NCBI RefSeq assembly: GCF_027257155.1
Contig: NZ_JAPWDU010000006.1
Coordinates: 248,001-312,000, forward strand
Length of the DNA: 64,000 nucleotides
DNA from: Cerasicoccus sp. TK19100
GTDB lineage: Bacteria; Verrucomicrobiota; Verrucomicrobiia; Opitutales; Cerasicoccaceae
Reading direction: 5' to 3'
The translations under genes and the position numbers were made by a program. The notes under the pieces are model-generated. The model was not told the DNA's origin. It worked only from the letters and a program-made list of their open reading frames with translations, and made no database searches. Shown here piece after piece: positions 1 through 64,000 of the stretch (its first letter is position 1; the number at the start of each line of letters is the position of its first letter).

Positions 1-732
1 AAAGCTTTCGCGCAGTTGGCGGAAAATCCAAGGATTGCGGATCGCGTGTCGACCGATCATCAGGCCGCGCGCGCCGGTGTGCTGCAGCACCCAGTGGCCT
101 TTGTCGACGGATGACACATCGCCGTTGGCCATGACCGGGCAGGCGACGGAGTCCACCGCCAGCTTAATCGCGTCGTAGTCGACTTGGCTGCGATACATGC
201 CCTTAACCGTGCGCCCGTGAACGCTGAGCAGGTCGACATCGTGCTTGTTGATCAGCCCGAGGATTTCCTCGTAGTGCTCCATGTCGGCAAATCCGATGCG
301 CATCTTGACCGTGAACCGGCCCGGGCAAACTTCGCGCAGCGCGCCGAGTAGCTGGTCGACCTTGTGCGGATCGCGCATCAGGCCGCCGCCGACGTTTTTT
401 TTGTAAACCTTGGGTGCCGGGCAGCCCATGTTCAGGTCGATCCCGGCGATGGGGTGTTCGAGCAGCAGGCGCACGGTGCGCTGCATGTGCTCGATGTCCT
501 CCCCGATGAGCTGCGCAAAGACGGGCCGCTCGCTCGGGTTGTTGTCAATGGAGTCGAGAATGTGCGTCTCCGGCCGCGAGTGTTCGTGCACGCGAAAATA
601 CTCGGTAAAGAAATAATCCGGCGGTCCAAATTTATTGACGATCGCCATGAACGCGCGCGTCGTCACGTCCTGCATCGGCGCAAGCGCAGTCGGCGGCTGT
701 TTGGGGATTAAAGTGTCAGGAAGTGGTTTCAA
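1..732 (-). CDS. tRNA-dihydrouridine synthase (Dus family), 3' end outside window
   Basis: FMN-dependent enzyme that reduces specific uridines in the tRNA D-loop to dihydrouridine. The 244 residues present form most of the TIM barrel: an APMQDVT segment near residue 18, the DLNMGCPAPK active-site motif with the catalytic Cys at about residue 104, VKMRIG and VHGRT strands, and the phosphate-binding ANGDV and GLMIGRHA segments near the cut end. Family members are about 310-350 residues, so roughly 80-100 are missing. The reading frame is closed by a stop just upstream and the only usual start codon before the conserved region is TTG at 732; the next ATG lies inside the first barrel strand. An A+T-rich repeat leader immediately precedes this TTG. 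The Dus subfamily cannot be fixed from this part. Confidence 0.9.
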   Translation of the reverse strand, partial: MKPLPDTLIPKQPPTALAPMQDVTTRAFMAIVNKFGPPDYFFTEYFRVHEHSRPETHILDSIDNNPSERPVFAQLIGEDIEHMQRTVRLLLEHPIAGIDLNMGCPAPKVYKKNVGGGLMRDPHKVDQLLGALREVCPGRFTVKMRIGFADMEHYEEILGLINKHDVDLLSVHGRTVKGMYRSQVDYDAIKLAVDSVACPVMANGDVSSVDKGHWVLQHTGARGLMIGRHAIRNPWIFRQLRESF

Positions 733-737
733 TGAAG

Positions 738-803
738 ATTAAAAATTAAAGATTAAAAATTAAAGACCAGCATTGAGATGCGCTTTAATCTTTAATTTTT
801 AAT
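738..803. repeat. A+T-rich inverted repeat of short tandem units
   Basis: Two arms of about 21 bp (738-758 and 783-803) are inverted copies of each other with about one mismatch, and are built from alternating ATTAAAA/ATTAAAG heptamers. They lie between the Dus start and the nuclease-fold gene's stop codon, so both ends of the element almost touch a gene. It could form a hairpin in either transcript. It resembles in design the repeat leaders at 5041-5082 and 6467-6612. Confidence 0.75.
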
Positions 804-820
804 TTGTTCACTTTGTCCCA

Positions 821-1264
821 TCATTCCTGTTGTTTCAGGATTTTTTCCAGGATCTCCGTCATGTCCTCGACCGAGTCGATGACGCGTTGGGCGGCGTAGA
901 TCGGCTTTTCGGCCTGCAGGGCTAGAACAATCGAATCGCTCGGGCGAGCGTCGACTTCGACAATCTTCGTGCCCAGCTCGTTCTCCATGGCCAGGATCAG
1001 ACGCGCGAAAAAGGTGCCTTCGTCGACGTCATTAATCACCACGCGCTCGACGGATACGCCGAAGCCTTGGAAGATGCTGTCGATCAGGTCGTGCGTGAGG
1101 GGGCGCTCTTTTTTGACGTGGTTAATCGTCATGGAGATGGCATTGCCGATGCCTTGATCCACATAGATCACGAAGGTCTTTACCTCGCTGCCGAGAAAGA
1201 CTGCGCATCCATTGGAGGTGGGCATGACGCCCTTGATTTCGACTTCGACCACGTCGTTGAGCAT
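821..1264 (-). CDS. Bifunctional nuclease-fold (BFN/DUF151) protein
   Basis: About 147 residues starting MLNDVVEVEIKG. The sequence fits the BFN (DUF151) domain: a first strand set with the GCAVFLG segment, VIYVDQGIGNAI, an RPLTHDLI helix typical of the family, VERVVINDVDEGTFFARL, and the closing VDARPSDSIVLAL motif. Family members are small cytoplasmic proteins; a few have reported nuclease activity, most have no defined role. The reading frame extends 14 codons further upstream to 1306, but conservation starts at the methionine at 1264, which I prefer. It stands alone between repeat elements. Confidence 0.82.
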   Translation of the reverse strand: MLNDVVEVEIKGVMPTSNGCAVFLGSEVKTFVIYVDQGIGNAISMTINHVKKERPLTHDLIDSIFQGFGVSVERVVINDVDEGTFFARLILAMENELGTKIVEVDARPSDSIVLALQAEKPIYAAQRVIDSVEDMTEILEKILKQQE

Positions 1265-1346
1265 AGGTATTAGCCAACACCAACTTTTCACTATCCGCAA
1301 GCGCATTCCGGGAGTGGGAATTTAGGGGTGGTGGGGGGCCATTTGA

Positions 1347-1483
1347 GGTAGCGCGGACCGTCTCGGTCCGCAAGCAGTGGCGGAATGAATCATCCGTTCG
1401 TGAGGGCTGATTGGCGCAAAGCGCGTTGCTCGAACCTTCTGTTTTTTCCTCAATCCTTGCGGACCGAGACGGTCCGCGCTACC
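1347..1483. repeat. REPIN/MITE-like element with perfect 28-bp terminal inverted repeats
   Basis: The left end (1347-1374, beginning GGTAGCGCGGACCGTC) and the right end (1456-1483) are exact reverse complements over 28 bp. Each end also contains its own palindrome (GCGGACCG/CGGTCCGC). The 81-bp core carries no convincing gene. Two palindromic modules in opposite orientation is the architecture of REPINs, which are non-autonomous elements mobilised by RAYT transposases; a RAYT lies at 8722-9186 but its flanking REPs differ in sequence. Confidence 0.8.
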
Positions 1484-1561
1484 TTTAATAGATGGGTTAG
1501 CGGCCACGCCACCGCACGGCTTGTCTGGAGACTGCGCCCTACCTTTTCCTTGGAGCTACTC

Positions 1562-1604
1562 TTTTGCCCAAAGGGCAAATCTCTCCGGTGCAGCCGGAAG
1601 CTGC
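1562..1604 (-). other. Double-hairpin element after corA-like stop codon (copy 1 of 3)
   Basis: Directly after the stop codon at 1605, the minus strand forms GCAGC/GCTGC (1590-1604) and then TTTGCCC/GGGCAAA (1563-1579), joined by ACCGGAGAGA. Copies with different stem sequences but intact pairing follow the stops at 16680 and 63770. No U-tract follows, so it is not a classical intrinsic terminator; a 3'-end, processing or mobile-repeat role is inference. Confidence 0.7.
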
Positions 1605-2852
1605 TTAGCCGCCGCCGATCCAGCCTTTACGCCAGAAGTAGATGGCCAAGCCGCCGGTCATGGACAGGCAGACGCCCCAGAATACGTAATACGAATACTG
1701 CCAATCGAGCTCGGGGATGTGCTGAAAATTCATCCCATAAACCCCGGCCACAAACGTAACCGGAATAAAGAACGACGCCATGATCGTGAGCACCTTCATG
1801 ATCTCATTCATCTTGTTGCCGACGGAGCTTTGATAGAGGTCGTTGAGGCCGGATGCGGTTTCGCGGTAGGTTTCCACGATGTCGATGGCCTGCATGCCGT
1901 GATCATAAACGTCGCGCATAAAGGTCTTCACTGGATCGGTGATGGCACCGGATTCGTCGCGGTAAACGGCGTCGATCACTTCGCGCATTGGCCAGAGTGT
2001 GCGGCGCAGTTGGGAGAGGTCGCGCTTGATCGCAAACAGCTTACGCTGGTCCTTGGGCTGGGGGTTGGAGGCAATGTCTTCCTCCATGTCCTCGAGCGCG
2101 GAGCCATAGCCTTCGATGAGCGGAAACAGGTGGTCGACCACGGAGTCCATCAGCGCGTAGAGCAGGTAGTCTGAGCCGTTCGCCATGAAGCGCGGCCCCT
2201 TGGTTTCGATGCGCTTGCGGACGGAGTCAAACACATCGCCAGGCATTTCCTGAATGGTCAGCATCGTGTCGCCAAAGCTGAAAAAGCTCACCTGCTCATT
2301 GCGCAGCTTGCCCTCGGTGATCTGGATCATGCGCGCGATGATAAACAGGTAGCCTTCGTAAACTTCGCACTTCGGGCGCTGCAGCGGTTGGATGACGTCT
2401 TCCGCCGCCAGCGTGTGGAAGTTGAAATGCTCGCGCAGCTCGTTGACCGTGTGCGGGTTGAGGCCGTCCACGTTGAGCCAGCGCACGTGTGCACCATCGG
2501 GCTTGGGCTTGGCGAGAAACTCCTTTAAGTCGTCAATTTCCGTGACCTCGTAAAGCTCGGGCCCATAGTCGAGGCAGGTGATTGTAACGGGAATCTCGGC
2601 GGCTTCCTGCTTGTTTAGGTAATGCTCGATGCCGGGTGCCGATCCAGGCTTGGCGCGCTCGATAAACGGCGCAATCGGTGCCTCGACCACGCCCAACACG
2701 GTCGCGCCAATATTCTTCATGGTACGGCCCACGGCACCGACGGTATGGGTGACCGCGTGCGTGGATTTCGTTACGGCCTTGGTGACGCCTTTGCCCACCT
2801 CGGATACTCCCTTGCTCACCTCATCCACCGCGTCGCGAACCTGCTTCTTCAT
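1605..2852 (-). CDS. corA: CorA-family magnesium/cobalt transporter
   Basis: Divalent-cation channel of the CorA/Mrs2 superfamily, a homopentamer in the inner membrane. The 415 residues contain an unusual amphipathic, repetitive N-terminal stretch of about 75 residues rich in V, K and T (coiled-coil or membrane-associated), a cytoplasmic alpha/beta domain (RWLNVDGLN, the VIQPLQRPKCE segment, FSFGDTMLTIQE), a long helix, and two C-terminal membrane segments. The family signature GMN is present as YGMNF after the first membrane segment. The protein ends in a short basic tail. Typical CorA proteins are 310-370 residues, so the excess is the N-terminal extension. It stands alone, with a double-hairpin element immediately after the stop codon. 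Confidence 0.92.
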   Translation of the reverse strand: MKKQVRDAVDEVSKGVSEVGKGVTKAVTKSTHAVTHTVGAVGRTMKNIGATVLGVVEAPIAPFIERAKPGSAPGIEHYLNKQEAAEIPVTITCLDYGPELYEVTEIDDLKEFLAKPKPDGAHVRWLNVDGLNPHTVNELREHFNFHTLAAEDVIQPLQRPKCEVYEGYLFIIARMIQITEGKLRNEQVSFFSFGDTMLTIQEMPGDVFDSVRKRIETKGPRFMANGSDYLLYALMDSVVDHLFPLIEGYGSALEDMEEDIASNPQPKDQRKLFAIKRDLSQLRRTLWPMREVIDAVYRDESGAITDPVKTFMRDVYDHGMQAIDIVETYRETASGLNDLYQSSVGNKMNEIMKVLTIMASFFIPVTFVAGVYGMNFQHIPELDWQYSYYVFWGVCLSMTGGLAIYFWRKGWIGGG

Positions 2853-2941
2853 GGTGTTACCGTAATAAAAATGATCGATTATTCAAGCACGGGTCCACGG
2901 ATGTAGCTTGATTCTGCTGCACGCCCGCGCATCATAGCGGC

Positions 2942-3868
2942 ATGGGAGAAACCGCCAACGAAGCGCCCCGGCCCGAGGCCGCCGACATCGCTGCGTTCCT
3001 GAATTGCCTGGAGCGCGAGCGTCGCATGTCGGCCTACACGGTGCGCAACTACGGCGCGGCGCTCAATCGGTTTGCGGACTTCCTGCGGCGCTCCGGTTGG
3101 CAGGGCGACTGGGAAAAAGTCGTTCCGGCTCAGGTGCGCGGTTACCTGATTGAGTCCCAGCGCGACCTCTCGCGCCGCACGGTGCACAACCACTTCTCCG
3201 GCCTGCGGACTTTCTTCCAATGGCGTCGCGAACGCGGGGCCCAGGCCAATCCGCTGGCTGGCATCACCTTGCCCAAGCTGCCTAAGTCGCTGCCGAAGTT
3301 TCTCACCGAAAAGCAAATGAAGACCTTGCTCGACGGCCCGATGCGGCTCTTGGACAATGAGTCCATCGAAGCATTCGCCGCCTGGCGCGACCGTCTGATC
3401 ATGGAGCTGCTTTACGGCGCCGGCCTCCGTGTCAGCGAGCTCGTCTCGCTCAACTACGGCATGATCGATTCCACCGGCGTGGCGCGCGTGATTGGCAAAG
3501 GCAACAAGGAGCGCCTGTGTCCGATTGGCAAAGTGGCGCTGGCGGTGTTGGAAAAATTTCGTCGCGAGTTTGCCCCTGCCACCCACCGCGACGCTCCCAT
3601 CCTCGTCAGCGAAAAGGGCAAACGCATCTCCATCCGCCAAGTGCAACTGACGCTCAAGCGATACCTTGCCCTGGCCGACCTGCCCATGGACCTCTCGCCA
3701 CACAAGTTGCGCCATAGCTACGCCACGCATTTGCTCAACCACGGCGCCGACTTGCGCGTCGTGCAAGAGCTCCTCGGCCACGCCAGTTTATCGACGACGC
3801 AAATCTACACCCACGTCGGCATTGCACGCCTCCAGGAAGCCCACAAACGCGCCCACCCGCGTGCATAA
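2942..3868 (+). CDS. xerC: Tyrosine recombinase XerC/XerD
   Basis: Site-specific recombinase that resolves chromosome dimers at dif. The 308 residues have the SAM-like core-binding domain (ERERRMSAYTVRNY, residues 25-37) and the catalytic domain with all expected residues: Arg163 (GAGLRVSEL), Lys186 (GKGNKE), His254 and Arg257 (HKLRHSYATHLL), His280 (LLGHASLSTT) and the nucleophile Tyr289 (IYTHV). Length and motifs fit the chromosomal Xer type rather than a phage integrase. XerC and XerD cannot be told apart from one sequence. A small membrane-protein gene starts 8 bp downstream and is probably co-transcribed. Confidence 0.92.
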   Translation: MGETANEAPRPEAADIAAFLNCLERERRMSAYTVRNYGAALNRFADFLRRSGWQGDWEKVVPAQVRGYLIESQRDLSRRTVHNHFSGLRTFFQWRRERGAQANPLAGITLPKLPKSLPKFLTEKQMKTLLDGPMRLLDNESIEAFAAWRDRLIMELLYGAGLRVSELVSLNYGMIDSTGVARVIGKGNKERLCPIGKVALAVLEKFRREFAPATHRDAPILVSEKGKRISIRQVQLTLKRYLALADLPMDLSPHKLRHSYATHLLNHGADLRVVQELLGHASLSTTQIYTHVGIARLQEAHKRAHPRA

Positions 3869-3876
3869 CTTACCTG

Positions 3877-4080
3877 ATGTCTAAAACTTCGAAGATCGTT
3901 GTGGCCTTGGTTGGCGGGTTAGTGTTTGGCTTCGTCGCAGGCGTGCTCGCTAACTATATTTTTGATTTCATTGCTCCAAATAACCATGTGGATCACTTGT
4001 TCTGGGTCCGGGTGGCGGCCAGCATGATTTTATTCGGAGGTGGTGCTTGTTGGGTGACTTTTCGAAATAGCGCCAATTGA
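3877..4080 (+). CDS. Small two-helix membrane protein
   Basis: 67 residues of unknown function. Two hydrophobic segments (about residues 8-31 and 44-60) are separated by a short polar loop containing NNHVDH. The N-terminus is basic (MSKTSK), suggesting N-in topology. It begins 8 bp after the recombinase stop, so it is likely translated from the same message. No clear Shine-Dalgarno is visible and no family is recognised; coding status rests on the coherent membrane pattern and position. Confidence 0.5.
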   Translation: MSKTSKIVVALVGGLVFGFVAGVLANYIFDFIAPNNHVDHLFWVRVAASMILFGGGACWVTFRNSAN

Positions 4081-4167
4081 TGATTTGCCTCAATCGAACA
4101 AGCAAGGGTAGGGCGCAGTCTCTAGACAAGCCGCCGCGTGCTGAAGGTTCTCAATCTATCTAACTCA

Positions 4168-4312
4168 GGTGGCGGCCGATGTCCTTATCGGCCAGGATGT
4201 AGGCCAATGACGGTGTTTGGCTAATAAGCCACAATTCTCGGATACGCTTTAGCGCGGACCGATTCCTTCTATTGATTTCATGCTCTGGCCGATAAGGATA
4301 TCGGCCGCCACC
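4168..4312. repeat. 145-bp MITE/REPIN-like element, copy 1
   Basis: Terminal inverted repeats of 27 bp begin GGTGGCGGCCGATGTCC and match with one difference. A second copy of exactly the same length lies at 7199-7343, alike across the core (for example TAGCGCGGACC and TTTCATGCTCTGGCCGAT). Neither copy encodes a protein. Each lies just past the 3' end of a gene, here the methyltransferase. This suggests a non-autonomous transposable element. Confidence 0.85.
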
Positions 4313-4323
4313 TTTTTATTTCA

Positions 4324-5037
4324 TCACTTCGCCACCAGCTCATACACCGCATAGGGCGCGGTGTGGCGCTCGTCCTTCCAGTCGATGCCGTCACTGTCCA
4401 GGCCGAGTGGCTTATGAACACTTTGCACGGCAAAGTTACTTTGCGTGAAAAAGTGAACGTAGCTTTCCTCGCTCCAAAAGTAGTCGGACACAACGAAGCC
4501 CTCGGGCAGTAAACGCGCCTTGACGGCTTGCCCGTTTTGCAGCGGTGCCTGGTTCTCGGGGAAGCTCACATCGAGCGACACCCAATCGCCCGCATAAAAC
4601 TCCGCCGTGTTGACGACAAACACCGCGCGCCCGCCGTCCTTGAGCACACGGCGGCATTCCTTGAGCACCGAAATAATCTGCTGTTGGCTGCCGAGTTCGA
4701 GCAGCATCCAACTGGAGAAAACGAGGTCCGCCTTAGCGGGTGGAAAGGGCAGCGGCGCGTCTGCTTTTACCCACGCAAGGCGGTTACCAAACGGCGTGCT
4801 CAGCTCCCGCATTTCGTTGATTAATCGCTCGTCGGTGTCGACGCCATAGGCATCGGCCCCAAGCTCACAGAGAAAAGTCGTGGACCTCCCCGAGCCGCAA
4901 CCGACATCCAGCGCGAACTTCCCCTTCACCCACGGATGCAGCAAATCCGCCACGCACCGAAAGGCAATGATGTCCGTGTTCCGCATTCCGCGTTTAAAGA
5001 CACAGCCATCGTATTTGCCTGCTTGGTTGTCGCTCAT
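4324..5037 (-). CDS. Class I SAM-dependent methyltransferase
   Basis: 237 residues with the Rossmann-type methyltransferase fold. Motif I is FALDVGCGSGRS (about residues 38-49), followed by an acidic residue in GVDTDERLI, the motif II/post-I region LAWVKADAPLPF, and LKECRRVLKDGGRAVFV as motif III. The substrate is unknown; the general pattern resembles UbiE/Methyltransf_11 proteins. It lies downstream of thrC on the same strand, separated by a 50-bp gap filled by an inverted repeat. A 145-bp mobile repeat follows its 3' end. Confidence 0.85.
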   Translation of the reverse strand: MSDNQAGKYDGCVFKRGMRNTDIIAFRCVADLLHPWVKGKFALDVGCGSGRSTTFLCELGADAYGVDTDERLINEMRELSTPFGNRLAWVKADAPLPFPPAKADLVFSSWMLLELGSQQQIISVLKECRRVLKDGGRAVFVVNTAEFYAGDWVSLDVSFPENQAPLQNGQAVKARLLPEGFVVSDYFWSEESYVHFFTQSNFAVQSVHKPLGLDSDGIDWKDERHTAPYAVYELVAK

Positions 5038-5040
5038 CTC

Positions 5041-5082
5041 TCAATTTTCAATGACAATAGACAACTGACATTTGAAAATTGA
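5041..5082. repeat. Inverted repeat in the methyltransferase leader
   Basis: Perfect 11-bp arms TCAATTTTCAA (5041-5051) and TTGAAAATTGA (5072-5082) enclose a 20-bp spacer containing GACAATAGACAACTGACA. The element fills the gap between thrC and the methyltransferase gene, ending three bases before the latter's start codon. It has no T-run, so a terminator role for thrC is uncertain. Confidence 0.65.
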
Positions 5083-5087
5083 TAACT

Positions 5088-6455
5088 CTAGCTGCCCTTG
5101 GCGTGCTCCTTCAAGAACTCCGCGAGCGCTTCGCCTTCGGCGGGCAGCAAATAGTTCACGATAGGCTCGTGCTTAATGGCTTCCAGTGAAGGCGCAGTGG
5201 GCGTGCGGCCGAGGGCCTTTTCGATCACTTCGGGGAACTTGGCCGGGTGCGCGGTGCCCAGGACGATGTTGGTCTTCGACTCGTCGAGGTCCTTAAATGC
5301 GCAGGCGGTGTGCGGATCGGCGACGTATTTGTATTTCGCAAAGACGTGTTCGATGGTGGTGTTGATCTCGCCATCGTCCATGCGGGAGGCCGAGAAGGTG
5401 TCGCGGTCAAAGTCGTCGAACTGGTATTTGCCCTTGCTCTTAAACTCGGCCATCACCTCGCGCACCTTGGCGTGATCCTGGCCAACGTTGTAGTAGAGGA
5501 AGCGCTCGAAGTTCGACGCGACTTGGATGTCCATCGACGGCGCGACGCTGGGCTCGACATCGCTGATTTCGTAAAGGCCGGTGTTGAACAGGCGGCAAAG
5601 GATGTCGTTCTGGTTGGTGGCGACGCGGAAGCCATCGACGGGCAGGCCCATCTTGCTCGCCATCCAGCCGGCCATGACGTTGCCGAAGTTGCCCGTGGGC
5701 ACGATGAAGTTCACGCCGCGTTCGCGGGCGGCGTCATCGATCTGGTTGTAGGCCCACACGTAGTAAACGCACTGCGCGAGGATGCGTGCGAGGTTGATCG
5801 AGTTAATCGCCGACAGGTTATACTTGGCCTTGAGCGGGGCGTCGCCAAAGGCGTCCTTCACCATGGCCTGGGCGTCGTCAAAGGTGCCCTCGATCGCGAT
5901 CGGGTAGACATTGCGCGCGGCGGTGGTCGTCATCTGGCGCTCCTGCAGCATGGACACGCGGCCCTGCGGATACAGGATGAAAATGCGGACGCCCTTCTTG
6001 CCGAGCAGGCCGTGGATTGCGGCCGAGCCGGTGTCGCCGGAGGTCGCGCCGAGCACGTTGATCGCGTCGCCGGTGCGGGAAATTTGCTCCTCGTAAAGAT
6101 TGCCCAGCAACTGGAGTGCGAAGTCCTTGAAGGCGAGGGTGGGGCCGTGAAACAGCTCCAGCACCTGCAGGTGATCGTCCAGCTTCGACAGCGGGGCGAC
6201 TTCCTTGCGCGAGAACTTCTTGTAGGAGTCCTTCACGATGGCGCGCAGCTTGTCCTCGAGCATGTCGGTGGCGAAGAGCTTCAGGAACTCAAAGCACAGG
6301 TCGGGGTAGCTCAGGCCGCGCCAGCTGGCGAGCTTACCGGAGATATCGGGCAGCGTCTTGGGCAGGTAGAGCCCGCCATCGGGCGCCAGGCCGGTGGCCA
6401 CGGCTTCGGTAAAAGTCGTCTCGTCGCATTGTCCGCGTGTGCTGATGTATTTCAT
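5088..6455 (-). CDS. thrC: Threonine synthase
   Basis: PLP enzyme converting O-phosphohomoserine to threonine, the last step of threonine biosynthesis, in the cytoplasm. The 455 residues begin MKYISTRG, the usual start for this family, with the N-terminal lid GLAPDGGLYLP. The PLP-binding lysine is Lys110 in GPTLAFKDFA, and the phosphate-binding segments GATSGDTGSAA and VPTGNFGN are intact. The length fits the long (yeast/E. coli-like) threonine synthase class. Its start lies 11 bp from a four-unit 9-bp repeat array mirrored in front of the divergent PPOX-fold gene. Confidence 0.95.
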   Translation of the reverse strand: MKYISTRGQCDETTFTEAVATGLAPDGGLYLPKTLPDISGKLASWRGLSYPDLCFEFLKLFATDMLEDKLRAIVKDSYKKFSRKEVAPLSKLDDHLQVLELFHGPTLAFKDFALQLLGNLYEEQISRTGDAINVLGATSGDTGSAAIHGLLGKKGVRIFILYPQGRVSMLQERQMTTTAARNVYPIAIEGTFDDAQAMVKDAFGDAPLKAKYNLSAINSINLARILAQCVYYVWAYNQIDDAARERGVNFIVPTGNFGNVMAGWMASKMGLPVDGFRVATNQNDILCRLFNTGLYEISDVEPSVAPSMDIQVASNFERFLYYNVGQDHAKVREVMAEFKSKGKYQFDDFDRDTFSASRMDDGEINTTIEHVFAKYKYVADPHTACAFKDLDESKTNIVLGTAHPAKFPEVIEKALGRTPTAPSLEAIKHEPIVNYLLPAEGEALAEFLKEHAKGS

Positions 6456-6466
6456 GCCGGGGTAAG

Positions 6467-6502
6467 GTTCGAAGGGTTCGAGGGGTTTGTAAAGTTCGTA
6501 AG
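6467..6502 (-). repeat. 9-bp tandem repeat leader of thrC (four units)
   Basis: Read on the coding strand of thrC, the leader carries four consecutive 9-mers of the form CTTNCGAAC (CTTACGAAC, TTTACAAAC, CCCTCGAAC, CCTTCGAAC), ending 11 bases before the ATG. An equal array in the opposite orientation (6577-6612) precedes the divergent gene. The function is unknown; a regulatory leader or a repeat with preferred insertion in leaders are both possible. Confidence 0.75.
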
Positions 6503-6576
6503 GTAAGAGATTGCGATCTCCCGAAAGTTGAGTCTATGCTTTTGTTACGCGCTTGAACGCCAGATTGCGCGCCAAC

Positions 6577-6612
6577 CATACGAACTCTACGAACCTTATC
6601 AACCTTCCGAAC
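6577..6612 (+). repeat. 9-bp tandem repeat leader of the PPOX-fold gene (four units)
   Basis: Four consecutive 9-mers CATACGAAC, TCTACGAAC, CTTATCAAC and CTTCCGAAC end 10 bases before the ATG at 6623. They are the mirror image of the thrC leader array at 6467-6502, with 74 bp between the two arrays. Confidence 0.75.
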
Positions 6613-6622
6613 TTTTATCGCC

Positions 6623-7171
6623 ATGGGCAAAGTATTCGACGCCATTGATGACAAGATCCGCCAGTGGGTGGAGCATCAGAAAATGTTCTTCGTGGCCACC
6701 GCGCCGCTCTCGGGCGACGGGCTGGTCAACTGTTCGCCCAAAGGCATGGACAGCTTTCGTATCCTCGGTCCAACAAAGGTCGCCTACCTCGACCTGACCG
6801 GCAGCGGCGTTGAGACAATCGCCCACCTCAAGGAAAACGGCCGCATCTGCGTGATGTTCTGCGCCTTCGACGGCGGGCCTAAAATCATGCGCTTCCACGG
6901 CCAAGGCGCGGTGCACGAGCTCGGCAGCGAGCAGTACGAAAAGCTGGCACCGCAGTTTGAGGAAATCGCCGGTGCGCGGGCCATCATCGTGGTCGACGTC
7001 AAGCGCATCAGCGACTCCTGTGGCTGGGGCGTCCCGCTGTATGATTACAAGGAAGACCGCCAGACCCTCCGCCTTGCCAGCGAGAAAGAAGGCCCCGACG
7101 GAATGTCCGCCTACCGGGAGAAAAACAACCGCCAGTCTTTGGACGGCCTCGTCGGCTACGAATCGAACTGA
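6623..7171 (+). CDS. Pyridoxamine 5'-phosphate oxidase-fold protein
   Basis: 182-residue protein of the split-barrel FMN-binding (PNPOx-like) superfamily. It has the sequence pattern of a common uncharacterised subgroup: KMFFVATAPLSGDGLVNCSPKGMDSFR, then VAYLDLTGSGVETIAHL, ENGRICVMFCAFDGGPKIMRFHGQG, and a C-terminal SCGWGVPLY segment. Substrate and cofactor are not known; general oxidoreductase roles are assumed for relatives. Transcribed divergently from thrC, with a 9-bp repeat leader ending 10 bases before the start. A 145-bp mobile repeat follows its stop codon. Confidence 0.85.
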   Translation: MGKVFDAIDDKIRQWVEHQKMFFVATAPLSGDGLVNCSPKGMDSFRILGPTKVAYLDLTGSGVETIAHLKENGRICVMFCAFDGGPKIMRFHGQGAVHELGSEQYEKLAPQFEEIAGARAIIVVDVKRISDSCGWGVPLYDYKEDRQTLRLASEKEGPDGMSAYREKNNRQSLDGLVGYESN

Positions 7172-7198
7172 GGGTAGGGTATTAATAGATCTGTCTAG

Positions 7199-7343
7199 GG
7201 TGGCGGCCGATGTCCTCATCGGCCACAATGTAGGCCGAAAACAGATGCTTTCCATGAAGTCACAATTCGCGGATATGGCTTAGCGCGGACCAATTCGATC
7301 TATTGGTTTCATGCTCTGGCCGATAGGGATATCGGCCGCTACC
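7199..7343. repeat. 145-bp MITE/REPIN-like element, copy 2
   Basis: Same length and terminal inverted repeats as 4168-4312 (left end GGTGGCGGCCGATGTCC, right end GGCCGCTACC), with scattered substitutions in the core. It lies 27 bp past the stop codon of the PPOX-fold gene. Both copies of the family are therefore in 3' intergenic positions. Confidence 0.85.
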
Positions 7344-7450
7344 TTAGAGTCGTCGATTAGGCCCCGTCCCACGCCTCGCTTCATCCTCTTCCCCGCTTGA
7401 GTGCATCTTTCCGCGGTTGCCTTTGGCACCGGCATCATTTCATTGGGCAA

Positions 7451-7567
7451 ATGCGATTATCAAGCGCTGTTCTTCCCCTTTTCCTGCTCGTGGCGTGGAC
7501 CCTCATCGCCGAGCAAAACGGCCAACCCACCAAAGCCTGGATCGTCAACCACGACGGCACGCGATAG
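7451..7567 (+). pseudogene. Short secreted-protein remnant (uncertain)
   Basis: A 38-codon frame starts at the ATG at 7451 with a signal-peptide-like N-terminus (MRLSSAVLPLFLLVAWTLIA) and continues EQNGQPTKAWIVNHDGTR to a stop. A second short frame (MVYAVPDGGEVV) begins three bases later in another phase. Together they look like the decayed N-terminus of a secreted protein, but a fortuitous frame is possible. Nothing else recognisable occupies 7344-7656. Confidence 0.3.
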
Positions 7568-7656
7568 CCATGGTCTACGCCGTACCCGATGGCGGCGAGG
7601 TGGTGCTAAGGAATCATCATTGAAACCCCCATGACTATGTGAGGTCTGATGATCCT

Positions 7657-8232
7657 ATGAGGTCCGTTTGTGCTCTTCTTTTACTAGTACTGTCTGCTCT
7701 GGTGGCAAACGCTGGAACGAACACAGCAGTGGGGTTCCTTTTGCCCTTCGAAGTGGGCAATCCACAAGGTTTTCATTCGTTCGCTTCTCAAATCGTAGGG
7801 CTACGTGAGGTCACGGCAGGCAAGCGATACCATTTGGACATGCTTATTCAGGCGCTGAATGAGCAGCAGAAGGTAATATTGAGCCACTACGATGAGTCAA
7901 CTGGTCAAGCAATCCGGACGGAGTATCAGGCTTCAGTCGCAAATTCCCATTACCACATTGATGTCGGGGAGTCGGACATTGCCGACATTCGGATCATCGT
8001 CACAAACAATGCTTCCGCCAATGTGCCCGAGATTGCAGTGGGCAACCTTGCTGATGTCATCAGTGCGATTATGCCAGAAAACCTCGCGCGTGTAAACGAC
8101 TGCCTTGAGAATGGTCAGGATGGTTACCACACGTTCGAATTAGTTTTTAAAAGCGAGGATGCTCAATCAGCGTATTCGCGCGTCTATGATGTCCCCGACG
8201 CCGATGGAAGGCGGGTAGATTTCAGGCAGTGA
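7657..8232 (+). CDS. Secreted protein of unknown function
   Basis: 191 residues from the ATG at 7657 (an upstream GTG at 7639 is also in frame). The N-terminus MRSVCALLLLVLSALVANA is a clear Sec signal peptide cut after ANA. The mature part is mixed alpha/beta, with a KRYHLDMLIQALNEQQKVILSHY segment, and contains no cysteine pair or motif I recognise apart from isolated residues. It lies between a mobile repeat and a repeat island, which suggests accessory status. A GAGG lies 12 bases before the preferred start. Confidence 0.6.
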   Translation: MRSVCALLLLVLSALVANAGTNTAVGFLLPFEVGNPQGFHSFASQIVGLREVTAGKRYHLDMLIQALNEQQKVILSHYDESTGQAIRTEYQASVANSHYHIDVGESDIADIRIIVTNNASANVPEIAVGNLADVISAIMPENLARVNDCLENGQDGYHTFELVFKSEDAQSAYSRVYDVPDADGRRVDFRQ

Positions 8233-8271
8233 GATACATGGTATTTGCGTTCGCGCCAACTCCCGCAAGCG

Positions 8272-8607
8272 CTAACTACCCGTCGCCGACGGGATGCGCG
8301 TCGCGCGCGGGATGTCTTGTATCGGCGAGGAGTGCTCTTGGATGATTTTCCAGCCGTCGCCCTCGCGGCGGAGGGGCATCGTGGTGCGGATGTGGATTTG
8401 CCAGCGGGACTTATCCGGGCGCACGTAATACTTAAAGAAATGCTCGAACGAGACGAGCGCGGTGTCGCCCTCGGTCCAGACCTGGGCGAAGCGTTGGCCC
8501 GCATTGCATTTGCCCGCAGACTTCGCCCCATTGAACCTAGCGTTGTTTGGGGTCGCATCGCATTGGCCCAAAATCTTAGCCCTTTTGATCCCGAAGGGAT
8601 CGATCAT
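8272..8607 (-). pseudogene. Truncated NTF2/SnoaL-like protein
   Basis: The C-terminal half reads like the end of an NTF2-like (SnoaL/DUF4440) domain: VWTEGDTALVSFEHFFKYYV, IHIRTTMPLRREGDGWKIIQEHSSPI. The expected N-terminal helices are absent; instead the frame runs back into a REP sequence (8586-8681), so the codons before about 8535 are unrelated. I infer that insertion or recombination at the RAYT/REP element removed the 5' part of the gene. It could instead be a short functional domain protein, but no sensible start exists outside the REP. Confidence 0.55.
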
Positions 8608-8681
8608 TCATAGACGGGGGTTTCTAACCCCCGATTCCAGGATGCCCCAAGGAATCGTCGCGATGCGACAGTTCAATCCCC
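8586..8681 (+). repeat. REP sequence left of the RAYT gene
   Basis: Contains three nested palindromes: GATCCCGAAGGGATC, GGGGGTTTCTAACCCCC and GTCGCGATGCGAC. The same order appears at 9773-9866 and, inverted, at 9202-9267. With the inverted copy it brackets the transposase gene, the standard arrangement of a RAYT locus. Confidence 0.85.
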
Positions 8682-8721
8682 GGTTGCATTGATGTATTCC
8701 GTGCAGGCAAGAACCTCACAC

Positions 8722-9186
8722 CTAATCAAAGACATAGTCCCGCTCATATTCGATGCCATGCTTGTCGAGAAATGCGGTGTATTCATCTTCAAATGAGCGC
8801 TTTGTGTGATGTTCGCGCTGGTTGCTAATATACTCGACGACATCGCTCTCGCTTGACCGGCTCACGGTGAACGCCGCATAGCCATCCTGCCATGCTAGGC
8901 GACGATTCGGGCCGAGGATATTCTCTCGGTTGATGTATTTGGAAGATCCGCCCTTCAGGAGCTTCATCGCTTCGGCCAGCGAAAGTGTTTTCGGAATGTG
9001 AATCAGTGCATGCACATGGTTTTCGACACCCCCAATACGAACCGCCACCATGCCATTGTTTCGGGCCGTTGCGGAAAGCACACGCCAGACACTTTGTTCT
9101 ACTTCGAGCGAGATGAGCGGTGCCCGTTCTTTGGTGCTCCAAATGCAATGGTAGAGAAGGTGGGTCAGGGTGCTCGCCATACGCAT
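8722..9186 (-). CDS. RAYT: REP-associated Y1 (IS200-like) transposase
   Basis: Single-strand DNA transposase of the HUH/Y1 family that acts on REP hairpins. About 154 residues from the ATG at 9186 (9180 also possible: MASTLTHLLYHCIWSTKER; an extension to 9210 would run into the REP). The motif order is that of Transposase_17: YHCIWSTKER near the start, the metal-binding HUH motif in ENHVHALIHIP, LKGGSSKYIN, WQDGYAAFTVS, and the probable catalytic tyrosine in VVEYISNQREHH. Length is normal for a RAYT and no frameshift is seen, so it may be active. It is flanked by inverted REPs (8586-8681 and 9202-9267). Confidence 0.9.
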   Translation of the reverse strand: MRMASTLTHLLYHCIWSTKERAPLISLEVEQSVWRVLSATARNNGMVAVRIGGVENHVHALIHIPKTLSLAEAMKLLKGGSSKYINRENILGPNRRLAWQDGYAAFTVSRSSESDVVEYISNQREHHTKRSFEDEYTAFLDKHGIEYERDYVFD

Positions 9187-9201
9187 TGTGATACGAATAA
9201 T

Positions 9202-9267
9202 CCGTCGCATTGCGACGAAAATTATTGGGCTTGGTTGGCCGGGGGTTAAAACCCCCGTCTATGATTA
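9202..9267 (-). repeat. REP sequence right of the RAYT gene (inverted copy)
   Basis: Reverse complement of the left REP: GTCGCATTGCGAC palindrome, then GGGGGTTAAAACCCCC and TCTATGATTAAT. It overlaps the extreme 5' extension of the transposase frame, which favours the shorter start at 9186 or 9180. Confidence 0.8.
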
Positions 9268-9389
9268 ATTAGTGCCTTCGGCACATAGCAGGTGAATTAG
9301 GTGCGGTTGATTAGATGTGGTGGGTCGGTTTGACTGATTAGATGTGGTGGGGCGGTGTGGCGTAGGTCAGCGGAACTTAGATCGCCTCG

Positions 9390-9752
9390 TCGAAGGCTGG
9401 TTTAGCATAGGCTGGGCCCATCTAAGTCCGGTGTCGCTAGCCTGCGTGCCTAAGCTGTCGTAGCCTAGGATAGCGTGTTCAAAGGCTGGAGTAGCATAGG
9501 ATAACGCATCGAAGGCTGGCGTAGTATAGGCTGGGACGTCTAAGGCCGGTGTCGCTAGCCTGCATGCCTAAGCTGTCGTAGCCTGGGATGGCGTGTTCAA
9601 AGGCTGGAGTAGCATAGGATAACGCATCGAAGGCTGGCGTAACGTAGGTTGGGGGGGCGTCTAATGCTGGTGTCTTGTAGCTTTGCGCTTCTAAGACCTC
9701 GTATCCTGGAACGGCGTGTATAAAGAGGCCGGTAGCGTAGGCTGGCGTAGAT
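9390..9752. repeat. Hierarchical tandem repeat, about 119 bp x 3
   Basis: Units start at 9390, 9508 and 9627 with TCGAAGGCTGG, giving periods of 118 and 119 bp. Units 1 and 2 are nearly identical; unit 3 has decayed. Each unit is itself made of four degenerate subunits of about 30 bp related to AAGGCTGGAGTAGCATAGG. No reading frame is conserved. A smaller 28-bp duplication (GATTAGATGTGGTGGG) lies just upstream at about 9311-9362. Confidence 0.8.
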
Positions 9753-9772
9753 AGATTTAATATTCGCAGGAT

Positions 9773-9866
9773 TGATCCCGAAGGGATCGCTCATTCCTAG
9801 ACTGGGGTTTAAACCCCCGGTTTTGGTATGCCCCAAGGGATCGTCGCGATGCGACGGTTCATCTCC
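9773..9866 (+). repeat. Solitary REP sequence
   Basis: Third copy of the REP family of the RAYT locus (GATCCCGAAGGGATC, GGGGTTTAAACCCCC, GTCGCGATGCGAC), direct orientation relative to 8586-8681. It lies about 590 bp from the transposase gene, beyond the 119-bp repeat. Confidence 0.8.
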
Positions 9867-9919
9867 AGTCAATGCAAGGCGCAAAGTTTCAATCGCTTGC
9901 TCCAAAAAAGACCGAACAC

Positions 9920-10103
9920 GTGTTCCCAAAAAACCCGCCCCTCGTTTTCAAAAACAACACCACTTGTGTTGCTTCGACAACAGTAGCTGTGTTGGGGAAA
10001 CAACAGTAGTGTTGTTGGAGTAACATAGCATAGGGCTTTTTCAAAACACAGCATTAGGCTTTTTGAAAAAGCAGCAGTAGTCTTTTGCCAAATACAGCAT
10101 AAG
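9920..10103. repeat. 23-bp hairpin tandem array, copy 1 (eight units)
   Basis: Eight consecutive units of 22-24 bp (starts 9920, 9944, 9966, 9989, 10011, 10035, 10058, 10081), averaging exactly 23 bp. Most contain an internal dyad whose stem varies while pairing is kept: GTGTTG/CAACA units and GCTTTTT/AAAAAGC units, linked by CAGTAG or CAGCATAG. The array ends in GAAACGCTATTTTGGC, as does the second array at 47143-47372. It lies about 83 bp past the aroK stop codon. Confidence 0.85.
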
Positions 10104-10182
10104 GAAACGCTATTTTGGCCCAGCTGCTTCGGTTGGCTCGGCTGCTTCCGTTTGCTGGATTGCTTCGGTTGGCCGGGGAGGC
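10104..10182. repeat. Short repeats between 23-bp array and aroK
   Basis: GAAACGCTATTTTGGC is followed by about three degenerate 18-20-bp units related to TGCTTCGGTTGGCTCGGC, reaching almost to the aroK stop codon. The matching region at 47373-47440 beside dnaX has the same order, so this segment belongs to the same composite element. Confidence 0.65.
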
Positions 10183-10186
10183 CGAG

Positions 10187-10714
10187 CTAGGCGTGGTTGA
10201 CGGCCTGGCGGATGGCGGCGGCGATTTGGGCGGGGCTCAGGGCTTCGGCGTCGATGGTGGCGTCGGCGTACTTAGCGTAGAGCGGTTCACGCTCGTTAAA
10301 GAGGGCGTCGATGGTTTGCCCGGGCTGCACGACGAGGCCGCGTTCTGCGGGGTTGCCGATGCGGGCCTTGATCGTCTCATGGCTGAGCTTGAGCCACACG
10401 ATGGTCGCGAAGGTCTGCAGGTGACGCATCGCCTCAGCGGAGTAAACGACGCTGCCGCCGGTGGCGATGACGGTCGCGTCCGCCTGCAGGGTGAGCACGG
10501 CCTCGGCTTCCTTTTGCTTAAAGGCGGCGAGCCCCACTTGGTCGATAATGCCCTTGAGGCTGGTGCCGTTGATTTCGCGGATCCGGTCGTCGGTGTCGAC
10601 GAAGGCGTATTGCAGCTCCTGCGCCAGCAATTTGCCGACGGTGCTTTTGCCGGCGCCCGCCATCCCGATGAGTGCGATTGATCGCTTAGGTTGCATGTCT
10701 TGCCCGTCGCGCAT
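10187..10714 (-). CDS. aroK: Shikimate kinase
   Basis: P-loop kinase phosphorylating shikimate with ATP, step five of chorismate synthesis. 175 residues; MQPKRSIAL at 10696 is an alternative and perhaps better start. The Walker A motif is GMAGAGKST, followed by the shikimate-binding aspartate in FVDTDDRI, the IATGGSVV loop, the VWLKLS strand and the lid arginine region NPAERGLV. The fold order and size match AroK/AroL. It is a single-gene unit flanked downstream by the 23-bp hairpin array and upstream by about 450 bp of non-coding DNA with a repeat pair. Confidence 0.93.
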   Translation of the reverse strand: MRDGQDMQPKRSIALIGMAGAGKSTVGKLLAQELQYAFVDTDDRIREINGTSLKGIIDQVGLAAFKQKEAEAVLTLQADATVIATGGSVVYSAEAMRHLQTFATIVWLKLSHETIKARIGNPAERGLVVQPGQTIDALFNEREPLYAKYADATIDAEALSPAQIAAAIRQAVNHA

Positions 10715-11038
10715 GTTGTGTGCCAGAATGGTGCGCGGGCGAGTAGCTCGTCAATGCGCGAAAGGTGAGGCAGTGCACGGCCAGGGAGGCGTGGGTTTTA
10801 ACTGGAAGATCGAGGCCCACGGCGATGCTCAGGTCAAGAAAGGATGAGGAGCCAGCGAGGCGTGGGTGGTTTCTCACGGAGGCACGGAGAGCGCGGAGAG
10901 TGAGAAGGATATTTTATTAAAAGAGATTTAATGGACGTAACGCCCGTTATTGCTGACGGGCATTTTCTGAAGAGTGGCCAAGACAAGCCGAATAGCCGTT
11001 CTCTTTCAGTGGCGATTTCGTTCCGCTATATCAGTCCT
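10715..11038. other. Intergenic region with no recognisable gene
   Basis: No convincing reading frame. A weak hairpin GCCCGT/ACGGGC (10942-10961) followed by ATTTT is visible, as is a purine-rich CGGAGGCACGGAGAGCGCGGAGAG patch near 10880. I see no promoter or RNA gene I can support. Confidence 0.5.
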
Positions 11039-11122
11039 CATGCAGGGCTCGCGCTTGCGCGATGCCGCATTAGGTGGCGTCCCTGAGCGGGGGCGGCGTC
11101 GCGCGAGCGCGAGCCCTACATG
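11039..11122. repeat. REPIN-like pair, TGTAGGGCTCGCGC family, copy 1
   Basis: Arms of about 30 bp in inverted orientation (left CATGCAGGGCTCGCGCTTGC; right ends GCGAGCCCTACATG) differ at three positions and enclose a short core. The same family recurs at 17982-18080. Confidence 0.85.
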
Positions 11123-11163
11123 ACAACCGCCGCCATCTGTCCGTTAGAGGAAAATAAAAGGCG

Positions 11164-11850
11164 TTAATTAGCCCCCGCAAATGCTGCCACCAAGGCACCG
11201 ACCAAGAGAAGCACCATGATGATCAGTATGATCCAAACGATGATCGATGTCTTATACTTAATGTGCGGCGTGGCCTCGATGACCTGTTTGTATTCATCGG
11301 AGAAGACCATCTTCCCTTTCTTGGACCAGACCAGGTAGAGGATGTAGCCGTTGATTAGCGTGCCGATCGGAATGTTGAGCAGGCCGAGGCCAGAGAGAAT
11401 TGTGACCGGAATGCGCACCCAGCTTTTCAGCTTACGGATGCCAAAAGCGAGGAAGACCATCAGCACACCGATGACCAGGTAAAAGATCGTCATGCCAATC
11501 ATGAAGCCGGCTGCTTCCGGGCCGAAATCGCCGCCGCCGCTGCTGCCTGCCGCTGCGCCCGCCATCATGCCAAAGCCACTGAGCACCATCAGCACTCCGC
11601 CAATCAGGTAGAGGGTGCCCACGGATTTAATCGAAGCTTCGTGCTTAATGTGCTCTTGGCGAATCTCCTCGTCCAAGCTGTCACCGTATGGCGAGCCGCC
11701 TTCCTTCAGCCGTTGCACGTAGTCTTCACGGCAGTTCGGGCAGACTTGCGTGTCGCCCATCGGGATGAGCATATTCGTGGCGACGATGGCCGAGCAATTG
11801 GGGCAGTTCGACGTTTGATCGGAGGGAGATGTTGGTGATTCCACGGACAC
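11164..11850 (-). CDS. Zinc-ribbon membrane protein of unknown function
   Basis: 228 residues. The N-terminal 45 residues hold two CPxC knuckles, CPNCSAIV and CPNCRED, forming a probable zinc ribbon. After a charged linker (about residues 48-70) come hydrophobic helices at roughly 72-95, 106-130, 140-165 and 198-225, with a Gly/Ser-rich loop (AGSSGGGDFG). The arrangement is that of a soluble zinc-ribbon tethered to a four-helix membrane domain. No family is assigned. It is monocistronic as far as can be seen. Confidence 0.7.
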   Translation of the reverse strand: MSVESPTSPSDQTSNCPNCSAIVATNMLIPMGDTQVCPNCREDYVQRLKEGGSPYGDSLDEEIRQEHIKHEASIKSVGTLYLIGGVLMVLSGFGMMAGAAAGSSGGGDFGPEAAGFMIGMTIFYLVIGVLMVFLAFGIRKLKSWVRIPVTILSGLGLLNIPIGTLINGYILYLVWSKKGKMVFSDEYKQVIEATPHIKYKTSIIVWIILIIMVLLLVGALVAAFAGAN

Positions 11851-12026
11851 TATCGTTTAGGTAGAAATGCGGTAGGCAAGCGGTAATTTGTCAGGAATTA
11901 AGATTTTTCGAGCGGGTATATCGACAGGGCAGGCAGGCCGAGGTATACGGTAGGTGGTGGTGGATCGTGTCTTTTTCCGTAGCGTGAGTGGGGAGGGGCG
12001 CTTGCCCTCAATTGAACTAATCACAC

Positions 12027-12058
12027 AAAAAAGACCGCCAGCGTACTGCTGGCGGTCT
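12027..12058 (-). terminator. Rho-independent terminator of the NodB-fusion gene
   Basis: On the minus strand, a 10-bp stem GACCGCCAGC/GCTGGCGGTC with a 5-base loop (12033-12057) is followed by six T residues (12027-12032). It lies 51 bp past the stop codon at 12109. Confidence 0.93.
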
Positions 12059-12108
12059 GGGTGGTGACGATTTTACGCTGAGTGTGAAATCGTGCGGGTG
12101 AGGATGCC

Positions 12109-15100
12109 TTATTGCGCGCTGACGATCACTTGGCCGCCGTCGGGCATGGCGTCGACCAGGGCGTAAGTGTTGCCCTCGTGCTGGATGAGCTGCGCCGGGA
12201 CGGACAAGCCATCCTGCATCGCGGAGACGCCGGTCCAGCCGTTGGTGCGGAGTTTGACGGTCAGCGCCTGATAGAAGAGCTGGTCGTTCATCTCGTCGAC
12301 GAGGGTGAAGCGGATCTCGTTGGTGGAGACGCTGTCGATGGTCAGCGTGGCGGTCAGGCGTTGCTGCGCGTATTGGGCGACGGCGGTGTAGGTGTCCACG
12401 TAGTATTTATGCTCGTTGTCTTTAATGGCTTGGAATGCGGCCTCAATGTCGGCCTCGTCGGTGCCGGCATTGTCAACGTTGTGGTAGAGCATTACGCCCC
12501 AACCGCGCCACTGCGAGTAGTCGAAGTTGCGCTTGTCTTCGAGGCGCAGGACACCCGTTGCGTTGAGGAAGCCGTTGTAGGTTTTGAGGGCACCGAGGCT
12601 GTTCGTCTCCATGAAGTCGCATTGGTGGATCGGCGTGGAGCCACCGCTGGTGCCACGGGCGGAGATCAGGTAGCCGCGCAGGGCTTCCTTGTATTCGTCA
12701 TTGGTGCCGGTGTCGCCGCAAGGATAGGCATAGGTGGAAATGACGTTGCCGATTTCGCTCTCCAGGTGGTCGAGGCTGAGCAGGCTTTGCGTGAGGTAGT
12801 CCTGCGCGGAGAGGCTGTTAAGCTGGCCGCAGGAGCCATGCAACTGGATGTCATGCCCGGCGTCATACATGGGCTTCCAGTCGAGGTAGGCGTCGCCCGC
12901 ATAGCCGACGTTATCGCCGGTGACGTCGTTATAAACATCCCACATCGAGTCATGCACGATCAGGAACCAGGTGAACTTCCAGCCGAACTGCGCGCTCATG
13001 CTGGACCAGAATGAATTGTCGCCGACGTTGTTGTCATCGATGGTGATGGAGAGGGCGGCGTGCTTGTCGTCCTTCCACAGGCAGACGTCGCCCTCGCCGT
13101 GGTTGGTTGGCCACACGAATTCCAGCTCCGCATAGCTGTCGTAATGCTTGCCGTCAGCGGGGACGGGGACGTTGAGCATTTGGCCGGTTCCCGCGCCGCC
13201 GCCGCCGGTGGCTGGCCAGACGGGGCCATAGTCATCACGATAGGCTGCCCACATGTCTTCGACAAATTGCGGCAACTGATTGCCGCTGGTGTTGCCGCCG
13301 TTGGTCCAGTCCATGTAGCGGTCGGCATAATCGAGGAATGAATCGTCGTTCCAGAGCGTGTTGGCGCCAAGGATTTCAACCACGAGCGCGATGCCTGGGT
13401 AGACACTGCCATTGATCGCGCGGTAGTTGGCGAGCAGGTGACCATTGTCGGACTTGGGGCGATAGCTGTGGCGGATGCCCCACTCGGGCAGGCCGAGGTC
13501 CGCCTGGTAGTAAGGCGTGTGTTCGTTGATGACGGTCTGCGTGTCGTCGTCCCACACATTGCGGTAGTCGGGCTCCCACTGGCCGCCGGGTGCGGCGCTG
13601 GGGTGGTTGCTCGGCCAGTCGCCTTCGTTGGGATTGAGTCCACTTTGGGTCAGATCGATCGTAGCCTGGTCGACGTAGAAGGTATTCTGGAATTCCTGAA
13701 ACTCCGTGCCGCCGTTGCCGAGGCCGTCGCCCTGGCCCCAGATGCCGACGTCTTTCATGTGCTGATCATCCAGGAGCATGCCCGCCATGAGGATGGGTAG
13801 CTTGCGGCCGAGGCCGTGGCCACCATTGGCACGCCAGCCGCCGCCGTTGTCCGCGATCCCGGCGAGGTCGATGCCGAGCTGGGTAAAGCCGATCAGTAGG
13901 CCTTGCTTGTCGGGTGATCCCGAGAGCTGGCTGTAGTCCATATTGAGCAGTAGCGCGGCCTCGTTGATATCCTGTGCGAGGTGCTGGCCGTAATTTTCCA
14001 TGTGGTCGCTCGGGTGGACGAACGCACCGAGGTATTCAAAGACGTGGTCGATCCACGGCTTGGCAAACTGCGACTCGACGGCGGCCGGGTCGGGCACGTT
14101 GCTGCCGACGGGGGCAAGGCTGCCAAGGACGGATGTGTCGAGGTCACTCAGGTTGTGGCTGATGGTTTTATCCGTGCCGGTGTAGGGCGGGCGGAAAGAG
14201 TAGTCCGCCGGGGCGCTCTCAAGGACGGTCAGGACGCCTGCCGCGCGGGTAACGGGGCGAGGCGTGCCAGTGCCGCCGTTAAAGCTTGGCGTGCCAGGCT
14301 CGAAGTCGCTGGAGGAATTATAGAGCCAGCTCACCGATGAGATCAGCGTGCTGTCCACGGGGACCGTCAACGGGTTGCCTGCCGAGAGCGCATTACCGCC
14401 GGGGCGACCGACGTTGAGCGCCGAGTTATAGCTGCCGATGCCGTCATCGTAGCCTTGCTCCGAGCGATCCTGCCCGCTGCTGAGCGGGTTGATCATTGAG
14501 CCGTTTTGACCGGCGCGCGGGGTGTAGGCGGGGTCGTTGAGGCTGTTGCTGATGTCGGTGATCGTGACGGGGCCGACGACCCAGTAATCGCCCGTGATGA
14601 ACGTGCCGTGGGTAACGGGGCTCGCGAAGGTCCAGGTGACGCCGTTGTGCGTAATGCTGCTCGTTGTGCCGTAGTTGGTGCCCACGGTTTGGCTGCCAGC
14701 GACTTCGAGCGATAGCTTCGGCGCGTTGCCACCATCGGCGGTGTCATAGACGATGTACTGGAAGCCGCCGGTAGGTGCATGGTCATTGGTCAGGATGAAG
14801 TAAACGAACGCACCGGGCTGGGCGCCGCTTGCGTAAAAGCCGGACAGGTAGCTGCTGACATCGGCCGAGACGCGCCAGCCAAAGTTGTCCGCGACGACAT
14901 CGGCATGCGTCAGGATGTTGTCCGTGAGCAGGGTGGCGTTGGGGTTGGTTGGGTTCTCGCCGTCGACGAAAAACTGCGGGTCGCCAACGGTGCCCACGTA
15001 GTCATACAGCGTGCTGCCATAGAGGTCGATGTTGTCGAGGTTGGTGTCCGCTGCGGTGGACGCACCACTGAAGCTGACCTCCAGTGTGGCGCTCTGGATC

Positions 15101-16236
15101 GAGCCGCCGTTGAGGTTGGGCAGCTCCATCGGGATCACCACAACCCAGTTTTCCAGCGCCGAGCCACGGCTACCGATACGGGTGGTGTTCTCATAAATAT
15201 GGCGTGTCGAGCCGTCGGCCTTGAGGGCTTGGTCACGGTACGTGGCAAAGACCTCCATGGTGGTAACCGGTGGCGGAGCACCGTTGTAAACCGCTTCCAG
15301 GTTATTGCCATTGACCTGTAGCGACCAGTCACTGGCGTCGGCGGAGTCGAGGCTGAGGCCGCTGTAAATATCGCCGCCGCTGTCCGCCGCAAATAGCGTG
15401 AAGGTTGCGCCGTTGGTCGGGGCTGCGCCGCTGAGGTCGAGGTCAACCGTGCCCGCAAGTGAGTCGCCCGCGCCCGCGTTGAGTTCGATCGGGGTAACGC
15501 CGCCGCTATCAATCGTGAACTTGAGCGTGGCGTTACTGGTGGTGGTCAGGTTGCCGGTGAAATCGATGGTGGTCGCGCCTGAGCCATTCACATGGAAGGT
15601 CGCCTGGTCGACGGTGCTGCTGTGCCATTGATGGTCGTCAAGGAACTCGCCGCCGGAGATTTCAACGCTCACGGCTGCGGGGCTGGTGACCGTGCCAAGA
15701 TTCATTGAGCGGAAGACGGTTTTGCCACCCGTTTGCGTGAAGCTGTAGGAGGTGCCGCTGTTGGCACCGCCCACGTGGGACAGGCTCAGGCGGTCCAGGT
15801 GCAGCTCACCGCCGGTAACGAGCGCCGTGCCGGTCGTGCCGCCATTGCTGTTGGCCGCATAGGGCATGGTCAGGTGGACGCCGGTGTTTTCCGCGGTGTT
15901 GAATTTACCACCGTGGATTTCGAAGACGACGTCGCCAGTCGCCACGTTGCGGTTGATCTGCACTTCGCCAGCAGCATCGACGTTGCCGCCGGTTTGAATG
16001 TAGCTGCCGCTGTCGGAGAGGTTTATGGAGGGGCCGGCAGTCAGGGTCAGGTCGCCACCGGTTACACGGGCGATATCGGTGTTATTAATGGCGACTTGGG
16101 TGTCGGTGATCGTGTTGCCCGATTGGCAGATGGTTTGATCTCCGGTGACGTCAATCGTCGCGTAAGTCGGGGCGCCCAGGCAAAGCCCAGCCAGCGCCCC
16201 AATAGCCGCTTTCCAGCGGGGAAGGGGAGTGTGCAT
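12109..16236 (-). CDS. Large secreted multidomain protein with C-terminal polysaccharide-deacetylase (NodB-like) domain
   Basis: 1375 residues. The N-terminus is a signal peptide (MHTPLPRWKAAIGALAGLCLG, cut near PTYA). Residues about 27-235 are repetitive beta-strand sequence of the pectin-lyase/autotransporter type (VTGGDLTL, GNVDAAGEV, ISGGEF). Residues about 320-510 resemble a carbohydrate-binding or DNRLRE-like beta domain. A helical region follows (about 715-1000; YGQHLAQDINEAALLLNM, GIDLAGIADNGGGWRANGGHG) like the alpha/alpha toroids of alginate or heparin lyases. The NodB-like domain starts at about 1050: SITIDD (Asp1067-Asp1068) and AYPCGD are present, but the usual HxxxH metal motif reads H1133-GSCG, losing the second histidine. 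Functions of the middle domains are inferred from general sequence character only. Confidence 0.75.
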   Translation of the reverse strand: MHTPLPRWKAAIGALAGLCLGAPTYATIDVTGDQTICQSGNTITDTQVAINNTDIARVTGGDLTLTAGPSINLSDSGSYIQTGGNVDAAGEVQINRNVATGDVVFEIHGGKFNTAENTGVHLTMPYAANSNGGTTGTALVTGGELHLDRLSLSHVGGANSGTSYSFTQTGGKTVFRSMNLGTVTSPAAVSVEISGGEFLDDHQWHSSTVDQATFHVNGSGATTIDFTGNLTTTSNATLKFTIDSGGVTPIELNAGAGDSLAGTVDLDLSGAAPTNGATFTLFAADSGGDIYSGLSLDSADASDWSLQVNGNNLEAVYNGAPPPVTTMEVFATYRDQALKADGSTRHIYENTTRIGSRGSALENWVVVIPMELPNLNGGSIQSATLEVSFSGASTAADTNLDNIDLYGSTLYDYVGTVGDPQFFVDGENPTNPNATLLTDNILTHADVVADNFGWRVSADVSSYLSGFYASGAQPGAFVYFILTNDHAPTGGFQYIVYDTADGGNAPKLSLEVAGSQTVGTNYGTTSSITHNGVTWTFASPVTHGTFITGDYWVVGPVTITDISNSLNDPAYTPRAGQNGSMINPLSSGQDRSEQGYDDGIGSYNSALNVGRPGGNALSAGNPLTVPVDSTLISSVSWLYNSSSDFEPGTPSFNGGTGTPRPVTRAAGVLTVLESAPADYSFRPPYTGTDKTISHNLSDLDTSVLGSLAPVGSNVPDPAAVESQFAKPWIDHVFEYLGAFVHPSDHMENYGQHLAQDINEAALLLNMDYSQLSGSPDKQGLLIGFTQLGIDLAGIADNGGGWRANGGHGLGRKLPILMAGMLLDDQHMKDVGIWGQGDGLGNGGTEFQEFQNTFYVDQATIDLTQSGLNPNEGDWPSNHPSAAPGGQWEPDYRNVWDDDTQTVINEHTPYYQADLGLPEWGIRHSYRPKSDNGHLLANYRAINGSVYPGIALVVEILGANTLWNDDSFLDYADRYMDWTNGGNTSGNQLPQFVEDMWAAYRDDYGPVWPATGGGGAGTGQMLNVPVPADGKHYDSYAELEFVWPTNHGEGDVCLWKDDKHAALSITIDDNNVGDNSFWSSMSAQFGWKFTWFLIVHDSMWDVYNDVTGDNVGYAGDAYLDWKPMYDAGHDIQLHGSCGQLNSLSAQDYLTQSLLSLDHLESEIGNVISTYAYPCGDTGTNDEYKEALRGYLISARGTSGGSTPIHQCDFMETNSLGALKTYNGFLNATGVLRLEDKRNFDYSQWRGWGVMLYHNVDNAGTDEADIEAAFQAIKDNEHKYYVDTYTAVAQYAQQRLTATLTIDSVSTNEIRFTLVDEMNDQLFYQALTVKLRTNGWTGVSAMQDGLSVPAQLIQHEGNTYALVDAMPDGGQVIVSAQ

Positions 16237-16254
16237 ATCAGGGGAGTTGGTTAA

Positions 16255-16632
16255 CTTTTTGAGAGGTATGTGCGCTAATGTAGCGACTTACCAATCTTGT
16301 TAGCTAACGGTTGATTCGTCAATCCGTGATTCGCTCATTATTCGCGGATTCGCATACACTTTGCCGACATGATTAGCTGCTTTAATCACTCGGCTGGTCG
16401 CTCTCATGCTCATGTGTATGCACGGCTTGATGACGGCCTGTAGCCAAATCAAATGTTTAATAAGGCGACTCTCCGTTGGCTTTGGCCTCTGTTGATCCAG
16501 CTGTCCAATATAGGTCGGATCGGTGTAGGTCATGCATTCAGCCGTTGTCACTCTGGCGGCGGAGAACCTAGAAGGGCTTCGAGCAGTTTTGTCAGTTGGA
16601 GTCGGCAAAGCGGTAAGAGGCCGCTTCTACTT
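16255..16632. other. Intergenic region with no recognisable gene
   Basis: Between the start of the NodB-fusion gene and the 3' end of ispC. A 102-codon frame exists on the minus strand, but its composition shows no domain, signal or codon-bias support. The A+T-rich segment near 16260-16370 probably contains the promoter of the NodB-fusion gene, although I cannot name the boxes. Confidence 0.5.
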
Positions 16633-16635
16633 CCC

Positions 16636-16677
16636 ATTTGCGCAATGCGCAAATCTATGGATGCAACCGCAGGTTGC
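16636..16677 (-). other. Double-hairpin element after ispC stop codon (copy 2 of 3)
   Basis: Read on the minus strand from the TAG at 16680: GCAACC/GGTTGC (16663-16677), the linker ATCCATAG, then ATTTGCGC/GCGCAAAT (16636-16654). Spacing and linker match the copies at 1562-1604 and 63730-63769, while the stem sequences differ and still pair. Confidence 0.75.
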
Positions 16678-16679
16678 CG

Positions 16680-17849
16680 CTACGCGTGAACGCTGGTGAA
16701 AAACGTCTGGGCCAGGCGGCGCGCTTCGGCGTCGGCGTGGAGGATTTCGTCAAGGCCTTGCGGGTCGCAGGCGGGGACGGCGGCTAGGGTCTGCTCGATG
16801 ATGCGCGGGATGTCACAGTAGCCGATTTTATCCGCCATGAAGGCGTCGACGGCGATCTCGTTGCTCGCATTAAACACGGCCGGTGCAATGCCTTCGGCGT
16901 CCATGGCTTCCATCGCGAGGCGCAGGCAGGGGAAGAGCTCGTAGTTCGGAGGACGGAAGTCGAGGCTGAGCATTTTCGTGAAGTCAACGGTCGCGTCCAC
17001 GCCCTCCGCGCGCTCCGGATAGAGCAGCACGTGCTGGATCGCAAAGGTCATCGACGGCGGGCTCAGGTGCGCGAGGATGGAGCCGTCGACATACTGCACC
17101 ATCGAGTGGACGATGCTTTGCGGGTGCACGACGACCTGGATCTGGTCGCGGCCCTTGCCGAAAAGCCAATGCGCCTCGATGACTTCCAGGCCTTTGTTAG
17201 CCATGGTGGAGGAGTCGATGGTGATCTTCGGGCCCATGTCCCAGTTCGGGTGCTTGAGGGCGTCGGCCTTGGTGACCGACTTCATTTGCTCGGCGGTAAA
17301 CTCGCGGAACGGCCCGCCTGAGGCGGTCAAAATCAGCTTGGCGACGTCGATATCGCGCTCGCCCTGAAGGCATTGGAAAATGGCGTTGTGCTCGCTGTCC
17401 ATCGGCAGGATGCGCACACCCTTGGCCTTGGCGGCGGCCATGACGACCTTACCCGCCATGACGAGGATTTCCTTGCTCGCGAGGGCAACGTCTTTACCGC
17501 ATTCGATTGCGGCGAGGGTGGGCTTGAGCGAGAGCGTGCCGACGATCGCGGTGACGAGCATATCCGCTTCGGCGAGGCAGGAAATGGCGGTGAGGCCTTC
17601 GAGCCCCGGATAGAAAGTCGTGCCCTCGGGGAAGAGTCCGCTCTGCTCGGCGGCGCGGCAGTTTGCCTCGTCGAAAATGGCGACGTGCTTCACATCGAAC
17701 TCGTGGGCGATCTCGGCCAGCTCTTTCCAGCGGTTACGCCCGGCGATGCCGACGATGTTCAGCTTGTCCGGGTGCTTGGCGACGACGCGTCGCGTGCTTT
17801 CGCCAATGGACCCCGTGGCCCCGAGTAATACAATGTTCTTTGCAGCCAT
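16680..17849 (-). CDS. ispC: 1-deoxy-D-xylulose 5-phosphate reductoisomerase
   Basis: Second enzyme of the MEP isoprenoid pathway, converting DXP to MEP with NADPH. 389 residues, normal length. The N-terminal NADPH site is GATGSIGESTRRV; the catalytic and metal-binding segment is MDSEHNAIFQCL; the flexible loop contains TASGGPFREF; and the MGPKITIDSSTMANKGLEVIEA block is intact. Downstream of cdsA and uppS on the same strand, but a 99-bp REPIN pair lies in between, so co-transcription is not certain. Confidence 0.96.
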   Translation of the reverse strand: MAAKNIVLLGATGSIGESTRRVVAKHPDKLNIVGIAGRNRWKELAEIAHEFDVKHVAIFDEANCRAAEQSGLFPEGTTFYPGLEGLTAISCLAEADMLVTAIVGTLSLKPTLAAIECGKDVALASKEILVMAGKVVMAAAKAKGVRILPMDSEHNAIFQCLQGERDIDVAKLILTASGGPFREFTAEQMKSVTKADALKHPNWDMGPKITIDSSTMANKGLEVIEAHWLFGKGRDQIQVVVHPQSIVHSMVQYVDGSILAHLSPPSMTFAIQHVLLYPERAEGVDATVDFTKMLSLDFRPPNYELFPCLRLAMEAMDAEGIAPAVFNASNEIAVDAFMADKIGYCDIPRIIEQTLAAVPACDPQGLDEILHADAEARRLAQTFFTSVHA

Positions 17850-17981
17850 GCGGTTTCAGAGGATCAGTAGTCAGCGCCCGGTGGCAACGGTTTTTTTCTG
17901 CGCTTCAAAGGTAGCTGTAGAGGGGAGAGTGCGTGGGATGCACTGACTCGCACAGATTGTAATCTGGGCGCATTAGGTGGT

Positions 17982-18080
17982 CACGTCGTAATGTAGGGCT
18001 CGCGCTTGCGCGCCGCCGCATCCTGCTGGCTAAGAGGCAATGGCGGCGTCGCGCAAGCGCGAGCCCTACATTACGACGTG
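17982..18080. repeat. REPIN-like pair, TGTAGGGCTCGCGC family, copy 2
   Basis: Arms of 38 bp (left from 17982, CACGTCGTAATGTAGGGCTC; right ending at 18080) are reverse complements with one mismatch, around a 23-bp core. It fills most of the gap between cdsA and ispC. A shorter copy lies at 11039-11122. Confidence 0.88.
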
Positions 18081-18109
18081 TTCTGAAATGAGGCTAAATC
18101 GTGTTCAGC

Positions 18110-18907
18110 TCAATACACGTATTTAAACAGCAGAAACGCCACGGGGCCGCAAAGGACGAGGCTGTCGATCAGGTCGAAGGCGCCGCCGATGCCGGGGATG
18201 ACGTTGCCCGAATCTTTGACGCCGGACCAGCGCTTGAGCTGGGATTCCAGCAGGTCGCTGATGATCGCAATCGCGCCGATGGCTGCGCCGATGAAAATCG
18301 TTTTGAAGATCGGCATGTCGAACGGGATCAGGCTCTTGAAGGCGAGCGAAAGGATGATCCCCACCAGCGCCGAGGCAATGACGCCGCCTATCGCGCCCTC
18401 GATGGTTTTTCCGGGGCTGATGGCGGGCGCGAGCTTGTTTTTGCCGAACTTTTTGCCGACCAGCAGGCCGCCGACGTCGGAGAATTTCGCCACGGCGATC
18501 ACCCATACCGGCAGGAATAGCGAGCCCCACTCGGCGAGCATCAGGCCGTAGAACTGGAGCAGGAACGGCAGGTAAGCCAGGCCGAAGAGGGTCGGCATGA
18601 AGGTCTGCCCGATCTTGGGTGCTGACAGCAGCGAGAGCGACAGGATGATCAGCGCGATGGCCGGCGCTTCCATGGCACCACTGACGGGCAGAAAATACGA
18701 GGCGAGGATCACGCAGACGCCGAGCACGAGGCCCAGGACCTTGAGCGGGCGCGCCTTGCCGCCGATTTCGAGCAGGTTGTAGAGCTCGTATTGCGCGAGC
18801 GCGGTGATTGCCGCGAGCAGCACGAGGCCACCGAAGCTCTTAAAGATGACCAGGACCAGGATGATGCCTAACCACAGGCCGACGGTGCTGAGGATGCGCG
18901 CCTTCAC
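18110..18907 (-). CDS. cdsA: Phosphatidate cytidylyltransferase
   Basis: Makes CDP-diacylglycerol from phosphatidate and CTP in the inner membrane, the branch point of phospholipid synthesis. 265 residues with about seven hydrophobic segments. The C-terminal signature is recognisable (SQLKRWSGVKDSGNVIPG, then GGAFDLIDS), but the usual PGHGG histidine is Ile and the DRxD arginine is Leu, a variant form. Lys-Asp (KD) and the two aspartates of DLID remain. The start overlaps the uppS stop by 4 bp, so the two are translationally coupled. Confidence 0.88.
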   Translation of the reverse strand: MKARILSTVGLWLGIILVLVIFKSFGGLVLLAAITALAQYELYNLLEIGGKARPLKVLGLVLGVCVILASYFLPVSGAMEAPAIALIILSLSLLSAPKIGQTFMPTLFGLAYLPFLLQFYGLMLAEWGSLFLPVWVIAVAKFSDVGGLLVGKKFGKNKLAPAISPGKTIEGAIGGVIASALVGIILSLAFKSLIPFDMPIFKTIFIGAAIGAIAIISDLLESQLKRWSGVKDSGNVIPGIGGAFDLIDSLVLCGPVAFLLFKYVY

Positions 18908-19662
18908 GAATTAGCAATCGCGTGGTCCGATGGTTGCTGGACTTGCTCGCCGGTCTTGCCGAAGCGGCGCTCGCGTTGCTGGTAAGACTCGACCGCTTCG
19001 ATGAAGTGCTCGCGGCCGAATTCCGGCCAAAAGACCGGGCTAAAGTAAAGTTCCGAATAGGCGCATTGCATGAGCAGGAAATTGGAAATGCGGCTTTCGC
19101 CGGAGGTGCGGATCAGTAGGTCGGGGTCGGGGACGCCCTTGGTGTAGAGGTACTTCTCGAAGTGCGGCCAGTCGAGGTTGCCGGGGTCTTCCTTGCCCGC
19201 GACGACGGCCTCGGAATAGGCACGCACGGCGTCGAGCACCTCGGTACGGGAGCCGTAGTTGAGCGCCACGTTGAGTTGGCGTTCGGTGAAATGGGCAGTC
19301 TCGTCGAGGGCCTTTTGCAGCGGCTTTTGCACGCGCTCGGGCAGCTCCTCGGGACGGCCAATGACGTTCAGGCGGACTTCGTTTTTGAGCAGGTCCTTGA
19401 GGTTGCGCTTCAGGAAGAGCTCCAGCAGATCCATCAGCGAGGCAATCTCGTCCGGCGGACGTTGCCAGTTCTCCACGGAAAAGGCGAACAGCGTCAAATG
19501 CTCCAAGTCCAGATCTTTCGCCACGCGGATGATCTGGCGGACATTGTCCACGCCCCGGCGGTGGCCCTCAATACGCGGGAGCCCGCGTTGACGCGCCCAG
19601 CGGCCATTCCCATCCATGATGATGGCAACGTGGCGCAGACGATTGGGACTCTGGGACGGCAT
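18904..19662 (-). CDS. uppS: Undecaprenyl diphosphate synthase
   Basis: cis-Prenyltransferase making C55-PP, the lipid carrier for peptidoglycan and O-antigen. 252 residues. Motif I HVAIIMDGNGRWA carries the catalytic Asp17; GHRRGVDNV, LTLFAFSVENWQRP, LNVALNYGSR and DLLIRTSGESRISNFLL follow in the family order, ending with YFSPVFWPEF. It heads the uppS-cdsA pair with a 4-bp overlap; ispC follows further downstream, the common gene order for this envelope/isoprenoid cluster. Confidence 0.95.
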   Translation of the reverse strand: MPSQSPNRLRHVAIIMDGNGRWARQRGLPRIEGHRRGVDNVRQIIRVAKDLDLEHLTLFAFSVENWQRPPDEIASLMDLLELFLKRNLKDLLKNEVRLNVIGRPEELPERVQKPLQKALDETAHFTERQLNVALNYGSRTEVLDAVRAYSEAVVAGKEDPGNLDWPHFEKYLYTKGVPDPDLLIRTSGESRISNFLLMQCAYSELYFSPVFWPEFGREHFIEAVESYQQRERRFGKTGEQVQQPSDHAIANS

Positions 19663-19928
19663 GTGTTGCTTAGATTCGAATAGTCGAAGTCAGTTCCGCG
19701 AAAACCGGATTAAATGAATACTTTAGCCTGCCGAATGCGCTCAGCAATTGCAATATGAAATGAAAAATAGCGATCCTGCGGCTGGATGGTGAATGTTTTT
19801 TAGGCCTGTTTTAGGTGGTTTTAGTTAGAAACAGCATGAATAATGCTTATGTGCGTATTTTAGGGTCGAATCTATCGTTTAGTTAGTAATAATGGCGGGG
19901 CCAAACGAACCCTACACGTTACATTGCT

Positions 19929-21494
19929 ATGAAAATGAAACCCCTACTGCTGGCGTTGTGCGCTGGCTTAACTGCGCTAAGCGCATCAGCCCAAGACGCG
20001 AAAAAACCGAATATTCTCGTTATCTGGGGCGACGACATTGGGATCACCAATATCAGCTACAACAGCCACGGGCTGATGGGCTACCAGACGCCAAATATCG
20101 ACCGCATCGCCAGCGAAGGCATCGGCTTCACGGACTATTACGGTCAGCAATCCTGCACCGCCGGTCGCGCGGCCTTCATCAGCGGCTCGGTGCCGGTGCG
20201 CTCGGGCATGACCAAGGTTGGGCTGCCGGGCGCCAAGGAAGGCTGGCAGAAGACCGACTGCACCATGGCCACTGTCCTCAAGAGCCAGGGCTACGCCACG
20301 GGGCAGTTCGGCAAAAACCACCAGGGCGACCTCGATGAGCACCTGCCGACGATGCACGGCTTTGACGAGTTTTGCGGCAACCTTTACCACCTCAACGCCG
20401 AGGAAGAACCGGAAAATGCAGACTACCCGGCGGACATGGTCATGGCCGACGGCCAAACTTTTATTGAGAAATTTGGCCCGCGCGGCGTCATCAAGTCCTT
20501 CTCGGACGGCAAGGGCGGCCAGACCATTGAGGACACCGGCCCTCTCACCAAGAAGCGCATGGAAACCATCGACGAGGAAACCCTCGCGCTGGCCAAGGAC
20601 TTCATCAAGCGCAAGAACGCCGCCGGCGAGCCTTGGTTCTGCTGGTGGAACGGCACGCGCATGCACTTCCGCACGCACGTGAAGGAAGAGCACCGTGGCA
20701 TTTCCGGCCAGGACGAGTATTCCGACGGCATGGTCGAGCATGACATGCACGTGGGCGAGCTGCTGGCTCTTCTCGACGAGCTCGGCATTGCTAACGACAC
20801 CATCGTCATGTATTCCACGGACAACGGCCCGCACTACAACACTTGGCCCGACGCCGGCACCACGCCATTTCGCGGGGAGAAGAATTCCAACTGGGAGGGC
20901 GCCTACCGCGTGCCTTGCTTCGTTCGCTGGCCCGGAACTTTCCGTGAAGGCGAGTGGCTCAATGGCATTGCTTCGCACGAAGACTGGCTGCCGACCTTTG
21001 CCGCTGCTGCGGGCAACACGGAGATTAAACAAGAGCTGCTCGACGGTGTGGACCTTAATGGGCGTTCCTACCGCAACCACATCGATGGCTACAACCTGCT
21101 GCCGTACCTCACAGGCGAGGTCGAAGAATCGCCCCGCAAAGAGTTCTTCTACGTCAACGACGACGGTGCCATCGTGGCCATGCGCTATGACGCATGGAAG
21201 GCTGTCTTCCTCGAAAACCGTGGCGAGAAGTTCGGCGTGTGGATGGAGCCGTGGGTCGAGCTGCGCGTGCCGCTGATCTTCAACCTGCGCCGCGATCCAT
21301 TCGAGAAGGCCCAGCACAATTCCAACACTTACTACGACTGGCTCCTCGAGCGCGCCTATGTGCTCGTGCCGATGCAGGGCATGGGAGCGAAGTTCCTCCA
21401 GAGCATGGCGGACTACCCGCCCAGCCAGACCGCCGGCTCCTTTAACCTGTCTAAAATTCAGGAGCAGATCGAAGCCAATATGACCGGCCACTAA
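19929..21494 (+). CDS. Secreted sulfatase (arylsulfatase family)
   Basis: 521 residues with a signal peptide (MKMKPLLLALCAGLTALSAS, cut after AQ). The alkaline-phosphatase-like sulfatase domain has the metal-binding WGDDIG (Asp35, Asp36), the formylglycine site CTAGR (Cys76-Arg80, the CxAxR form), TGQFGKNHQGD, and YSTDNGPHYNTWPDAG with the second metal cluster, then FRGEKNSNWEGAYRVPCFVRWPG. The substrate is unknown; relatives act on sulfated polysaccharides or choline sulfate. It requires formylglycine maturation, whose enzyme is not in this window. A terminator follows at 21509-21540, so it is probably monocistronic. Confidence 0.9.
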   Translation: MKMKPLLLALCAGLTALSASAQDAKKPNILVIWGDDIGITNISYNSHGLMGYQTPNIDRIASEGIGFTDYYGQQSCTAGRAAFISGSVPVRSGMTKVGLPGAKEGWQKTDCTMATVLKSQGYATGQFGKNHQGDLDEHLPTMHGFDEFCGNLYHLNAEEEPENADYPADMVMADGQTFIEKFGPRGVIKSFSDGKGGQTIEDTGPLTKKRMETIDEETLALAKDFIKRKNAAGEPWFCWWNGTRMHFRTHVKEEHRGISGQDEYSDGMVEHDMHVGELLALLDELGIANDTIVMYSTDNGPHYNTWPDAGTTPFRGEKNSNWEGAYRVPCFVRWPGTFREGEWLNGIASHEDWLPTFAAAAGNTEIKQELLDGVDLNGRSYRNHIDGYNLLPYLTGEVEESPRKEFFYVNDDGAIVAMRYDAWKAVFLENRGEKFGVWMEPWVELRVPLIFNLRRDPFEKAQHNSNTYYDWLLERAYVLVPMQGMGAKFLQSMADYPPSQTAGSFNLSKIQEQIEANMTGH

Positions 21495-21508
21495 TTCGTT
21501 TTAACCAC

Positions 21509-21540
21509 GGTCGCAGTCTTCGGACTGCGGCCATTTTTTT
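21509..21540 (+). terminator. Rho-independent terminator of the sulfatase gene
   Basis: GGTCGCAGTC, loop TTCG, GACTGCGGCC (one G-T wobble), then A and seven T. A UUCG tetraloop hairpin with T-run, 15 bp past the sulfatase stop codon. Confidence 0.95.
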
Positions 21541-21547
21541 ATCCGTT

Positions 21548-22516
21548 ATGAAATACCTGATAGCCGTTCTCTTTTGTGCGGTTGCGCTCTGCGCCGACCC
21601 GTTGCCCTCGTGGAATAAAACTGACTCTAAGAAACAGATTATCGGCTTCGTCGAGAAGGTCACTGATCCGAAGTCGCCGGACTTTGTCCCGCGAGATGAG
21701 CGCATCGCCGTCTTCGATAATGACGGCACGCTGTGGTCGGAAAGACCGGTCTATTTCCAACTGATTTTCATCTTCGATCAGATCAAGAAAATGGCACCAG
21801 ATCACCCGGAGTGGCAGACCCAGGAGCCGTATGCATCAGTGTTGAAGGGCGACTACAAGTCAGCGCTTTCGGCCAAGGAAGAAGCGCTGGTCGAGATGGC
21901 CCTCGTGGCCCACAGCAATATGACGGGCGCGGAATTTAAGCAGGCCGCGCGTGCGTGGCTCGACTCCGCCGAGCACCCCAAGACGGGCATGCTTTACAAA
22001 GAGATGGTCTTCCAGCCGATGCTGGAGCTATTGGCCTACCTGCGAGCCAAGGGCTTTAAGACTTTTATCGTGTCCGGTGGCGGCGTGGATTTCATCCGTG
22101 TGTTTGCTGAGGAAACCTACGGCATCCCGCCGGAGCAAGTTGTCGGCACCACGCTCAAGGCGAAATACGAAGTCCGCGATGGCAAAGGCGTGCTCGTCAA
22201 AGAGCCCGAGATCGCACTGATCGACGACAAGGCGGGCAAGCCGGTGGGCATTTATCAGTTTATCGGTCGTCGCCCGATCTTTGCCGCGGGTAACTCCGAC
22301 GGCGATTTTGAAATGCTGGAATACACGACCACGGGGGAGGGCCCTCGCTTCGGCATGCTCGTCCACCACAACGACAGTCAACGCGAGTGGGCCTACGACC
22401 GGGAGTCGCACGTCGGCCAGCTCAACCGCGGCCTTGACGAAGGCCCTGATCGCGGCTGGCTGATTGTGGATATGAAGAACGACTGGGCGAAGATTTATCC
22501 GTCCGTTGCCGACTGA
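21548..22516 (+). CDS. HAD-superfamily phosphatase, probably exported
   Basis: 322 residues with a short hydrophobic N-terminus (MKYLIAVLFCAVALC) that may be a signal peptide or lipoprotein signal. HAD motif I is VFDNDGT (nucleophile Asp57, acid Asp59), motif II is FIVSGGGVD, and motif IV is AGNSDGDFEML. The long helical cap between motifs I and II resembles phosphoserine phosphatase-like HADs. Physiological substrate unknown. Starts seven bases after the sulfatase terminator and converges on glpD, the two stop codons being six bases apart. Confidence 0.82.
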   Translation: MKYLIAVLFCAVALCADPLPSWNKTDSKKQIIGFVEKVTDPKSPDFVPRDERIAVFDNDGTLWSERPVYFQLIFIFDQIKKMAPDHPEWQTQEPYASVLKGDYKSALSAKEEALVEMALVAHSNMTGAEFKQAARAWLDSAEHPKTGMLYKEMVFQPMLELLAYLRAKGFKTFIVSGGGVDFIRVFAEETYGIPPEQVVGTTLKAKYEVRDGKGVLVKEPEIALIDDKAGKPVGIYQFIGRRPIFAAGNSDGDFEMLEYTTTGEGPRFGMLVHHNDSQREWAYDRESHVGQLNRGLDEGPDRGWLIVDMKNDWAKIYPSVAD

Positions 22517-22522
22517 TTACGG

Positions 22523-24085
22523 CTAGTTCGCAAACACGTAACCCTTGGCCAACGCTTGGTATTCGGTGACCTGCGTGGCCTGCCATGCCTGATCCTGGCC
22601 CAGCTCTTGAGCAAGGATCTCGGCGACGGCGGGTGCCGCTTCGATGGAAGCCTTGGCATTGAGCAGGAGCGAACGCGTGCGGCGGGCGAGGACGTCTTCC
22701 ACCGTGCGCGCCATTTCGTGCCGTGCGTGCCAGACGACTTCGGCCTTCGTGACGTTGAGCGCCGGGTGAACTTTGTCCTGCAAAGTAACGTCGGCATTCA
22801 TCAGCTCGCGAATCGGTTGCGCATCAGCACCGTAGGGCTTCAGGTTGCTTTCCTTGATCGATGCCTGAGTCCAGCCGTGGATTTGCAGCTCCTTGGTTTG
22901 GCATGGTTTGCTTTCAAACCCGCCAAGCGTTTCAGCCTGGTCAATGACGTCCTCGGCCATCTTGCGGTAGGTCGTCCACTTGCCGCCGGTCAGCGTGATG
23001 AGTCCGCTGCCACTGACCATAATGGTGTGGTCGCGTGACAGAGCGGCGGTGTCGGAGCCATCGCCGGCTTTCACCAGCGGGCGCAGGCCAGCGAAGATGC
23101 TGAGCACGTCGGAATCGGTTGGGTCCTTGGCCAGGTATTTACGCGCGTGGCTCATCACGAAGTCGCGTTCTTCTTGCAGGGCGCGCGGTTCGAGCGAGTG
23201 ACTGTCCAGCGGCGTATCGGTGGTGCCGACGACGACGTGATCGTGCCACGGCACAGCAAACAGCACACGGCCGTCAGCGGTCTTTGGGATCATGATCGCG
23301 GCGTTGCCCGGCAGGAATTCCTTGGGCAACACGATGTGAATGCCCTGGCTGACGGCCACGATGTTCGATGCTTTGGCGTCATCCATACGGCGCACGTCAT
23401 CGACGAAAACGCCGGTCGCGTTGATCACGCTGCGGGCGCGCACTTCGTGTTGTTCGCCGGTTTCGATGTCGTTCACGATGACGCCGGACACGACGTCGTT
23501 TTCCTTCATCAAGCCAACGCACTTGCAGTAGTTGGCCATGACCGCGCCGAGCTCGGAAGCCGTCTGCGCGAGGTTGACTGCGAGGCGCGAATCGTCGAAC
23601 TGACCATCGTGGTAAATGACGCCGCCGATCAAATTTTTTTGCTCCACGGTCGGGATCTGCTTGATGGTTTCTTCGCGGCTTAAATGGCGCGAAGGCGCGA
23701 GGCCCAGCTTGCCGGCCAGTTGGTCGTAGACCTTCATGCCGATGCCGTAAAACGGGCCCTCCCACCAGGAGTAGTTCGGGATCACGAACGACTGCGAGTG
23801 TACGAGGTGCGGCGCATTGCGGGTCAGGCGGCCGCGTTCGCGCAAGGCTTCGAGCACGAGTGAGACGTTGCCTTGTTGCAGGTAACGCACGCCACCGTGC
23901 ACGAGCTTGGTCGAGCGGCTGGACGTGCCTTTGGCGAAGTCGGCCTGTTCAAAAAGCGCGACGCTGTGGCCGCGGGCGGCGGCGTCGACTGCGGCACCGA
24001 GGCCGGATGCCCCGCCGCCGATGATGACCACATCGAACGGCTCACTGGCGTTGCGGATGCGGTTGATTGAGCTATTGCGATTCAT
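22523..24085 (-). CDS. glpD: Aerobic glycerol-3-phosphate dehydrogenase
   Basis: FAD-dependent, membrane-associated enzyme oxidising glycerol 3-phosphate to dihydroxyacetone phosphate and feeding electrons to quinone. 520 residues. The FAD Rossmann motif is VVIIGGGASGLGAAVDAAARG near the N-terminus, then the TSSRSTKLVHGGVRYL signature, VINATGVFVDDV, and FAVPWHDHVVVGTTDTP; the C-terminal ITLTGGKWTTYRKMAEDV block is intact. Last gene of the glpF-glpK-porin-glpD run. Confidence 0.95.
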   Translation of the reverse strand: MNRNSSINRIRNASEPFDVVIIGGGASGLGAAVDAAARGHSVALFEQADFAKGTSSRSTKLVHGGVRYLQQGNVSLVLEALRERGRLTRNAPHLVHSQSFVIPNYSWWEGPFYGIGMKVYDQLAGKLGLAPSRHLSREETIKQIPTVEQKNLIGGVIYHDGQFDDSRLAVNLAQTASELGAVMANYCKCVGLMKENDVVSGVIVNDIETGEQHEVRARSVINATGVFVDDVRRMDDAKASNIVAVSQGIHIVLPKEFLPGNAAIMIPKTADGRVLFAVPWHDHVVVGTTDTPLDSHSLEPRALQEERDFVMSHARKYLAKDPTDSDVLSIFAGLRPLVKAGDGSDTAALSRDHTIMVSGSGLITLTGGKWTTYRKMAEDVIDQAETLGGFESKPCQTKELQIHGWTQASIKESNLKPYGADAQPIRELMNADVTLQDKVHPALNVTKAEVVWHARHEMARTVEDVLARRTRSLLLNAKASIEAAPAVAEILAQELGQDQAWQATQVTEYQALAKGYVFAN

Positions 24086-24130
24086 GAGAATCTTTCGTTG
24101 TTGATTGAATGATCGTGTATGAGGCGAGTC

Positions 24131-25372
24131 TTAGAAATCGATGACGTTGCGCACGCCGACGAGGTAAACGGGATCACGCGCGGCATTGCCGTTGGGGTTC
24201 ACGACCACCTGGAAATCCGGCTGCACGGTGAACCATGGCGTCACGCGCGCCTTGTAAGTGACTTCGACCGTGAACTCGTTGCCGGACGAATCATAGCCCG
24301 GCGCGGCGAGCGAGTTTGAATAGTCGTCGCTGAGCCAAGCGGCGATGAGTCCCACGCCTGCTTCGTCAATCGGCCGCGCTTCAAACGGGCCAATTGCGCG
24401 GATCATCGCCGTGGTTTCAAAGTGGTAAACATTCACCTCTTCCTTCGGCGCATAGTTCAGCGAAAACGAGGCGTCCACATGACGTTCGCCGGAATCGTTG
24501 AGGTTCCAAATCGTCTGCCCGACGTTGGCGTAAAACAAGGTGTTGCCGCGGCTGCGGTTGGCGGAGTTGACCTCGTCAAACGTGCCGAAGTTGTGGTGCA
24601 GACCAGCCTTGGCGTAGCCCGGATACTCGTCGCCAAAATCGTAGCCAACTTCGCCAGCGATCGCAACCGGGCCGTCCCAGGTAAAGTCCGTGCCGATGTC
24701 GTCAAAGATGATTGCGTTCAGATTGTTCGAGTTGAATACACCACCTTTGAAATACAGGCCAGCGGCGTCGGTGTCCTCAAACGGACGCAGCGTGACCACC
24801 GCACCCAATTGCTGCGCGGGGTCAAACGGCAAACCGGCGGCGAAGAGCAAGTTGGGAATGTAAACGAGCTCATCGTTCATAAACGTGCCGCCGTAGGGCT
24901 GCGCACCGAAGTTGCCCACGCCGTCGACCTTGCCCACACGGTAAGTCACGAAGTTATCGAAGAGCGATTGCTCGAACCAGATGTTCGCAAATCGCGTGGT
25001 ATCGACGCCTTCAATCGAGCTGGGATTCGTCAACACGCCAAAGCGACTGCGGTTGTAATTTTTGCCATATTGCGAGACGCCACCCACGGAGACTTTGGCG
25101 TTTGGCAAGCCCACGAGTTTGTCGAGGTCGAGGTTGATCGTGGCGCGGGCGCGTCCAAAATACGTGCCGCCACTGGCGAGGGCGCCGGCGATGTCGTCGT
25201 AGTAATCGAAGGTGTTGTTGAAGTCGAAGCTCACGCCTTCGTCTTCGAGGTCGGTGCGCACGCCATACCAGTCACCCAGCATGTGATCGCGGGTGAAGAA
25301 GTCCTGGTCGTCGGCGGCGGCGCTGCCGACGAATGTCGCCAGGCAGGCCATGGGAATTAGATGTTTTTTCAT
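24131..25372 (-). CDS. OprB-family carbohydrate-selective porin
   Basis: 413 residues with a signal peptide (MKKHLIPMACLATFVGSAAA). The mature start FFTRDHMLGDWYGVRTDLEDEGVSF is the hallmark of OprB porins, followed by alternating beta-strand sequence, a GKVDGVGNFGA segment, and a C-terminal strand ending VIDF with the aromatic residue needed for outer-membrane insertion. OprB porins let small carbohydrates and polyols through the outer membrane. It sits between glpK and glpD, so glycerol or a glycerol-containing compound is the likely cargo (inference). Confidence 0.88.
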   Translation of the reverse strand: MKKHLIPMACLATFVGSAAADDQDFFTRDHMLGDWYGVRTDLEDEGVSFDFNNTFDYYDDIAGALASGGTYFGRARATINLDLDKLVGLPNAKVSVGGVSQYGKNYNRSRFGVLTNPSSIEGVDTTRFANIWFEQSLFDNFVTYRVGKVDGVGNFGAQPYGGTFMNDELVYIPNLLFAAGLPFDPAQQLGAVVTLRPFEDTDAAGLYFKGGVFNSNNLNAIIFDDIGTDFTWDGPVAIAGEVGYDFGDEYPGYAKAGLHHNFGTFDEVNSANRSRGNTLFYANVGQTIWNLNDSGERHVDASFSLNYAPKEEVNVYHFETTAMIRAIGPFEARPIDEAGVGLIAAWLSDDYSNSLAAPGYDSSGNEFTVEVTYKARVTPWFTVQPDFQVVVNPNGNAARDPVYLVGVRNVIDF

Positions 25373-25411
25373 GGGTGGGGTGTTGGGGGTTGGGTTGCCA
25401 GCGGGCCGGTT

Positions 25412-26908
25412 TTATTCCTCCCAGGCTTTGGCGCGTTCGAGGGCCTTGTTCCAGCCGAGGCGCAGGGTGTCCATGTCTTTGGGGTCGCGCTCCGAATCGT
25501 ATTTTTCGTCCACGAGCCAGTTGTTGGTAATGTCGTCGCGGCTCTTCCAATAACCAACGGCGAGACCGGCGAGATACGCGGCCCCCATGGCGGTAGTTTC
25601 GGTGTTTTTCGGGCGGACGACTTGCTTGCCAAGTAGGTCGGCTTGGAACTGCAAGAGTGGGTCGCTGCGCGAGGCACCGCCATCGACGCGGAGCTCCTTC
25701 AGGTTTAGCCCGGAGTCTTTCTCCATGCAGGTGATCAGATCGGCGCTTTGGAAAGCAATGGCTTCCAGCGCAGCGCGGCAAATGTGCGCGCGGTTCGTAC
25801 CACGGCTGATGCCTAGCGCGGCACCGCGGGCATAGGGGTCCCAGTGAGGCGCGCCGAGGCCGGCGAAGGCGGGCACGAGAAACAGTCCACCGGCGTCGGG
25901 CACCGTGGCCGCCAATTCATCCAGCTCTTGCGCGGTGCGGACCATCTGCAGCTCGTCACGAATCCACTGCACCACGGCACCCCCGATGAAGACCGAGCCC
26001 TCCAGCGCATACTCCGTGCGGTCGCCAATTTTCCAGGCGACGGTGGTCAGCAAGTTGTTCTTGGAACGCGGGATTTCCGTGCCGGTATTCATCAGCAGGA
26101 AGCAGCCCGTGCCGTAGGTGTTCTTTGCCATGCCCGGAGTGAAACAGGCCTGGCCGAACAGCGCGGCTTGCTGGTCACCCGCGACGCCCGCGATGGGGAT
26201 GCCGCCGAGCGGAAGCTTCGCGTCGACCTTGCCATAGACCTCGGAGCACGAGCGCACCTCGGGCAGCATGTTGCGTGGGATGTCAAACAGCTCTAGCAGC
26301 TCGTCGTCCCAGTCACCGGTTTCGAGATTGTAGAGGAGGGTGCGGCACGCGTTCGTGACATCGGTCATGTGGACCTTGTGGCCGGTCAGTTGCCAGATGA
26401 GCCAGCTGTCGACGGTGCCAAAGAGCAGCTTGCCCTGCTCGGCGAGCTCGCGGGCACCTTTTACATTTTCGAGAATCCAGCGGATCTTGGTGCCGGAGAA
26501 ATACGGGTCAATGCGCAGGCCGGTCAGTTGAGACACCCGCTCCTCATGGCCGGCGTTGCGCAGCTCGCGACAATAGTCAGCCGTGCGGCGGTCCTGCCAA
26601 ACGATGGCGTTGTAAACGGGTTTGCCGGTCTCGCGATTCCAGACGATGGTGGTCTCGCGCTGGTTCGTCACGCCGATGGCGGCAATGGAATCGGCGGTAA
26701 GGTCCATGCGCGATAGTGCCTCCACGGCAGTTGCGCTTTGGCTGGACCAGATTTCCATGGCGTCGTGCTCCACCCAGCCGGATTGAGGGTATATCTGGCG
26801 AAATTCCTTCTGTGCTATCGAGCGAATCGTGCCAGACTGATCGAAGATGATGGAGCGTGAGCTGGTGGTGCCTTGGTCGAAGGCGAGGATGAATTGTTCG
26901 TTTTTCAT
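25412..26908 (-). CDS. glpK: Glycerol kinase
   Basis: ATP-dependent phosphorylation of glycerol to glycerol 3-phosphate. 498 residues, the usual length. The FGGY-family N-terminus is [17 protein letters not shown]; also visible are [67 protein letters not shown] and the C-terminal [21 protein letters not shown]. Lies between glpF (30 bp gap upstream) and the porin gene. Confidence 0.97.
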
Positions 26909-26938
26909 AGGGTTGCGTGGTCGAGATTTAGGGGTGAT

Positions 26939-27685
26939 TTAAAAACCGAGTGCGTGGAACAGCTGTGCGCCGATTACGCCGCCGATCAGGGGCGCAACAA
27001 TCGGCACCCAAGAGTAGGCCCAGTCACTGCTACCCTTGCCATGAATTGGCAGGACAGCGTGTGCGATGCGCGGACCGAGGTCACGCGCGGGGTTAATGGC
27101 GTAGCCGGTCGGGCCGCCTAGCGAAAGACCGATACCGAGCACGAGCAGACCAACGAGGAACGGGCCAAACCAAGTGCCAACGGCGGCCTCCCACGCGTCC
27201 GCACTGGCGTCACCGCCCAGGCCGATTTTACCAAATGACAGGATGCCAAACATGAGCACGGCCGTGCCGATGACTTCCGTCATGAAGGCTGGGCCAAACT
27301 TGCGAATGGCGGGCGAGGTACTGTGGCAGGCCAGCTTGAGCCCGGCGTCCTCGGTTTCGCGCCAGTGTGCGAAATAGGTCAGATAGACCAAGACTGATCC
27401 AGTGAAGCCGCCCGCGATCTGGGCAGCGATGTAGCCCGGGACTTTGGCCCATTCAAACGCGCCAATGCTAGCCAGTGAGACCGATACAGCCGGGTTAATG
27501 TGGGCACCGGAAATCCGGCCGACTGCATACACGGCGCAGGCGACCGCAAAGCCCCAGCCGACCGTGATGACGATCCAGCCGCCATTTTGTCCCTTGGACT
27601 TGGCGAGCAGGACGTTGGCAACAACGCCGTTGCCGAAAAGAATCAAAATTGCCGTTCCGATATATTCGGCGAGGTATTCATTCAT
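26939..27685 (-). CDS. glpF: Glycerol facilitator (aquaglyceroporin)
   Basis: Inner-membrane channel of the MIP family. 248 residues with six membrane segments and two half-helices bearing NPA motifs: HINPAVSVSL (Asn64) and AINPARDLGPR (Asn198). The aspartate after the second NPA-Arg (Asp202) is the position that distinguishes glycerol facilitators from water-only aquaporins. First gene of the glycerol operon; its divergent promoter region is shared with the DeoR-type regulator. Confidence 0.95.
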   Translation of the reverse strand: MNEYLAEYIGTAILILFGNGVVANVLLAKSKGQNGGWIVITVGWGFAVACAVYAVGRISGAHINPAVSVSLASIGAFEWAKVPGYIAAQIAGGFTGSVLVYLTYFAHWRETEDAGLKLACHSTSPAIRKFGPAFMTEVIGTAVLMFGILSFGKIGLGGDASADAWEAAVGTWFGPFLVGLLVLGIGLSLGGPTGYAINPARDLGPRIAHAVLPIHGKGSSDWAYSWVPIVAPLIGGVIGAQLFHALGF

Positions 27686-27835
27686 GAGGGGATGGGTTGG
27701 GTTTTCGAGATTGAAGCAGGGTAACGACTAACAACGAAACACGCACTTATTAGTTTTGCAAGTCGTTTATATTCATTTTGTTATGTAATTTAAATTCTTG
27801 CGAATCCCAAAAGAAGACCTGGCTGGTGTTGCCAA

Positions 27836-27856
27836 TTCGCTGCAAAACGAAGCGAA
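27836..27856. promoter_or_regulatory. Candidate GlpR operator
   Basis: Inverted half-sites TTCGCT (27836-27841) and AGCGAA (27851-27856), 9-bp spacer, in the divergent region between glpF and the regulator. A further CGAACAAATGCGAAAA follows. DeoR-family regulators bind such T/A-rich dyads with TTCG half-sites; binding here is inference. Confidence 0.4.
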
Positions 27857-27952
27857 CAAATGCGAAAACTCAGATTTTCCCAAGAAAGCCCAAACGATTT
27901 GCTTTTGTTTCCCAATTGGGCTCTAATGTTGGGCAGAAGCTTTTTTCGTAAA

Positions 27953-28726
27953 ATGTCCCCCCAACAGCGCCAGGAAACCATCCTTCGCCAGATCGAACGC
28001 GAGGGATCGGTTCGCAGCCTTCAGCTCGCGAAATCGCTCGACGTGACCCCGGAAACGATTCGCAAGGATCTGGAGCAGTTGGCGTCGACCAACCGCGTAA
28101 TCCGTACCCACGGTGGGGCGACCCGCGCCACCGACGCCCATCACGATCTCCCCCTGCCAGCGCGACAATGGGTCAACCGCGAGGAGAAGATTATCGTCGC
28201 GCGTGCGGCGGCGGCCCTCGTGCAGCCCAACGATACCATCTTCCTCGACGCCAGCTCGACGGTCCTGCTCATCGCGGAATATCTGCCGGAGATCCCGCTA
28301 ACGGTCCTGACCAACGCGCACCATGTTGTCGTCGCGCTCGGCGGGCGCAGCCAGTGCGACCTCATTTGCACGGGCGGCAATTACGAGGACCGCTCACGCT
28401 CCTACGTAGGGGCCATGGCCGAGGACGCCCTCAAACGCTTTGCGATCAAGTGGCTCTTCTTGGGGGTAGACGGCCTGCACCCGGAGTTCGGCGCGAGCGA
28501 GGTCAACCCCGGCCAAGCCGTCCTCAAAGAGCGACTGCTCCCGCGCGCGGAACACGTCTGCATTGTTTGCGACTCGACGAAGCTTGGCCGCAAGAGCCCG
28601 TTCATCTTTGCGCAGGTCAATCAGTTCGACGTCCTTGTCACCGATAGCCACGCTCGTGACACCGACCTCCAAGCCTACCGCAACGCTGGCATCCGCACCG
28701 TCATCGCGCCAATTGAGGGCGAGTAG
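27953..28726 (+). CDS. glpR: DeoR-family transcriptional regulator, probably of glycerol metabolism
   Basis: 257 residues from the ATG at 27953 (MSPQQRQETILRQIEREG, the standard DeoR start; the frame is open 93 bases further upstream but without conservation). The N-terminal winged helix contains RSLQLAKSLDVTPETIRKDLEQL and IRTHGGAT; the C-terminal DeoRC sugar-phosphate sensor domain has REEKIIVARAAAALV, DTIFLDASST, and FLGVDGLHPEFGAS. In GlpR relatives glycerol 3-phosphate releases the repressor. Divergent from the glp operon, which supports that assignment. Confidence 0.85.
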   Translation: MSPQQRQETILRQIEREGSVRSLQLAKSLDVTPETIRKDLEQLASTNRVIRTHGGATRATDAHHDLPLPARQWVNREEKIIVARAAAALVQPNDTIFLDASSTVLLIAEYLPEIPLTVLTNAHHVVVALGGRSQCDLICTGGNYEDRSRSYVGAMAEDALKRFAIKWLFLGVDGLHPEFGASEVNPGQAVLKERLLPRAEHVCIVCDSTKLGRKSPFIFAQVNQFDVLVTDSHARDTDLQAYRNAGIRTVIAPIEGE

Positions 28727-28916
28727 AAAGACAATAGGTTGAGCCGAACCTCCCTTTGCCCTTGACCCAACCGGCTGGAAAGCGCTGAATCGTAACCGCG
28801 TTTGAGGACGCATCCTGTCCGCGGGAAGGGTTCAACCCACCTTATCCAAAACACAGTTACATAAACCGTTTCTGCCCGTCTTAGCGGACGCCGGGTTTTA
28901 CCAGAAAGGGTTTATT

Positions 28917-30761
28917 ATGTCCACACCACGCAAGCGGCTTCCCGTGAAGCCCTCCGCCGAACACCTGCGCAAGCAGGCCAAGCGCCGCCACAAGCTGGCC
29001 CCCGAAAAACCGCTCTCTGAGCACCAGCACGCGCTGGCCTATGAATATGGCTGCAAAAGCTGGGCGCAGCTCATGCACATGGTCGAGACCATGCTCCGGG
29101 GCTCCGACCAGCTTTCCAACGTGAAATACGAATGGGAAGCCCTGCCCAAGGCTGCCAAGGAACGCGACGAAGCGCGCATTCGAGAAATTCTGGCTTCGGG
29201 TGAGTTCACGCAGCACGATCTGGATGTCGCCTTGGTGCAAACGGTGATCCCGGCTCCTCATTTGGCAGAGCTGCTCATCGAGCACGGCGCGGATGTCGAC
29301 GGCCAGTATGGCAGTGACTACGGGCCCATCGTCCTCGTTTATGGCGAATGTCAGGAGCCGGACGGGTTCCAGTTTATGGCTGATCATGGTTGCGACCTCA
29401 CTTTCTCGCCGCTGTCGTCGAAATACGGGCCAGCCAGCCCAATGCTGAGCGTTTTGAAAACTTACATGCGCGCCCGCAACGAGAAGAAGCATCGCTGTAT
29501 CCAACTGCTGGAGCAGCACGGTGCATGGATGCCGCCCGCCGACCAGGTTACGCCTGCCATGTGGGCCATTCACAAAGGGGATGCCCAAGTGCTTGCTCGC
29601 TTCATTGATCAAGACCGTAGCCTGTTGACGCGCACCTTCCCGCAAATGGACTATGGGAACATCGGTCTGGCGGGTGGCACGTTGCTCCATATGGCTGCCG
29701 AGTATGCCGAAATGGAGTGCCTCGATGTCCTGATCGACCGGGGGGCGGACATCAACATCCGCGCGGAAGTCATCGACGGCGTAGGCGGGCACACGCCCAT
29801 TTTTCACGCGGCGCAAAACTATCCATATTGGAAAACCGATGCGTTACCTTATCTGGTCAAGCGGGTAGGGGAGTGGCTGGACACGTCGATCCGGGCAACC
29901 GTGAAGCAGCATGGCAAAGTCGTTGGCCAAGTCAGCGTTATGGAGCTCTTTAAGGATGAGAAAGAAGTGATGGCGCTGCTCGAACCGCTCGATATTAAAA
30001 CCCGCTTGAAAGAGGCCCTGCGCAAGGGCGATACCACTGCGGCGCAAGCGCTGCTGGCGGCCCATCCGGAAAGCCTCGGTGCCGACCTTTGGCCAGCAGC
30101 GATTTTTCAAGGAAAGAACCTCGCTTCCACTAAGCTGCTGGCGCAGGCCGGTCTTTCGGTGGATGAATGCACCGCACCGCGTAAGCCCTTGCACCTGGCA
30201 GTTTATCAGTATGCCACGGAACTCGTCGACTACCTCTTGGAAGCGGGTGCCGACCCCAATCAACGCAACCCGCTCGGCGAAACTCCGCTGGAGCTGCTCA
30301 ACGTCTATGATCCGCGCCCAATCAACGACCCGGCTGTCCTCGCGATCCGTGAACGGCTGCTCTCCACAGGGGCCGAGGAAAGCATCTTTAGCCTGATTCG
30401 ATCGGGCTCGCTGGGGGCATTGAAAGATGCCATCGCCGATCAACCCGCGCTTTTACAACAGCGGGTTCCGGTAGACGACCTTTGCCCGCTTTCCGTCGCC
30501 TGCGTTGCGGGTCGACTGGAAGTCGTCAACGCGCTGCTCGCTGAGGGTTGCCCCGCGGACGCGCCGAATCGATTGGGCAACACGCCGCTCTGGTTTGCCG
30601 TGGGTGGTTTTGCTTCTGCCGAAGTCATAAGCCAGATCGCCCAACGCCTTCTCTCGGCGGGTGCTCAGCCTAATGCGCCCTGCGAAGAGGGCGCCACTCC
30701 GCTTAGCCGGGCGGAGTCACTAGGGCTCGCTCAACTGGCCAAGCAGTTACAAACAGCTTGA
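28917..30761 (+). CDS. Ankyrin-repeat protein
   Basis: 614 residues with no signal peptide. The N-terminal 60 residues (KRLPVKPSAEHLRKQAKRRHKL...YGCKSWAQLMHMVE) match a segment often seen before ankyrin arrays in bacterial proteins. Ankyrin units follow: LAELLIEHGADVDGQYG, GGTLLHMAAEYAEMECLDVLIDRGADINIRAE, RKPLHLAVYQYATELVDYLLEAGADPNQRNPLGETPLELL, PLSVACVAGRLEVVNALLAEGCPADAPNRLGNTPLWFAV, with less regular repeats between. Cytoplasmic protein-protein interaction is likely; the partner is unknown. A good AGAAAGGG Shine-Dalgarno lies eight bases before the start. Confidence 0.88.
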   Translation: MSTPRKRLPVKPSAEHLRKQAKRRHKLAPEKPLSEHQHALAYEYGCKSWAQLMHMVETMLRGSDQLSNVKYEWEALPKAAKERDEARIREILASGEFTQHDLDVALVQTVIPAPHLAELLIEHGADVDGQYGSDYGPIVLVYGECQEPDGFQFMADHGCDLTFSPLSSKYGPASPMLSVLKTYMRARNEKKHRCIQLLEQHGAWMPPADQVTPAMWAIHKGDAQVLARFIDQDRSLLTRTFPQMDYGNIGLAGGTLLHMAAEYAEMECLDVLIDRGADINIRAEVIDGVGGHTPIFHAAQNYPYWKTDALPYLVKRVGEWLDTSIRATVKQHGKVVGQVSVMELFKDEKEVMALLEPLDIKTRLKEALRKGDTTAAQALLAAHPESLGADLWPAAIFQGKNLASTKLLAQAGLSVDECTAPRKPLHLAVYQYATELVDYLLEAGADPNQRNPLGETPLELLNVYDPRPINDPAVLAIRERLLSTGAEESIFSLIRSGSLGALKDAIADQPALLQQRVPVDDLCPLSVACVAGRLEVVNALLAEGCPADAPNRLGNTPLWFAVGGFASAEVISQIAQRLLSAGAQPNAPCEEGATPLSRAESLGLAQLAKQLQTA

Positions 30762-30928
30762 TGGGTTCGCTCGGGACGCCGATCCTTCTTGTTGAGTCCA
30801 TCGTTGGCCTTGAAGTGCGGTCTTTGGGCCGGCCAGCTTATTATGGCCGGCTAACCGCTTCAGGAATCGAGCTGGGAATTTCTCCTGGTTGAAGCATCGA
30901 GAAGGACAATTTTGCGTTGCGAACGAGA

Positions 30929-30938
30929 TCGTATACAA
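30929..30938. promoter_or_regulatory. Candidate GntR/FCD operator upstream of the regulator
   Basis: TCGTATACAA, one mismatch from the perfect palindrome TTGTATACAA found upstream of the urea operon. It ends 13 bases before the regulator's ATG, where binding would repress its own gene. FCD-type GntR proteins typically bind T-x-G-T-N-A-C-x-A dyads. Confidence 0.5.
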
Positions 30939-30951
30939 TATCTGTAGTGTA

Positions 30952-31650
30952 ATGCCTTTGCAATCCCGGAGCAAGACCCCACGCCGTAACCGCAGTGAAG
31001 ATGTTTATAATACCTTGGAGAGACGCATACTCGCCTGGGAATACCCTCCCGGTCACCGGCTTAAAGAAGACGAGCTCTGCAAAGAGTTTAACGTAAGCCG
31101 AATCCCCATACGCGAGGCGCTTAGCCGCCTGAGCCAAATTCACCTTGTCGAGCGCAAGCCCAACGTCGGTTGCACGGTGAAGCGTTGGAGCGTCAGCGAG
31201 ATTAACGACCTCTACGAGCTGCGTATCGCCCTGGAAAGCTATGTGGCCGAAACGCTGGCCAAGGACCCGCCACCCGAGGAAGCTTTTGTCGAACAACAAG
31301 CCGCCTGGCGGCAGCACCTGGAAGCATCCAAGCGCAAAGGCTTTCCTGAAAAAAACTGGTTCAAGGCCGACGAAGCATTTCACGAAAGCCTAGTCATTGC
31401 GTTGGGCAATCAGCAGATACTGAACATGCTGCGCGACATCAATTCCCGCCTGCGGTTCCTGCGCGTCAAAGACATCACGAACGCCCAGGTCCTCGCCGAT
31501 AGCAGTAAGCAGCACCTCGCGATCATGGACGCCATCCTGGCCGGCGACGCAGAGCTGGCCGTCGCCACCGTCCGCTCCAACATCCGCATGGGCAAAGACA
31601 ACGTTAAAGCCGCCCTACAAGACGTCCTCCTGCGGGCGTTCGAGGTGTAG
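30952..31650 (+). CDS. GntR-family regulator (FadR/FCD subfamily) of the urea locus
   Basis: 232 residues from the ATG at 30952 (an in-frame start at 30889 would add 21 unconserved residues). The N-terminal winged helix shows EDVYNTLERRILAWEYPPGHRLKEDELCKEFNVSRIPIREALSRLSQIHLVERKPNVGCTV, the classical GntR pattern. The C-terminal FCD domain has INDLYELRIALESYVAETL, DEAFHESLVIALGN and SSKQHLAIMDAILAGDAELAV, with the metal/ligand-binding histidines. It converges on the allophanate hydrolase gene (38 bp between stops), so it probably governs the urea-assimilation operon; the effector is unknown. Confidence 0.88.
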   Translation: MPLQSRSKTPRRNRSEDVYNTLERRILAWEYPPGHRLKEDELCKEFNVSRIPIREALSRLSQIHLVERKPNVGCTVKRWSVSEINDLYELRIALESYVAETLAKDPPPEEAFVEQQAAWRQHLEASKRKGFPEKNWFKADEAFHESLVIALGNQQILNMLRDINSRLRFLRVKDITNAQVLADSSKQHLAIMDAILAGDAELAVATVRSNIRMGKDNVKAALQDVLLRAFEV

Positions 31651-31688
31651 GCGGGGGGCGGTCGGTTCAAGGTATCGCCCTCATCTGC

Positions 31689-33458
31689 TTAGCCGCGGGC
31701 GATGTAATTGCGCCAGGACTTCAGCTCAGTGATTTCTTCGGCGTCGCCGAGGGCATGGGCTTCGGCAATGAAGCCCATCGACTGGCGGCCGCCGCTCAGG
31801 AAGACCTTCCCCAGTCCCAAGGGCTCGCCAATGCCCGCCAGGAAGCTGCCAATCGTTTCCAGGGGCAGTTGCCACACCTCCACCTCGATTGCTGCGCCGC
31901 CTGAGGGCACGCGCACCAGCGCCGGACGCTTCACTTTGCCATCCAAAGCATACATGCGGTAGACCGGCTCGGTTTCCGTGGCTTCGAGGAGCACGCCACC
32001 CCGCTCAGTGAGCTGGTAGTTCAAGGGCATGCCGCTCAAGTGCGCGCCGCAGACGACCAGCGTGCCGGTGTCTTCCGAGTCGGCAATCGCGGGCGTGTAG
32101 GCCGGGACGGGCACCTTGCCCGCGCCCATGCTGAGCCCCGTCTTCGCGTGAAACTCTCCGGCGAGCGCCAGCAGGTTCGCATCTTCACCGGCGAACGAAA
32201 AGAACGTCACGCCGTGGGGAATACGATCACTGCGGAACCCGACTGGCGCCGCGATGGCCGAGAGGTCCAAGAGGTTCATGAAATTGGTGTAGAAGCCCAA
32301 GTTCGTGTTGAGCTGTATCGGGTCCTTGAGCAGTTGCTCGATCGTGTAAACCGTGCCGCAAGTGGGCGTCATGACTGCGTCGACCGTGGTCAGGATTTCG
32401 TCGGCTGTGCGCTTGAACGCCTTGAGCTGATACTCGGCGCGGAAGAAATCCACCGCCGTCGAGTTGCCGCCCTGGCAGACAATTTCCCGCGTGACGGGGT
32501 GCAAGTGCTCAGGCGTTTTCTCAATCAAGTCCTGCAGCACCAGGTAGCGCTCGGCCAGCCAGGGGCCATGGTAGAGCAGGCGCGCGGCTTCCTGGAATGG
32601 CGCGAAGTCGATCTCGACGACCTCGTAGTCCAGCTCGCGCAGGATGTCGACGGCCTTGAGGAAAATGGCTTCCGTTTCCTGGTCGCCAAAGTACTCCAGC
32701 TGATCCGCCTGTGGGATGCCGATAACGCGCTTTGGCTCGGCGATGCTCAGCTCGTAATCAACGGAATACGGGTCCTCCGCATCGAAGGCGCCGGCCACCG
32801 AGAGCACCGTGCTGGCGTCGCTGCAGCTAAGGGTGAAGATCGAAATGCAGTCCAGACTGCGGCACGCCGGGAGCAGCCCCGTGGTGCTCAGCAGGCCGCG
32901 GCTCGGCTTGAGGCCGACGAGGTTGTTTAAAGATGCCGGCACCCGGCCCGAGCCCGCCGTATCGGTGCCAAGGGAAAAGGACACGAGCCCCTTGGCGACT
33001 GACACGGCCGAGCCCGAGCTGGAGCCACCGGAAATATAACGCGGGTCAAACGAGTTGGACGGAATCCCGTAGGGCGAACGCGTGCCCACCAGCCCTGTGG
33101 CGAACTGATCGAGGTTCGTCTTGCCTATGGGAATGGCCCCGGCGGCGATCAACCGCGCGACGACGAAGGCCGACTTTTCCGGGATAAAGGAAAACTCCGG
33201 GCACGCCGCTGTGGTCGGCACGCCGACCAAATCGATGTTGTCTTTGATCGCAAACGGGATGCCGTAGAGCGGCAGATCGTCGACCGACTTGCCCGCCAGC
33301 GCATCCACGTAGGGCGCCAGCTCCTCGTGCGAGAGCACATGAATCCAGATCTTGGGGTCTTCGGCTTTGATCAGCGCCAAGACCTGCTCCACCACGGCGC
33401 CTGGAGTCAGCGCGCCATCGGCGTATTGCTTGCGTAATGTGGGTATCGAAAAATCCAT
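31689..33458 (-). CDS. atzF: Allophanate hydrolase
   Basis: Amidase-signature enzyme that hydrolyses allophanate to ammonia and CO2 after urea carboxylation. 589 residues from MDFSIPTLRKQY (three residues shorter than the longest frame). The Ser-cisSer-Lys triad is complete: Lys72 (PFAIKDNI), Ser in GGSSSGSA (about 146-147) and the nucleophile Ser170 (TDTAGSGRVPA). The C-terminal region (about residues 440-589; VPAYTPAIADSEDTG, VCGAHLSGMPLNYQL) is the AtzF C-domain typical of true allophanate hydrolases. Last gene of the urea operon, 62 bp after the carboxylase gene, with a possible operator in the gap. Confidence 0.94.
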   Translation of the reverse strand: MDFSIPTLRKQYADGALTPGAVVEQVLALIKAEDPKIWIHVLSHEELAPYVDALAGKSVDDLPLYGIPFAIKDNIDLVGVPTTAACPEFSFIPEKSAFVVARLIAAGAIPIGKTNLDQFATGLVGTRSPYGIPSNSFDPRYISGGSSSGSAVSVAKGLVSFSLGTDTAGSGRVPASLNNLVGLKPSRGLLSTTGLLPACRSLDCISIFTLSCSDASTVLSVAGAFDAEDPYSVDYELSIAEPKRVIGIPQADQLEYFGDQETEAIFLKAVDILRELDYEVVEIDFAPFQEAARLLYHGPWLAERYLVLQDLIEKTPEHLHPVTREIVCQGGNSTAVDFFRAEYQLKAFKRTADEILTTVDAVMTPTCGTVYTIEQLLKDPIQLNTNLGFYTNFMNLLDLSAIAAPVGFRSDRIPHGVTFFSFAGEDANLLALAGEFHAKTGLSMGAGKVPVPAYTPAIADSEDTGTLVVCGAHLSGMPLNYQLTERGGVLLEATETEPVYRMYALDGKVKRPALVRVPSGGAAIEVEVWQLPLETIGSFLAGIGEPLGLGKVFLSGGRQSMGFIAEAHALGDAEEITELKSWRNYIARG

Positions 33459-33470
33459 TATAAACAAATT

Positions 33471-33479
33471 TTGTTACAA
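33471..33479. promoter_or_regulatory. Candidate GntR operator between uca and atzF
   Basis: TTGTTACAA, a dyad with a one-base centre, resembling TTGTATACAA at 43906. It lies 12 bases before the atzF start codon. The odd centre makes it weaker than the other two sites. Confidence 0.3.
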
Positions 33480-33520
33480 TTAAGAAAATAGCATTGCTCG
33501 CATCGTCCTCCTCGAAGCAA

Positions 33521-36500
33521 TTAGGTTGGCGCTAGTGCGAGCAATTGCTGTCCGGATTTCACCGCCGCGCCTTCTTCCACGAATAACTGCGTGACTTCGC
33601 CGGTCAATGTCGCCTGCACAGAAATTTCCATCTTCATCGCCTCCAGAATGACCAGTGTTTGGCCGGCCTCGACCTTGTCGCCCGGCTTCGCCACGATCTT
33701 CCAGACGTTGCCGTTGATGTGGCTGGCCACGGCCTCATGGCCATCAGGCAGCGTGACTTCCTCCGCCTCGGAGGTGTCCCACGAGTCCACCGTGGCGCTC
33801 TGGCCCGCGGCTTCCCAGCGGTCGCGCTCTTCCTCGAACGCCTTTTGCTGGCGCGCCTTAAAGGTGGCGATGGACTCCGCGTTGTCGGCGAGAAACTGGT
33901 TGTAGTCGCGCAGGCTGAAGTCCTCCTGCTCGACCTTGATCTGGAACTTGCCGGAGTGGAAGTCGCGGCGCATTTCCACGAGCTCTTCCTCCTCCACCGG
34001 GTAGTAGCGCACCTGGTCGAAGAAGCGCAGCAGCCAGGGCTTGCCCTCCTCGAAGGGGCCGGTGCTCAGGTAGCGATTCCAGATGGGCAGCGTCTGCCCG
34101 ATCAACTGATAACCGCCCGGGCTATCCATGCCGTAAATGCACATGTAAACGCCGCCAATGCCGACCGTGCCCTCCGCTGTCCACGTGCGCGCGGGGTTGT
34201 ATTTCGTGGTCAGCAATCGGTGGCGCGGATCGACCGGCACCGCTGCTGGCGCGCCCAGATAAACGTCGCCCAGGCCCATGACGAGGTAGCTCGCGTCGAA
34301 GACCGTCTTGCGCACTTCTTCCTCGGAATCCAGGCCGTTGATGCGGCGGATAAATTCGATGTTGCTCGGGCACCACGGCGCGTCCTTGCGCACGGACTTC
34401 TCATACTTGCGGACAGCCTCCTGCGTGATCTCGTTGTTCCAGCTCATCGGCAGGTGGATGACGCGCGTCGGCACGACCATGTCTTCGATTGCAGGCAGTT
34501 CCTGCTCGGCCGCCACCAGCGTGGCGACGAGTTTGTCCAGCGGCGTGATGCGCGAATCGTAGTGCAGCTGCAGCGAGCGCACGCCGGGCGTCACGTCGAT
34601 CAGGCCGGGCACGGGGTTCGCGTGCAGCCACCGCATGAGCGCGTAGATGCGGAAGCGGAAATTGAGGTCGAGCACGATGGGCCCGTATTCGATCAGCAGG
34701 TATTTGTCGCCACATGGGCGGTAGGTGACCTGCATCGGGTTTTCGTCCTCGCTGAGCGTGGCGGCGATGCACGAACCGCGCTTCACATACTCGGGCTTCG
34801 ACGCCGTGACCGGGGCCGTCGACATGGACTCGATGGCGGCGTCCTGCTTGGCCTCCAGCTCGTTGGCCGCAAACTGCGAGACGCAGGTAAAGCGGATTTT
34901 ATCGCCGGGCCGCAGCTGGCCGATCATCCACAAATCGGCCTGAATAATCGTGACCGGGCAAACGAAGCCGCCGAGGCTGGGGCCGTCGGGCCCGAGGATA
35001 ATTGGCATGTCGCCAGTGAAGTTGATCGCGCCAATCGCATACGGCGTGTCGTGCAAATTCGAGGGGTGCAGGCCGGCTTCGCCGCCGTCCTTGCGCGCCC
35101 ACTTCGGCTTGTGCGGTGCGATGAGTCGGATGCCCGTGCGCGCGGAGTTGTAGTGCACTTCGAAGGTCGAGCCGAGGAATACATCGATGTCCTCTTCCGT
35201 GAAAAAATCGGGCGCGCCATGCGGACCGTAGGTCACGCGGATTTCCCACTCGCTCTCATAGGTCGGAATGAGCGATTCCTCCAACTTCGCGTGGGATTCG
35301 CAAGTCGTCGCGCCCTCGTTGAGGTGCAGCACATCACCGGGCAAAAGCGTACGCCCGGCATGGCCGCCGAAGTGGCCCATAGCGAACGTCGACTTGCTGC
35401 CCAGGTAGTCCGGCACGTTGAAACCACCTGCCACCGCAAGGTAGGAACGGCAACCCGTCTCCGTTGCCTTGCCGATCTTGAGCACCGAGCCGGGCTCCAC
35501 CGTAAAAGCCTGCCAAAGGTGCACGGGCAGCCCATCCAGCTCCGCCGTGATCGGCGCGCCGGTCAGCGCCAGCGTGGCGTGTTGGTTAAACTTGAGCGTC
35601 GGCCCCATGAGGGTGATTTCCAGCGCGGCGTCGCCGGGCTCATTGCCCACAACGCGGTTGGCCAAACGGAAGGCCAGGCTGTCCATCGGGCCCGAGGGCG
35701 GCACGCCGATATCCCAGTAACCAAGACGGCCCGGGTAGTCCTGAATGCTCGTTTGCGTGCCCGGCGCAATGACATCGACCGCGGTCGTGTCGTAAGCAAA
35801 AGTCTTGAGAAAGGCCGTGGTCATCTTGCCTTCGCCGAAGGTCGCATCGGCCACGATCTTGCCGAGGTATTCGAGGTTCGTCTCGATGCCGCAGAGCGAC
35901 GACTTCTCCAGCGCGTCGAGCATGCGCGCAATCGCGTCGGCGCGGTCGCTGCCCTTCACGATCAGCTTGGCGAGCAAGGGGTCGTAGTTCGGCGAAACGT
36001 CCGTGCCGCGCTCGATCCATGTATCGCAGCGCACGCCTTCCGGGAAGATGACTTCGTTGAGGACACCGGAGGACGGCTGGTAATCCTTGCGCGGGTCTTC
36101 AGCGTAAATGCGCACCTGGATCGAGTGGCCCGAGGTCGGCATGCTTTCCTGGCCCTGCGTCGGATCTTCACCGGCGGCCAGGAGCAGCATCCACTCGACG
36201 AGGTCAACGCCCGTCACCTCTTCGGTCACACCGTGCTCCACCTGCAAGCGCGTGTTGACCTCGAGGAAATAGAACTCCTCGGTCTCGGCGTTGACCAGGA
36301 ATTCAACCGTGCCCGCCGAGCGGTAGTTGATCGAGGAAGCGAGCCGGCGGGCAGCGTCTGCCAGGCCGTCTCTCAAGGCTTCCGAAATGTTCGGCGCCGG
36401 CGTCTCCTCAATCACTTTCTGATTGCGACGCTGAGAGGAACAATCGCGCTCACCGAGCGTGACGACGCCTCCCTTGCCATTACCGAAAATCTGCACTTCG

Positions 36501-37123
36501 ATGTGGCGCGCGCGGCTGACAAACTTTTCCACGTAGATGCCCGCCTGGCCGAAGTTCACCATACTCAGATGCTCCACCTGCTCGTAGGCCGCCCGCAAAA
36601 TGCCCGGCTCTTCGCACACGCGCATGCCGATGCCGCCGCCGCCCGCGACGCTCTTTAAAATAACCGGATAGCCAATCGCCTCGGCCTTTTCGAGGGCTTC
36701 ATCCGCCGACTCCAGCAGACCCGTGCCCGTGAGCATCGGCACGTTGGACGCCTCGGCCAAATCGCGCGCGGTGTGTTTGAGGCCAAACTGATCAATCTGC
36801 TCCGGCGAGGGGCCAACAAACTTGATGCCCTTATCTTCACAGGCCTTGGCGAAGTGCAAGTTTTCACTAAGCAGACCGTAGCCCGGGTGCACGGCGTCGA
36901 CGCCATGCTCGAGGCAGAGCTCGAGAATTTTATCCGCCTTCAGGTAGCTCTCGGAGACCGCGGCCGGCCCGATGTAAAACGCCTCATCGGCCATCGCCAC
37001 GTGCGGCGTGTGTCGGTCCGCCTCCGAGTAGATGGCGACCGTGGGGATGTTGAGTTTCTGACAAGAGCGAATGATGCGGCAGGCGATTTCGCCGCGGTTT
37101 GCGATTAAAACTTTTTTCAGCAT
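33521..37123 (-). CDS. uca: Urea carboxylase
   Basis: Biotin- and ATP-dependent conversion of urea to allophanate. 1200 residues with the expected domain order: biotin carboxylase (1 to about 450; MLKKVLIANRGEIACRII, the ATP-grasp loop KSVAGGGGIGMRV, and EVNTRLQVEHGVTEEVTG), the KipA/AHS2-like carboxyltransferase part (about 460-770), the KipI/AHS1-like part (about 800-1020), and a C-terminal biotinyl domain with EAMKMEIS, biotinylated at Lys1164. Length and order match fungal DUR1,2-type and bacterial urea carboxylases. The start codon is six bases after the urtE stop; together with atzF it replaces urease. Confidence 0.96.
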   Translation of the reverse strand: MLKKVLIANRGEIACRIIRSCQKLNIPTVAIYSEADRHTPHVAMADEAFYIGPAAVSESYLKADKILELCLEHGVDAVHPGYGLLSENLHFAKACEDKGIKFVGPSPEQIDQFGLKHTARDLAEASNVPMLTGTGLLESADEALEKAEAIGYPVILKSVAGGGGIGMRVCEEPGILRAAYEQVEHLSMVNFGQAGIYVEKFVSRARHIEVQIFGNGKGGVVTLGERDCSSQRRNQKVIEETPAPNISEALRDGLADAARRLASSINYRSAGTVEFLVNAETEEFYFLEVNTRLQVEHGVTEEVTGVDLVEWMLLLAAGEDPTQGQESMPTSGHSIQVRIYAEDPRKDYQPSSGVLNEVIFPEGVRCDTWIERGTDVSPNYDPLLAKLIVKGSDRADAIARMLDALEKSSLCGIETNLEYLGKIVADATFGEGKMTTAFLKTFAYDTTAVDVIAPGTQTSIQDYPGRLGYWDIGVPPSGPMDSLAFRLANRVVGNEPGDAALEITLMGPTLKFNQHATLALTGAPITAELDGLPVHLWQAFTVEPGSVLKIGKATETGCRSYLAVAGGFNVPDYLGSKSTFAMGHFGGHAGRTLLPGDVLHLNEGATTCESHAKLEESLIPTYESEWEIRVTYGPHGAPDFFTEEDIDVFLGSTFEVHYNSARTGIRLIAPHKPKWARKDGGEAGLHPSNLHDTPYAIGAINFTGDMPIILGPDGPSLGGFVCPVTIIQADLWMIGQLRPGDKIRFTCVSQFAANELEAKQDAAIESMSTAPVTASKPEYVKRGSCIAATLSEDENPMQVTYRPCGDKYLLIEYGPIVLDLNFRFRIYALMRWLHANPVPGLIDVTPGVRSLQLHYDSRITPLDKLVATLVAAEQELPAIEDMVVPTRVIHLPMSWNNEITQEAVRKYEKSVRKDAPWCPSNIEFIRRINGLDSEEEVRKTVFDASYLVMGLGDVYLGAPAAVPVDPRHRLLTTKYNPARTWTAEGTVGIGGVYMCIYGMDSPGGYQLIGQTLPIWNRYLSTGPFEEGKPWLLRFFDQVRYYPVEEEELVEMRRDFHSGKFQIKVEQEDFSLRDYNQFLADNAESIATFKARQQKAFEEERDRWEAAGQSATVDSWDTSEAEEVTLPDGHEAVASHINGNVWKIVAKPGDKVEAGQTLVILEAMKMEISVQATLTGEVTQLFVEEGAAVKSGQQLLALAPT

Positions 37124-37129
37124 AGCAAC

Positions 37130-37861
37130 TTAAACAGTCAGGTATTTCGTAACGATTTCTTCGGAGAGCTCGGCGATGTCCCCTTGGGCCATCACCATGC
37201 CGCGGTCCATCACGTAGAACGCGTCGCTCACCGATTTGGCAAAGTCCAGATACTGCTCCACCAGCAGAATGCTCATGCGGCCGGAGTCGCGGAGCAGCTT
37301 GATGGTGTCCTCGATCTGATCGATGATGTTGGGCTGAATGCCCTCCGTGGGCTCATCTAGGATCAGGAGTTTCGGGCACGTGAGGAGCGCGCGCGCAATC
37401 GCGAGCTGCTGCTGCTGGCCGCCGCTAAGCACGCCGCCTTTGCGCTTGCCCATCTCTTTGATGACCGGGAACAGTTCGTAAACAAAGTCCAGCTGCTCGC
37501 GCGCCTTGTCGCCGTGGACGACGATCGCAGTTTGCAGGTTTTCCCACACCGTCAGCGTCGGGAAGATGTGGCGGCCTTGCGGCACGTAGGCAATGCCTTG
37601 GCGCGCGCGCTTTTCCGGGGCCTGTCCATTGAGCTTTTTGCCAGCGAGGATGATGTCGCCCTCGACCGATTCCACGAGGCCCAGGATCGACTTGAGTGTC
37701 GTCGTTTTACCGACGCCATTACGGCCCATCAGTGAGACGACCTTCTTTTCCGGAACATCCAAATCGATGCCGCGCAGGATGATCGACTGATCGTAGTAGG
37801 CCTTCATGCCGCGCACGGAGAGCACGGTGTCGGTTGCGGGTTCTGCGGTCTCGACGCTCAT
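37130..37861 (-). CDS. urtE: Urea ABC transporter ATP-binding protein UrtE
   Basis: 243 residues, LivF-like ATPase. Walker A GRNGVGKTT, the LSGGQQQQLAIARAL signature (preceded by RKGGV), Walker B LLILDEPTEGIQP and the switch histidine replaced in VEQYLDF as usual for UrtE/LivF. It energises the UrtBC channel together with UrtD. Overlaps urtD by 4 bp (ATGA). Confidence 0.93.
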   Translation of the reverse strand: MSVETAEPATDTVLSVRGMKAYYDQSIILRGIDLDVPEKKVVSLMGRNGVGKTTTLKSILGLVESVEGDIILAGKKLNGQAPEKRARQGIAYVPQGRHIFPTLTVWENLQTAIVVHGDKAREQLDFVYELFPVIKEMGKRKGGVLSGGQQQQLAIARALLTCPKLLILDEPTEGIQPNIIDQIEDTIKLLRDSGRMSILLVEQYLDFAKSVSDAFYVMDRGMVMAQGDIAELSEEIVTKYLTV

Positions 37862-38667
37862 GATGCCTTCTCCTCTTCGTCGCCGCGAGCGGCGCTACGG
37901 CCCAGGTAAACTTCGACGACTTTCGGGTCGGCTTGCACTTGGTCGATCGTGCCTTCGCGCAAAACCGAACCTTGGTGCAACACGGTAACCTTCGTTGCGA
38001 TCTGGCGGACAAAGACCATGTCGTGCTCGATGACGATTAAGCTGTGCTTGCCCGCGAGGCTGAGCAGCAGCTCGCCGGTGCGCTCGGTTTCTTCGTCGGT
38101 CATGCCGGCGGCAGGCTCGTCCACAAGCAAGAGCTTGGGGTCCTGCGCCAGCAGCATGCCGATCTCCAGCCACTGCTTTTGACCGTGCGAAAGCGAACCC
38201 GCGATGAGGTTCTTTTTCTCGGTCATACGGATCGTTTCCAAAATCTCGTTGATGCGCTCCTTGTCGGCTTTGCTCTCGCGGTAAAACAAGGTGGCGAAGA
38301 CGCTGCGTTTCAAGTTCAGCGAAAGCATGAGGTTCTCGTAAACCGTGTGCTGCGAGTAAACCGTGGGTGTCTGAAACTTACGGCTGATGCCGAGGCGGTT
38401 GATCTCATACTCCTGCATTTTGGTGAGCTGAGTTTTGTGGTCGGGACCGAACTCGATGATGCCGGAGTCGGGCCGCGTGCGCCCGGTAATCAAATCCAGA
38501 AACGTGCTTTTACCAGCGCCGTTAGGACCAATGATGGTGCGCAGCTCGCCGCGGTCGATGTAGAGATTCAGGTCCTTGATCACCTGAAAGCCGTCGAAGC
38601 TTTTGTTCAGCCCCTCAACCGTCAGGACGAACTCCTTTTTGTCTTTGTGTTCCTCAGTTTCAGACAT
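37858..38667 (-). CDS. urtD: Urea ABC transporter ATP-binding protein UrtD
   Basis: 269 residues, LivG-like ATPase. Walker A GPNGAGKST, signature SLSHGQKQWLEIGMLLAQDP (the SHGQKQWLE form is characteristic of UrtD rather than LivG), Walker B LLVDEPAAGMTDEE and VIEHDMVFV. Lies between urtC (18-bp gap) and urtE (4-bp overlap), in strict UrtABCDE order. Confidence 0.94.
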   Translation of the reverse strand: MSETEEHKDKKEFVLTVEGLNKSFDGFQVIKDLNLYIDRGELRTIIGPNGAGKSTFLDLITGRTRPDSGIIEFGPDHKTQLTKMQEYEINRLGISRKFQTPTVYSQHTVYENLMLSLNLKRSVFATLFYRESKADKERINEILETIRMTEKKNLIAGSLSHGQKQWLEIGMLLAQDPKLLLVDEPAAGMTDEETERTGELLLSLAGKHSLIVIEHDMVFVRQIATKVTVLHQGSVLREGTIDQVQADPKVVEVYLGRSAARGDEEEKAS

Positions 38668-38685
38668 GTGTTTTTAAAATTTGAG

Positions 38686-39816
38686 TTATGCTTTGGCGGT
38701 GTCGCCGTTGGGCTCGGCTTTAATGAAGCGGTGCTTGTGCTTCGCCCACAGCGCCTTGAGCTGCGCGGGCAGGCCTACGATGCCGTTGGGCATGAAGAGC
38801 ACGACGAAGACGAACATCGCACCAAGAATGATCAGCCAATAATCCGGGTAATGGTAAGTCGTGAAGCTCTTGAGCCAGTTGACGAACACCGCGCCAATCA
38901 CCGGCCCAATGATCGTTGCGCGACCGCCGACGGCGACCCACACGACAATCTCCAGCGACTTGTCGGGACGCATTTCCGTGGGGTTGATGATGCCGACCTG
39001 CGGCACATAAAGCGCGCCAACGATGCCCGCCATGACGCCCGCCACGATGAAGATGAACAGCTTGTAAGTTGTGGTGGAATAACCGGAGAAGCGCACACGG
39101 TTTTCACTGTCGCGAATGGCCTGTTGCACGCGGCCAAACTTGGTGCGCGTGAGCCACCAGTTGAAGAACATGCAGGCCGTTACGTAAATCGCGGTGAGGA
39201 TATAAAGTCCGCGCTGAGTGCCGGGCTCGAAGACGCCGTGACCAAGGATGGTTTTAAAATCGGTGAAGCCGTTGTTGCCGCCGAAGGTGAACTCGTTGCG
39301 GAAGAAGAGCAGACACGCTGCATAGGTCAGCGCCTGGGTGATGATTGCGAAATAGACGCCCTTGATACGAGCGCGGAACGCAAGGAAACCAAACACGCCG
39401 GCCAGAATTCCCGGCACCAGCATCACGGCGATCACCGCAACCCCAAAGCTGTCGAAGGGGACCCAATGCGCGGGCAGCTCGGTGTAGCCCATGAAGTCCA
39501 TGAAGTCGGGCAAGCCACTGGCGTCCGACTCCGATTGCGCAGTTTTCAGCATCAAGTGCATGCCGAGCGCGTAGCCGCCGAGCGCAAAGAAAAGCCCCTG
39601 CCCCAGGCAGAGCAACCCAGTGTAGCCCCAGAGAAGGTTGAGCGAAATCGCGAGCGCAGCGTAGCACAAATACTTGCCCCACAGGTTGAGGCGGAAATCA
39701 CTGACGTGCAGAAAAAAGCTTTCGGGCGTAAAGGCGTTGAGCAGTGGCAGCGCGAACATGATCGCCACGACAATGATGATGCCCGGAAGGGACTTTTTGC
39801 TTTCGCTGGAATGCAT
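38686..39816 (-). CDS. urtC: Urea ABC transporter permease UrtC
   Basis: 376 residues of the LivM-like permease family, with about nine membrane segments. Recognisable blocks are [63 protein letters not shown] (a UrtC-specific insert) and [42 protein letters not shown]. Forms the membrane channel with UrtB. Confidence 0.94.
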
Positions 39817-39838
39817 TGGGAAAAGAGATTGGCAGTGA

Positions 39839-41533
39839 TTAGTCGAGGCTGCGGCTGTTGCTCGGGAAGAGTCCGCCCGGCTTCCACTGCAAGAAAATGA
39901 TGATTATCACGAGCACCGTGATGCGGCCCATCACCGGACCGAAGGCGGGTTGTAGCGCCTGGTCGGTCACGCCAATGCCAAGCGCCGAGATGACTGTGCC
40001 GAAGATGTTGCCGACGCCGCCGACTACGACCACCATGAAGCTGTCGACGATGTAGCTCTGTCCGAGGTTGGAACCAACACTGCCGATCTGCGAAAGGAAC
40101 ACGCCCGCGAGTCCCGCGAGGCCGGAACCGAACGCAAACGTCATCATGCGCACGCGCTCAATGCGGATGCCCATGGCCGACGCCATCATCGGGTCTTGCA
40201 TCACAGCGCGCACCGCGAGGCCAAGCGAAGTCTTCGTCATCAGCAGCCAGGTGCCGAAGACAATCAGCGCGGCAAAGCCGATGACGAACAGGCGGTTGTA
40301 GCCAAATGTGATGTCGAAGATTTCGATATTGCCCAGCAACCACGAAGGCGAGTTGACCTGGCGGTTCGCGGCGCCAAAGACCAAGCGGAAACCTTGCTGC
40401 AGAATCAGCGACACGCCCCACGTCGCCAGCAACGACTCAAGCGGACGCTTGTAAAGGAATTGGATCACGCTGCGCTCCAGCACCAGTCCGCACAGCGCGG
40501 CGATGAGGAACGAAAACGGAATGGCGAAGAAGAAGTAGGTTTCATAAGCCAAGTTGGTGCTGGCAAACATCGACGTAAACATCTGCTGGCTGATGTAAGC
40601 GCTGTAGGCGCCGACCGCGATCATCTCGCCATGCGCCATGTTGATGACGCCCATCAGACCAAACGTAATCGCAAGCCCCAGCGCCACGATGACGAGCACC
40701 GCGCCGAGGCTAAGCCCGCGAAAGCAAGTGCCGATAAAATCGACTACCTTGATGTAGCTCTCGATGGACTGCATCGCGCTGTCCAGCACCGCCATCTCGC
40801 TTTCCGTAAACTCGACGCCGGCAACCCCGTCTTTAAGGTTGAATTTAAAGTTTTCCAGCGCGGTCATGCCGGCAATGGAATTCATGTCCTGCAAAGTTTG
40901 AATGGCGGCCAAGCGCTCTTCTTTTGACCCGAGGGCCAACTGGCTGACAGCGATGCCTTCAGCAACGGCCTCGTTAACCTTATCATCCGTTTCTTTCTGC
41001 TGCATTTCGAGCAGGACGGGCAGGTAATCAGCGTCTTGCTTGAGGCCGAGCTTGAGCGCGGCGTCGGCGCGCATGATAGGGTCTTGGGAGCTCAGAGCGA
41101 CGAGGTCGATCACACGCGTGAACGCCTTACGGGTCTTGCGCGACGGGCGGGCGGAGTCGAGCGTGGTGGGATCCAGCATCTCGGGCTCGCCCATGCGGTT
41201 GACGAAGATTTCGCCTGTCGCAACCACCGTTGCGGGGCGGGGTCCGGAGACGCCATCTTCTTCAGGGATGTAAAGGGGAATTACGGAGCCATCTTTGGCT
41301 TCATATACGTAGACATCGCCGCGCTTCCAGGCTTCCAGGTAAGTGTCGACGATTTTGGGTTCACCGGTTTCGACCAGGCTTTCGACCAAGGTCATTTGAT
41401 CGTCGCCACTACTGAGCATGGCCTCGGCGAGAATTTGCCGAGCCTCGGATTCATCGGCGTTGACTGACGTCATGCCCAGCAGGCATGTCGCGAGTGCGAT
41501 GAATCGTAAAATGATGGGAGACGAGTAGCGCAT
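39839..41533 (-). CDS. urtB: Urea ABC transporter permease UrtB
   Basis: 564 residues. An N-terminal signal peptide ([20 protein letters not shown]) and a periplasmic helical domain of about 240 residues ([28 protein letters not shown]) precede the LivH-like membrane domain; this extra domain is normal for UrtB and distinguishes it from LivH. The membrane part shows [57 protein letters not shown] and [22 protein letters not shown]. Between urtA (121-bp gap with a GC-rich hairpin) and urtC. Confidence 0.94.
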
Positions 41534-41580
41534 AGCGTGGCTTTGCTTGGATCCGGTGCGTAGTAATTTTTTAAAAGTTA

Positions 41581-41614
41581 CCCGGGAGGCGGGGGCTAAC
41601 CACGCCCCCCGGGA
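41581..41614 (-). other. GC-rich hairpin between urtA and urtB
   Basis: CCCGGGAGGC near 41581 and GCCCCCCGGG (41604-41613) pair with one mismatch, giving a very stable stem; on the minus strand it is followed by TAACTTTTAAAAAATT. Placed after the binding-protein gene, it probably attenuates or stabilises so that urtA exceeds the channel genes (inference from similar ABC operons). Confidence 0.6.
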
Positions 41615-41654
41615 ACCCGATTCCTGAATTTACTGAACCTAACTGACTTTTCGG

Positions 41655-42926
41655 TTACTCAAACGTGCCCTTCAGGAACGGCTCGCCATAAACATCTTCA
41701 AAGGATTCGATGACTTCGAACTGTCCGTCCGGCATGGTTTCGCCGATGTAGACGTCCTTGGTCAGGTGGTGGTTTGCCTGCGTGGTGACTTCGCCTCCGG
41801 GACCATCGAAGGAGATGCCGCTTTCCAGCGCCTTGACAACTTTGTCCACATCAAAGCTGCCTGCCTTTTCAACGGCCTTCTTCCAGAGGTATACACCGTC
41901 GTAGGAGAGAACCATCGGGCTGCAAGTTACGCGGCCTTCGCGCTCGATGCCGTCGACATCGGTCGTCTTGAGCCAGCTTTGGAAGTTCTCCACAAACTTT
42001 TCGTTCTCCGGAGTATCGAGGGACATGAAGTAAGTCCAGCAACCGAGCTGGCCAACCAGGTCCTTCGCGGGAAGGCTGCGGAATTCGTCTTCGGAGAGGG
42101 AGAAGGAAACGACCGGGCATTCTTCAGCGGTGAGGCCCGATGCGGCGTATTCCTTGAAGAATGCGACGTTGGAGTCACCGTTGATGGTGTTGATCACGCA
42201 GGCGTCACCGGAAGCGGCGAACTGCTTGATTTCCGCAATGATCTGCTGGTAGTCAGTGTGACCGAAGGGAGTGTATTTGCCAGCGGAGATGACTTCGCCG
42301 TTGGCGTCTTCGCGAAGACCGCCGCCGATGTTGCGGAGCGGCACGCCCTTGGAGAGCAGATACTCGAGGAGCACCAGGTTGGTGGTCTGCGGGTAAACGT
42401 AGTCGGTGCCGATCAGGTAGAACTTCTTTTTGCCTTCTTCGAGCAGGAAGTCCACGGCCGGGATAGCCTGCTGGTTAACCGCTTCTGCGGTGTAGAAGAT
42501 GTTCGGCGACATTTCTTCACCCTCGTATTGAACCGGGTAGAAGAGCAGGCCGTTGTATTCTTCAAAGACGGGCAGCACCGACTTGCGGCTAACGGAAGTC
42601 CAGCAGCCGAAGACGACGGCTACCTTGTCCTGCACAAGCAGTTGCTTGGCCTTTTCCGCAAAGAGTGGCCAGTCCGAAGCGCCGTCAACGACGACCGGTT
42701 CGATCTGCTTGCCCATCACGCCGCCGTTGGCGTTGATCTCATCAATGGTGAACAGGAGCACGTCGCGTAGTGAAGTTTCACTGATGGCCATGGTGCCGCT
42801 GAGGGAGTGGAGAATGCCTACCTTGACGGTGTCTTCTTCCGCTCGGGCAAAGCTGCTAAATAGGGTGATGAGCATTGCTGTCGCGATGGCGGAGCGACGC
42901 GCAAACTTCATGAGTAGTGTTATCAT
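41655..42926 (-). CDS. urtA: Urea ABC transporter substrate-binding protein UrtA
   Basis: 423 residues with a signal peptide (cut near [20 protein letters not shown] at 42911 is an alternative start). The mature protein is a LivJ-like Venus flytrap: [78 protein letters not shown] and [23 protein letters not shown] are nearly diagnostic for urea/short-chain amide binding. Second gene of the operon, after the outer-membrane protein gene. Confidence 0.95.
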
Positions 42927-42953
42927 ATCGGATCGTTTGTTTTTGTGAATTTG

Positions 42954-42983
42954 GAGTTGGCCTAGCTAAGACTAAGCCAACTC
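42954..42983 (-). other. Inverted repeat between outer-membrane protein gene and urtA
   Basis: GAGTTGGC (42954-42961) and GCCAACTC (42976-42983) pair perfectly around a 14-base loop, 22 bp past the stop of the outer-membrane protein gene. No T-run follows. It could be an mRNA-processing hairpin separating the first cistron from urtA. Confidence 0.55.
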
Positions 42984-43005
42984 ATGGACGGCTTGCTTAA
43001 TTCGA

Positions 43006-43851
43006 TTAAAAGTCGACACCGATACCGACGTTTCCGGTGAGGAACGTTTCGGTGATGTTGGTTGGGATGGTGTTGTTGGGAGTGTAGTAAAAGGTCATGC
43101 CCCCGTGGATGTTCCAGGCCCCATATTGCTCGCCAATGAAGTTGAGCGGGTAGCTAAGTTGCGGGCCGAGAGCCAGATAGGTAAAGCCGCCTTGACCGCC
43201 GTAGTAGTTGTCGGTGTTGAACGCGACATCGACACCGAAGTCCACGGATAGCTCCTCGTAGGTGAAGCCCTCGGACACACCGAGCACAAATACCGTGCCT
43301 GTATCCTGCGTGCCGTTGCCGTCCACACGGTTGTGGATGACCAAGGTCGGATTCAGGAAGGTGTCATAGCTAACGACCACATCCAGAATGCGCTCAGCGT
43401 CTTGAGCGTAAATCCATTCTTGATAGGTTAGCTCGAAATTCCACTTTTCGTAGGTATACCCAAAGCCGATCCACAGATCGATCTCCTGGATGTCGTCACC
43501 AATGCCCGAAGTGCCAATGCTGTTAACATCCCACCAAGTACCAACGAAGCCATAGAAGCCATCGCCGAAGTCCATAGTTAGGCTCAGTGATGGGTTGAAC
43601 AGCAGGTTATTCCAGGAGCCACCTTCGCCCCAGACATCAGCACCGTAAGAAATGAAATGCGAATTGAAGTCAAAATTCAAGGAGCCGCTAATAGCGCCGC
43701 CTACGCTCGATTCAGTGGGAGGAGTGACGCTCGTCGCCGCGTCACCGGTTAGTTCTTCATTGATTTGCGCTTGGGCAAATCCTGCTCCAAGGAGCAGCGC
43801 TGCGGCGCATACGCCGGCATTCTTCATCTTGGTATATGTATAGGACATCAT
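43006..43851 (-). CDS. Outer-membrane beta-barrel protein, first gene of the urea operon
   Basis: 281 residues with a signal peptide (start MMSYTYTKMKNAG; cut near GFAQAQ). The mature part alternates polar and hydrophobic residues with many aromatic residues (FYGFVGTWWDVNSIG, YTYEKWNFELTYQEWIY, YLALGPQLSYPLNF) and ends VGIGVDF, a C-terminal aromatic insertion signal. It has the size of a 10-14-strand barrel. No named family is certain. Its place at the head of the urt operon suggests a diffusion porin for urea or amides. A perfect TTGTATACAA palindrome lies 54 bp upstream. Confidence 0.75.
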   Translation of the reverse strand: MMSYTYTKMKNAGVCAAALLLGAGFAQAQINEELTGDAATSVTPPTESSVGGAISGSLNFDFNSHFISYGADVWGEGGSWNNLLFNPSLSLTMDFGDGFYGFVGTWWDVNSIGTSGIGDDIQEIDLWIGFGYTYEKWNFELTYQEWIYAQDAERILDVVVSYDTFLNPTLVIHNRVDGNGTQDTGTVFVLGVSEGFTYEELSVDFGVDVAFNTDNYYGGQGGFTYLALGPQLSYPLNFIGEQYGAWNIHGGMTFYYTPNNTIPTNITETFLTGNVGIGVDF

Positions 43852-43905
43852 CAGTCTTTTTGGTTAGTGTGTAGAGATTGAAGGCAGGGTTTTCGGTATT
43901 CTATT

Positions 43906-43915
43906 TTGTATACAA
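43906..43915. promoter_or_regulatory. Candidate GntR/FCD operator of the urea operon
   Basis: Perfect 10-bp palindrome TTGTATACAA in an A+T-rich stretch 54 bp upstream of the first gene of the urea operon. The near-identical site TCGTATACAA precedes the GntR gene at the other end of the locus. Confidence 0.55.
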
Positions 43916-44145
43916 TAATGTATAATGCAGGCTGTATGCCAATTGGCCCTGTGGCCTAAAAATCTGCTGAGATTGGATATTTTTATTCGGGTACGGCGTC
44001 AGATGTACAGAATCGAGCACCTCGGCGGGATCGACGAGATGGAGAGTTGGTAACCAACTCATTGGGGCAAAGTCGTCAGGGGAGACCCCACGAGTTACCT
44101 CACCAATCGCTAGGGCGAACGGGCTTTCAACTTTCAGTAAACTTA

Positions 44146-44382
44146 CCCCAACGGGGCTACGCAACTATAGCCCAGGGTTGGCTTGAGGCCGCAGAGCGGC
44201 TGAACGCCTACCCTGGGAATACGAATACGTACATTGCCTATCCCAACGGGATTGCGCAAAACGACATCTTGCGCAGCCCCGTTGGGGCTGGGAGATAACC
44301 GCGCATTCGGTTTCCCAGGGTAGCGCTTCCCGCAAGCGGTTCGCTATAACCCTGGGCTATGGTTGCGTAGCCCCGTTTGGGC
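44146..44382. repeat. Large nested inverted repeat (about 237 bp)
   Basis: The outer arms start CCCCAACGGGGCTACGCAAC and match, inverted, the right end GGTTGCGTAGCCCCGTTTGG over most of 75 bp, including GCCCAGGGTT and TACCCTGGGAA blocks. A further inverted pair (CCCAACGGGATTGCGC with GCGCAGCCCCGTTGGG) lies at the centre. No gene is supported. The rest of 43916-44509 holds nothing recognisable apart from A+T-rich sequence. Confidence 0.75.
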
Positions 44383-44509
44383 AGTGTTTGCAGCAATCAA
44401 GATACCAAATGAATGTTCGTTGACCCTAGCGATGCCCAATTTTGCTGATGTTGCGCACGGGTAGTTGAACAAGCGAATTGCTGACAGAGTTCATCGGTGC
44501 CGCATTTAC

Positions 44510-45565
44510 CTACAGCTTGAGTAAAAGCTGTTGGTATTTCTCTTCGTCATAAAATTTGACGCCGACGCCGAGGAGCCGGACTGGCTGTGTGCTACGCGCA
44601 TAGGCTTCCTCCAGCAAATCCTGAAATACAGGGAGGTCGGGAGTTGGGTGGACGCATTCCTTGGTCGTCTGCTGAAAGTCGCTGAACTTCACCTTCACCA
44701 CGAGCTTGTGAATCACGCGGTCTTCGACCTTGAGCAAATCTTTTAAGAGCTCGTCGTGCAGCTCGGCGACCATGCTGCGGCAAGCTTCCAGTGTTTCCAG
44801 ATCCTCGCTGAAGGTGCGCTCATTGCTGAGGGATTTACGCGCGGCGTTGGCCTCGACGGGGCGGTCGTCGATACCGCGGCAGCGTTGGTAGAGCGAGTAA
44901 CTGCTTTTGCCGAAATGCCGGATAAGCTCGCTCATGTCGAGGGCCTGCAAATCACCACAGGTTTCCGCGCCAAGCTTGCGCAGGTGGTCGGCCATCACGG
45001 GTCCGATGCCGGGTATCTTGCGAATCGGCAGCGGGGCAATGAAGGCCTCGACTTGATCTGGCGTCACGGTGAACTGGCCGTTCGGCTTTTTCCAGTCGCT
45101 CGCGATCTTGGCGAGCATCTTGTTGGACGCAATGCCGGCCGAAGCGGTGAGGGCGGTCTCTTTAAAAATGCGCTGCCGTATCTCCTTGGCCAGCGCGCTG
45201 GCAAACCGCGGCGAATGGCTGACGTCCAGGTAGGCCTCGTCCAGGGACAGCGGCTCAATCAAGTCGGTGTAGTCGGCGAAGATGTCCCGTATCTTGAGTG
45301 ACTCCGCCTTGTAGGCCTCGAATCGCGGTGGCACGATGATCAACCCCGGGCACTCGGCCTTGGCACGCATCATGGGCATCGCACTGCGCACGCCAAACTG
45401 GCGCGCTTCATAGCTGGCCGTGCAGACGACCGAGCGCAGCCCGTCGCCACCGACGGCAATCGGCTTACCCCGCAGCGCCGGGTCATCCCGCGCCTCAATC
45501 GCCGCGTAGAAGCAATCCATGTCGATATGGATGATCTTGCGATTGTTGGTGTCGGCCAGGTGCAT
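44510..45565 (-). CDS. dinB: DNA polymerase IV
   Basis: Y-family translesion polymerase. From the ATG at 45565 the protein has 351 residues, the length of E. coli DinB; the frame extends 29 codons to a TTG at 45652 without conserved sequence. Motifs: KIIHIDMDCFYAAIEARDDP (catalytic Asp pair), the SYEARQFGVRSAMP block, PLSLDEAYLDVS (second catalytic Asp-Glu), ETALTASAGIASNKMLAKIAS, and the helix-hairpin-helix KIPGIGPVMADHL. The C-terminus ends YQQLLLKL without an obvious QxxLxLF clamp motif, although LLLKL may serve. Confidence 0.94.
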   Translation of the reverse strand: MHLADTNNRKIIHIDMDCFYAAIEARDDPALRGKPIAVGGDGLRSVVCTASYEARQFGVRSAMPMMRAKAECPGLIIVPPRFEAYKAESLKIRDIFADYTDLIEPLSLDEAYLDVSHSPRFASALAKEIRQRIFKETALTASAGIASNKMLAKIASDWKKPNGQFTVTPDQVEAFIAPLPIRKIPGIGPVMADHLRKLGAETCGDLQALDMSELIRHFGKSSYSLYQRCRGIDDRPVEANAARKSLSNERTFSEDLETLEACRSMVAELHDELLKDLLKVEDRVIHKLVVKVKFSDFQQTTKECVHPTPDLPVFQDLLEEAYARSTQPVRLLGVGVKFYDEEKYQQLLLKL

Positions 45566-45861
45566 GCAGTTATCGTTTGTAGCGATTTTCGATAACGGCT
45601 CAATGTCGCGTTTAGGGTGCGGTGCCAGATTTATCACCCGTGCCTTTTTCAATGCGATGCTGGCGACTCACGCTGGTTAGACGGGCTCGCCGTGGCTTCG
45701 TGTATTTAACGTGAACCATTCATGCGCAATGATCTCACGCGAAGAGGCAAAGGCGCGAAGGAATGAAGTGAGCGGAACGTTATGAATCGCTGACCGTCAT
45801 GAAGGGCCAAGGGCGATGAGCGAAGGTTCCGCTCCGTCGTCCGGTTGTGGCTTCTAAGGTA

Positions 45862-46065
45862 TCAATCGTCCAAACCGATAGTGATTATTTTGGAAAAGGG
45901 TGTCGCTCCGAAATAAGACAGAAGCCCGGCTGCCATAATCGGAACAAATGCGAAAATCGCCATCCCGAGAAGCACAGCCATAACCATCATGACTAAAGCA
46001 TAGCCCACAAGTATGACTCCGAGCGTGCGAAAAATGCAGATGATGACCTTCTGATAGTGATTCAT
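45862..46065 (-). CDS. Small hydrophobic membrane protein
   Basis: 67 residues, almost wholly hydrophobic between residues 8 and 52 (two membrane segments), with a polar C-terminal TPFSKIITIGLDD. Unknown family. The open frame, start ATG and membrane pattern support coding. It belongs to a group of three small minus-strand genes between dinB and the hairpin array. Confidence 0.5.
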   Translation of the reverse strand: MNHYQKVIICIFRTLGVILVGYALVMMVMAVLLGMAIFAFVPIMAAGLLSYFGATPFSKIITIGLDD

Positions 46066-46100
46066 GGTTTTATTGTGTTGAACGTCGAGTAGTGGCGCGC

Positions 46101-46427
46101 CTACGGCGTCGCGACCTCCGCCGGGTTAGGCTTTCTGCGGCTTATGTATAGGCAACTGATTCCAGCGGCAACTGATGCTAAAATCGACGCCTTAAGATAA
46201 ATTTCTATTCTGGGTATCTCGCCCTCCATTTTAATTGAGTCCTCCGGGGCTGGATGCTTTTCGTTTAAATTCTTTTCCCACTCGACGATCCAAGCGTCTG
46301 GATATGGCCAGCTTTTATCGCTTCCAAAAATTACATATTCTATTCTGAGGTGCGCCCAGAACAGATAAGCTGCTACAAATAGAAGCAACAAACCTGCAAT
46401 CCGTAGTACCATCTTTCCATTTTTCAT
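46101..46427 (-). CDS. Small membrane-anchored protein of unknown function
   Basis: 108 residues from the ATG at 46427 (MKNGKMVLRIAGLLLLFVAA). One N-terminal membrane segment, a polar middle (SDKSWPYPDAWIVEWEKNLNEKHP), and a second hydrophobic segment near the C-terminus (ASILASVAAGISCLYI), ending basic. The frame continues upstream to 46538, but that part overlaps the neighbouring gene and is low in conservation signals. Sequence is A+T-richer than the window average. No family recognised. Confidence 0.5.
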   Translation of the reverse strand: MKNGKMVLRIAGLLLLFVAAYLFWAHLRIEYVIFGSDKSWPYPDAWIVEWEKNLNEKHPAPEDSIKMEGEIPRIEIYLKASILASVAAGISCLYISRRKPNPAEVATP

Positions 46428-46497
46428 TTCACTTTTTCTGCGAACGTCGAGGTTACTTACGCCTGGAAGTGTAGCTTTTCCATTTTTTTGCACAACG

Positions 46498-46869
46498 TTA
46501 AGAGGAGGGATGCTGGGCCTGCGGAGCGTGCTCGGCATTCCTCTCGCTCGCCTTGTCAGGGTTTATTTCCATAATTTCGACCCCTGAGTCACACCAATTT
46601 GGTAATTCCGGTCGGACTTCATGAAATCTTAAGATTGTTTCACTCTCTTGTTCGTCCCTATAGATTCGAAATGACTTATTCGGCCACTTCTTCAACATCT
46701 CTTCTTTCCATTCATTTATTTTTGATTGAGCAGTTCCTCGATTATCTGAACCTTCAAAATGAATGTGATTAACGAATGATTCTTTGCCGATTTTATCGAG
46801 ACCATCGAATCCATGAGATTTCTTCAATTGGATTTCATCGTATATGCAGTCTTGTATTTCGATTAACAT
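46498..46869 (-). CDS. Hypothetical protein
   Basis: 123 residues, soluble, acidic-basic mixed (KKSHGFDGLDKIGKESFVNHIHFEGSDNRGTA, WKEEMLKKWPNKSFRIYRDEQESETILRFHEVRPELPNWCDSG). No domain recognised. Visibly A+T-richer than neighbours, which suggests recent acquisition. The C-terminal 25 residues (KASERNAEHAPQAQHPSS) have different composition and may be read-through of repeat-like DNA. Confidence 0.5.
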   Translation of the reverse strand: MLIEIQDCIYDEIQLKKSHGFDGLDKIGKESFVNHIHFEGSDNRGTAQSKINEWKEEMLKKWPNKSFRIYRDEQESETILRFHEVRPELPNWCDSGVEIMEINPDKASERNAEHAPQAQHPSS

Positions 46870-47142
46870 ATTTTGATTTTTGTGACCCTAGCAGCATTAT
46901 CGATCACACCTCAAAGCTTACGAACTGACTCGCTTATTGGAGTGTTTCATGGGTTGAGGGTGGGCGTAAAGGTCTTGTTCGTCAAGGTTTCAGTGTATTA
47001 GGAGTAAGCTTATCCTAGTGGCGATTGGTATTTCGATTCGTGACTCTGAGTGCGATGTTTGAGCGTTGCGGGCATCGCTATTGAGTTGGGGAGGAGTGGA
47101 AGGCCGCGTTCCGGATTATCCGCAGGGGGATGCCGGTTGGGG
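46870..47142. other. Intergenic region with no recognisable gene
   Basis: Between the hypothetical gene and the hairpin array. No coding frame, RNA gene or clear promoter is visible. It is moderately A+T-rich at the left end and passes into the array at 47143. Confidence 0.5.
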
Positions 47143-47372
47143 GTGTGTGAAAAAGGTGCCCATGGGTGTTTAGAAAACAACAGTAGCTGTGTTGCTCCGA
47201 CAACAGTGGCTATGTTGACACAACAACAGTGGCTGTGTTGGGGAAACAACAGTAGTGGCTTTTTCAAAACACAGCATGCTGCTTTTTGAAAACATAGCAT
47301 AGGGCTTTTTGAAAAAGCCCCAGTAGGCTTTTCGGAAAAGAAGCATGCGTCTTTTACCAAACACAGCATAGG
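47143..47372. repeat. 23-bp hairpin tandem array, copy 2 (ten exact 23-bp units)
   Basis: Ten consecutive 23-bp units with no length variation (47143, 47166, 47189, ... 47350). Stems change from unit to unit but stay paired: TGTTT/AAACA, TGTTG/CAACA, GCTTTTT/AAAAAGC, CTTTTC/GAAAAG. Linkers alternate CAGTAGCT/CAGTGGCT and CAGCATGCT/TAGCATAGG. It is followed by GAAACGCTATTTTGGCTCGG and short TTGCTTCGGTTGGC repeats, exactly as in copy 1 near aroK, and ends 77 bp short of the dnaX stop codon. The frame changes in each unit, so it is not coding. Confidence 0.9.
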
Positions 47373-47449
47373 GAAACGCTATTTTGGCTCGGTTGCTTCG
47401 GTTGGCTCCGTCGCTTGGGCTGGCCTGTTGTCTGGGTTTGCGTGCGAGG

Positions 47450-49024
47450 CTACTTCAGCACATCGGGATTCACTTCCTCGACATACTTGAAGTCGATGCG
47501 CAGGAGCTCGGTGAGGAGGTGCTCGGTGTCGTCGGAGATGGCTTCGAGGGCGGTTTTAAACTCCTCGGTGCCGGGGCCGTATTTTTCGGAGTCAAACTCG
47601 TCGGCGCGGCGCAGGGTGGGTTCGGGGGCGTCGGCTTCGCCGTCATCGGGCTGCTCGTCAGCGGTGTGAGATGCGCGGTTCCACTCGTCTTCGGTGGGGC
47701 CGCCCGGGTGGTCACCGCCTTCGGGGTGCTCGGTGTCGATTCCCGTGGCGCGCGCCACCGGGCCTCGCGGCGGGCTGGCGGGGGGCAGCGCTTTGCCCTT
47801 GGGCCCATTCGACGAACTCAGGGCAGGCAACGAACCCAATGGCGGAATCGGGCCCTGGCTAGCCGGGGCTTGCGGTGTCTCTATTTTTTTTTGGCCGGCG
47901 TCTTGGGGGAGGCCGGCTGCGAGATTGGAAAGTTCCTTGATGACTGAGTCGATCGCCCGGGTGCGGCTTTGGTCGACGGCGCGCAGCAGGGCGACTTCAA
48001 AATTAACACGTTGGCTGAGCCCGCTGCGGACCTGGCTTTCGCCGGATTGCAGGGCGTCGAGCATGCGGGTCAGAGACTCCGCAGTCAGCGGGGTGCCGAG
48101 GCTGTCGGTGGAGCCGCCACTGCGGATGGCCTCGATCATGGCCTCGCGCACGCGGGACTGGATGTCCATCAGCACACGGTAGAGGTCGCGGCCCTCGGCG
48201 GCGATTTCCTCGATGGCGGCAAAGAGCTTCTGGTAGTCGGCGATGGCGATGGCCTGCACGATCTCGTTGATCTTGGCTGGCGCGGCCAGGCCATAGACGT
48301 CGAGCGCCTTGGCTTCGGTGATGTCGTTGCCACAGAAAGAAATCAGCTGGTCGAGGATGGACTGCGCGTCGCGCATACCGCCGTCGGCCATGCGGGCGAT
48401 GGCCTTCAGGGCACCGTCGTCGACTTGGATGCTGTCGGCTTGGGCAATGTGCGTCAGGCGCTCAATGATCTTTTCGTCCGGGATCGGGCGGAACTCAAAG
48501 CGCTGGCAGCGGGAGACGACTGTGGGGAGGACTTTGTTGGCCTCGGTCGTGGCGAAAATGAATTTTACGTGCGCGGGCGGCTCTTCGAGGGTCTTCAGGA
48601 GCGCGTTCCACGCCTGATTCGAGAGCATGTGCACCTCGTCGATGATGTAGATCTTGAACTGGCCCTGGGTGGGGGCGTATTGGCACTCCTCACGCAGGTC
48701 GCGGATCTGGTCGACGCCGTTGTTGCTGGCACCGTCGATCTCGATGACGTCCATGCAGGAGCCGCTCATGATGGCCTGGGAGATGGGCGTGGAGTCGTCG
48801 GGCGCGACCTGGGGGCCGCCCTCGGCGTTGAGCGCCTTGGCGAAGATGCGGGCGGTGGTCGTCTTGCCGGTGCCGCGCGGGCCGACAAACAGGTAGGCGT
48901 GCGCGATGCGGTTGGATTCGATCGCGTTCTTCAGGGTGCGGACGATGTGCTCCTGTCCGACCATTTCGTCGAACTGCTTGGGGCGCCAGCGCCGCGCGAT
49001 GACTTGATATGCCTCTTGCGCCAT
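47450..49024 (-). CDS. dnaX: DNA polymerase III subunits gamma and tau
   Basis: Clamp-loader ATPase. 524 residues: domain I-II AAA+ with Walker [19 protein letters not shown], Walker [11 protein letters not shown], sensor [22 protein letters not shown] and LLKTLEEPP; domain III collar to about residue 360; then a Pro/Gly/Glu-rich linker and a C-terminal segment ending DVLK. The zinc-module cysteines normally between Walker A and B are absent: the region reads [19 protein letters not shown], with a single Cys left. A run of nine A (codons 378-381) lies just after domain III. Neighbours: tamB is divergent (98 bp), the hairpin array lies downstream. Confidence 0.94.
47884..47892 (-). promoter_or_regulatory. 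Nine-adenine slippery run in dnaX
   Basis: On the coding strand CAA-AAA-AAA-ATA (codons 378-381) contains nine consecutive A. Loss of one A places TAG directly after codon 380; gain of one A leads to TAG 11 codons later. Either product keeps domains I-III and loses the tau-specific tail. Thermus dnaX uses an A9 run in this way to make gamma by transcriptional slippage (established knowledge). Confidence 0.6.
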
Positions 49025-49122
49025 TTGGGAGAAAGAACATTGAAGCCCGACTTGCGAACCTGCAACCTCGAATCTAACTTCTTGCCAAAATCAACAAAAG
49101 TCGGTGCCTTAGGCCCCGTTCG

Positions 49123-52100
49123 ATGAAAAGGAAACTCCTCAAAGCCGTCGGCTGGACCGCAGCCGTGCTCGTTCTGCTTTTTCTCGCAGTGCTGGGCAGC
49201 GCGGACCTCTGGGCACCGTCGGTGATGAAGCCCCTGCTGGCCCACTATGGCGCGAACGTTGAGCAGATTGATCGCGCGGACGGCCATTATTTTTTACGCG
49301 AGGTGACTTACGCGGATGACAGCATGCAGGCGGAAATCGCCGAGCTGCAAATGCCAACCCTCTGGCGGCTGGTCGCCAAGCGCTGGCTGGGCAGAGACAG
49401 CGAGGCGGTGGTAATCGTCAACAAAGGCCAGCTCACGCTTTTGCCCGGTGTGGATGATGTGCCGGCGGAGGATGACAGCGAATCATCGAGTCTGCCGGAG
49501 CTGGCCCAAATGGGGCTGGAATACTGGACACTCGCCTTTCAATGGGTGGATTTTGTCGAAGCCCGAGAATTTAAAATTGCGACCGAGCCAGACGCGGAGC
49601 CCATACCGCTGGACCTCAGCCTCAACGGCGAGAAACTTAACCTGATGGTGCTAGACGTGCCCGGGGTGGAGATTAACGACCGCGCTTTGGGTGAGATCGA
49701 ACTGGCGGTTAACCGCGAGGCCGAGGCATTGCGGGTCACTTTGTCCGTTCCATCGCTGGAAGTGCGCTCGGAAGCTGGGATTCGCGTCGGCGGGGAGATT
49801 GACGCGGATGGGTGGTTGAGTCTGGGCAAAGAAACGAATCGTCTCAATTTTGCCGCGACGATTGGCGCAGAGGGCTATATTCCTACGCAGGCTAAGGCCA
49901 ATGCGAAGGGCTTTGTCTTACCGGCCGATCTTGCCGAGCTGCCCGACTACCAGCAGCCCGCGATCAACCTCACCGCAAACTGGGATGGCGCGACGGCGGA
50001 GATTGAACTTGATGCCAACGCTGCCGCCAAAAAACCGGACTTGCCGCCGCTCAAAGTGACCCTGCATGCGAGCGGGGATGACGAGGTGGTCAACGTGGAT
50101 CAGCTCAATGCCGAGGCGTGGTCGAGCAAGGTGGCTTTGTCCAAGCCGGTGCGTGTGGAGCTAAACAATTTGCAGGACTTGCCGGATGCCGAGCTGACCG
50201 TCGATCTGAACCTGAGCGACATCCCCGAGCAGAAGCTCGATGGCCGCTTGCAGGGGGCGCTCGTGGTGGATCACCAGCCAAACGAAGGTTGGCCGCTGAT
50301 CACAGCGGACTTTGCGGGGCAAAGCTTGCGCTATGATAACTTTGTATTGCAAAGCTTGGACTTTCGCGCGCAGCTCGAATACCCGCAACTAACCATTGAG
50401 GCCATGAACGCCTCGACCGGTGAAGGCACCAAACTGACGGTGACGGGGAAGGCCGACGTGGAGGAGCACCACGTGGAAAGCATCAAGCTGGACCTCGTCG
50501 CTGACCCGAAGTTTCTCAAGGCCCTGGAGCCGCTGATCGGCGAGCAGGAGCTTGATTACGAAACCATCGAGCTGACTGTGGATATCAACGGCCACATCGA
50601 CTCGCCCACGCACGGCGGTTCGCTGCGCGTGGGGAACCTGAAGCACCAGAAAAAACCGCCCGCGCACCTCACGATGGACTGGGAGGCTGATTGGCTGGAT
50701 TTCTCACACTTGGCCATTGGTCTGAAGAATGATCGTAGCGCAATCGACCTTGTAGCCAGTGCGTCGTTGGGCGGTCCGGTGCGCACGGTGGACGTGGAAA
50801 AGCTGCGCCTCGATGTGCGGGAGCAGCCGGAGCTAAACCTCGCCGCGCCGTTCACGGTGACGGTTGGGGAGGAGGGCATACGCGTGTCCAGCATGCAGCT
50901 TAACAGCGAAGCCGGTGGCATGATCAGCCTGGTCGCCGATGTCGATTATCCACGTGCGGGCAAGGCGCAGGTGCAGGCGCGGGATGTGTCGGCGGTTTGG
51001 CTGGACCTCGTGCTGGAAGAGCCGCTGCCTTACGTGGTGAAGTTGGATGAGCTAACCGTCGACGCGCAGTGGGATGAAGGGCCGCTGCAAGCCAAGCTGA
51101 AACTCGATGCGGGCCTGGTGCCTGAAGACCAGGACGAGCTGGAACTGATCGCAGACCTGACTTTGGGCGAGGGCATATTGGCTATTCCTGATTTGCACGT
51201 GGCGCAGGGCGAATACATGTTGGTTGAGGCCAAGGGCGAAGCGCCGCTGGTCATTACGCCGGCGGGCCCGAAGTATTGGGAAATCGAGCCCGATGAACCC
51301 ATTGATTTTAAACTGAAGGCAGCCCCGGATGACTCGCCGGTATGGACCTGGTTGGAGCGGTCGCTCGATCTCGACTTCATCGAGCCGGTGGTCGATTTCC
51401 AAGTGTCGGGCGACATCGATGCGCCGGAGGGCATGATCGACATTCGCTTCGCCGCGTTGGAGGCCATGGCGGATTCCGAGCGCAAGTTGCCGCGCGTGCA
51501 ACAGGCGGAAATCGTCATCGACCTGTCGCCCGATCAGTTTGCCGTGACCAAGGGGCAGGTGAATATCGCGGGGCAACCGCTGACGCTCGTGGGGCAACTC
51601 CCAATGGGCCGCAAGGCTTGGGAAGCGCTGATCGAGGACGGGCAAGTGCCCGATTGGTCCGGTGCGACTGGCGACCTGCGTTTTACTGATGTGCCGCTGA
51701 ATTCGTTTGAAGATTGGCTCCCGGATGTGTTGCGCAATGAGGGGAGCCTCTCGCTGACGGCGAAACTTTCCGAAGGCGAGCAGATCGAAGGTGCGCTCGA
51801 CATTGAGGGCGTCAAGACGCGCCCGCTGGCGCAGTTGGGCTCGGTCAATGACATCAATGCCTCGTTCCGCATGAATGGCCGCACGCTGACGGTGAAACAG
51901 GCCGAAGGGGTCGTGGGCGGCGCACCGATCGGGATCACAGGCACGGTTAATTTGGACCTGCAATGGCAGCCGATTTTTGATCTCAAGCTGGCCGGTGAAA
52001 ACGTTCCGCTGGCGCGTTCGCCAGGAATGATTTTGCGTGGCACGCCCGCGATTACTTTGAAGACCGATAACGAAGGCGTGACCACCATTGGGGGCAAGCT

Positions 52101-52860
52101 AACGCTCAATGAGAGCTTCTTCACGAAAGACCTGGCGTCGTTCCAACAAGGCGGCGGCGGTGGCGCGGCGGCCGGTGGCGGCGGGATGCGCCCTCCGTAT
52201 TTCTCAATTCAGGATGCGCCCTTGGCGGACTGGCGTCTGCATTTGCAGATCGAAGGCGACCGCTTCCTGCGCGTGCGCGTGCCGACGTTTGAGGGCGTGG
52301 TTTCGGCGGACTTTAATTTACGCGGGCCGCTCCGCAATCCGTTCATGTATGGACAGGCGGAGCTCGAACAGGGCATTGTGATGTTTCCCTTTGCCACGCT
52401 GCGCATTGATGGTGGTGCGGTGGAGATTAGCCAGAATGAGCCCGACGAGCCAACGCTCAACGTGACGGCCAGCGGCCGCGCCTACGGCTATGATTTGCAA
52501 ATGCGGGTGACCGGCACGGCCAGTGCCCCCATCATTACCTTTAACTCGACGCCGAGTCTGGAGCAGTCGGACATCATCCTAATGATCACCTCCGGCCAAA
52601 TCCCCGACCACGCGCGCTCCACGGAAAGCCGGCTAAGCGGCATCGGCATGTATATTGGCCGCAGCTTCCTGGTGGACCTCGGACTGATCGATCCGCTGGA
52701 CGAAACGCTCACGGTTAACGTGGGGGAAGACGTCTCCACCTCCGGCAAAGACACCATTAATATCCGCTACAAAATTAACGACGACTGGGACGCGGTCGGC
52801 GCTTACGATAAGTATGACGCCTACTACCTCGACTTTGAATGGAATATCTACCGCGACTGA
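49123..52860 (+). CDS. tamB: TamB-like translocation and assembly module protein
   Basis: 1245 residues. An N-terminal membrane anchor (MKRKLLKAVGWTAAVLVLLFLAVLG) is followed by a very long repetitive beta-strand periplasmic region (AsmA/TamB type), a short Gly-rich insert (QQGGGGGAAAGGGG, about residue 1008), and the C-terminal DUF490 domain: GQAELEQGIVMFP, LNVTASGRAYGYDLQMRVTGTASAPIITFNSTPSLEQSDIILMITSG and GKDTINIRYKINDDW. TamB bridges the inner membrane to the TamA barrel and helps assemble autotransporters and other outer-membrane proteins. Its stop overlaps the start of the barrel gene (TGATG). Confidence 0.92.
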   Translation: MKRKLLKAVGWTAAVLVLLFLAVLGSADLWAPSVMKPLLAHYGANVEQIDRADGHYFLREVTYADDSMQAEIAELQMPTLWRLVAKRWLGRDSEAVVIVNKGQLTLLPGVDDVPAEDDSESSSLPELAQMGLEYWTLAFQWVDFVEAREFKIATEPDAEPIPLDLSLNGEKLNLMVLDVPGVEINDRALGEIELAVNREAEALRVTLSVPSLEVRSEAGIRVGGEIDADGWLSLGKETNRLNFAATIGAEGYIPTQAKANAKGFVLPADLAELPDYQQPAINLTANWDGATAEIELDANAAAKKPDLPPLKVTLHASGDDEVVNVDQLNAEAWSSKVALSKPVRVELNNLQDLPDAELTVDLNLSDIPEQKLDGRLQGALVVDHQPNEGWPLITADFAGQSLRYDNFVLQSLDFRAQLEYPQLTIEAMNASTGEGTKLTVTGKADVEEHHVESIKLDLVADPKFLKALEPLIGEQELDYETIELTVDINGHIDSPTHGGSLRVGNLKHQKKPPAHLTMDWEADWLDFSHLAIGLKNDRSAIDLVASASLGGPVRTVDVEKLRLDVREQPELNLAAPFTVTVGEEGIRVSSMQLNSEAGGMISLVADVDYPRAGKAQVQARDVSAVWLDLVLEEPLPYVVKLDELTVDAQWDEGPLQAKLKLDAGLVPEDQDELELIADLTLGEGILAIPDLHVAQGEYMLVEAKGEAPLVITPAGPKYWEIEPDEPIDFKLKAAPDDSPVWTWLERSLDLDFIEPVVDFQVSGDIDAPEGMIDIRFAALEAMADSERKLPRVQQAEIVIDLSPDQFAVTKGQVNIAGQPLTLVGQLPMGRKAWEALIEDGQVPDWSGATGDLRFTDVPLNSFEDWLPDVLRNEGSLSLTAKLSEGEQIEGALDIEGVKTRPLAQLGSVNDINASFRMNGRTLTVKQAEGVVGGAPIGITGTVNLDLQWQPIFDLKLAGENVPLARSPGMILRGTPAITLKTDNEGVTTIGGKLTLNESFFTKDLASFQQGGGGGAAAGGGGMRPPYFSIQDAPLADWRLHLQIEGDRFLRVRVPTFEGVVSADFNLRGPLRNPFMYGQAELEQGIVMFPFATLRIDGGAVEISQNEPDEPTLNVTASGRAYGYDLQMRVTGTASAPIITFNSTPSLEQSDIILMITSGQIPDHARSTESRLSGIGMYIGRSFLVDLGLIDPLDETLTVNVGEDVSTSGKDTINIRYKINDDWDAVGAYDKYDAYYLDFEWNIYRD

Positions 52861-55052
52861 TGCGCCGGCTTGCTTTACTTTGCTTGTTGATCGCGCCGGG
52901 GCTTGCCAGCGCGGGGTCGTTCTTCGGGCTCATCGGTGACCCGAATGTGACGGTGTCGGGCTTCGGCTTTTTCTCGGATTTATTCCTGGAGCGGTCACTG
53001 CAAATCCTCGACATCGAAGGCGAGGAACGCGACAGCTACGACGGCCTTTTTATTGAAGACGCCGTGTGGATCCTCGCGGGTGAAATCAAGCAGAAGGGCT
53101 ACCTCGATCCCGATATCGACATCGAGCTGCTCAAGGACGGCGAAGTCATCTACAGCTCTACCTGGAGCGATGGCGATTTGGAGAACAACCCGCCGCGCGA
53201 TGTTTCCGGAGATGCGGTCAACTTCCGGGTGCGCGCCGGCCTGCTGTATTACTTTAGTTCGATCACGGTTGACGGCCTGCCCGCGGATTTGCCCGGCAAG
53301 GTGGACAGCTATTTCTACGCGACAGACCAGATGATCGTTAGCGAAAAAGATCGCTACTTCACCGAGGGGCGTTTTCAGGCCGGTCTCAACGGCATCGTAC
53401 AAACGCTAAAGGACATGGGCTATCGCAAGGTAAAGATCGTGGAGAAAGATTACGCGCTCGATGACCTCACCGGCGAGGTCACCTGTACGGCGACGATTAA
53501 GCCCGGCCCGATCTTCTACACCGACCAGATGGAGATACAGTTCCACCAGCCGGAGAAGCCCGACAAGGCGACGGTTAGCCAGATCAATGCGCCGGACAAC
53601 GTCATCCACGACCTGAGCGATAAACAAGTCGAAGAGATGCCTGAAAAGCAGATCGCCGAGACCGAGGAAAACAGCTTTCCTGAAAAGCGGCTGACCCCGG
53701 ATTGGGTCGGTATGGAGATCCAGCAACTACGCCGCCAGAAGTTTGCCGAAGGCTATCCCGAGGCGCATGTGGAGGCAGACTTCGAGGTGATTGAAGAGAC
53801 TAATGACCGTGTGTTCGGCAAGTTGATCCTCAACGTCTATCCCGGCGCGCACGCGACGCTGAACGAGGTGAAATTCAAAGGGGGCGAAGACGTGAAACCG
53901 TGGTTGCTCAAGCAGCAGGCGAACGCCAAACCCGGCGAGCCGCTCAATCGGACCGCAGTCGAAGAGGGGCGTAACCGCCTGAGTAAGTTGGGCATTTTCC
54001 GCCGGGTGCAGATCGACTACGAAGAAGTCGAACCCGGACAATGGGACGTGGTTTACGAGCTCACGCCCAAGGGCAAAACCGAGATCGACCTGATCTTTGG
54101 CGTCGGCAGTTTCGACATCGTGCGGGGCGGTTTTCAGATCGAGCGCAACAACCTGTGGGGCCTCGCGCATCGGGCTGATCTGCGCGCCGTGCAGTCGTTT
54201 AAGGCGACCTATGCCGACGTCGATTACTGGATCCCGCAGCTCATGGGCTGGGACTTGGATTTCTTTAGTAACATCAATTATCTCCGCCGGCAAGAGCTGA
54301 CCTTCGACCGCGAAGAGTGGGGTGCTTCCGCCGGTTTCCAGCACTTCATTGAGGCCTTGGATGTGAACAGCTCCATCAGCTATTCGCTGGACAACGTTAA
54401 GGCTACGAACCGGGATTTCCTCGTGCCACCCGGCCCGCTGCAAGCGCGCATCGGTGCGTTGGGTTTCAAGCTCGTGCAGAGTGATCTGGACAACCCCGTG
54501 TTCCCGACCGACGGCTATCACTGGTTTTTCGTAACGGAGTTTGCGCGCCCGTTTTTTGGCGGCGATGTTAATTACGATAGCGTGGAGTTTGGCGGTGCTT
54601 ATCACCATCCGCTGGGTGAATTTGGCCTAACGCTGCATCTGGGTTTCAAACACGGCGTGATCACCACCAGTGGCTCGGCGCAGCAGGAGATTCCCGTCAA
54701 CCGCCGCTTCTTCCTCGGGGGTGAAAACACGGTGCGTGGTTACAAGCGCGACCAGGCCTCCCCGGTCAACGCGCAGGGGCAGCAGATCGGTGCCGTCAGC
54801 TACATGCTTTGGCAGGGTGAGCTGGAACAGCGCATCAACGAGACGTTCTCCATCGTCGCCTTTGTGGACACCGTGGGCAACGCGGCGCAGATCAGTGAGT
54901 ATCCCTTCAACGAAGTGTTGGTCAGCGTGGGTGGCGGCATTAGTATCCGCACCTTGGTCGGCCCGCTGCGCTTCGAATACGGCTACAATGTCAAGAAGCG
55001 CCCCATCGACCCGGACGGTCGTTTTCAAGTGGGCCTGGGCTTCCCGTTCTAG
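52860..55052 (+). CDS. tamA: TamA/BamA-like Omp85 outer-membrane assembly protein
   Basis: About 730 residues from the ATG at 52860, which overlaps the tamB stop. Signal peptide MRRLALLCLLIAPGLASA; POTRA-type periplasmic repeats (two or three, including HATLNEVKFKGGEDVKPWLL); then the Omp85 barrel with the lid-loop motif RRFFLGGENTVRGYKRD and a terminal strand GRFQVGLGFPF ending in Phe. Longer than E. coli TamA (577 residues) because of an enlarged N-terminal region with little recognisable similarity. Overlap with tamB supports the TAM assignment over BamA. Confidence 0.9.
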   Translation: MRRLALLCLLIAPGLASAGSFFGLIGDPNVTVSGFGFFSDLFLERSLQILDIEGEERDSYDGLFIEDAVWILAGEIKQKGYLDPDIDIELLKDGEVIYSSTWSDGDLENNPPRDVSGDAVNFRVRAGLLYYFSSITVDGLPADLPGKVDSYFYATDQMIVSEKDRYFTEGRFQAGLNGIVQTLKDMGYRKVKIVEKDYALDDLTGEVTCTATIKPGPIFYTDQMEIQFHQPEKPDKATVSQINAPDNVIHDLSDKQVEEMPEKQIAETEENSFPEKRLTPDWVGMEIQQLRRQKFAEGYPEAHVEADFEVIEETNDRVFGKLILNVYPGAHATLNEVKFKGGEDVKPWLLKQQANAKPGEPLNRTAVEEGRNRLSKLGIFRRVQIDYEEVEPGQWDVVYELTPKGKTEIDLIFGVGSFDIVRGGFQIERNNLWGLAHRADLRAVQSFKATYADVDYWIPQLMGWDLDFFSNINYLRRQELTFDREEWGASAGFQHFIEALDVNSSISYSLDNVKATNRDFLVPPGPLQARIGALGFKLVQSDLDNPVFPTDGYHWFFVTEFARPFFGGDVNYDSVEFGGAYHHPLGEFGLTLHLGFKHGVITTSGSAQQEIPVNRRFFLGGENTVRGYKRDQASPVNAQGQQIGAVSYMLWQGELEQRINETFSIVAFVDTVGNAAQISEYPFNEVLVSVGGGISIRTLVGPLRFEYGYNVKKRPIDPDGRFQVGLGFPF

Positions 55053-55097
55053 GTTGAGGTGTAAATGAAAGGTTGCGGTGCTGCCGCGTATTTAAAA

Positions 55098-58000
55098 TTA
55101 CCACTGGTAGGCGACGCTGAGCTTGCCGCCGTGGCTTTGAATCGTGTCGCCGAATTCGCCATTGTAGCGCCCTTGGATACTGATGTGCTCATTGAGATTC
55201 CATTGGAGCCCCGCTTCGACGCGGCCGAAGAAATCGTCGATCGGGATGTTCGACTCAAAGGGCGCGGCGCCCGCGGGAGCGGCAGTCAGGCGAGCCGTGG
55301 TGTTGTAGCTGTCGTCCACCGAATAACCTCCGGCCAGACCAACCCACCAGCGAATGTTCGCGGTCTTCGAAGTGTTGATGCGACCGCCGATTTCGATGCC
55401 GGGCAGCACCGTAAAGTTCGGCGTCGTGTCGCTGCTCACGGTGAGTCCGAGGCCATTGGGATTGGACTCGGTGTAGCCGTTGGCGAATACCGTTGTGGTG
55501 TCGAGTGAGAGGCTGGGGCGCAGGTAGTAATCGTCCCACGCGTAGGTGTATTTAACTTGGGCAAAGGCGCCGATACTCTGCTGTTTGGGGTCGGACTTCG
55601 CGATGCTGCTTACGCCGCCAGCGGTGACTTGGCGGTCCATGCTGTAGAAGCTGGCGCTGCCATGAATGGCACCCGCAAAGAGCCACGGGCCTCGCTGGTT
55701 CTTCAGTGTAATCGCGCCCACGGCGGATTGACCATGGCCACTGATTGCGCCCGTGCCGGAATCCATCCAACTGTATTCATAAGCGATGGCACCGCCGAGG
55801 AACCAGTTGTGGTCAATTTCTTTTTGGCCGCCCGCCTGCCACATGGTGTTGTTCACACGGAAACTGTCGACGCCGGGACTGGAGTCCTGATGCGTGGTGC
55901 CGCCGCTGCCGCCGGTCCACGTCGTTTCGTTTTCGTAGAGCTGAGCGGTGTCGCCAACAAAGAGCGGATAGCTGAGCACGCTCGACGCAAAGCGCTGCAT
56001 GTTCTGGAGTCTCGTTGCGCCAAACGCAGTGGAGACGCCCGGCGATAGAGAATTGAGCGTCTGGCTGTAAAGGGCAGGGTTGGTGCTGGCGGCTTGATCC
56101 AGAGCGGCGAAAGTTTCGGCCAGCGGTCCACTGCCACCATTATCCCAAATCGATTGCAGGTGCTGCGCCATGGCGCTTGCGTTCGGATTGAGCGCGATGC
56201 CTGGAGGGGTGAAGTCTGCCCCCTCAGCGCGCACGAAGACTTGGTTGTCCCGCTGTTCAGCAATGTATTGGAAGATCCCATCCTGCTCAGTCGCGGCGAT
56301 GCTTCCGGATAAAGCGCCGTCAACAATGACCACGGGATATTCGCGATCCGGCATCAGGCTGACCGCTTGGACATTGATGCCACCATCCAGCGTGGCGTCG
56401 CCCAGGATGTGGAGTTGGTCATAGAGCCCATGCTCGAAATCCACGTATGAGTAAATGGCGCCGGTCGGGCTTTGCTTGAAGTCGAACTGAACGGTCGTCT
56501 TTTGAAAATCTTCCGGGGTGCCCACACGCGGCTGACGGCGTAAGCCAGAGCCCAGGTAAAAATCTCCGGTATTGTGAATCTCAGCAAACATCTCCGGCCC
56601 GGCGTAAAACGTGCCCGCGTTGTTGACCTGAATGTCTGCCGAACCGTAGTTGGCGTTGACGCCATTGCCGATTGAGCCGTCGACCGTGCCGCCTTGAGCA
56701 ACATTTAAATTCATATTGCCCTCTGAGCCCCGTTCGAATTGGACGGCGTATTCGGCGCGAAGGTAGCCCGAGGCGCCCACGTTTACGGTATTGGCGTTGC
56801 CATGGATCACGTAGGCACCGGTGACGACGCCGACCAAGTTGCCATTTACGTCGATGGTGATGTCATTGCCGAATAGGGCCGGGCTGGTGCTTTGGGCGAG
56901 AACGCCGATCGAATTTTCGCCCCTGGTGGTGACCGCTCCATCAATGGTGATGTTGATATCGCCGCCAGAGGAAAGGGCGATGGGCTGGAAACCATTGGAA
57001 CCATAATACCAATCGGCCCCTTCCGTATAAATGCCTCCGCCGCCGCCGATGCTTTGGGCAATGATGCCATGCGCCCCGGCGCCCCCGGTAATGATTTCAC
57101 TGGTTTCGTCGAGGGAGATGTTTACAGTGGCTCCTTCGCCACTCGTGATTTGGCCTTGTATTGTGGCTAGCTTGGGAGCGCTCGAAGTCGAAGTGACCAA
57201 TCCGGAAATGCCGCCGCCGCCGCCGATGGATTGCGCCAAGACTCCATGTGCGTTGACGCCAGTCGTCTGAATCAAGCTTTGGTTGTCGAAGTTCAAATCG
57301 ACTTTGCCGCCATTGATCTCCTGACCGTCGGAATTGGCCAAAATCTCACCCTGCACCGGATTCACGACTGCGGCATAACCTCCGCTGCCGCCTATGGACT
57401 GAGCAAGGACGCCCATCGCGTTATCGCCATGCGTGTTGATGTTGAGGAACGACCCTTCGGAGATCGTAACGGTGTTGCCGTAACCGCTGGCGCCAGAAAT
57501 GGATGCATTACCCGCGACCTGAGTGGTGATCGAGCTGGCCGGAGCGTTAGCTGCGCTGCTGCCAGCGCCGCCAATGCCTCCACCCGCTCCGATGGATTGC
57601 AGGACGACTGCGTGCGCCGCCTGGCCGTAGGTGGTTATGAATCCATCGGCATTCAGCGTCACCGTGTCAGCATTGCCAGTGGCACCACCGCGGCCAACCT
57701 GGATGGTTCCGCTGGCGCTGTCTGAGCCATCCGCGCCAATGCCGCCGCCCCCTCCGATGCTTTGGGCCAGAATGCCAAAAGCGGAAAAGCCGCGGGTGTT
57801 GCCGTTGCCATCTTTTACGCCTGTATTGATTGTCCCATTCATCGTGACAGTGACTGAATTGCCATTGCCGTTCCCCCCGTCACGTCCACCGATGAGGTAG
57901 ACTTTATCGAAATCACTGTCGATTGAGGTGCCATTACCACCCAGCATATTCGTGCTTTGGGAGCCGGTGGGAATCGCGGTTCCGGCCTTGCCGCCACCAC

Positions 58001-61000
58001 CGCCGATTGACTGCGCCAGAATAGCGTGCGCCCAGTCACCCCGGGTGGTAATGGAGCCGCCCAGCTCGGCATTGACAACGCCGCCGTGACCATCGCTACC
58101 AGTATTGTAGGAGCCGAGTTGTAGGTTCGCGTAAAGTGGGATGGGCAGGTATAGCTGCAACGTTGAGTTGATGAATGCCCGCAAGCCTTCAGATTCCAGG
58201 ACCACAGGGTTATCCGCCGAGGCATCTGAGCCCGCACTGCCGGCAATGCCGCCCCCGCCGCCAATCGCCTGCACGATCAGGCCAACGGCGTCGTTGCCAT
58301 AAGTATTGATGCCGCCATTGATCGTCGCCGTAGCGCTGCCAGCAGTGCCGCCATATCCACCTGTCGCGCCGAGCCCGATATTGAGCAGGCCTTCCGGTTG
58401 CAATGAGAAAGGCCCATTGCCGATTTCGATGTTCGTGGTGCCACGCAGGGAAATCATGCCGCCCTGGGATGTGCCACCCCCACCACCAATACTTTGGGCG
58501 ACTGCTCCGTGGGAGGAAGAGCCGTAGGTGACGATAGCATTGTTGGCGTCGGTAGTCACGCTGGCGTCCCCGCCATTGCCGCCGGCGCCGCCTTGTGAGC
58601 CAACCACGATCGTTGCGCCAACGGACTCGGTGTTTCCATAGCCCGCTGTGGTGCCGCTGCCGACGCCGGCATTGCCACCACCGCCCCCTACGGATTGTGC
58701 GGTGATGCCGTTGGAGTAATCGCCATACGTAGTGACGACATTATCGGGCGTATTGGCCGTGCTGGTGGAACTCCCGCCGCCCATAGTCACGTTCACTCGC
58801 CCACCATAACCGGCGGCGCCGCCATTGCCACCGTTGGCGACCGAGAGTTGCGCTGAATAGGTTCGGTCAAAGTTATTGTCATCGCCGCCGCCATCATCAT
58901 CTTCACCGCCGAGGATACCGGTGTCGCTGATGCGGACATACTGCACGGTAGTCGCGAGCGCTGTAGAATCACCCCCATGGCCGCCGCCACCACCGATGCC
59001 CTGCGCCAAGACGCCATGCGAGCCCTGACCCTGAGTTTGTATGTTCGTGTTGTTCTGAATGTTCACGAAAACGCCGTCGCTGGTGTCGGCATCATACGAA
59101 CTGCCTGCGGCATTGCCCGCCACTCCGCCCGAGCCTCCATGGCTCAGGGCAAGCGACGCGGCAAAGGAGGCGCCTTCTTCATTGGTGGGCAGACCAATGT
59201 TCACCGCCTCGGCAAAGGATGATCCGCCTGCGCCGCCACCGCCGCCGATGGACTGCGCCAGGATGCCGATTGCGTCCGAGGGCAGGACGTTCATTGCGGT
59301 GGGTGGAGGCGTTACAAATTGACCAGTCAAGATATTACCACCATCGGTCGTTACGCTGACATTGCCGCCTGCCCCACCTCCGCCACCGGATCCGCCAACC
59401 GCGACGCCGCCGCCGATTTCAATGCCGACTTCCAGTGCATAAGCGGCGCCGCCGGACCCACCGCCGCCGCCAATCGACTGCGCGGTGATGCCGCGCGCGT
59501 TAAAGTTGTTGGTTGAAATATTGCTGCTGCTCGTAATGTCGACATCTCCACCAGCGCCGCCAGCGCCGCCTGAGCCTCCAATGGCGAGAACGAAGTTGGC
59601 GGAAGACGAAGTCGCGCTGCCAGCATTACCGCCGCCACCACCAATCGATTGGACAATCAGGCCGTTGGATTGCGACCCCAGGGTTTCGATGACGCCATCA
59701 TCATTCATCATTACCGTGATGTCGCCACCAGAGCCGCCGCCGCCCGTGTTACTGCCTCCGATTGAGAGGATGCCGGTGCTCGAACCGCCATCGCCGCCGC
59801 CGCCACCAATTGATTGGATAATGGCACCATGAGCATAGCTGCTTTGTGTGGATATCCAGCCGTCGTTGGTAAAATTGATTGCCCCGCCGTTGGAGGCTGC
59901 TCCGCCGCTGCCGCCGATGGAGGCAATCGAGTCCTCGTCGATGCCTGCAGCGCCGCCAGTCCCGCCGAGCGAGGTGATGAGGGCTCCGTAGGATGTTTCA
60001 CCATTGGTATGAATGTAGCCGGTATTCGTCAGCTTGATTTCACCTACCGAGCCGGAGTTGCCGCCTGGTTGCTGTTGGGAATAAAATATTGAGGAGTTAA
60101 GGCCGGAGTTGCCGCCCGCGCCGGAGTTCGCCAGCCCGTAGATTGCATACGAGCTGCTGCCTGCGGTGGAAATCGTTCCATCGTTTTCAATGGTGATCGT
60201 GCCCGTCGTGCCTCCCGTGCCCGCCATGCCATCACTGCCATTGCCCTGAACGCGGGCCCCGCCGTCGCCGCCGCTACCGCTCAAGCTCCGGGCGATGATG
60301 CCGAGGCTGTTGTCGCCCGAAGTCGAGACCGAGGACGCGTTGTCGATAGTGATCGTGGTTGCGCCGGTGGAGCCGCCGTTTCCGCCATTGCCTCCATCGC
60401 CATGGAAGAGGCCTTTAAATTCACCGCCATCGCCGCCATTACCACCGCTGGTTTCTGTAATGACGCCGTGGCTGCCGTTGTCGGTCGTTTGCACCGCTGC
60501 GCCGCCCAGAACTTCAACATCGATTTCGCCGCCTTGGCCGCCGGCTCCGCCAGCGCCAGCGGTTCCAGAGGAGCCTACTGCGCTCAGTGCGCCGGCATCT
60601 CCGCCATTACCGCCCTGGCTAAACGCGACGATGCCATGAGATGTCAGGCCATCGGTTTTCAGCGAAATGATCCCATCCACTTTCACTTGAGCTTCTCCCG
60701 CGTTGCCGCCCGCGCCGCCATCGCCGACCACGCCGCCGAAGTCGGGGGTGTAGTCGTTGGTGTAGCCGCCATTGCCTGCGACATTGCTCGCTTCCAGGCC
60801 GACGGCGTAGTCGCCATTGGTTGAGTAATCGACGGTCGAAAAAGCGAATTGGTCGGTGAGCAGTTTGATTTGCGCAGTGCCGGTGTCGCCCCCGTCGCCC
60901 GCAAAGCTGTGGTCCTGATTGACGCCGCCATTGCCGCCGTTGCCTGCGAGGTTGCGCAACTGGGCAAGGCCCAGGTAGTCGCCCGTTACCTGAATCGGCG

Positions 61001-61988
61001 CGTCAGTAATGCTGATGTAAGAAGTGTAGCCAGCCGCCGCATCTCCGCCTTGGCCGCCTGTGCTTTTGTCGTTGCCACCATAAGCAGCGCCGCCTTGGCC
61101 GCCTTGAGTCAACCCACCGATTGCTGCGCCGGTCACCGTTTGCCCGGAGCCCGATGAGGCGACGGATAGCGTGATCGGGGCTGTACTGGTGATCTCCACC
61201 TGCTGCGTGGAGCCGCCCTGACCACCATTATCATTATCTTCGCTGGAGGCGACGCCGTTGCCGCCAACGCTGGATGCGAAGATACCGTAAACTTCGGTTG
61301 GGCTGTCCGTGGATGTGTTGGTGGCAGTAAATCCGGTGAGCTGGATGTTCGCACTGCTGTCCAAGATGACTTCACCACCACTGCCACCGTGATTGCCGTT
61401 TGCCGCATCACCGGCGTTACCGCCTTTGGACTGAGCGAGGACGCCATAAAGTGACGCGGTGCTGGAAAGCGATCCGCCATCGGTGGCTTGAATATCCCAG
61501 CCGCTTCCCACGCTGATGTCACCGCCATGACCGCCATCCTGCCCCGTGCCGTCGTTTGCGCCATTACCGCCAAATGAAAAAGTGGAGAACATCGCCAAGC
61601 CGGCATTGTAAGATCCGTAGGCGTAGAGGCTCGAGAAGTTGTTTGAATAAACCGTGCCTGAGTCTGGGCCGTCCTGGTTGGATACGCCATTGCCTGCCGC
61701 CGCTTTTACCAGAAAGAGCTGCGTATACTCGGAGATGTCACTATTGGTCAGCGTGAGCGAGTTGAGAGTCTCGGCGCTGGAGAATCCGCCTGAAGGTTGC
61801 CCGGCGTCGCCCTGTGAAATGATCGAAAGGGCGTAGGGTTCGTTGCTCGCATTGACCGTGGTCTGATTTTCAAAACTGGCTGGAGTCGTTGGGTCTGGGG
61901 CGTTGTAAGTTACGGGCGATTGCGCTGCGAGGGACACAGGCAGCAGAAGGACGCCAATACAGCGTGGAAACGGCGATTCATCGAGCAT
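55098..61988 (-). CDS. Giant glycine-rich autotransporter
   Basis: 2296 residues with a signal peptide (MLDESPFPRCIGVLLLPVSLAA). The passenger is a low-complexity beta-helix: about 14 copies of QSIGGGGG-type turns (AQSIGGGGGSGGAA, VQAIGGGGGIAGSA and others) spaced by about 50-90 residues, separated by GNGGDGG/GGSGGAGG runs and ITTYG/HGVLA strands. The C-terminal roughly 290 residues are an autotransporter barrel (WQAGGQKEIDHNWFLGGAIAYEYSW ... KLSVAYQW, ending in Trp). It probably serves adhesion or surface display. It converges on the tamB-tamA pair, 45 bp apart at the 3' ends. Confidence 0.9.
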   Translation of the reverse strand: MLDESPFPRCIGVLLLPVSLAAQSPVTYNAPDPTTPASFENQTTVNASNEPYALSIISQGDAGQPSGGFSSAETLNSLTLTNSDISEYTQLFLVKAAAGNGVSNQDGPDSGTVYSNNFSSLYAYGSYNAGLAMFSTFSFGGNGANDGTGQDGGHGGDISVGSGWDIQATDGGSLSSTASLYGVLAQSKGGNAGDAANGNHGGSGGEVILDSSANIQLTGFTATNTSTDSPTEVYGIFASSVGGNGVASSEDNDNGGQGGSTQQVEITSTAPITLSVASSGSGQTVTGAAIGGLTQGGQGGAAYGGNDKSTGGQGGDAAAGYTSYISITDAPIQVTGDYLGLAQLRNLAGNGGNGGVNQDHSFAGDGGDTGTAQIKLLTDQFAFSTVDYSTNGDYAVGLEASNVAGNGGYTNDYTPDFGGVVGDGGAGGNAGEAQVKVDGIISLKTDGLTSHGIVAFSQGGNGGDAGALSAVGSSGTAGAGGAGGQGGEIDVEVLGGAAVQTTDNGSHGVITETSGGNGGDGGEFKGLFHGDGGNGGNGGSTGATTITIDNASSVSTSGDNSLGIIARSLSGSGGDGGARVQGNGSDGMAGTGGTTGTITIENDGTISTAGSSSYAIYGLANSGAGGNSGLNSSIFYSQQQPGGNSGSVGEIKLTNTGYIHTNGETSYGALITSLGGTGGAAGIDEDSIASIGGSGGAASNGGAINFTNDGWISTQSSYAHGAIIQSIGGGGGDGGSSTGILSIGGSNTGGGGSGGDITVMMNDDGVIETLGSQSNGLIVQSIGGGGGNAGSATSSSANFVLAIGGSGGAGGAGGDVDITSSSNISTNNFNARGITAQSIGGGGGSGGAAYALEVGIEIGGGVAVGGSGGGGGAGGNVSVTTDGGNILTGQFVTPPPTAMNVLPSDAIGILAQSIGGGGGAGGSSFAEAVNIGLPTNEEGASFAASLALSHGGSGGVAGNAAGSSYDADTSDGVFVNIQNNTNIQTQGQGSHGVLAQGIGGGGGHGGDSTALATTVQYVRISDTGILGGEDDDGGGDDNNFDRTYSAQLSVANGGNGGAAGYGGRVNVTMGGGSSTSTANTPDNVVTTYGDYSNGITAQSVGGGGGNAGVGSGTTAGYGNTESVGATIVVGSQGGAGGNGGDASVTTDANNAIVTYGSSSHGAVAQSIGGGGGTSQGGMISLRGTTNIEIGNGPFSLQPEGLLNIGLGATGGYGGTAGSATATINGGINTYGNDAVGLIVQAIGGGGGIAGSAGSDASADNPVVLESEGLRAFINSTLQLYLPIPLYANLQLGSYNTGSDGHGGVVNAELGGSITTRGDWAHAILAQSIGGGGGKAGTAIPTGSQSTNMLGGNGTSIDSDFDKVYLIGGRDGGNGNGNSVTVTMNGTINTGVKDGNGNTRGFSAFGILAQSIGGGGGIGADGSDSASGTIQVGRGGATGNADTVTLNADGFITTYGQAAHAVVLQSIGAGGGIGGAGSSAANAPASSITTQVAGNASISGASGYGNTVTISEGSFLNINTHGDNAMGVLAQSIGGSGGYAAVVNPVQGEILANSDGQEINGGKVDLNFDNQSLIQTTGVNAHGVLAQSIGGGGGISGLVTSTSSAPKLATIQGQITSGEGATVNISLDETSEIITGGAGAHGIIAQSIGGGGGIYTEGADWYYGSNGFQPIALSSGGDINITIDGAVTTRGENSIGVLAQSTSPALFGNDITIDVNGNLVGVVTGAYVIHGNANTVNVGASGYLRAEYAVQFERGSEGNMNLNVAQGGTVDGSIGNGVNANYGSADIQVNNAGTFYAGPEMFAEIHNTGDFYLGSGLRRQPRVGTPEDFQKTTVQFDFKQSPTGAIYSYVDFEHGLYDQLHILGDATLDGGINVQAVSLMPDREYPVVIVDGALSGSIAATEQDGIFQYIAEQRDNQVFVRAEGADFTPPGIALNPNASAMAQHLQSIWDNGGSGPLAETFAALDQAASTNPALYSQTLNSLSPGVSTAFGATRLQNMQRFASSVLSYPLFVGDTAQLYENETTWTGGSGGTTHQDSSPGVDSFRVNNTMWQAGGQKEIDHNWFLGGAIAYEYSWMDSGTGAISGHGQSAVGAITLKNQRGPWLFAGAIHGSASFYSMDRQVTAGGVSSIAKSDPKQQSIGAFAQVKYTYAWDDYYLRPSLSLDTTTVFANGYTESNPNGLGLTVSSDTTPNFTVLPGIEIGGRINTSKTANIRWWVGLAGGYSVDDSYNTTARLTAAPAGAAPFESNIPIDDFFGRVEAGLQWNLNEHISIQGRYNGEFGDTIQSHGGKLSVAYQW

Positions 61989-62195
61989 TACAGCGTGAAT
62001 TGAGTTAGTAGGTACGAAATCCTTATGAAATTACGGCCAAAAGGTAAATTGCTAATCGCAATTAGAGTAGCGAATGTATGGATTTATTTCACATTTCGGG
62101 CGGATAGATTTAGATCGTTGGATATGGTTTAGCTAGAGTCAGATTTATTTGCCGGGGGCAGGTGTGGTATCTTGCGATACTTGCAGAATAACCCC

Positions 62196-63701
62196 ATGAG
62201 ACTTTTCACAATCCTATTTCTTGCCAGTGGTATTGCTTCACTCGCGAACGCCGTGGACATAGCCTACAATGACCCGCGGATTGAGGTGGATGGCGCTTTG
62301 ATCGTTAAAGATACAGGTTCAAGCCTGCACTTTCAGCGCTTCACGGACTACCTCCATGCGCGTCAGCGTGCCGACGGTTCCAACATCACCAAAGCGTTTT
62401 ACAATGACCTCAAAGCGGCATCGGCCAGCGGTGTTTTGCTGCGCTTCACGACGAGCAGCCCGACAGTGCAAGTGCATTTGAACGAGATCGATTTCCAATC
62501 GCGTGCACCGCAGTTGGGCATCATTCAAAACGGAGACAACGACAACATCACAGAGTTTAACCCGGGCTCGAATCCTGGCGCTTTCACCTTGTTGGTGGAC
62601 TCGGTGGATCCGGGTAATGCCGTGACCTACGAAGTGGTTTTGCCGAGCTGGGCGAACGTGGACTTCACCGGGCTTACGCTCGCGGATGGCTATGATCTGG
62701 CGGACAATCCCGTCGAGGATAAGCCGATTTACGCGGCCTTTGGCGATTCGATTACTCATGGCACGGGGCAGGGTTGCAAAGCCTACCAGACATACCCGTT
62801 TCGTCTGGCTGAGGCCAACGGTTGGCAGCTGTTTAACTTCGCCATTGGTGGTTCGACGACTACGCCAGAGATCGCGGACGTGCTCGACGAAACCGTCGTG
62901 ACGACGTGGGCGAACGGCAAGCCCGACATTATTACGATTCTCTGGGGCTACAACGACTGCCAGAACAAGAGCTTCACGCTCGATGACTACCGCGCACGCT
63001 ATACGGCATTTCTGGCTGATGTGCTGGCGCATTGTCCGGAGGCCCGGGTGTTCTGCATCAAGCCGACGGCGACTACCGATCCTGAGGGCGCGACCGTCGA
63101 TGGCGTGGATAAACACATCGATCATTACCGCGACATGGTCGAGGCGATCGTGCTTGAATTTCAAAGCGAAGGGCATGACCGGCTTTACTTGATCGACGGC
63201 CAGGCGATCACGAAAGAAGACGAGCTGCTCGATGCCGTGCACTTTACGCCGGAGGGTGCCCAGACCATTGCGGACGAACTGGACAAGGCGATCAACAGCG
63301 TGCTCAATGGCGGCCTTTCATTGAACGACTGGCTGCAGGACAACGGCCTCACGCTGGCGCAATTGGAGGAAGACGAGAATCACAATGGACTGCCCAATGC
63401 ACTGGAGTTTCTAATGAGCGAAAATCCGTCTTTGGTGAATACGGATACAGTGCGACCCGGGCTTCAACTAAGCGCTGGTAATCAGTTGGCGATCCATTTT
63501 GAGCGACCGTATGGTGTGCTGGATGACGGAGTGAGTGTCACCTTGCAAGGCAGCGCGAACCTCGTGGATTGGGACCCGGTTGCCTCAACGTTGACCACGC
63601 TCTACCAAGGCAATGGTGTGTGGCGCTACGCCTACCAGCAAACGGCATCTATTCACGAAGGTGGCCTGCCTTACGTGCGCTTGCAGATTTCTGTTAATTA
63701 G
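62196..63701 (+). CDS. Secreted SGNH/GDSL hydrolase
   Basis: 502 residues from the ATG at 62196 (MRLFTILFLASGIASLANA, a signal peptide; an upstream TTG at 62172 is also in frame). An N-terminal beta domain (about 20-175) precedes the SGNH domain with all four blocks: AAFGDSITHG (Ser185), FAIGGSTTTPE, ILWGYNDCQNK and DAVHFTPEG with the Asp-His pair. The C-terminal region carries DWLQDNGLTLAQLEEDENHNGLPNALEFLM, a calcium-like/dockerin-type motif common in secreted PVC proteins. Probably an acetyl-xylan or other carbohydrate esterase; substrate unknown. Confidence 0.85.
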   Translation: MRLFTILFLASGIASLANAVDIAYNDPRIEVDGALIVKDTGSSLHFQRFTDYLHARQRADGSNITKAFYNDLKAASASGVLLRFTTSSPTVQVHLNEIDFQSRAPQLGIIQNGDNDNITEFNPGSNPGAFTLLVDSVDPGNAVTYEVVLPSWANVDFTGLTLADGYDLADNPVEDKPIYAAFGDSITHGTGQGCKAYQTYPFRLAEANGWQLFNFAIGGSTTTPEIADVLDETVVTTWANGKPDIITILWGYNDCQNKSFTLDDYRARYTAFLADVLAHCPEARVFCIKPTATTDPEGATVDGVDKHIDHYRDMVEAIVLEFQSEGHDRLYLIDGQAITKEDELLDAVHFTPEGAQTIADELDKAINSVLNGGLSLNDWLQDNGLTLAQLEEDENHNGLPNALEFLMSENPSLVNTDTVRPGLQLSAGNQLAIHFERPYGVLDDGVSVTLQGSANLVDWDPVASTLTTLYQGNGVWRYAYQQTASIHEGGLPYVRLQISVN

Positions 63702-63729
63702 CTTCATACCCAGCCACTGAGGCATTGCT

Positions 63730-63769
63730 ATTTTCGCATTGCGAAAATCTCTGGGTGAAGCGGCACGTT
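63730..63769 (-). other. Double-hairpin element after the reductase stop codon (copy 3 of 3)
   Basis: Reading the minus strand from the TGA at 63770: TGAAACG/CGCTTCA (one G-T wobble, overlapping the stop codon; 63756-63772), linker CCCAGAG, then ATTTTCGC/GCGAAAAT (63730-63748). Same linker and spacing as at 1562-1604 and 16636-16677, different stem bases. Confidence 0.75.
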
Positions 63770-64000
63770 TCAGCGGAACGCGAAGTCTTCGGAAATGATG
63801 CGTTCGCGGGGGAGGCCGAGCTCGAGGAATTGCTTGGTGAAGGCTTTGTTGAACGGCGTGGTGCCGCAGAGCATGACAGCGTAGTCGTCGATGTCGCCAA
63901 TGGATTCGTGGATCTGCTGCGCGGTCAGTCGCCCCTTTTGCTTTGTAATCCAAAGTTCGTAGTCGATGTAGGAATCTGCCTGCTGATAGCGTGCGCGGAT
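63770..64000 (-). CDS. Flavodoxin/ferredoxin reductase-like protein, C-terminal part
   Basis: The last 76 residues of a gene entering from the right edge. It reads QADSYIDYELWITKQKGRLTAQQIHESIGDIDDYAVMLCGTTPFNKAFTKQFLELGLPRERIISEDFAFR. The VMLCGTTPFNKAF...LGLPRERIISEDF pattern is the end of the NAD(P)-binding domain of ferredoxin-reductase (FNR) family oxidoreductases. Most of the protein, including the FAD and NAD sites, is outside the window, so the exact function cannot be given. Confidence 0.7.
   Translation of the reverse strand: MRARYQQADSYIDYELWITKQKGRLTAQQIHESIGDIDDYAVMLCGTTPFNKAFTKQFLELGLPRERIISEDFAFR

What the first reader, a model, noticed from the sequence alone, without database searches (positions are those of the whole stretch)
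47143..47372. Exact 23-bp hairpin array downstream of dnaX with unit-to-unit compensatory stems
Ten units, all 23 bp, each containing a small dyad. Stem bases change between units (TGTTG/CAACA, GCTTTTT/AAAAAGC, CTTTTC/GAAAAG, TGTTT/AAACA) while pairing is preserved, which argues for selection on structure of RNA or single-stranded DNA. It is not coding (period not a multiple of 3) and not CRISPR (no constant repeat plus variable spacer). A related array exists at 9920-10103. I know of no described family with this design.
Basis: partly seen in the sequence, partly recalled or inferred. Interest (0 to 1): 0.8.

Follow-up and report, generated by a model that had tools for sequence, protein, structure and literature searches.

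The report
Frame-locked mosaic palindrome arrays in Cerasicoccus
A marine bacterium and some close relatives carry dozens of scattered DNA arrays, often just beyond the ends of genes, built from short inverted words repeated every 23 letters; the words are swapped between copies but the spacing almost never changes, which looks like a new variety of mosaic repeat DNA rather than one conserved RNA structure.

Summary
In detail: ten 23-bp units lie downstream of dnaX, and a sister array of about eight units lies at 9926-10109. The stated cause does not. Over 36 aligned copies RNAalifold finds no consensus structure and the boundary stems covary no more than shuffles; the "compensatory stems" are different words at different places in the array. 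It is a dispersed element: at least 35, 18 and 24 places in three of four congeneric genomes, none found in the fourth, and 3 of 273 genomes of the order. Units are pairs of inverted words about 11.5 bp apart; 357 of 370 word spacings are multiples of 23. Words come from a species-biased lexicon used in both orientations and were replaced in register between two orthologous arrays. Elements prefer convergent gaps (31 of 62, against 6 of 87 control gaps). Self-complementarity exceeds a tandem-repeat control. Other lexicons at 22-23-bp pitch occur in the genus and probably in a sister genus. Best reading: a BIME-like mosaic palindromic repeat acting at DNA level with an unusually strict two-turn frame; mobiliser and binding partner unknown.

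The parts
47149..47378 (-). array 1: ten 23-nt rows, read on the dnaX strand
47241..47355 (-). rows 2-6 of array 1, left word AAAAG-type
47172..47240 (-). rows 7-9 of array 1, left word CAACA-type
47379..47424 (-). leader between dnaX and array 1 (GCCAACCGAAGCAACCGAGCCAAAATAG and 18-nt repeats), present at many but not all G000 copies
47450..49024 (-). dnaX (DNA polymerase III gamma/tau), upstream neighbour of array 1
9926..10109 (-). array 2: about eight 23-nt rows, seven of them in clear register
10187..10714 (-). shikimate kinase gene, upstream neighbour of array 2

Best explanation
This is one copy of a genus-restricted interspersed mosaic palindromic repeat, comparable in architecture to a BIME (bacterial interspersed mosaic element). 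An element typically has six to eight clear units of 23 bp, each made of two inverted 7-9-bp words about 11.5 bp apart, so half-sites alternate in orientation about once per helical turn. Shown: dispersal, strict register, a shared block order, a species-biased lexicon in both orientations, in-register word replacement at one well-aligned orthologous place, preference for convergent 3' ends, strong self-complementarity without a fold common to the copies. Inferred: copies spread as mobile or recombining DNA and exchange words by ectopic gene conversion or template switching. Inferred: the kept feature is a two-turn spacing read at DNA (or transient single-strand hairpin) level by a nuclease or a DNA-binding protein. 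Inferred: copies survive mainly beyond gene ends because promoters are spared there; they may incidentally act as two-way transcription barriers.
For: At least 35, 18 and 24 places in G000, G001, G003 with the same block order. 36 copies align over 92 columns without a gap; 357 of 370 spacings are multiples of 23. No consensus fold, no boundary covariation, yet self-complementary beyond a tandem-repeat control. N-word variant by species in both orientations. Orthologous arrays L146/L171 beside 3.7 kb of flank at 93.7% identity: one half nearly identical, the other rewritten in register. Convergent gaps 31 of 62 against 6 of 87; little strand preference, 17:10.
Against: No cognate transposase, no target duplication and no empty site was shown. 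The only Y1 protein of the window is an IS200 type below the REP-transposase cut-off with other palindromes on both sides. GTAG is at only 90 of 233 class-I stems. The within-unit covariation score and the shared fold of six G001 copies leave room for structural selection.
Confidence: 0.55

Rival explanations
1. Structured 3' RNA: the arrays are transcribed with the upstream gene and act as mRNA stabilisers, two-way terminators or RNA-protein docking sites.
For: Preference for convergent gene ends, strong folding, terminator-like AAAAGCC..GGCTTTT units at some array ends, a shared fold in six G001 copies.
Against: No consensus structure over 36 copies, no boundary covariation, about equal folding on both strands, little strand preference (17:10). 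Ordinary terminator-like hairpins with a T-run exist elsewhere in the genome.
Confidence: 0.2
2. Host-functional protein-binding arrays: alternating half-sites at two-turn pitch nucleate a DNA-binding protein at gene ends (nucleoid organisation, insulation, collision control), and the species-biased words reflect coevolution with that protein.
For: Spacing kept while words change, lexicon shared by both orientations, several lexicons at the same 22-23-bp pitch, arrays of other lexicons at the dnaX 3' end of two congeners.
Against: No protein identified; congener G002 has no detected copy; 23 bp is not an exact multiple of 10.5 bp.
Confidence: 0.17
3. Neutral satellite: slippage, hairpin-primed synthesis and conversion alone make and keep the pattern.
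For: No conserved fold; several independent lexicons; other minisatellites (18, 30, 118 bp) lie near the arrays.
Against: The same block order recurs at dozens of unlinked places; few off-register spacings despite large divergence; bias to convergent gaps.
Confidence: 0.08

Closest known systems
REP sequences and BIMEs (GTAG- or CGTC-tagged palindromes; RAYT-associated)
   Same: Short palindromic units, regular spacing, alternating orientation, intergenic, frequent between convergent genes (passages of PMC2817692, and PMC3733652). GTAG is the commonest tetramer at the foot of class-I stems: 90 of 233, and 51 of 85 in G003.
   Different: Units are 23 bp made of about 11.5-bp half-sites; words are exchanged; the tag is not constant; no RAYT flanked by the same repeats was found; tens rather than hundreds of places.
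CRISPR arrays
   Same: Regular tandem architecture.
   Different: No constant repeat and no unique spacers; dispersed at dozens of places; no Rfam family of any kind at its gathering score in the window.
Tandem or two-way intrinsic terminators
   Same: Near gene ends; some units read AAAAGCC..GGCTTTT.
   Different: Most units lack a matched G+C-rich stem and T-run, up to about a dozen units in a row.

Membership tests
REP/BIME | short palindromic units, regularly spaced in alternating orientation | tested here: met
REP/BIME | intergenic, preferring convergent or unidirectional gaps | tested here: met
   0 of 77 inside a called ORF; 31 convergent, 27 tandem, 4 divergent of 62
REP/BIME | constant GTAG (or CGTC) tag at the foot of the stem | tested here: not met
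   GTAG at 90 of 233 class-I stems; CGTC was not counted
REP/BIME | cognate RAYT flanked by the same repeats | tested here: inconclusive
   4 of 13 Y1 genes lie within 3 kb of an element, but the seven Y1 loci printed show no element on both sides, and the window's Y1 has other palindromes and scores 26.1 bits against a cut-off of 80 for the REP transposase model
structured RNA family | covarying consensus structure | tested here: not met
   partial signals
structured RNA family | match to a known family | tested here: not met
   gathering thresholds, window only
CRISPR | constant repeat with unique spacers | tested here: not met
mobile element | target duplication or empty site | not tested
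   intergenic flanks at dnaX too diverged between species to compare
structured RNA family | transcription of the array | not testable with these tools
   no RNA-seq at hand

The most novel reading that the evidence does not exclude
A general class of frame-locked, word-coded DNA arrays in this bacterial family: the kept feature is a 22-23-bp pitch of alternating half-sites, while the words form exchangeable, species-biased lexicons that turn over together with a trans-acting recogniser (an unknown DNA-binding protein or hairpin nuclease) acting beyond gene ends.
Probability: 0.3. Interest if true: 0.8.

Novelty: new variant of a known kind. Interest (0 to 1): 0.6.

Why it matters
Bacterial interspersed palindromes are usually defined by one conserved palindrome and a transposase. 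Here sequence is exchanged as words while the spacing is kept nearly without exception, at dozens of places, with lexicons shared by both orientations and several unrelated lexicons at the same pitch. That separates geometry from sequence and makes a question testable: what reads a two-turn alternating dyad, and how are dispersed copies rewritten in register? The family could also serve as a marker of ectopic conversion between short dispersed repeats.

Tried and rejected
Compensatory RNA stems: tested by positional permutation, 49 and 45 word-pair combinations in G000 and G001 (mean z -0.49 and 0.02; best G001 pair reached by 21 of 1000 permutations), RNAalifold and pair counting. Rejected as a general rule; the partial signals are in the report.

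Coding origin: the period is not a multiple of 3 and no element centre falls inside a called ORF (0 of 77).

RAYT-driven REP: considered; left open. Some Y1 loci were read in a wrong frame by my script, so its protein comparison was not used.

Phage or plasmid origin: no match in phages or plasmids (blastn); no exact match of one pattern in viral contigs.

Wider spread: one exact pattern in genome contigs gave 18 stretches, 11 of them Cerasicoccus frondis; the verrucomicrobial one (L070) was read and looks coding; the other 6, in unrelated taxa, were not read and are taken as chance. The model found 3 of 273 genomes of the order, with stricter filters that can lose weak matches.

Rows dropped: rest on 42 arrays from the first two searches; left out were L026 and L029 (parts of L025 and L012), L033 and L040 (no array in the stretch printed; L040's own match was not looked at) and the fragmentary L030; one search skipped arrays under 110 nt; searches use 66 of 77 arrays (11 with fewer than three recognised words left out). 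The word list was chosen after looking at the data, so those counts are descriptive. In one search one G000 place (C4:508400-508500) was added by hand, and the listing was cut, so place counts are approximate lower bounds. The gene caller is home-made, trained on ten window genes, and its control gaps come from the same loci.

Literature: searches listed no description of such arrays in Cerasicoccus; the library holds open-access papers only. Seen: passages of PMC3733652 and PMC2817692; all other papers only as search listings.

Full report
WHAT IS THERE. The window lies in a 5.07-Mb, 13-contig genome (G000). Its genus is Cerasicoccus: contig lengths of the congener G001 equal those of C. frondis NBRC 105381 contigs named. 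Downstream of dnaX the sequence falls into ten 23-nt rows. Read on the dnaX strand, the rows follow a leader; rows 2-6 begin AAAAG, rows 7-9 begin CAACA, row 10 is weaker. Array 2 repeats this downstream of a shikimate kinase gene.

IT IS A DISPERSED FAMILY. BLAST with array 1 gives 73 matches (several per copy, E up to 10) in the own genome, and matches at E <= 0.001 in 4 of 36 genomes: G000, two congeners (G001, G003), and G035, whose single hit is leader-like repeat, not an array. A gapless model of four units (36 copies, 92 columns) gives at least 35 places in G000, 18 in G001, 24 in G003 and none in the congener G002, and matches in 3 of 273 genomes of the order, 1 of 88 genera. The copies looked at share the block order, with variants, so they are copies of one element rather than independent tandem expansions.

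GEOMETRY AND WORDS. Each unit is a left word and an inverted right word about 11.5 bp apart. Words include AAAAGCC, AACATAGC, AACACAGC, AACAACAG or AACAACCG and, mainly in G003, AGTACAGC and AGTTTCC, with their reverse complements. Of 370 spacings (up to 75 bp) between successive recognised left words in 77 loci, 312 are 23, 35 are 46 and 10 are 69; 13 are something else. One word differs by species in both orientations at once: left CAACA against CAACC 27:0 in G000 and 0:18 in G001; right 63:4 and 0:39, a few other variants left out. G003 is mixed: mostly CAACCG (73), with 20 CAACAG, 19 of them in right words. One ancestral change cannot do this; it needs homogenisation across inverted copies, amplification of a rewritten master, or coevolution with a recogniser.

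NO COMMON FOLD. Copies are strongly self-complementary: mean z -4.60 and -4.67 on the two strands (37 arrays), and -31.2 and -31.7 kcal per 100 nt against -22.6 and -23.2 for column-permuted tandem controls, 0 of 100 as low (30 arrays). Yet RNAalifold predicts no pair over 36 copies. On longer stretches the consensus of 17 G000 copies is -4.9 and -5.7 kcal/mol while single copies average -44.4 and -45.9. Boundary stems are 84.6% paired against 84.9% in shuffles. Positional permutation in 27 G000 elements gives 4.13 of 5 boundary pairs against 4.11 and, over 8 positions, fewer pairs than all 2000 permutations (4.94 against a mean of 5.15); within units 3.90 against 3.87, reached by 98 of 2000. 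Against this reading: six G001 copies share a fold at -26 to -29 kcal/mol with six doubly changed pairs and more pairing than any of 300 permutations; on the 36 copies within-unit pairing is 68.2% against 67.0% (2 of 500 shuffles reach it) and the covariation score exceeds all 500 shuffles, while pairs changed on both sides are fewer than expected (8 against 10.7); a nested structure around one unit scores similarly (8 of 500). Related copies can give such scores without structure, so I read the set as no general fold, with a possible subfamily fold in G001.

PLACE IN THE GENOME. With a home-made codon-usage gene caller, 62 of 77 elements have genes called on both sides: 31 convergent, 27 tandem, 4 divergent. 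The 87 other gaps of at least 200 bp in the same loci are 6, 55 and 26 (Fisher p 3.5e-9 for convergent, 3.5e-4 for divergent; copies are not independent). In tandem gaps the canonical strand agrees with the genes 17 times and opposes them 10 times. A similar 3'-end preference is reported for REPs (PMC3733652, passage).

TURNOVER. Some arrays hold their place between species. L146 (G000) and L171 (G001) lie beside 3.7 kb of flank at 93.7% identity; one half of the two arrays is nearly identical, the other half is rewritten largely in the other species' words, mostly in register. L141/L169 are a second such place, judged by one flank. Eighteen cross-species pairs of loci share at least 500 bp of flank; most were not examined further and some are repeats rather than orthologues. 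At the dnaX 3' end G001 and G003 lack this family but have other arrays of 22-nt pitch; in G002 the gene ends close to a convergent frame with no array that I could see by eye.

A WIDER CLASS. In samples at preset coordinates (400 kb each of G000, G002 and G004, 398 kb of G003), lag autocorrelation gave 12, 0, 4 and 20 calls. Of the 12 calls whose lag is not a multiple of three, 11 have lag 22, 23 or 44 and one has 14; the multiples of three look largely coding but were not all checked. Of the 15 calls with lag 21-23, 42 or 44 tested against 60 column permutations, 7 fold as well as or better than all but 0-4 controls, all at pitch 22-23; 8 do not, among them all four at pitch 21 and four at pitch 22. 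Words differ: TTAGCACAG, GCGTCGGCGACGC, TACGTCC-GGACGTA and others; the last type occurs in G000 and, at 22 bp (4 of 60 controls), in G004 of another genus. These arrays are short (three or four units), so the class is a lead more than a proof.

MECHANISM. I favour DNA-level mosaic repeats comparable to BIMEs: spread and word exchange by recombination or transposition, survival beyond gene ends, and a two-turn geometry kept by whatever binds or cuts the alternating dyads. Y1 transposase genes are present in the four genomes with arrays (8, 3, 2 and 3 in G000, G001, G003, G004) and absent from G002, where none were found, and four of 13 Y1 genes lie within 3 kb of an element. But the Y1 in the window is an IS200 type beside other palindromes, and the tag of REPs is at 90 of 233 class-I stems. 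So it works like a BIME in architecture, but the membership test fails on the constant tag and is open on the transposase.

VERDICT. What is there is a strictly framed variant of interspersed palindromic repeats with an unusual word grammar.

Noticed in passing
L057:3113-3260; L077-L088: A second dispersed family at 22-nt pitch (TTAGCACAG..CTGTGCTAA words) in G003 and G001, matching in 2 of 4 genomes searched.
   Followed up: partly
L056:3184-3266; L225:2308; L234:13069; L272:18273: 22-nt arrays of GTCGCCGAC/GTCGGCGAC words in three congeners.
   Followed up: partly
L235:11099; L241:10882; L248:7884: TACGTCC..GGACGTA arrays in G000 (23 bp) and in G004 of another genus (22 bp).
   Followed up: partly
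L126, L134, L139, L151, L160, L135: Subfamilies in G000 with other words in the same 23-bp frame (AACACAT..ATGTGTT; AAAGCAT..CGTTTT).
   Followed up: no
window 9303-9760: Another array of roughly 30-nt units with a 118-bp higher-order repeat between the Y1 gene and array 2.
   Followed up: no
window 8580-8690 and 9770-9870: GATCCCGAAGGGATCG palindrome modules on both sides of the IS200-type Y1 gene 8722-9210; similar modules flank a Y1 gene of G001 (L089).
   Followed up: partly
window 17930-18070 and 10750-10870: Long near-perfect hairpins with GTAGGGCTCGCGCTTGCGCGA termini, MITE-like; similar sequence beside L025.
   Followed up: no
window 44202-44321: Intergenic stretch with the most extreme folding score of the window scan (z -9.9), a long self-complementary repeat.
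   Followed up: no
L031, L034, L047 left flanks: G001 copies share an abutting TTCGTGGTTAAATCC repeat, so some elements are nested among other intergenic repeats.
   Followed up: no
G000 boundary between rows -1 and 0: Adjacent words at the block transition are less complementary than chance (5.31 of 9 against 6.06; 999 of 1000 permutations at least as high), as if local perfect palindromes were avoided.
   Followed up: no
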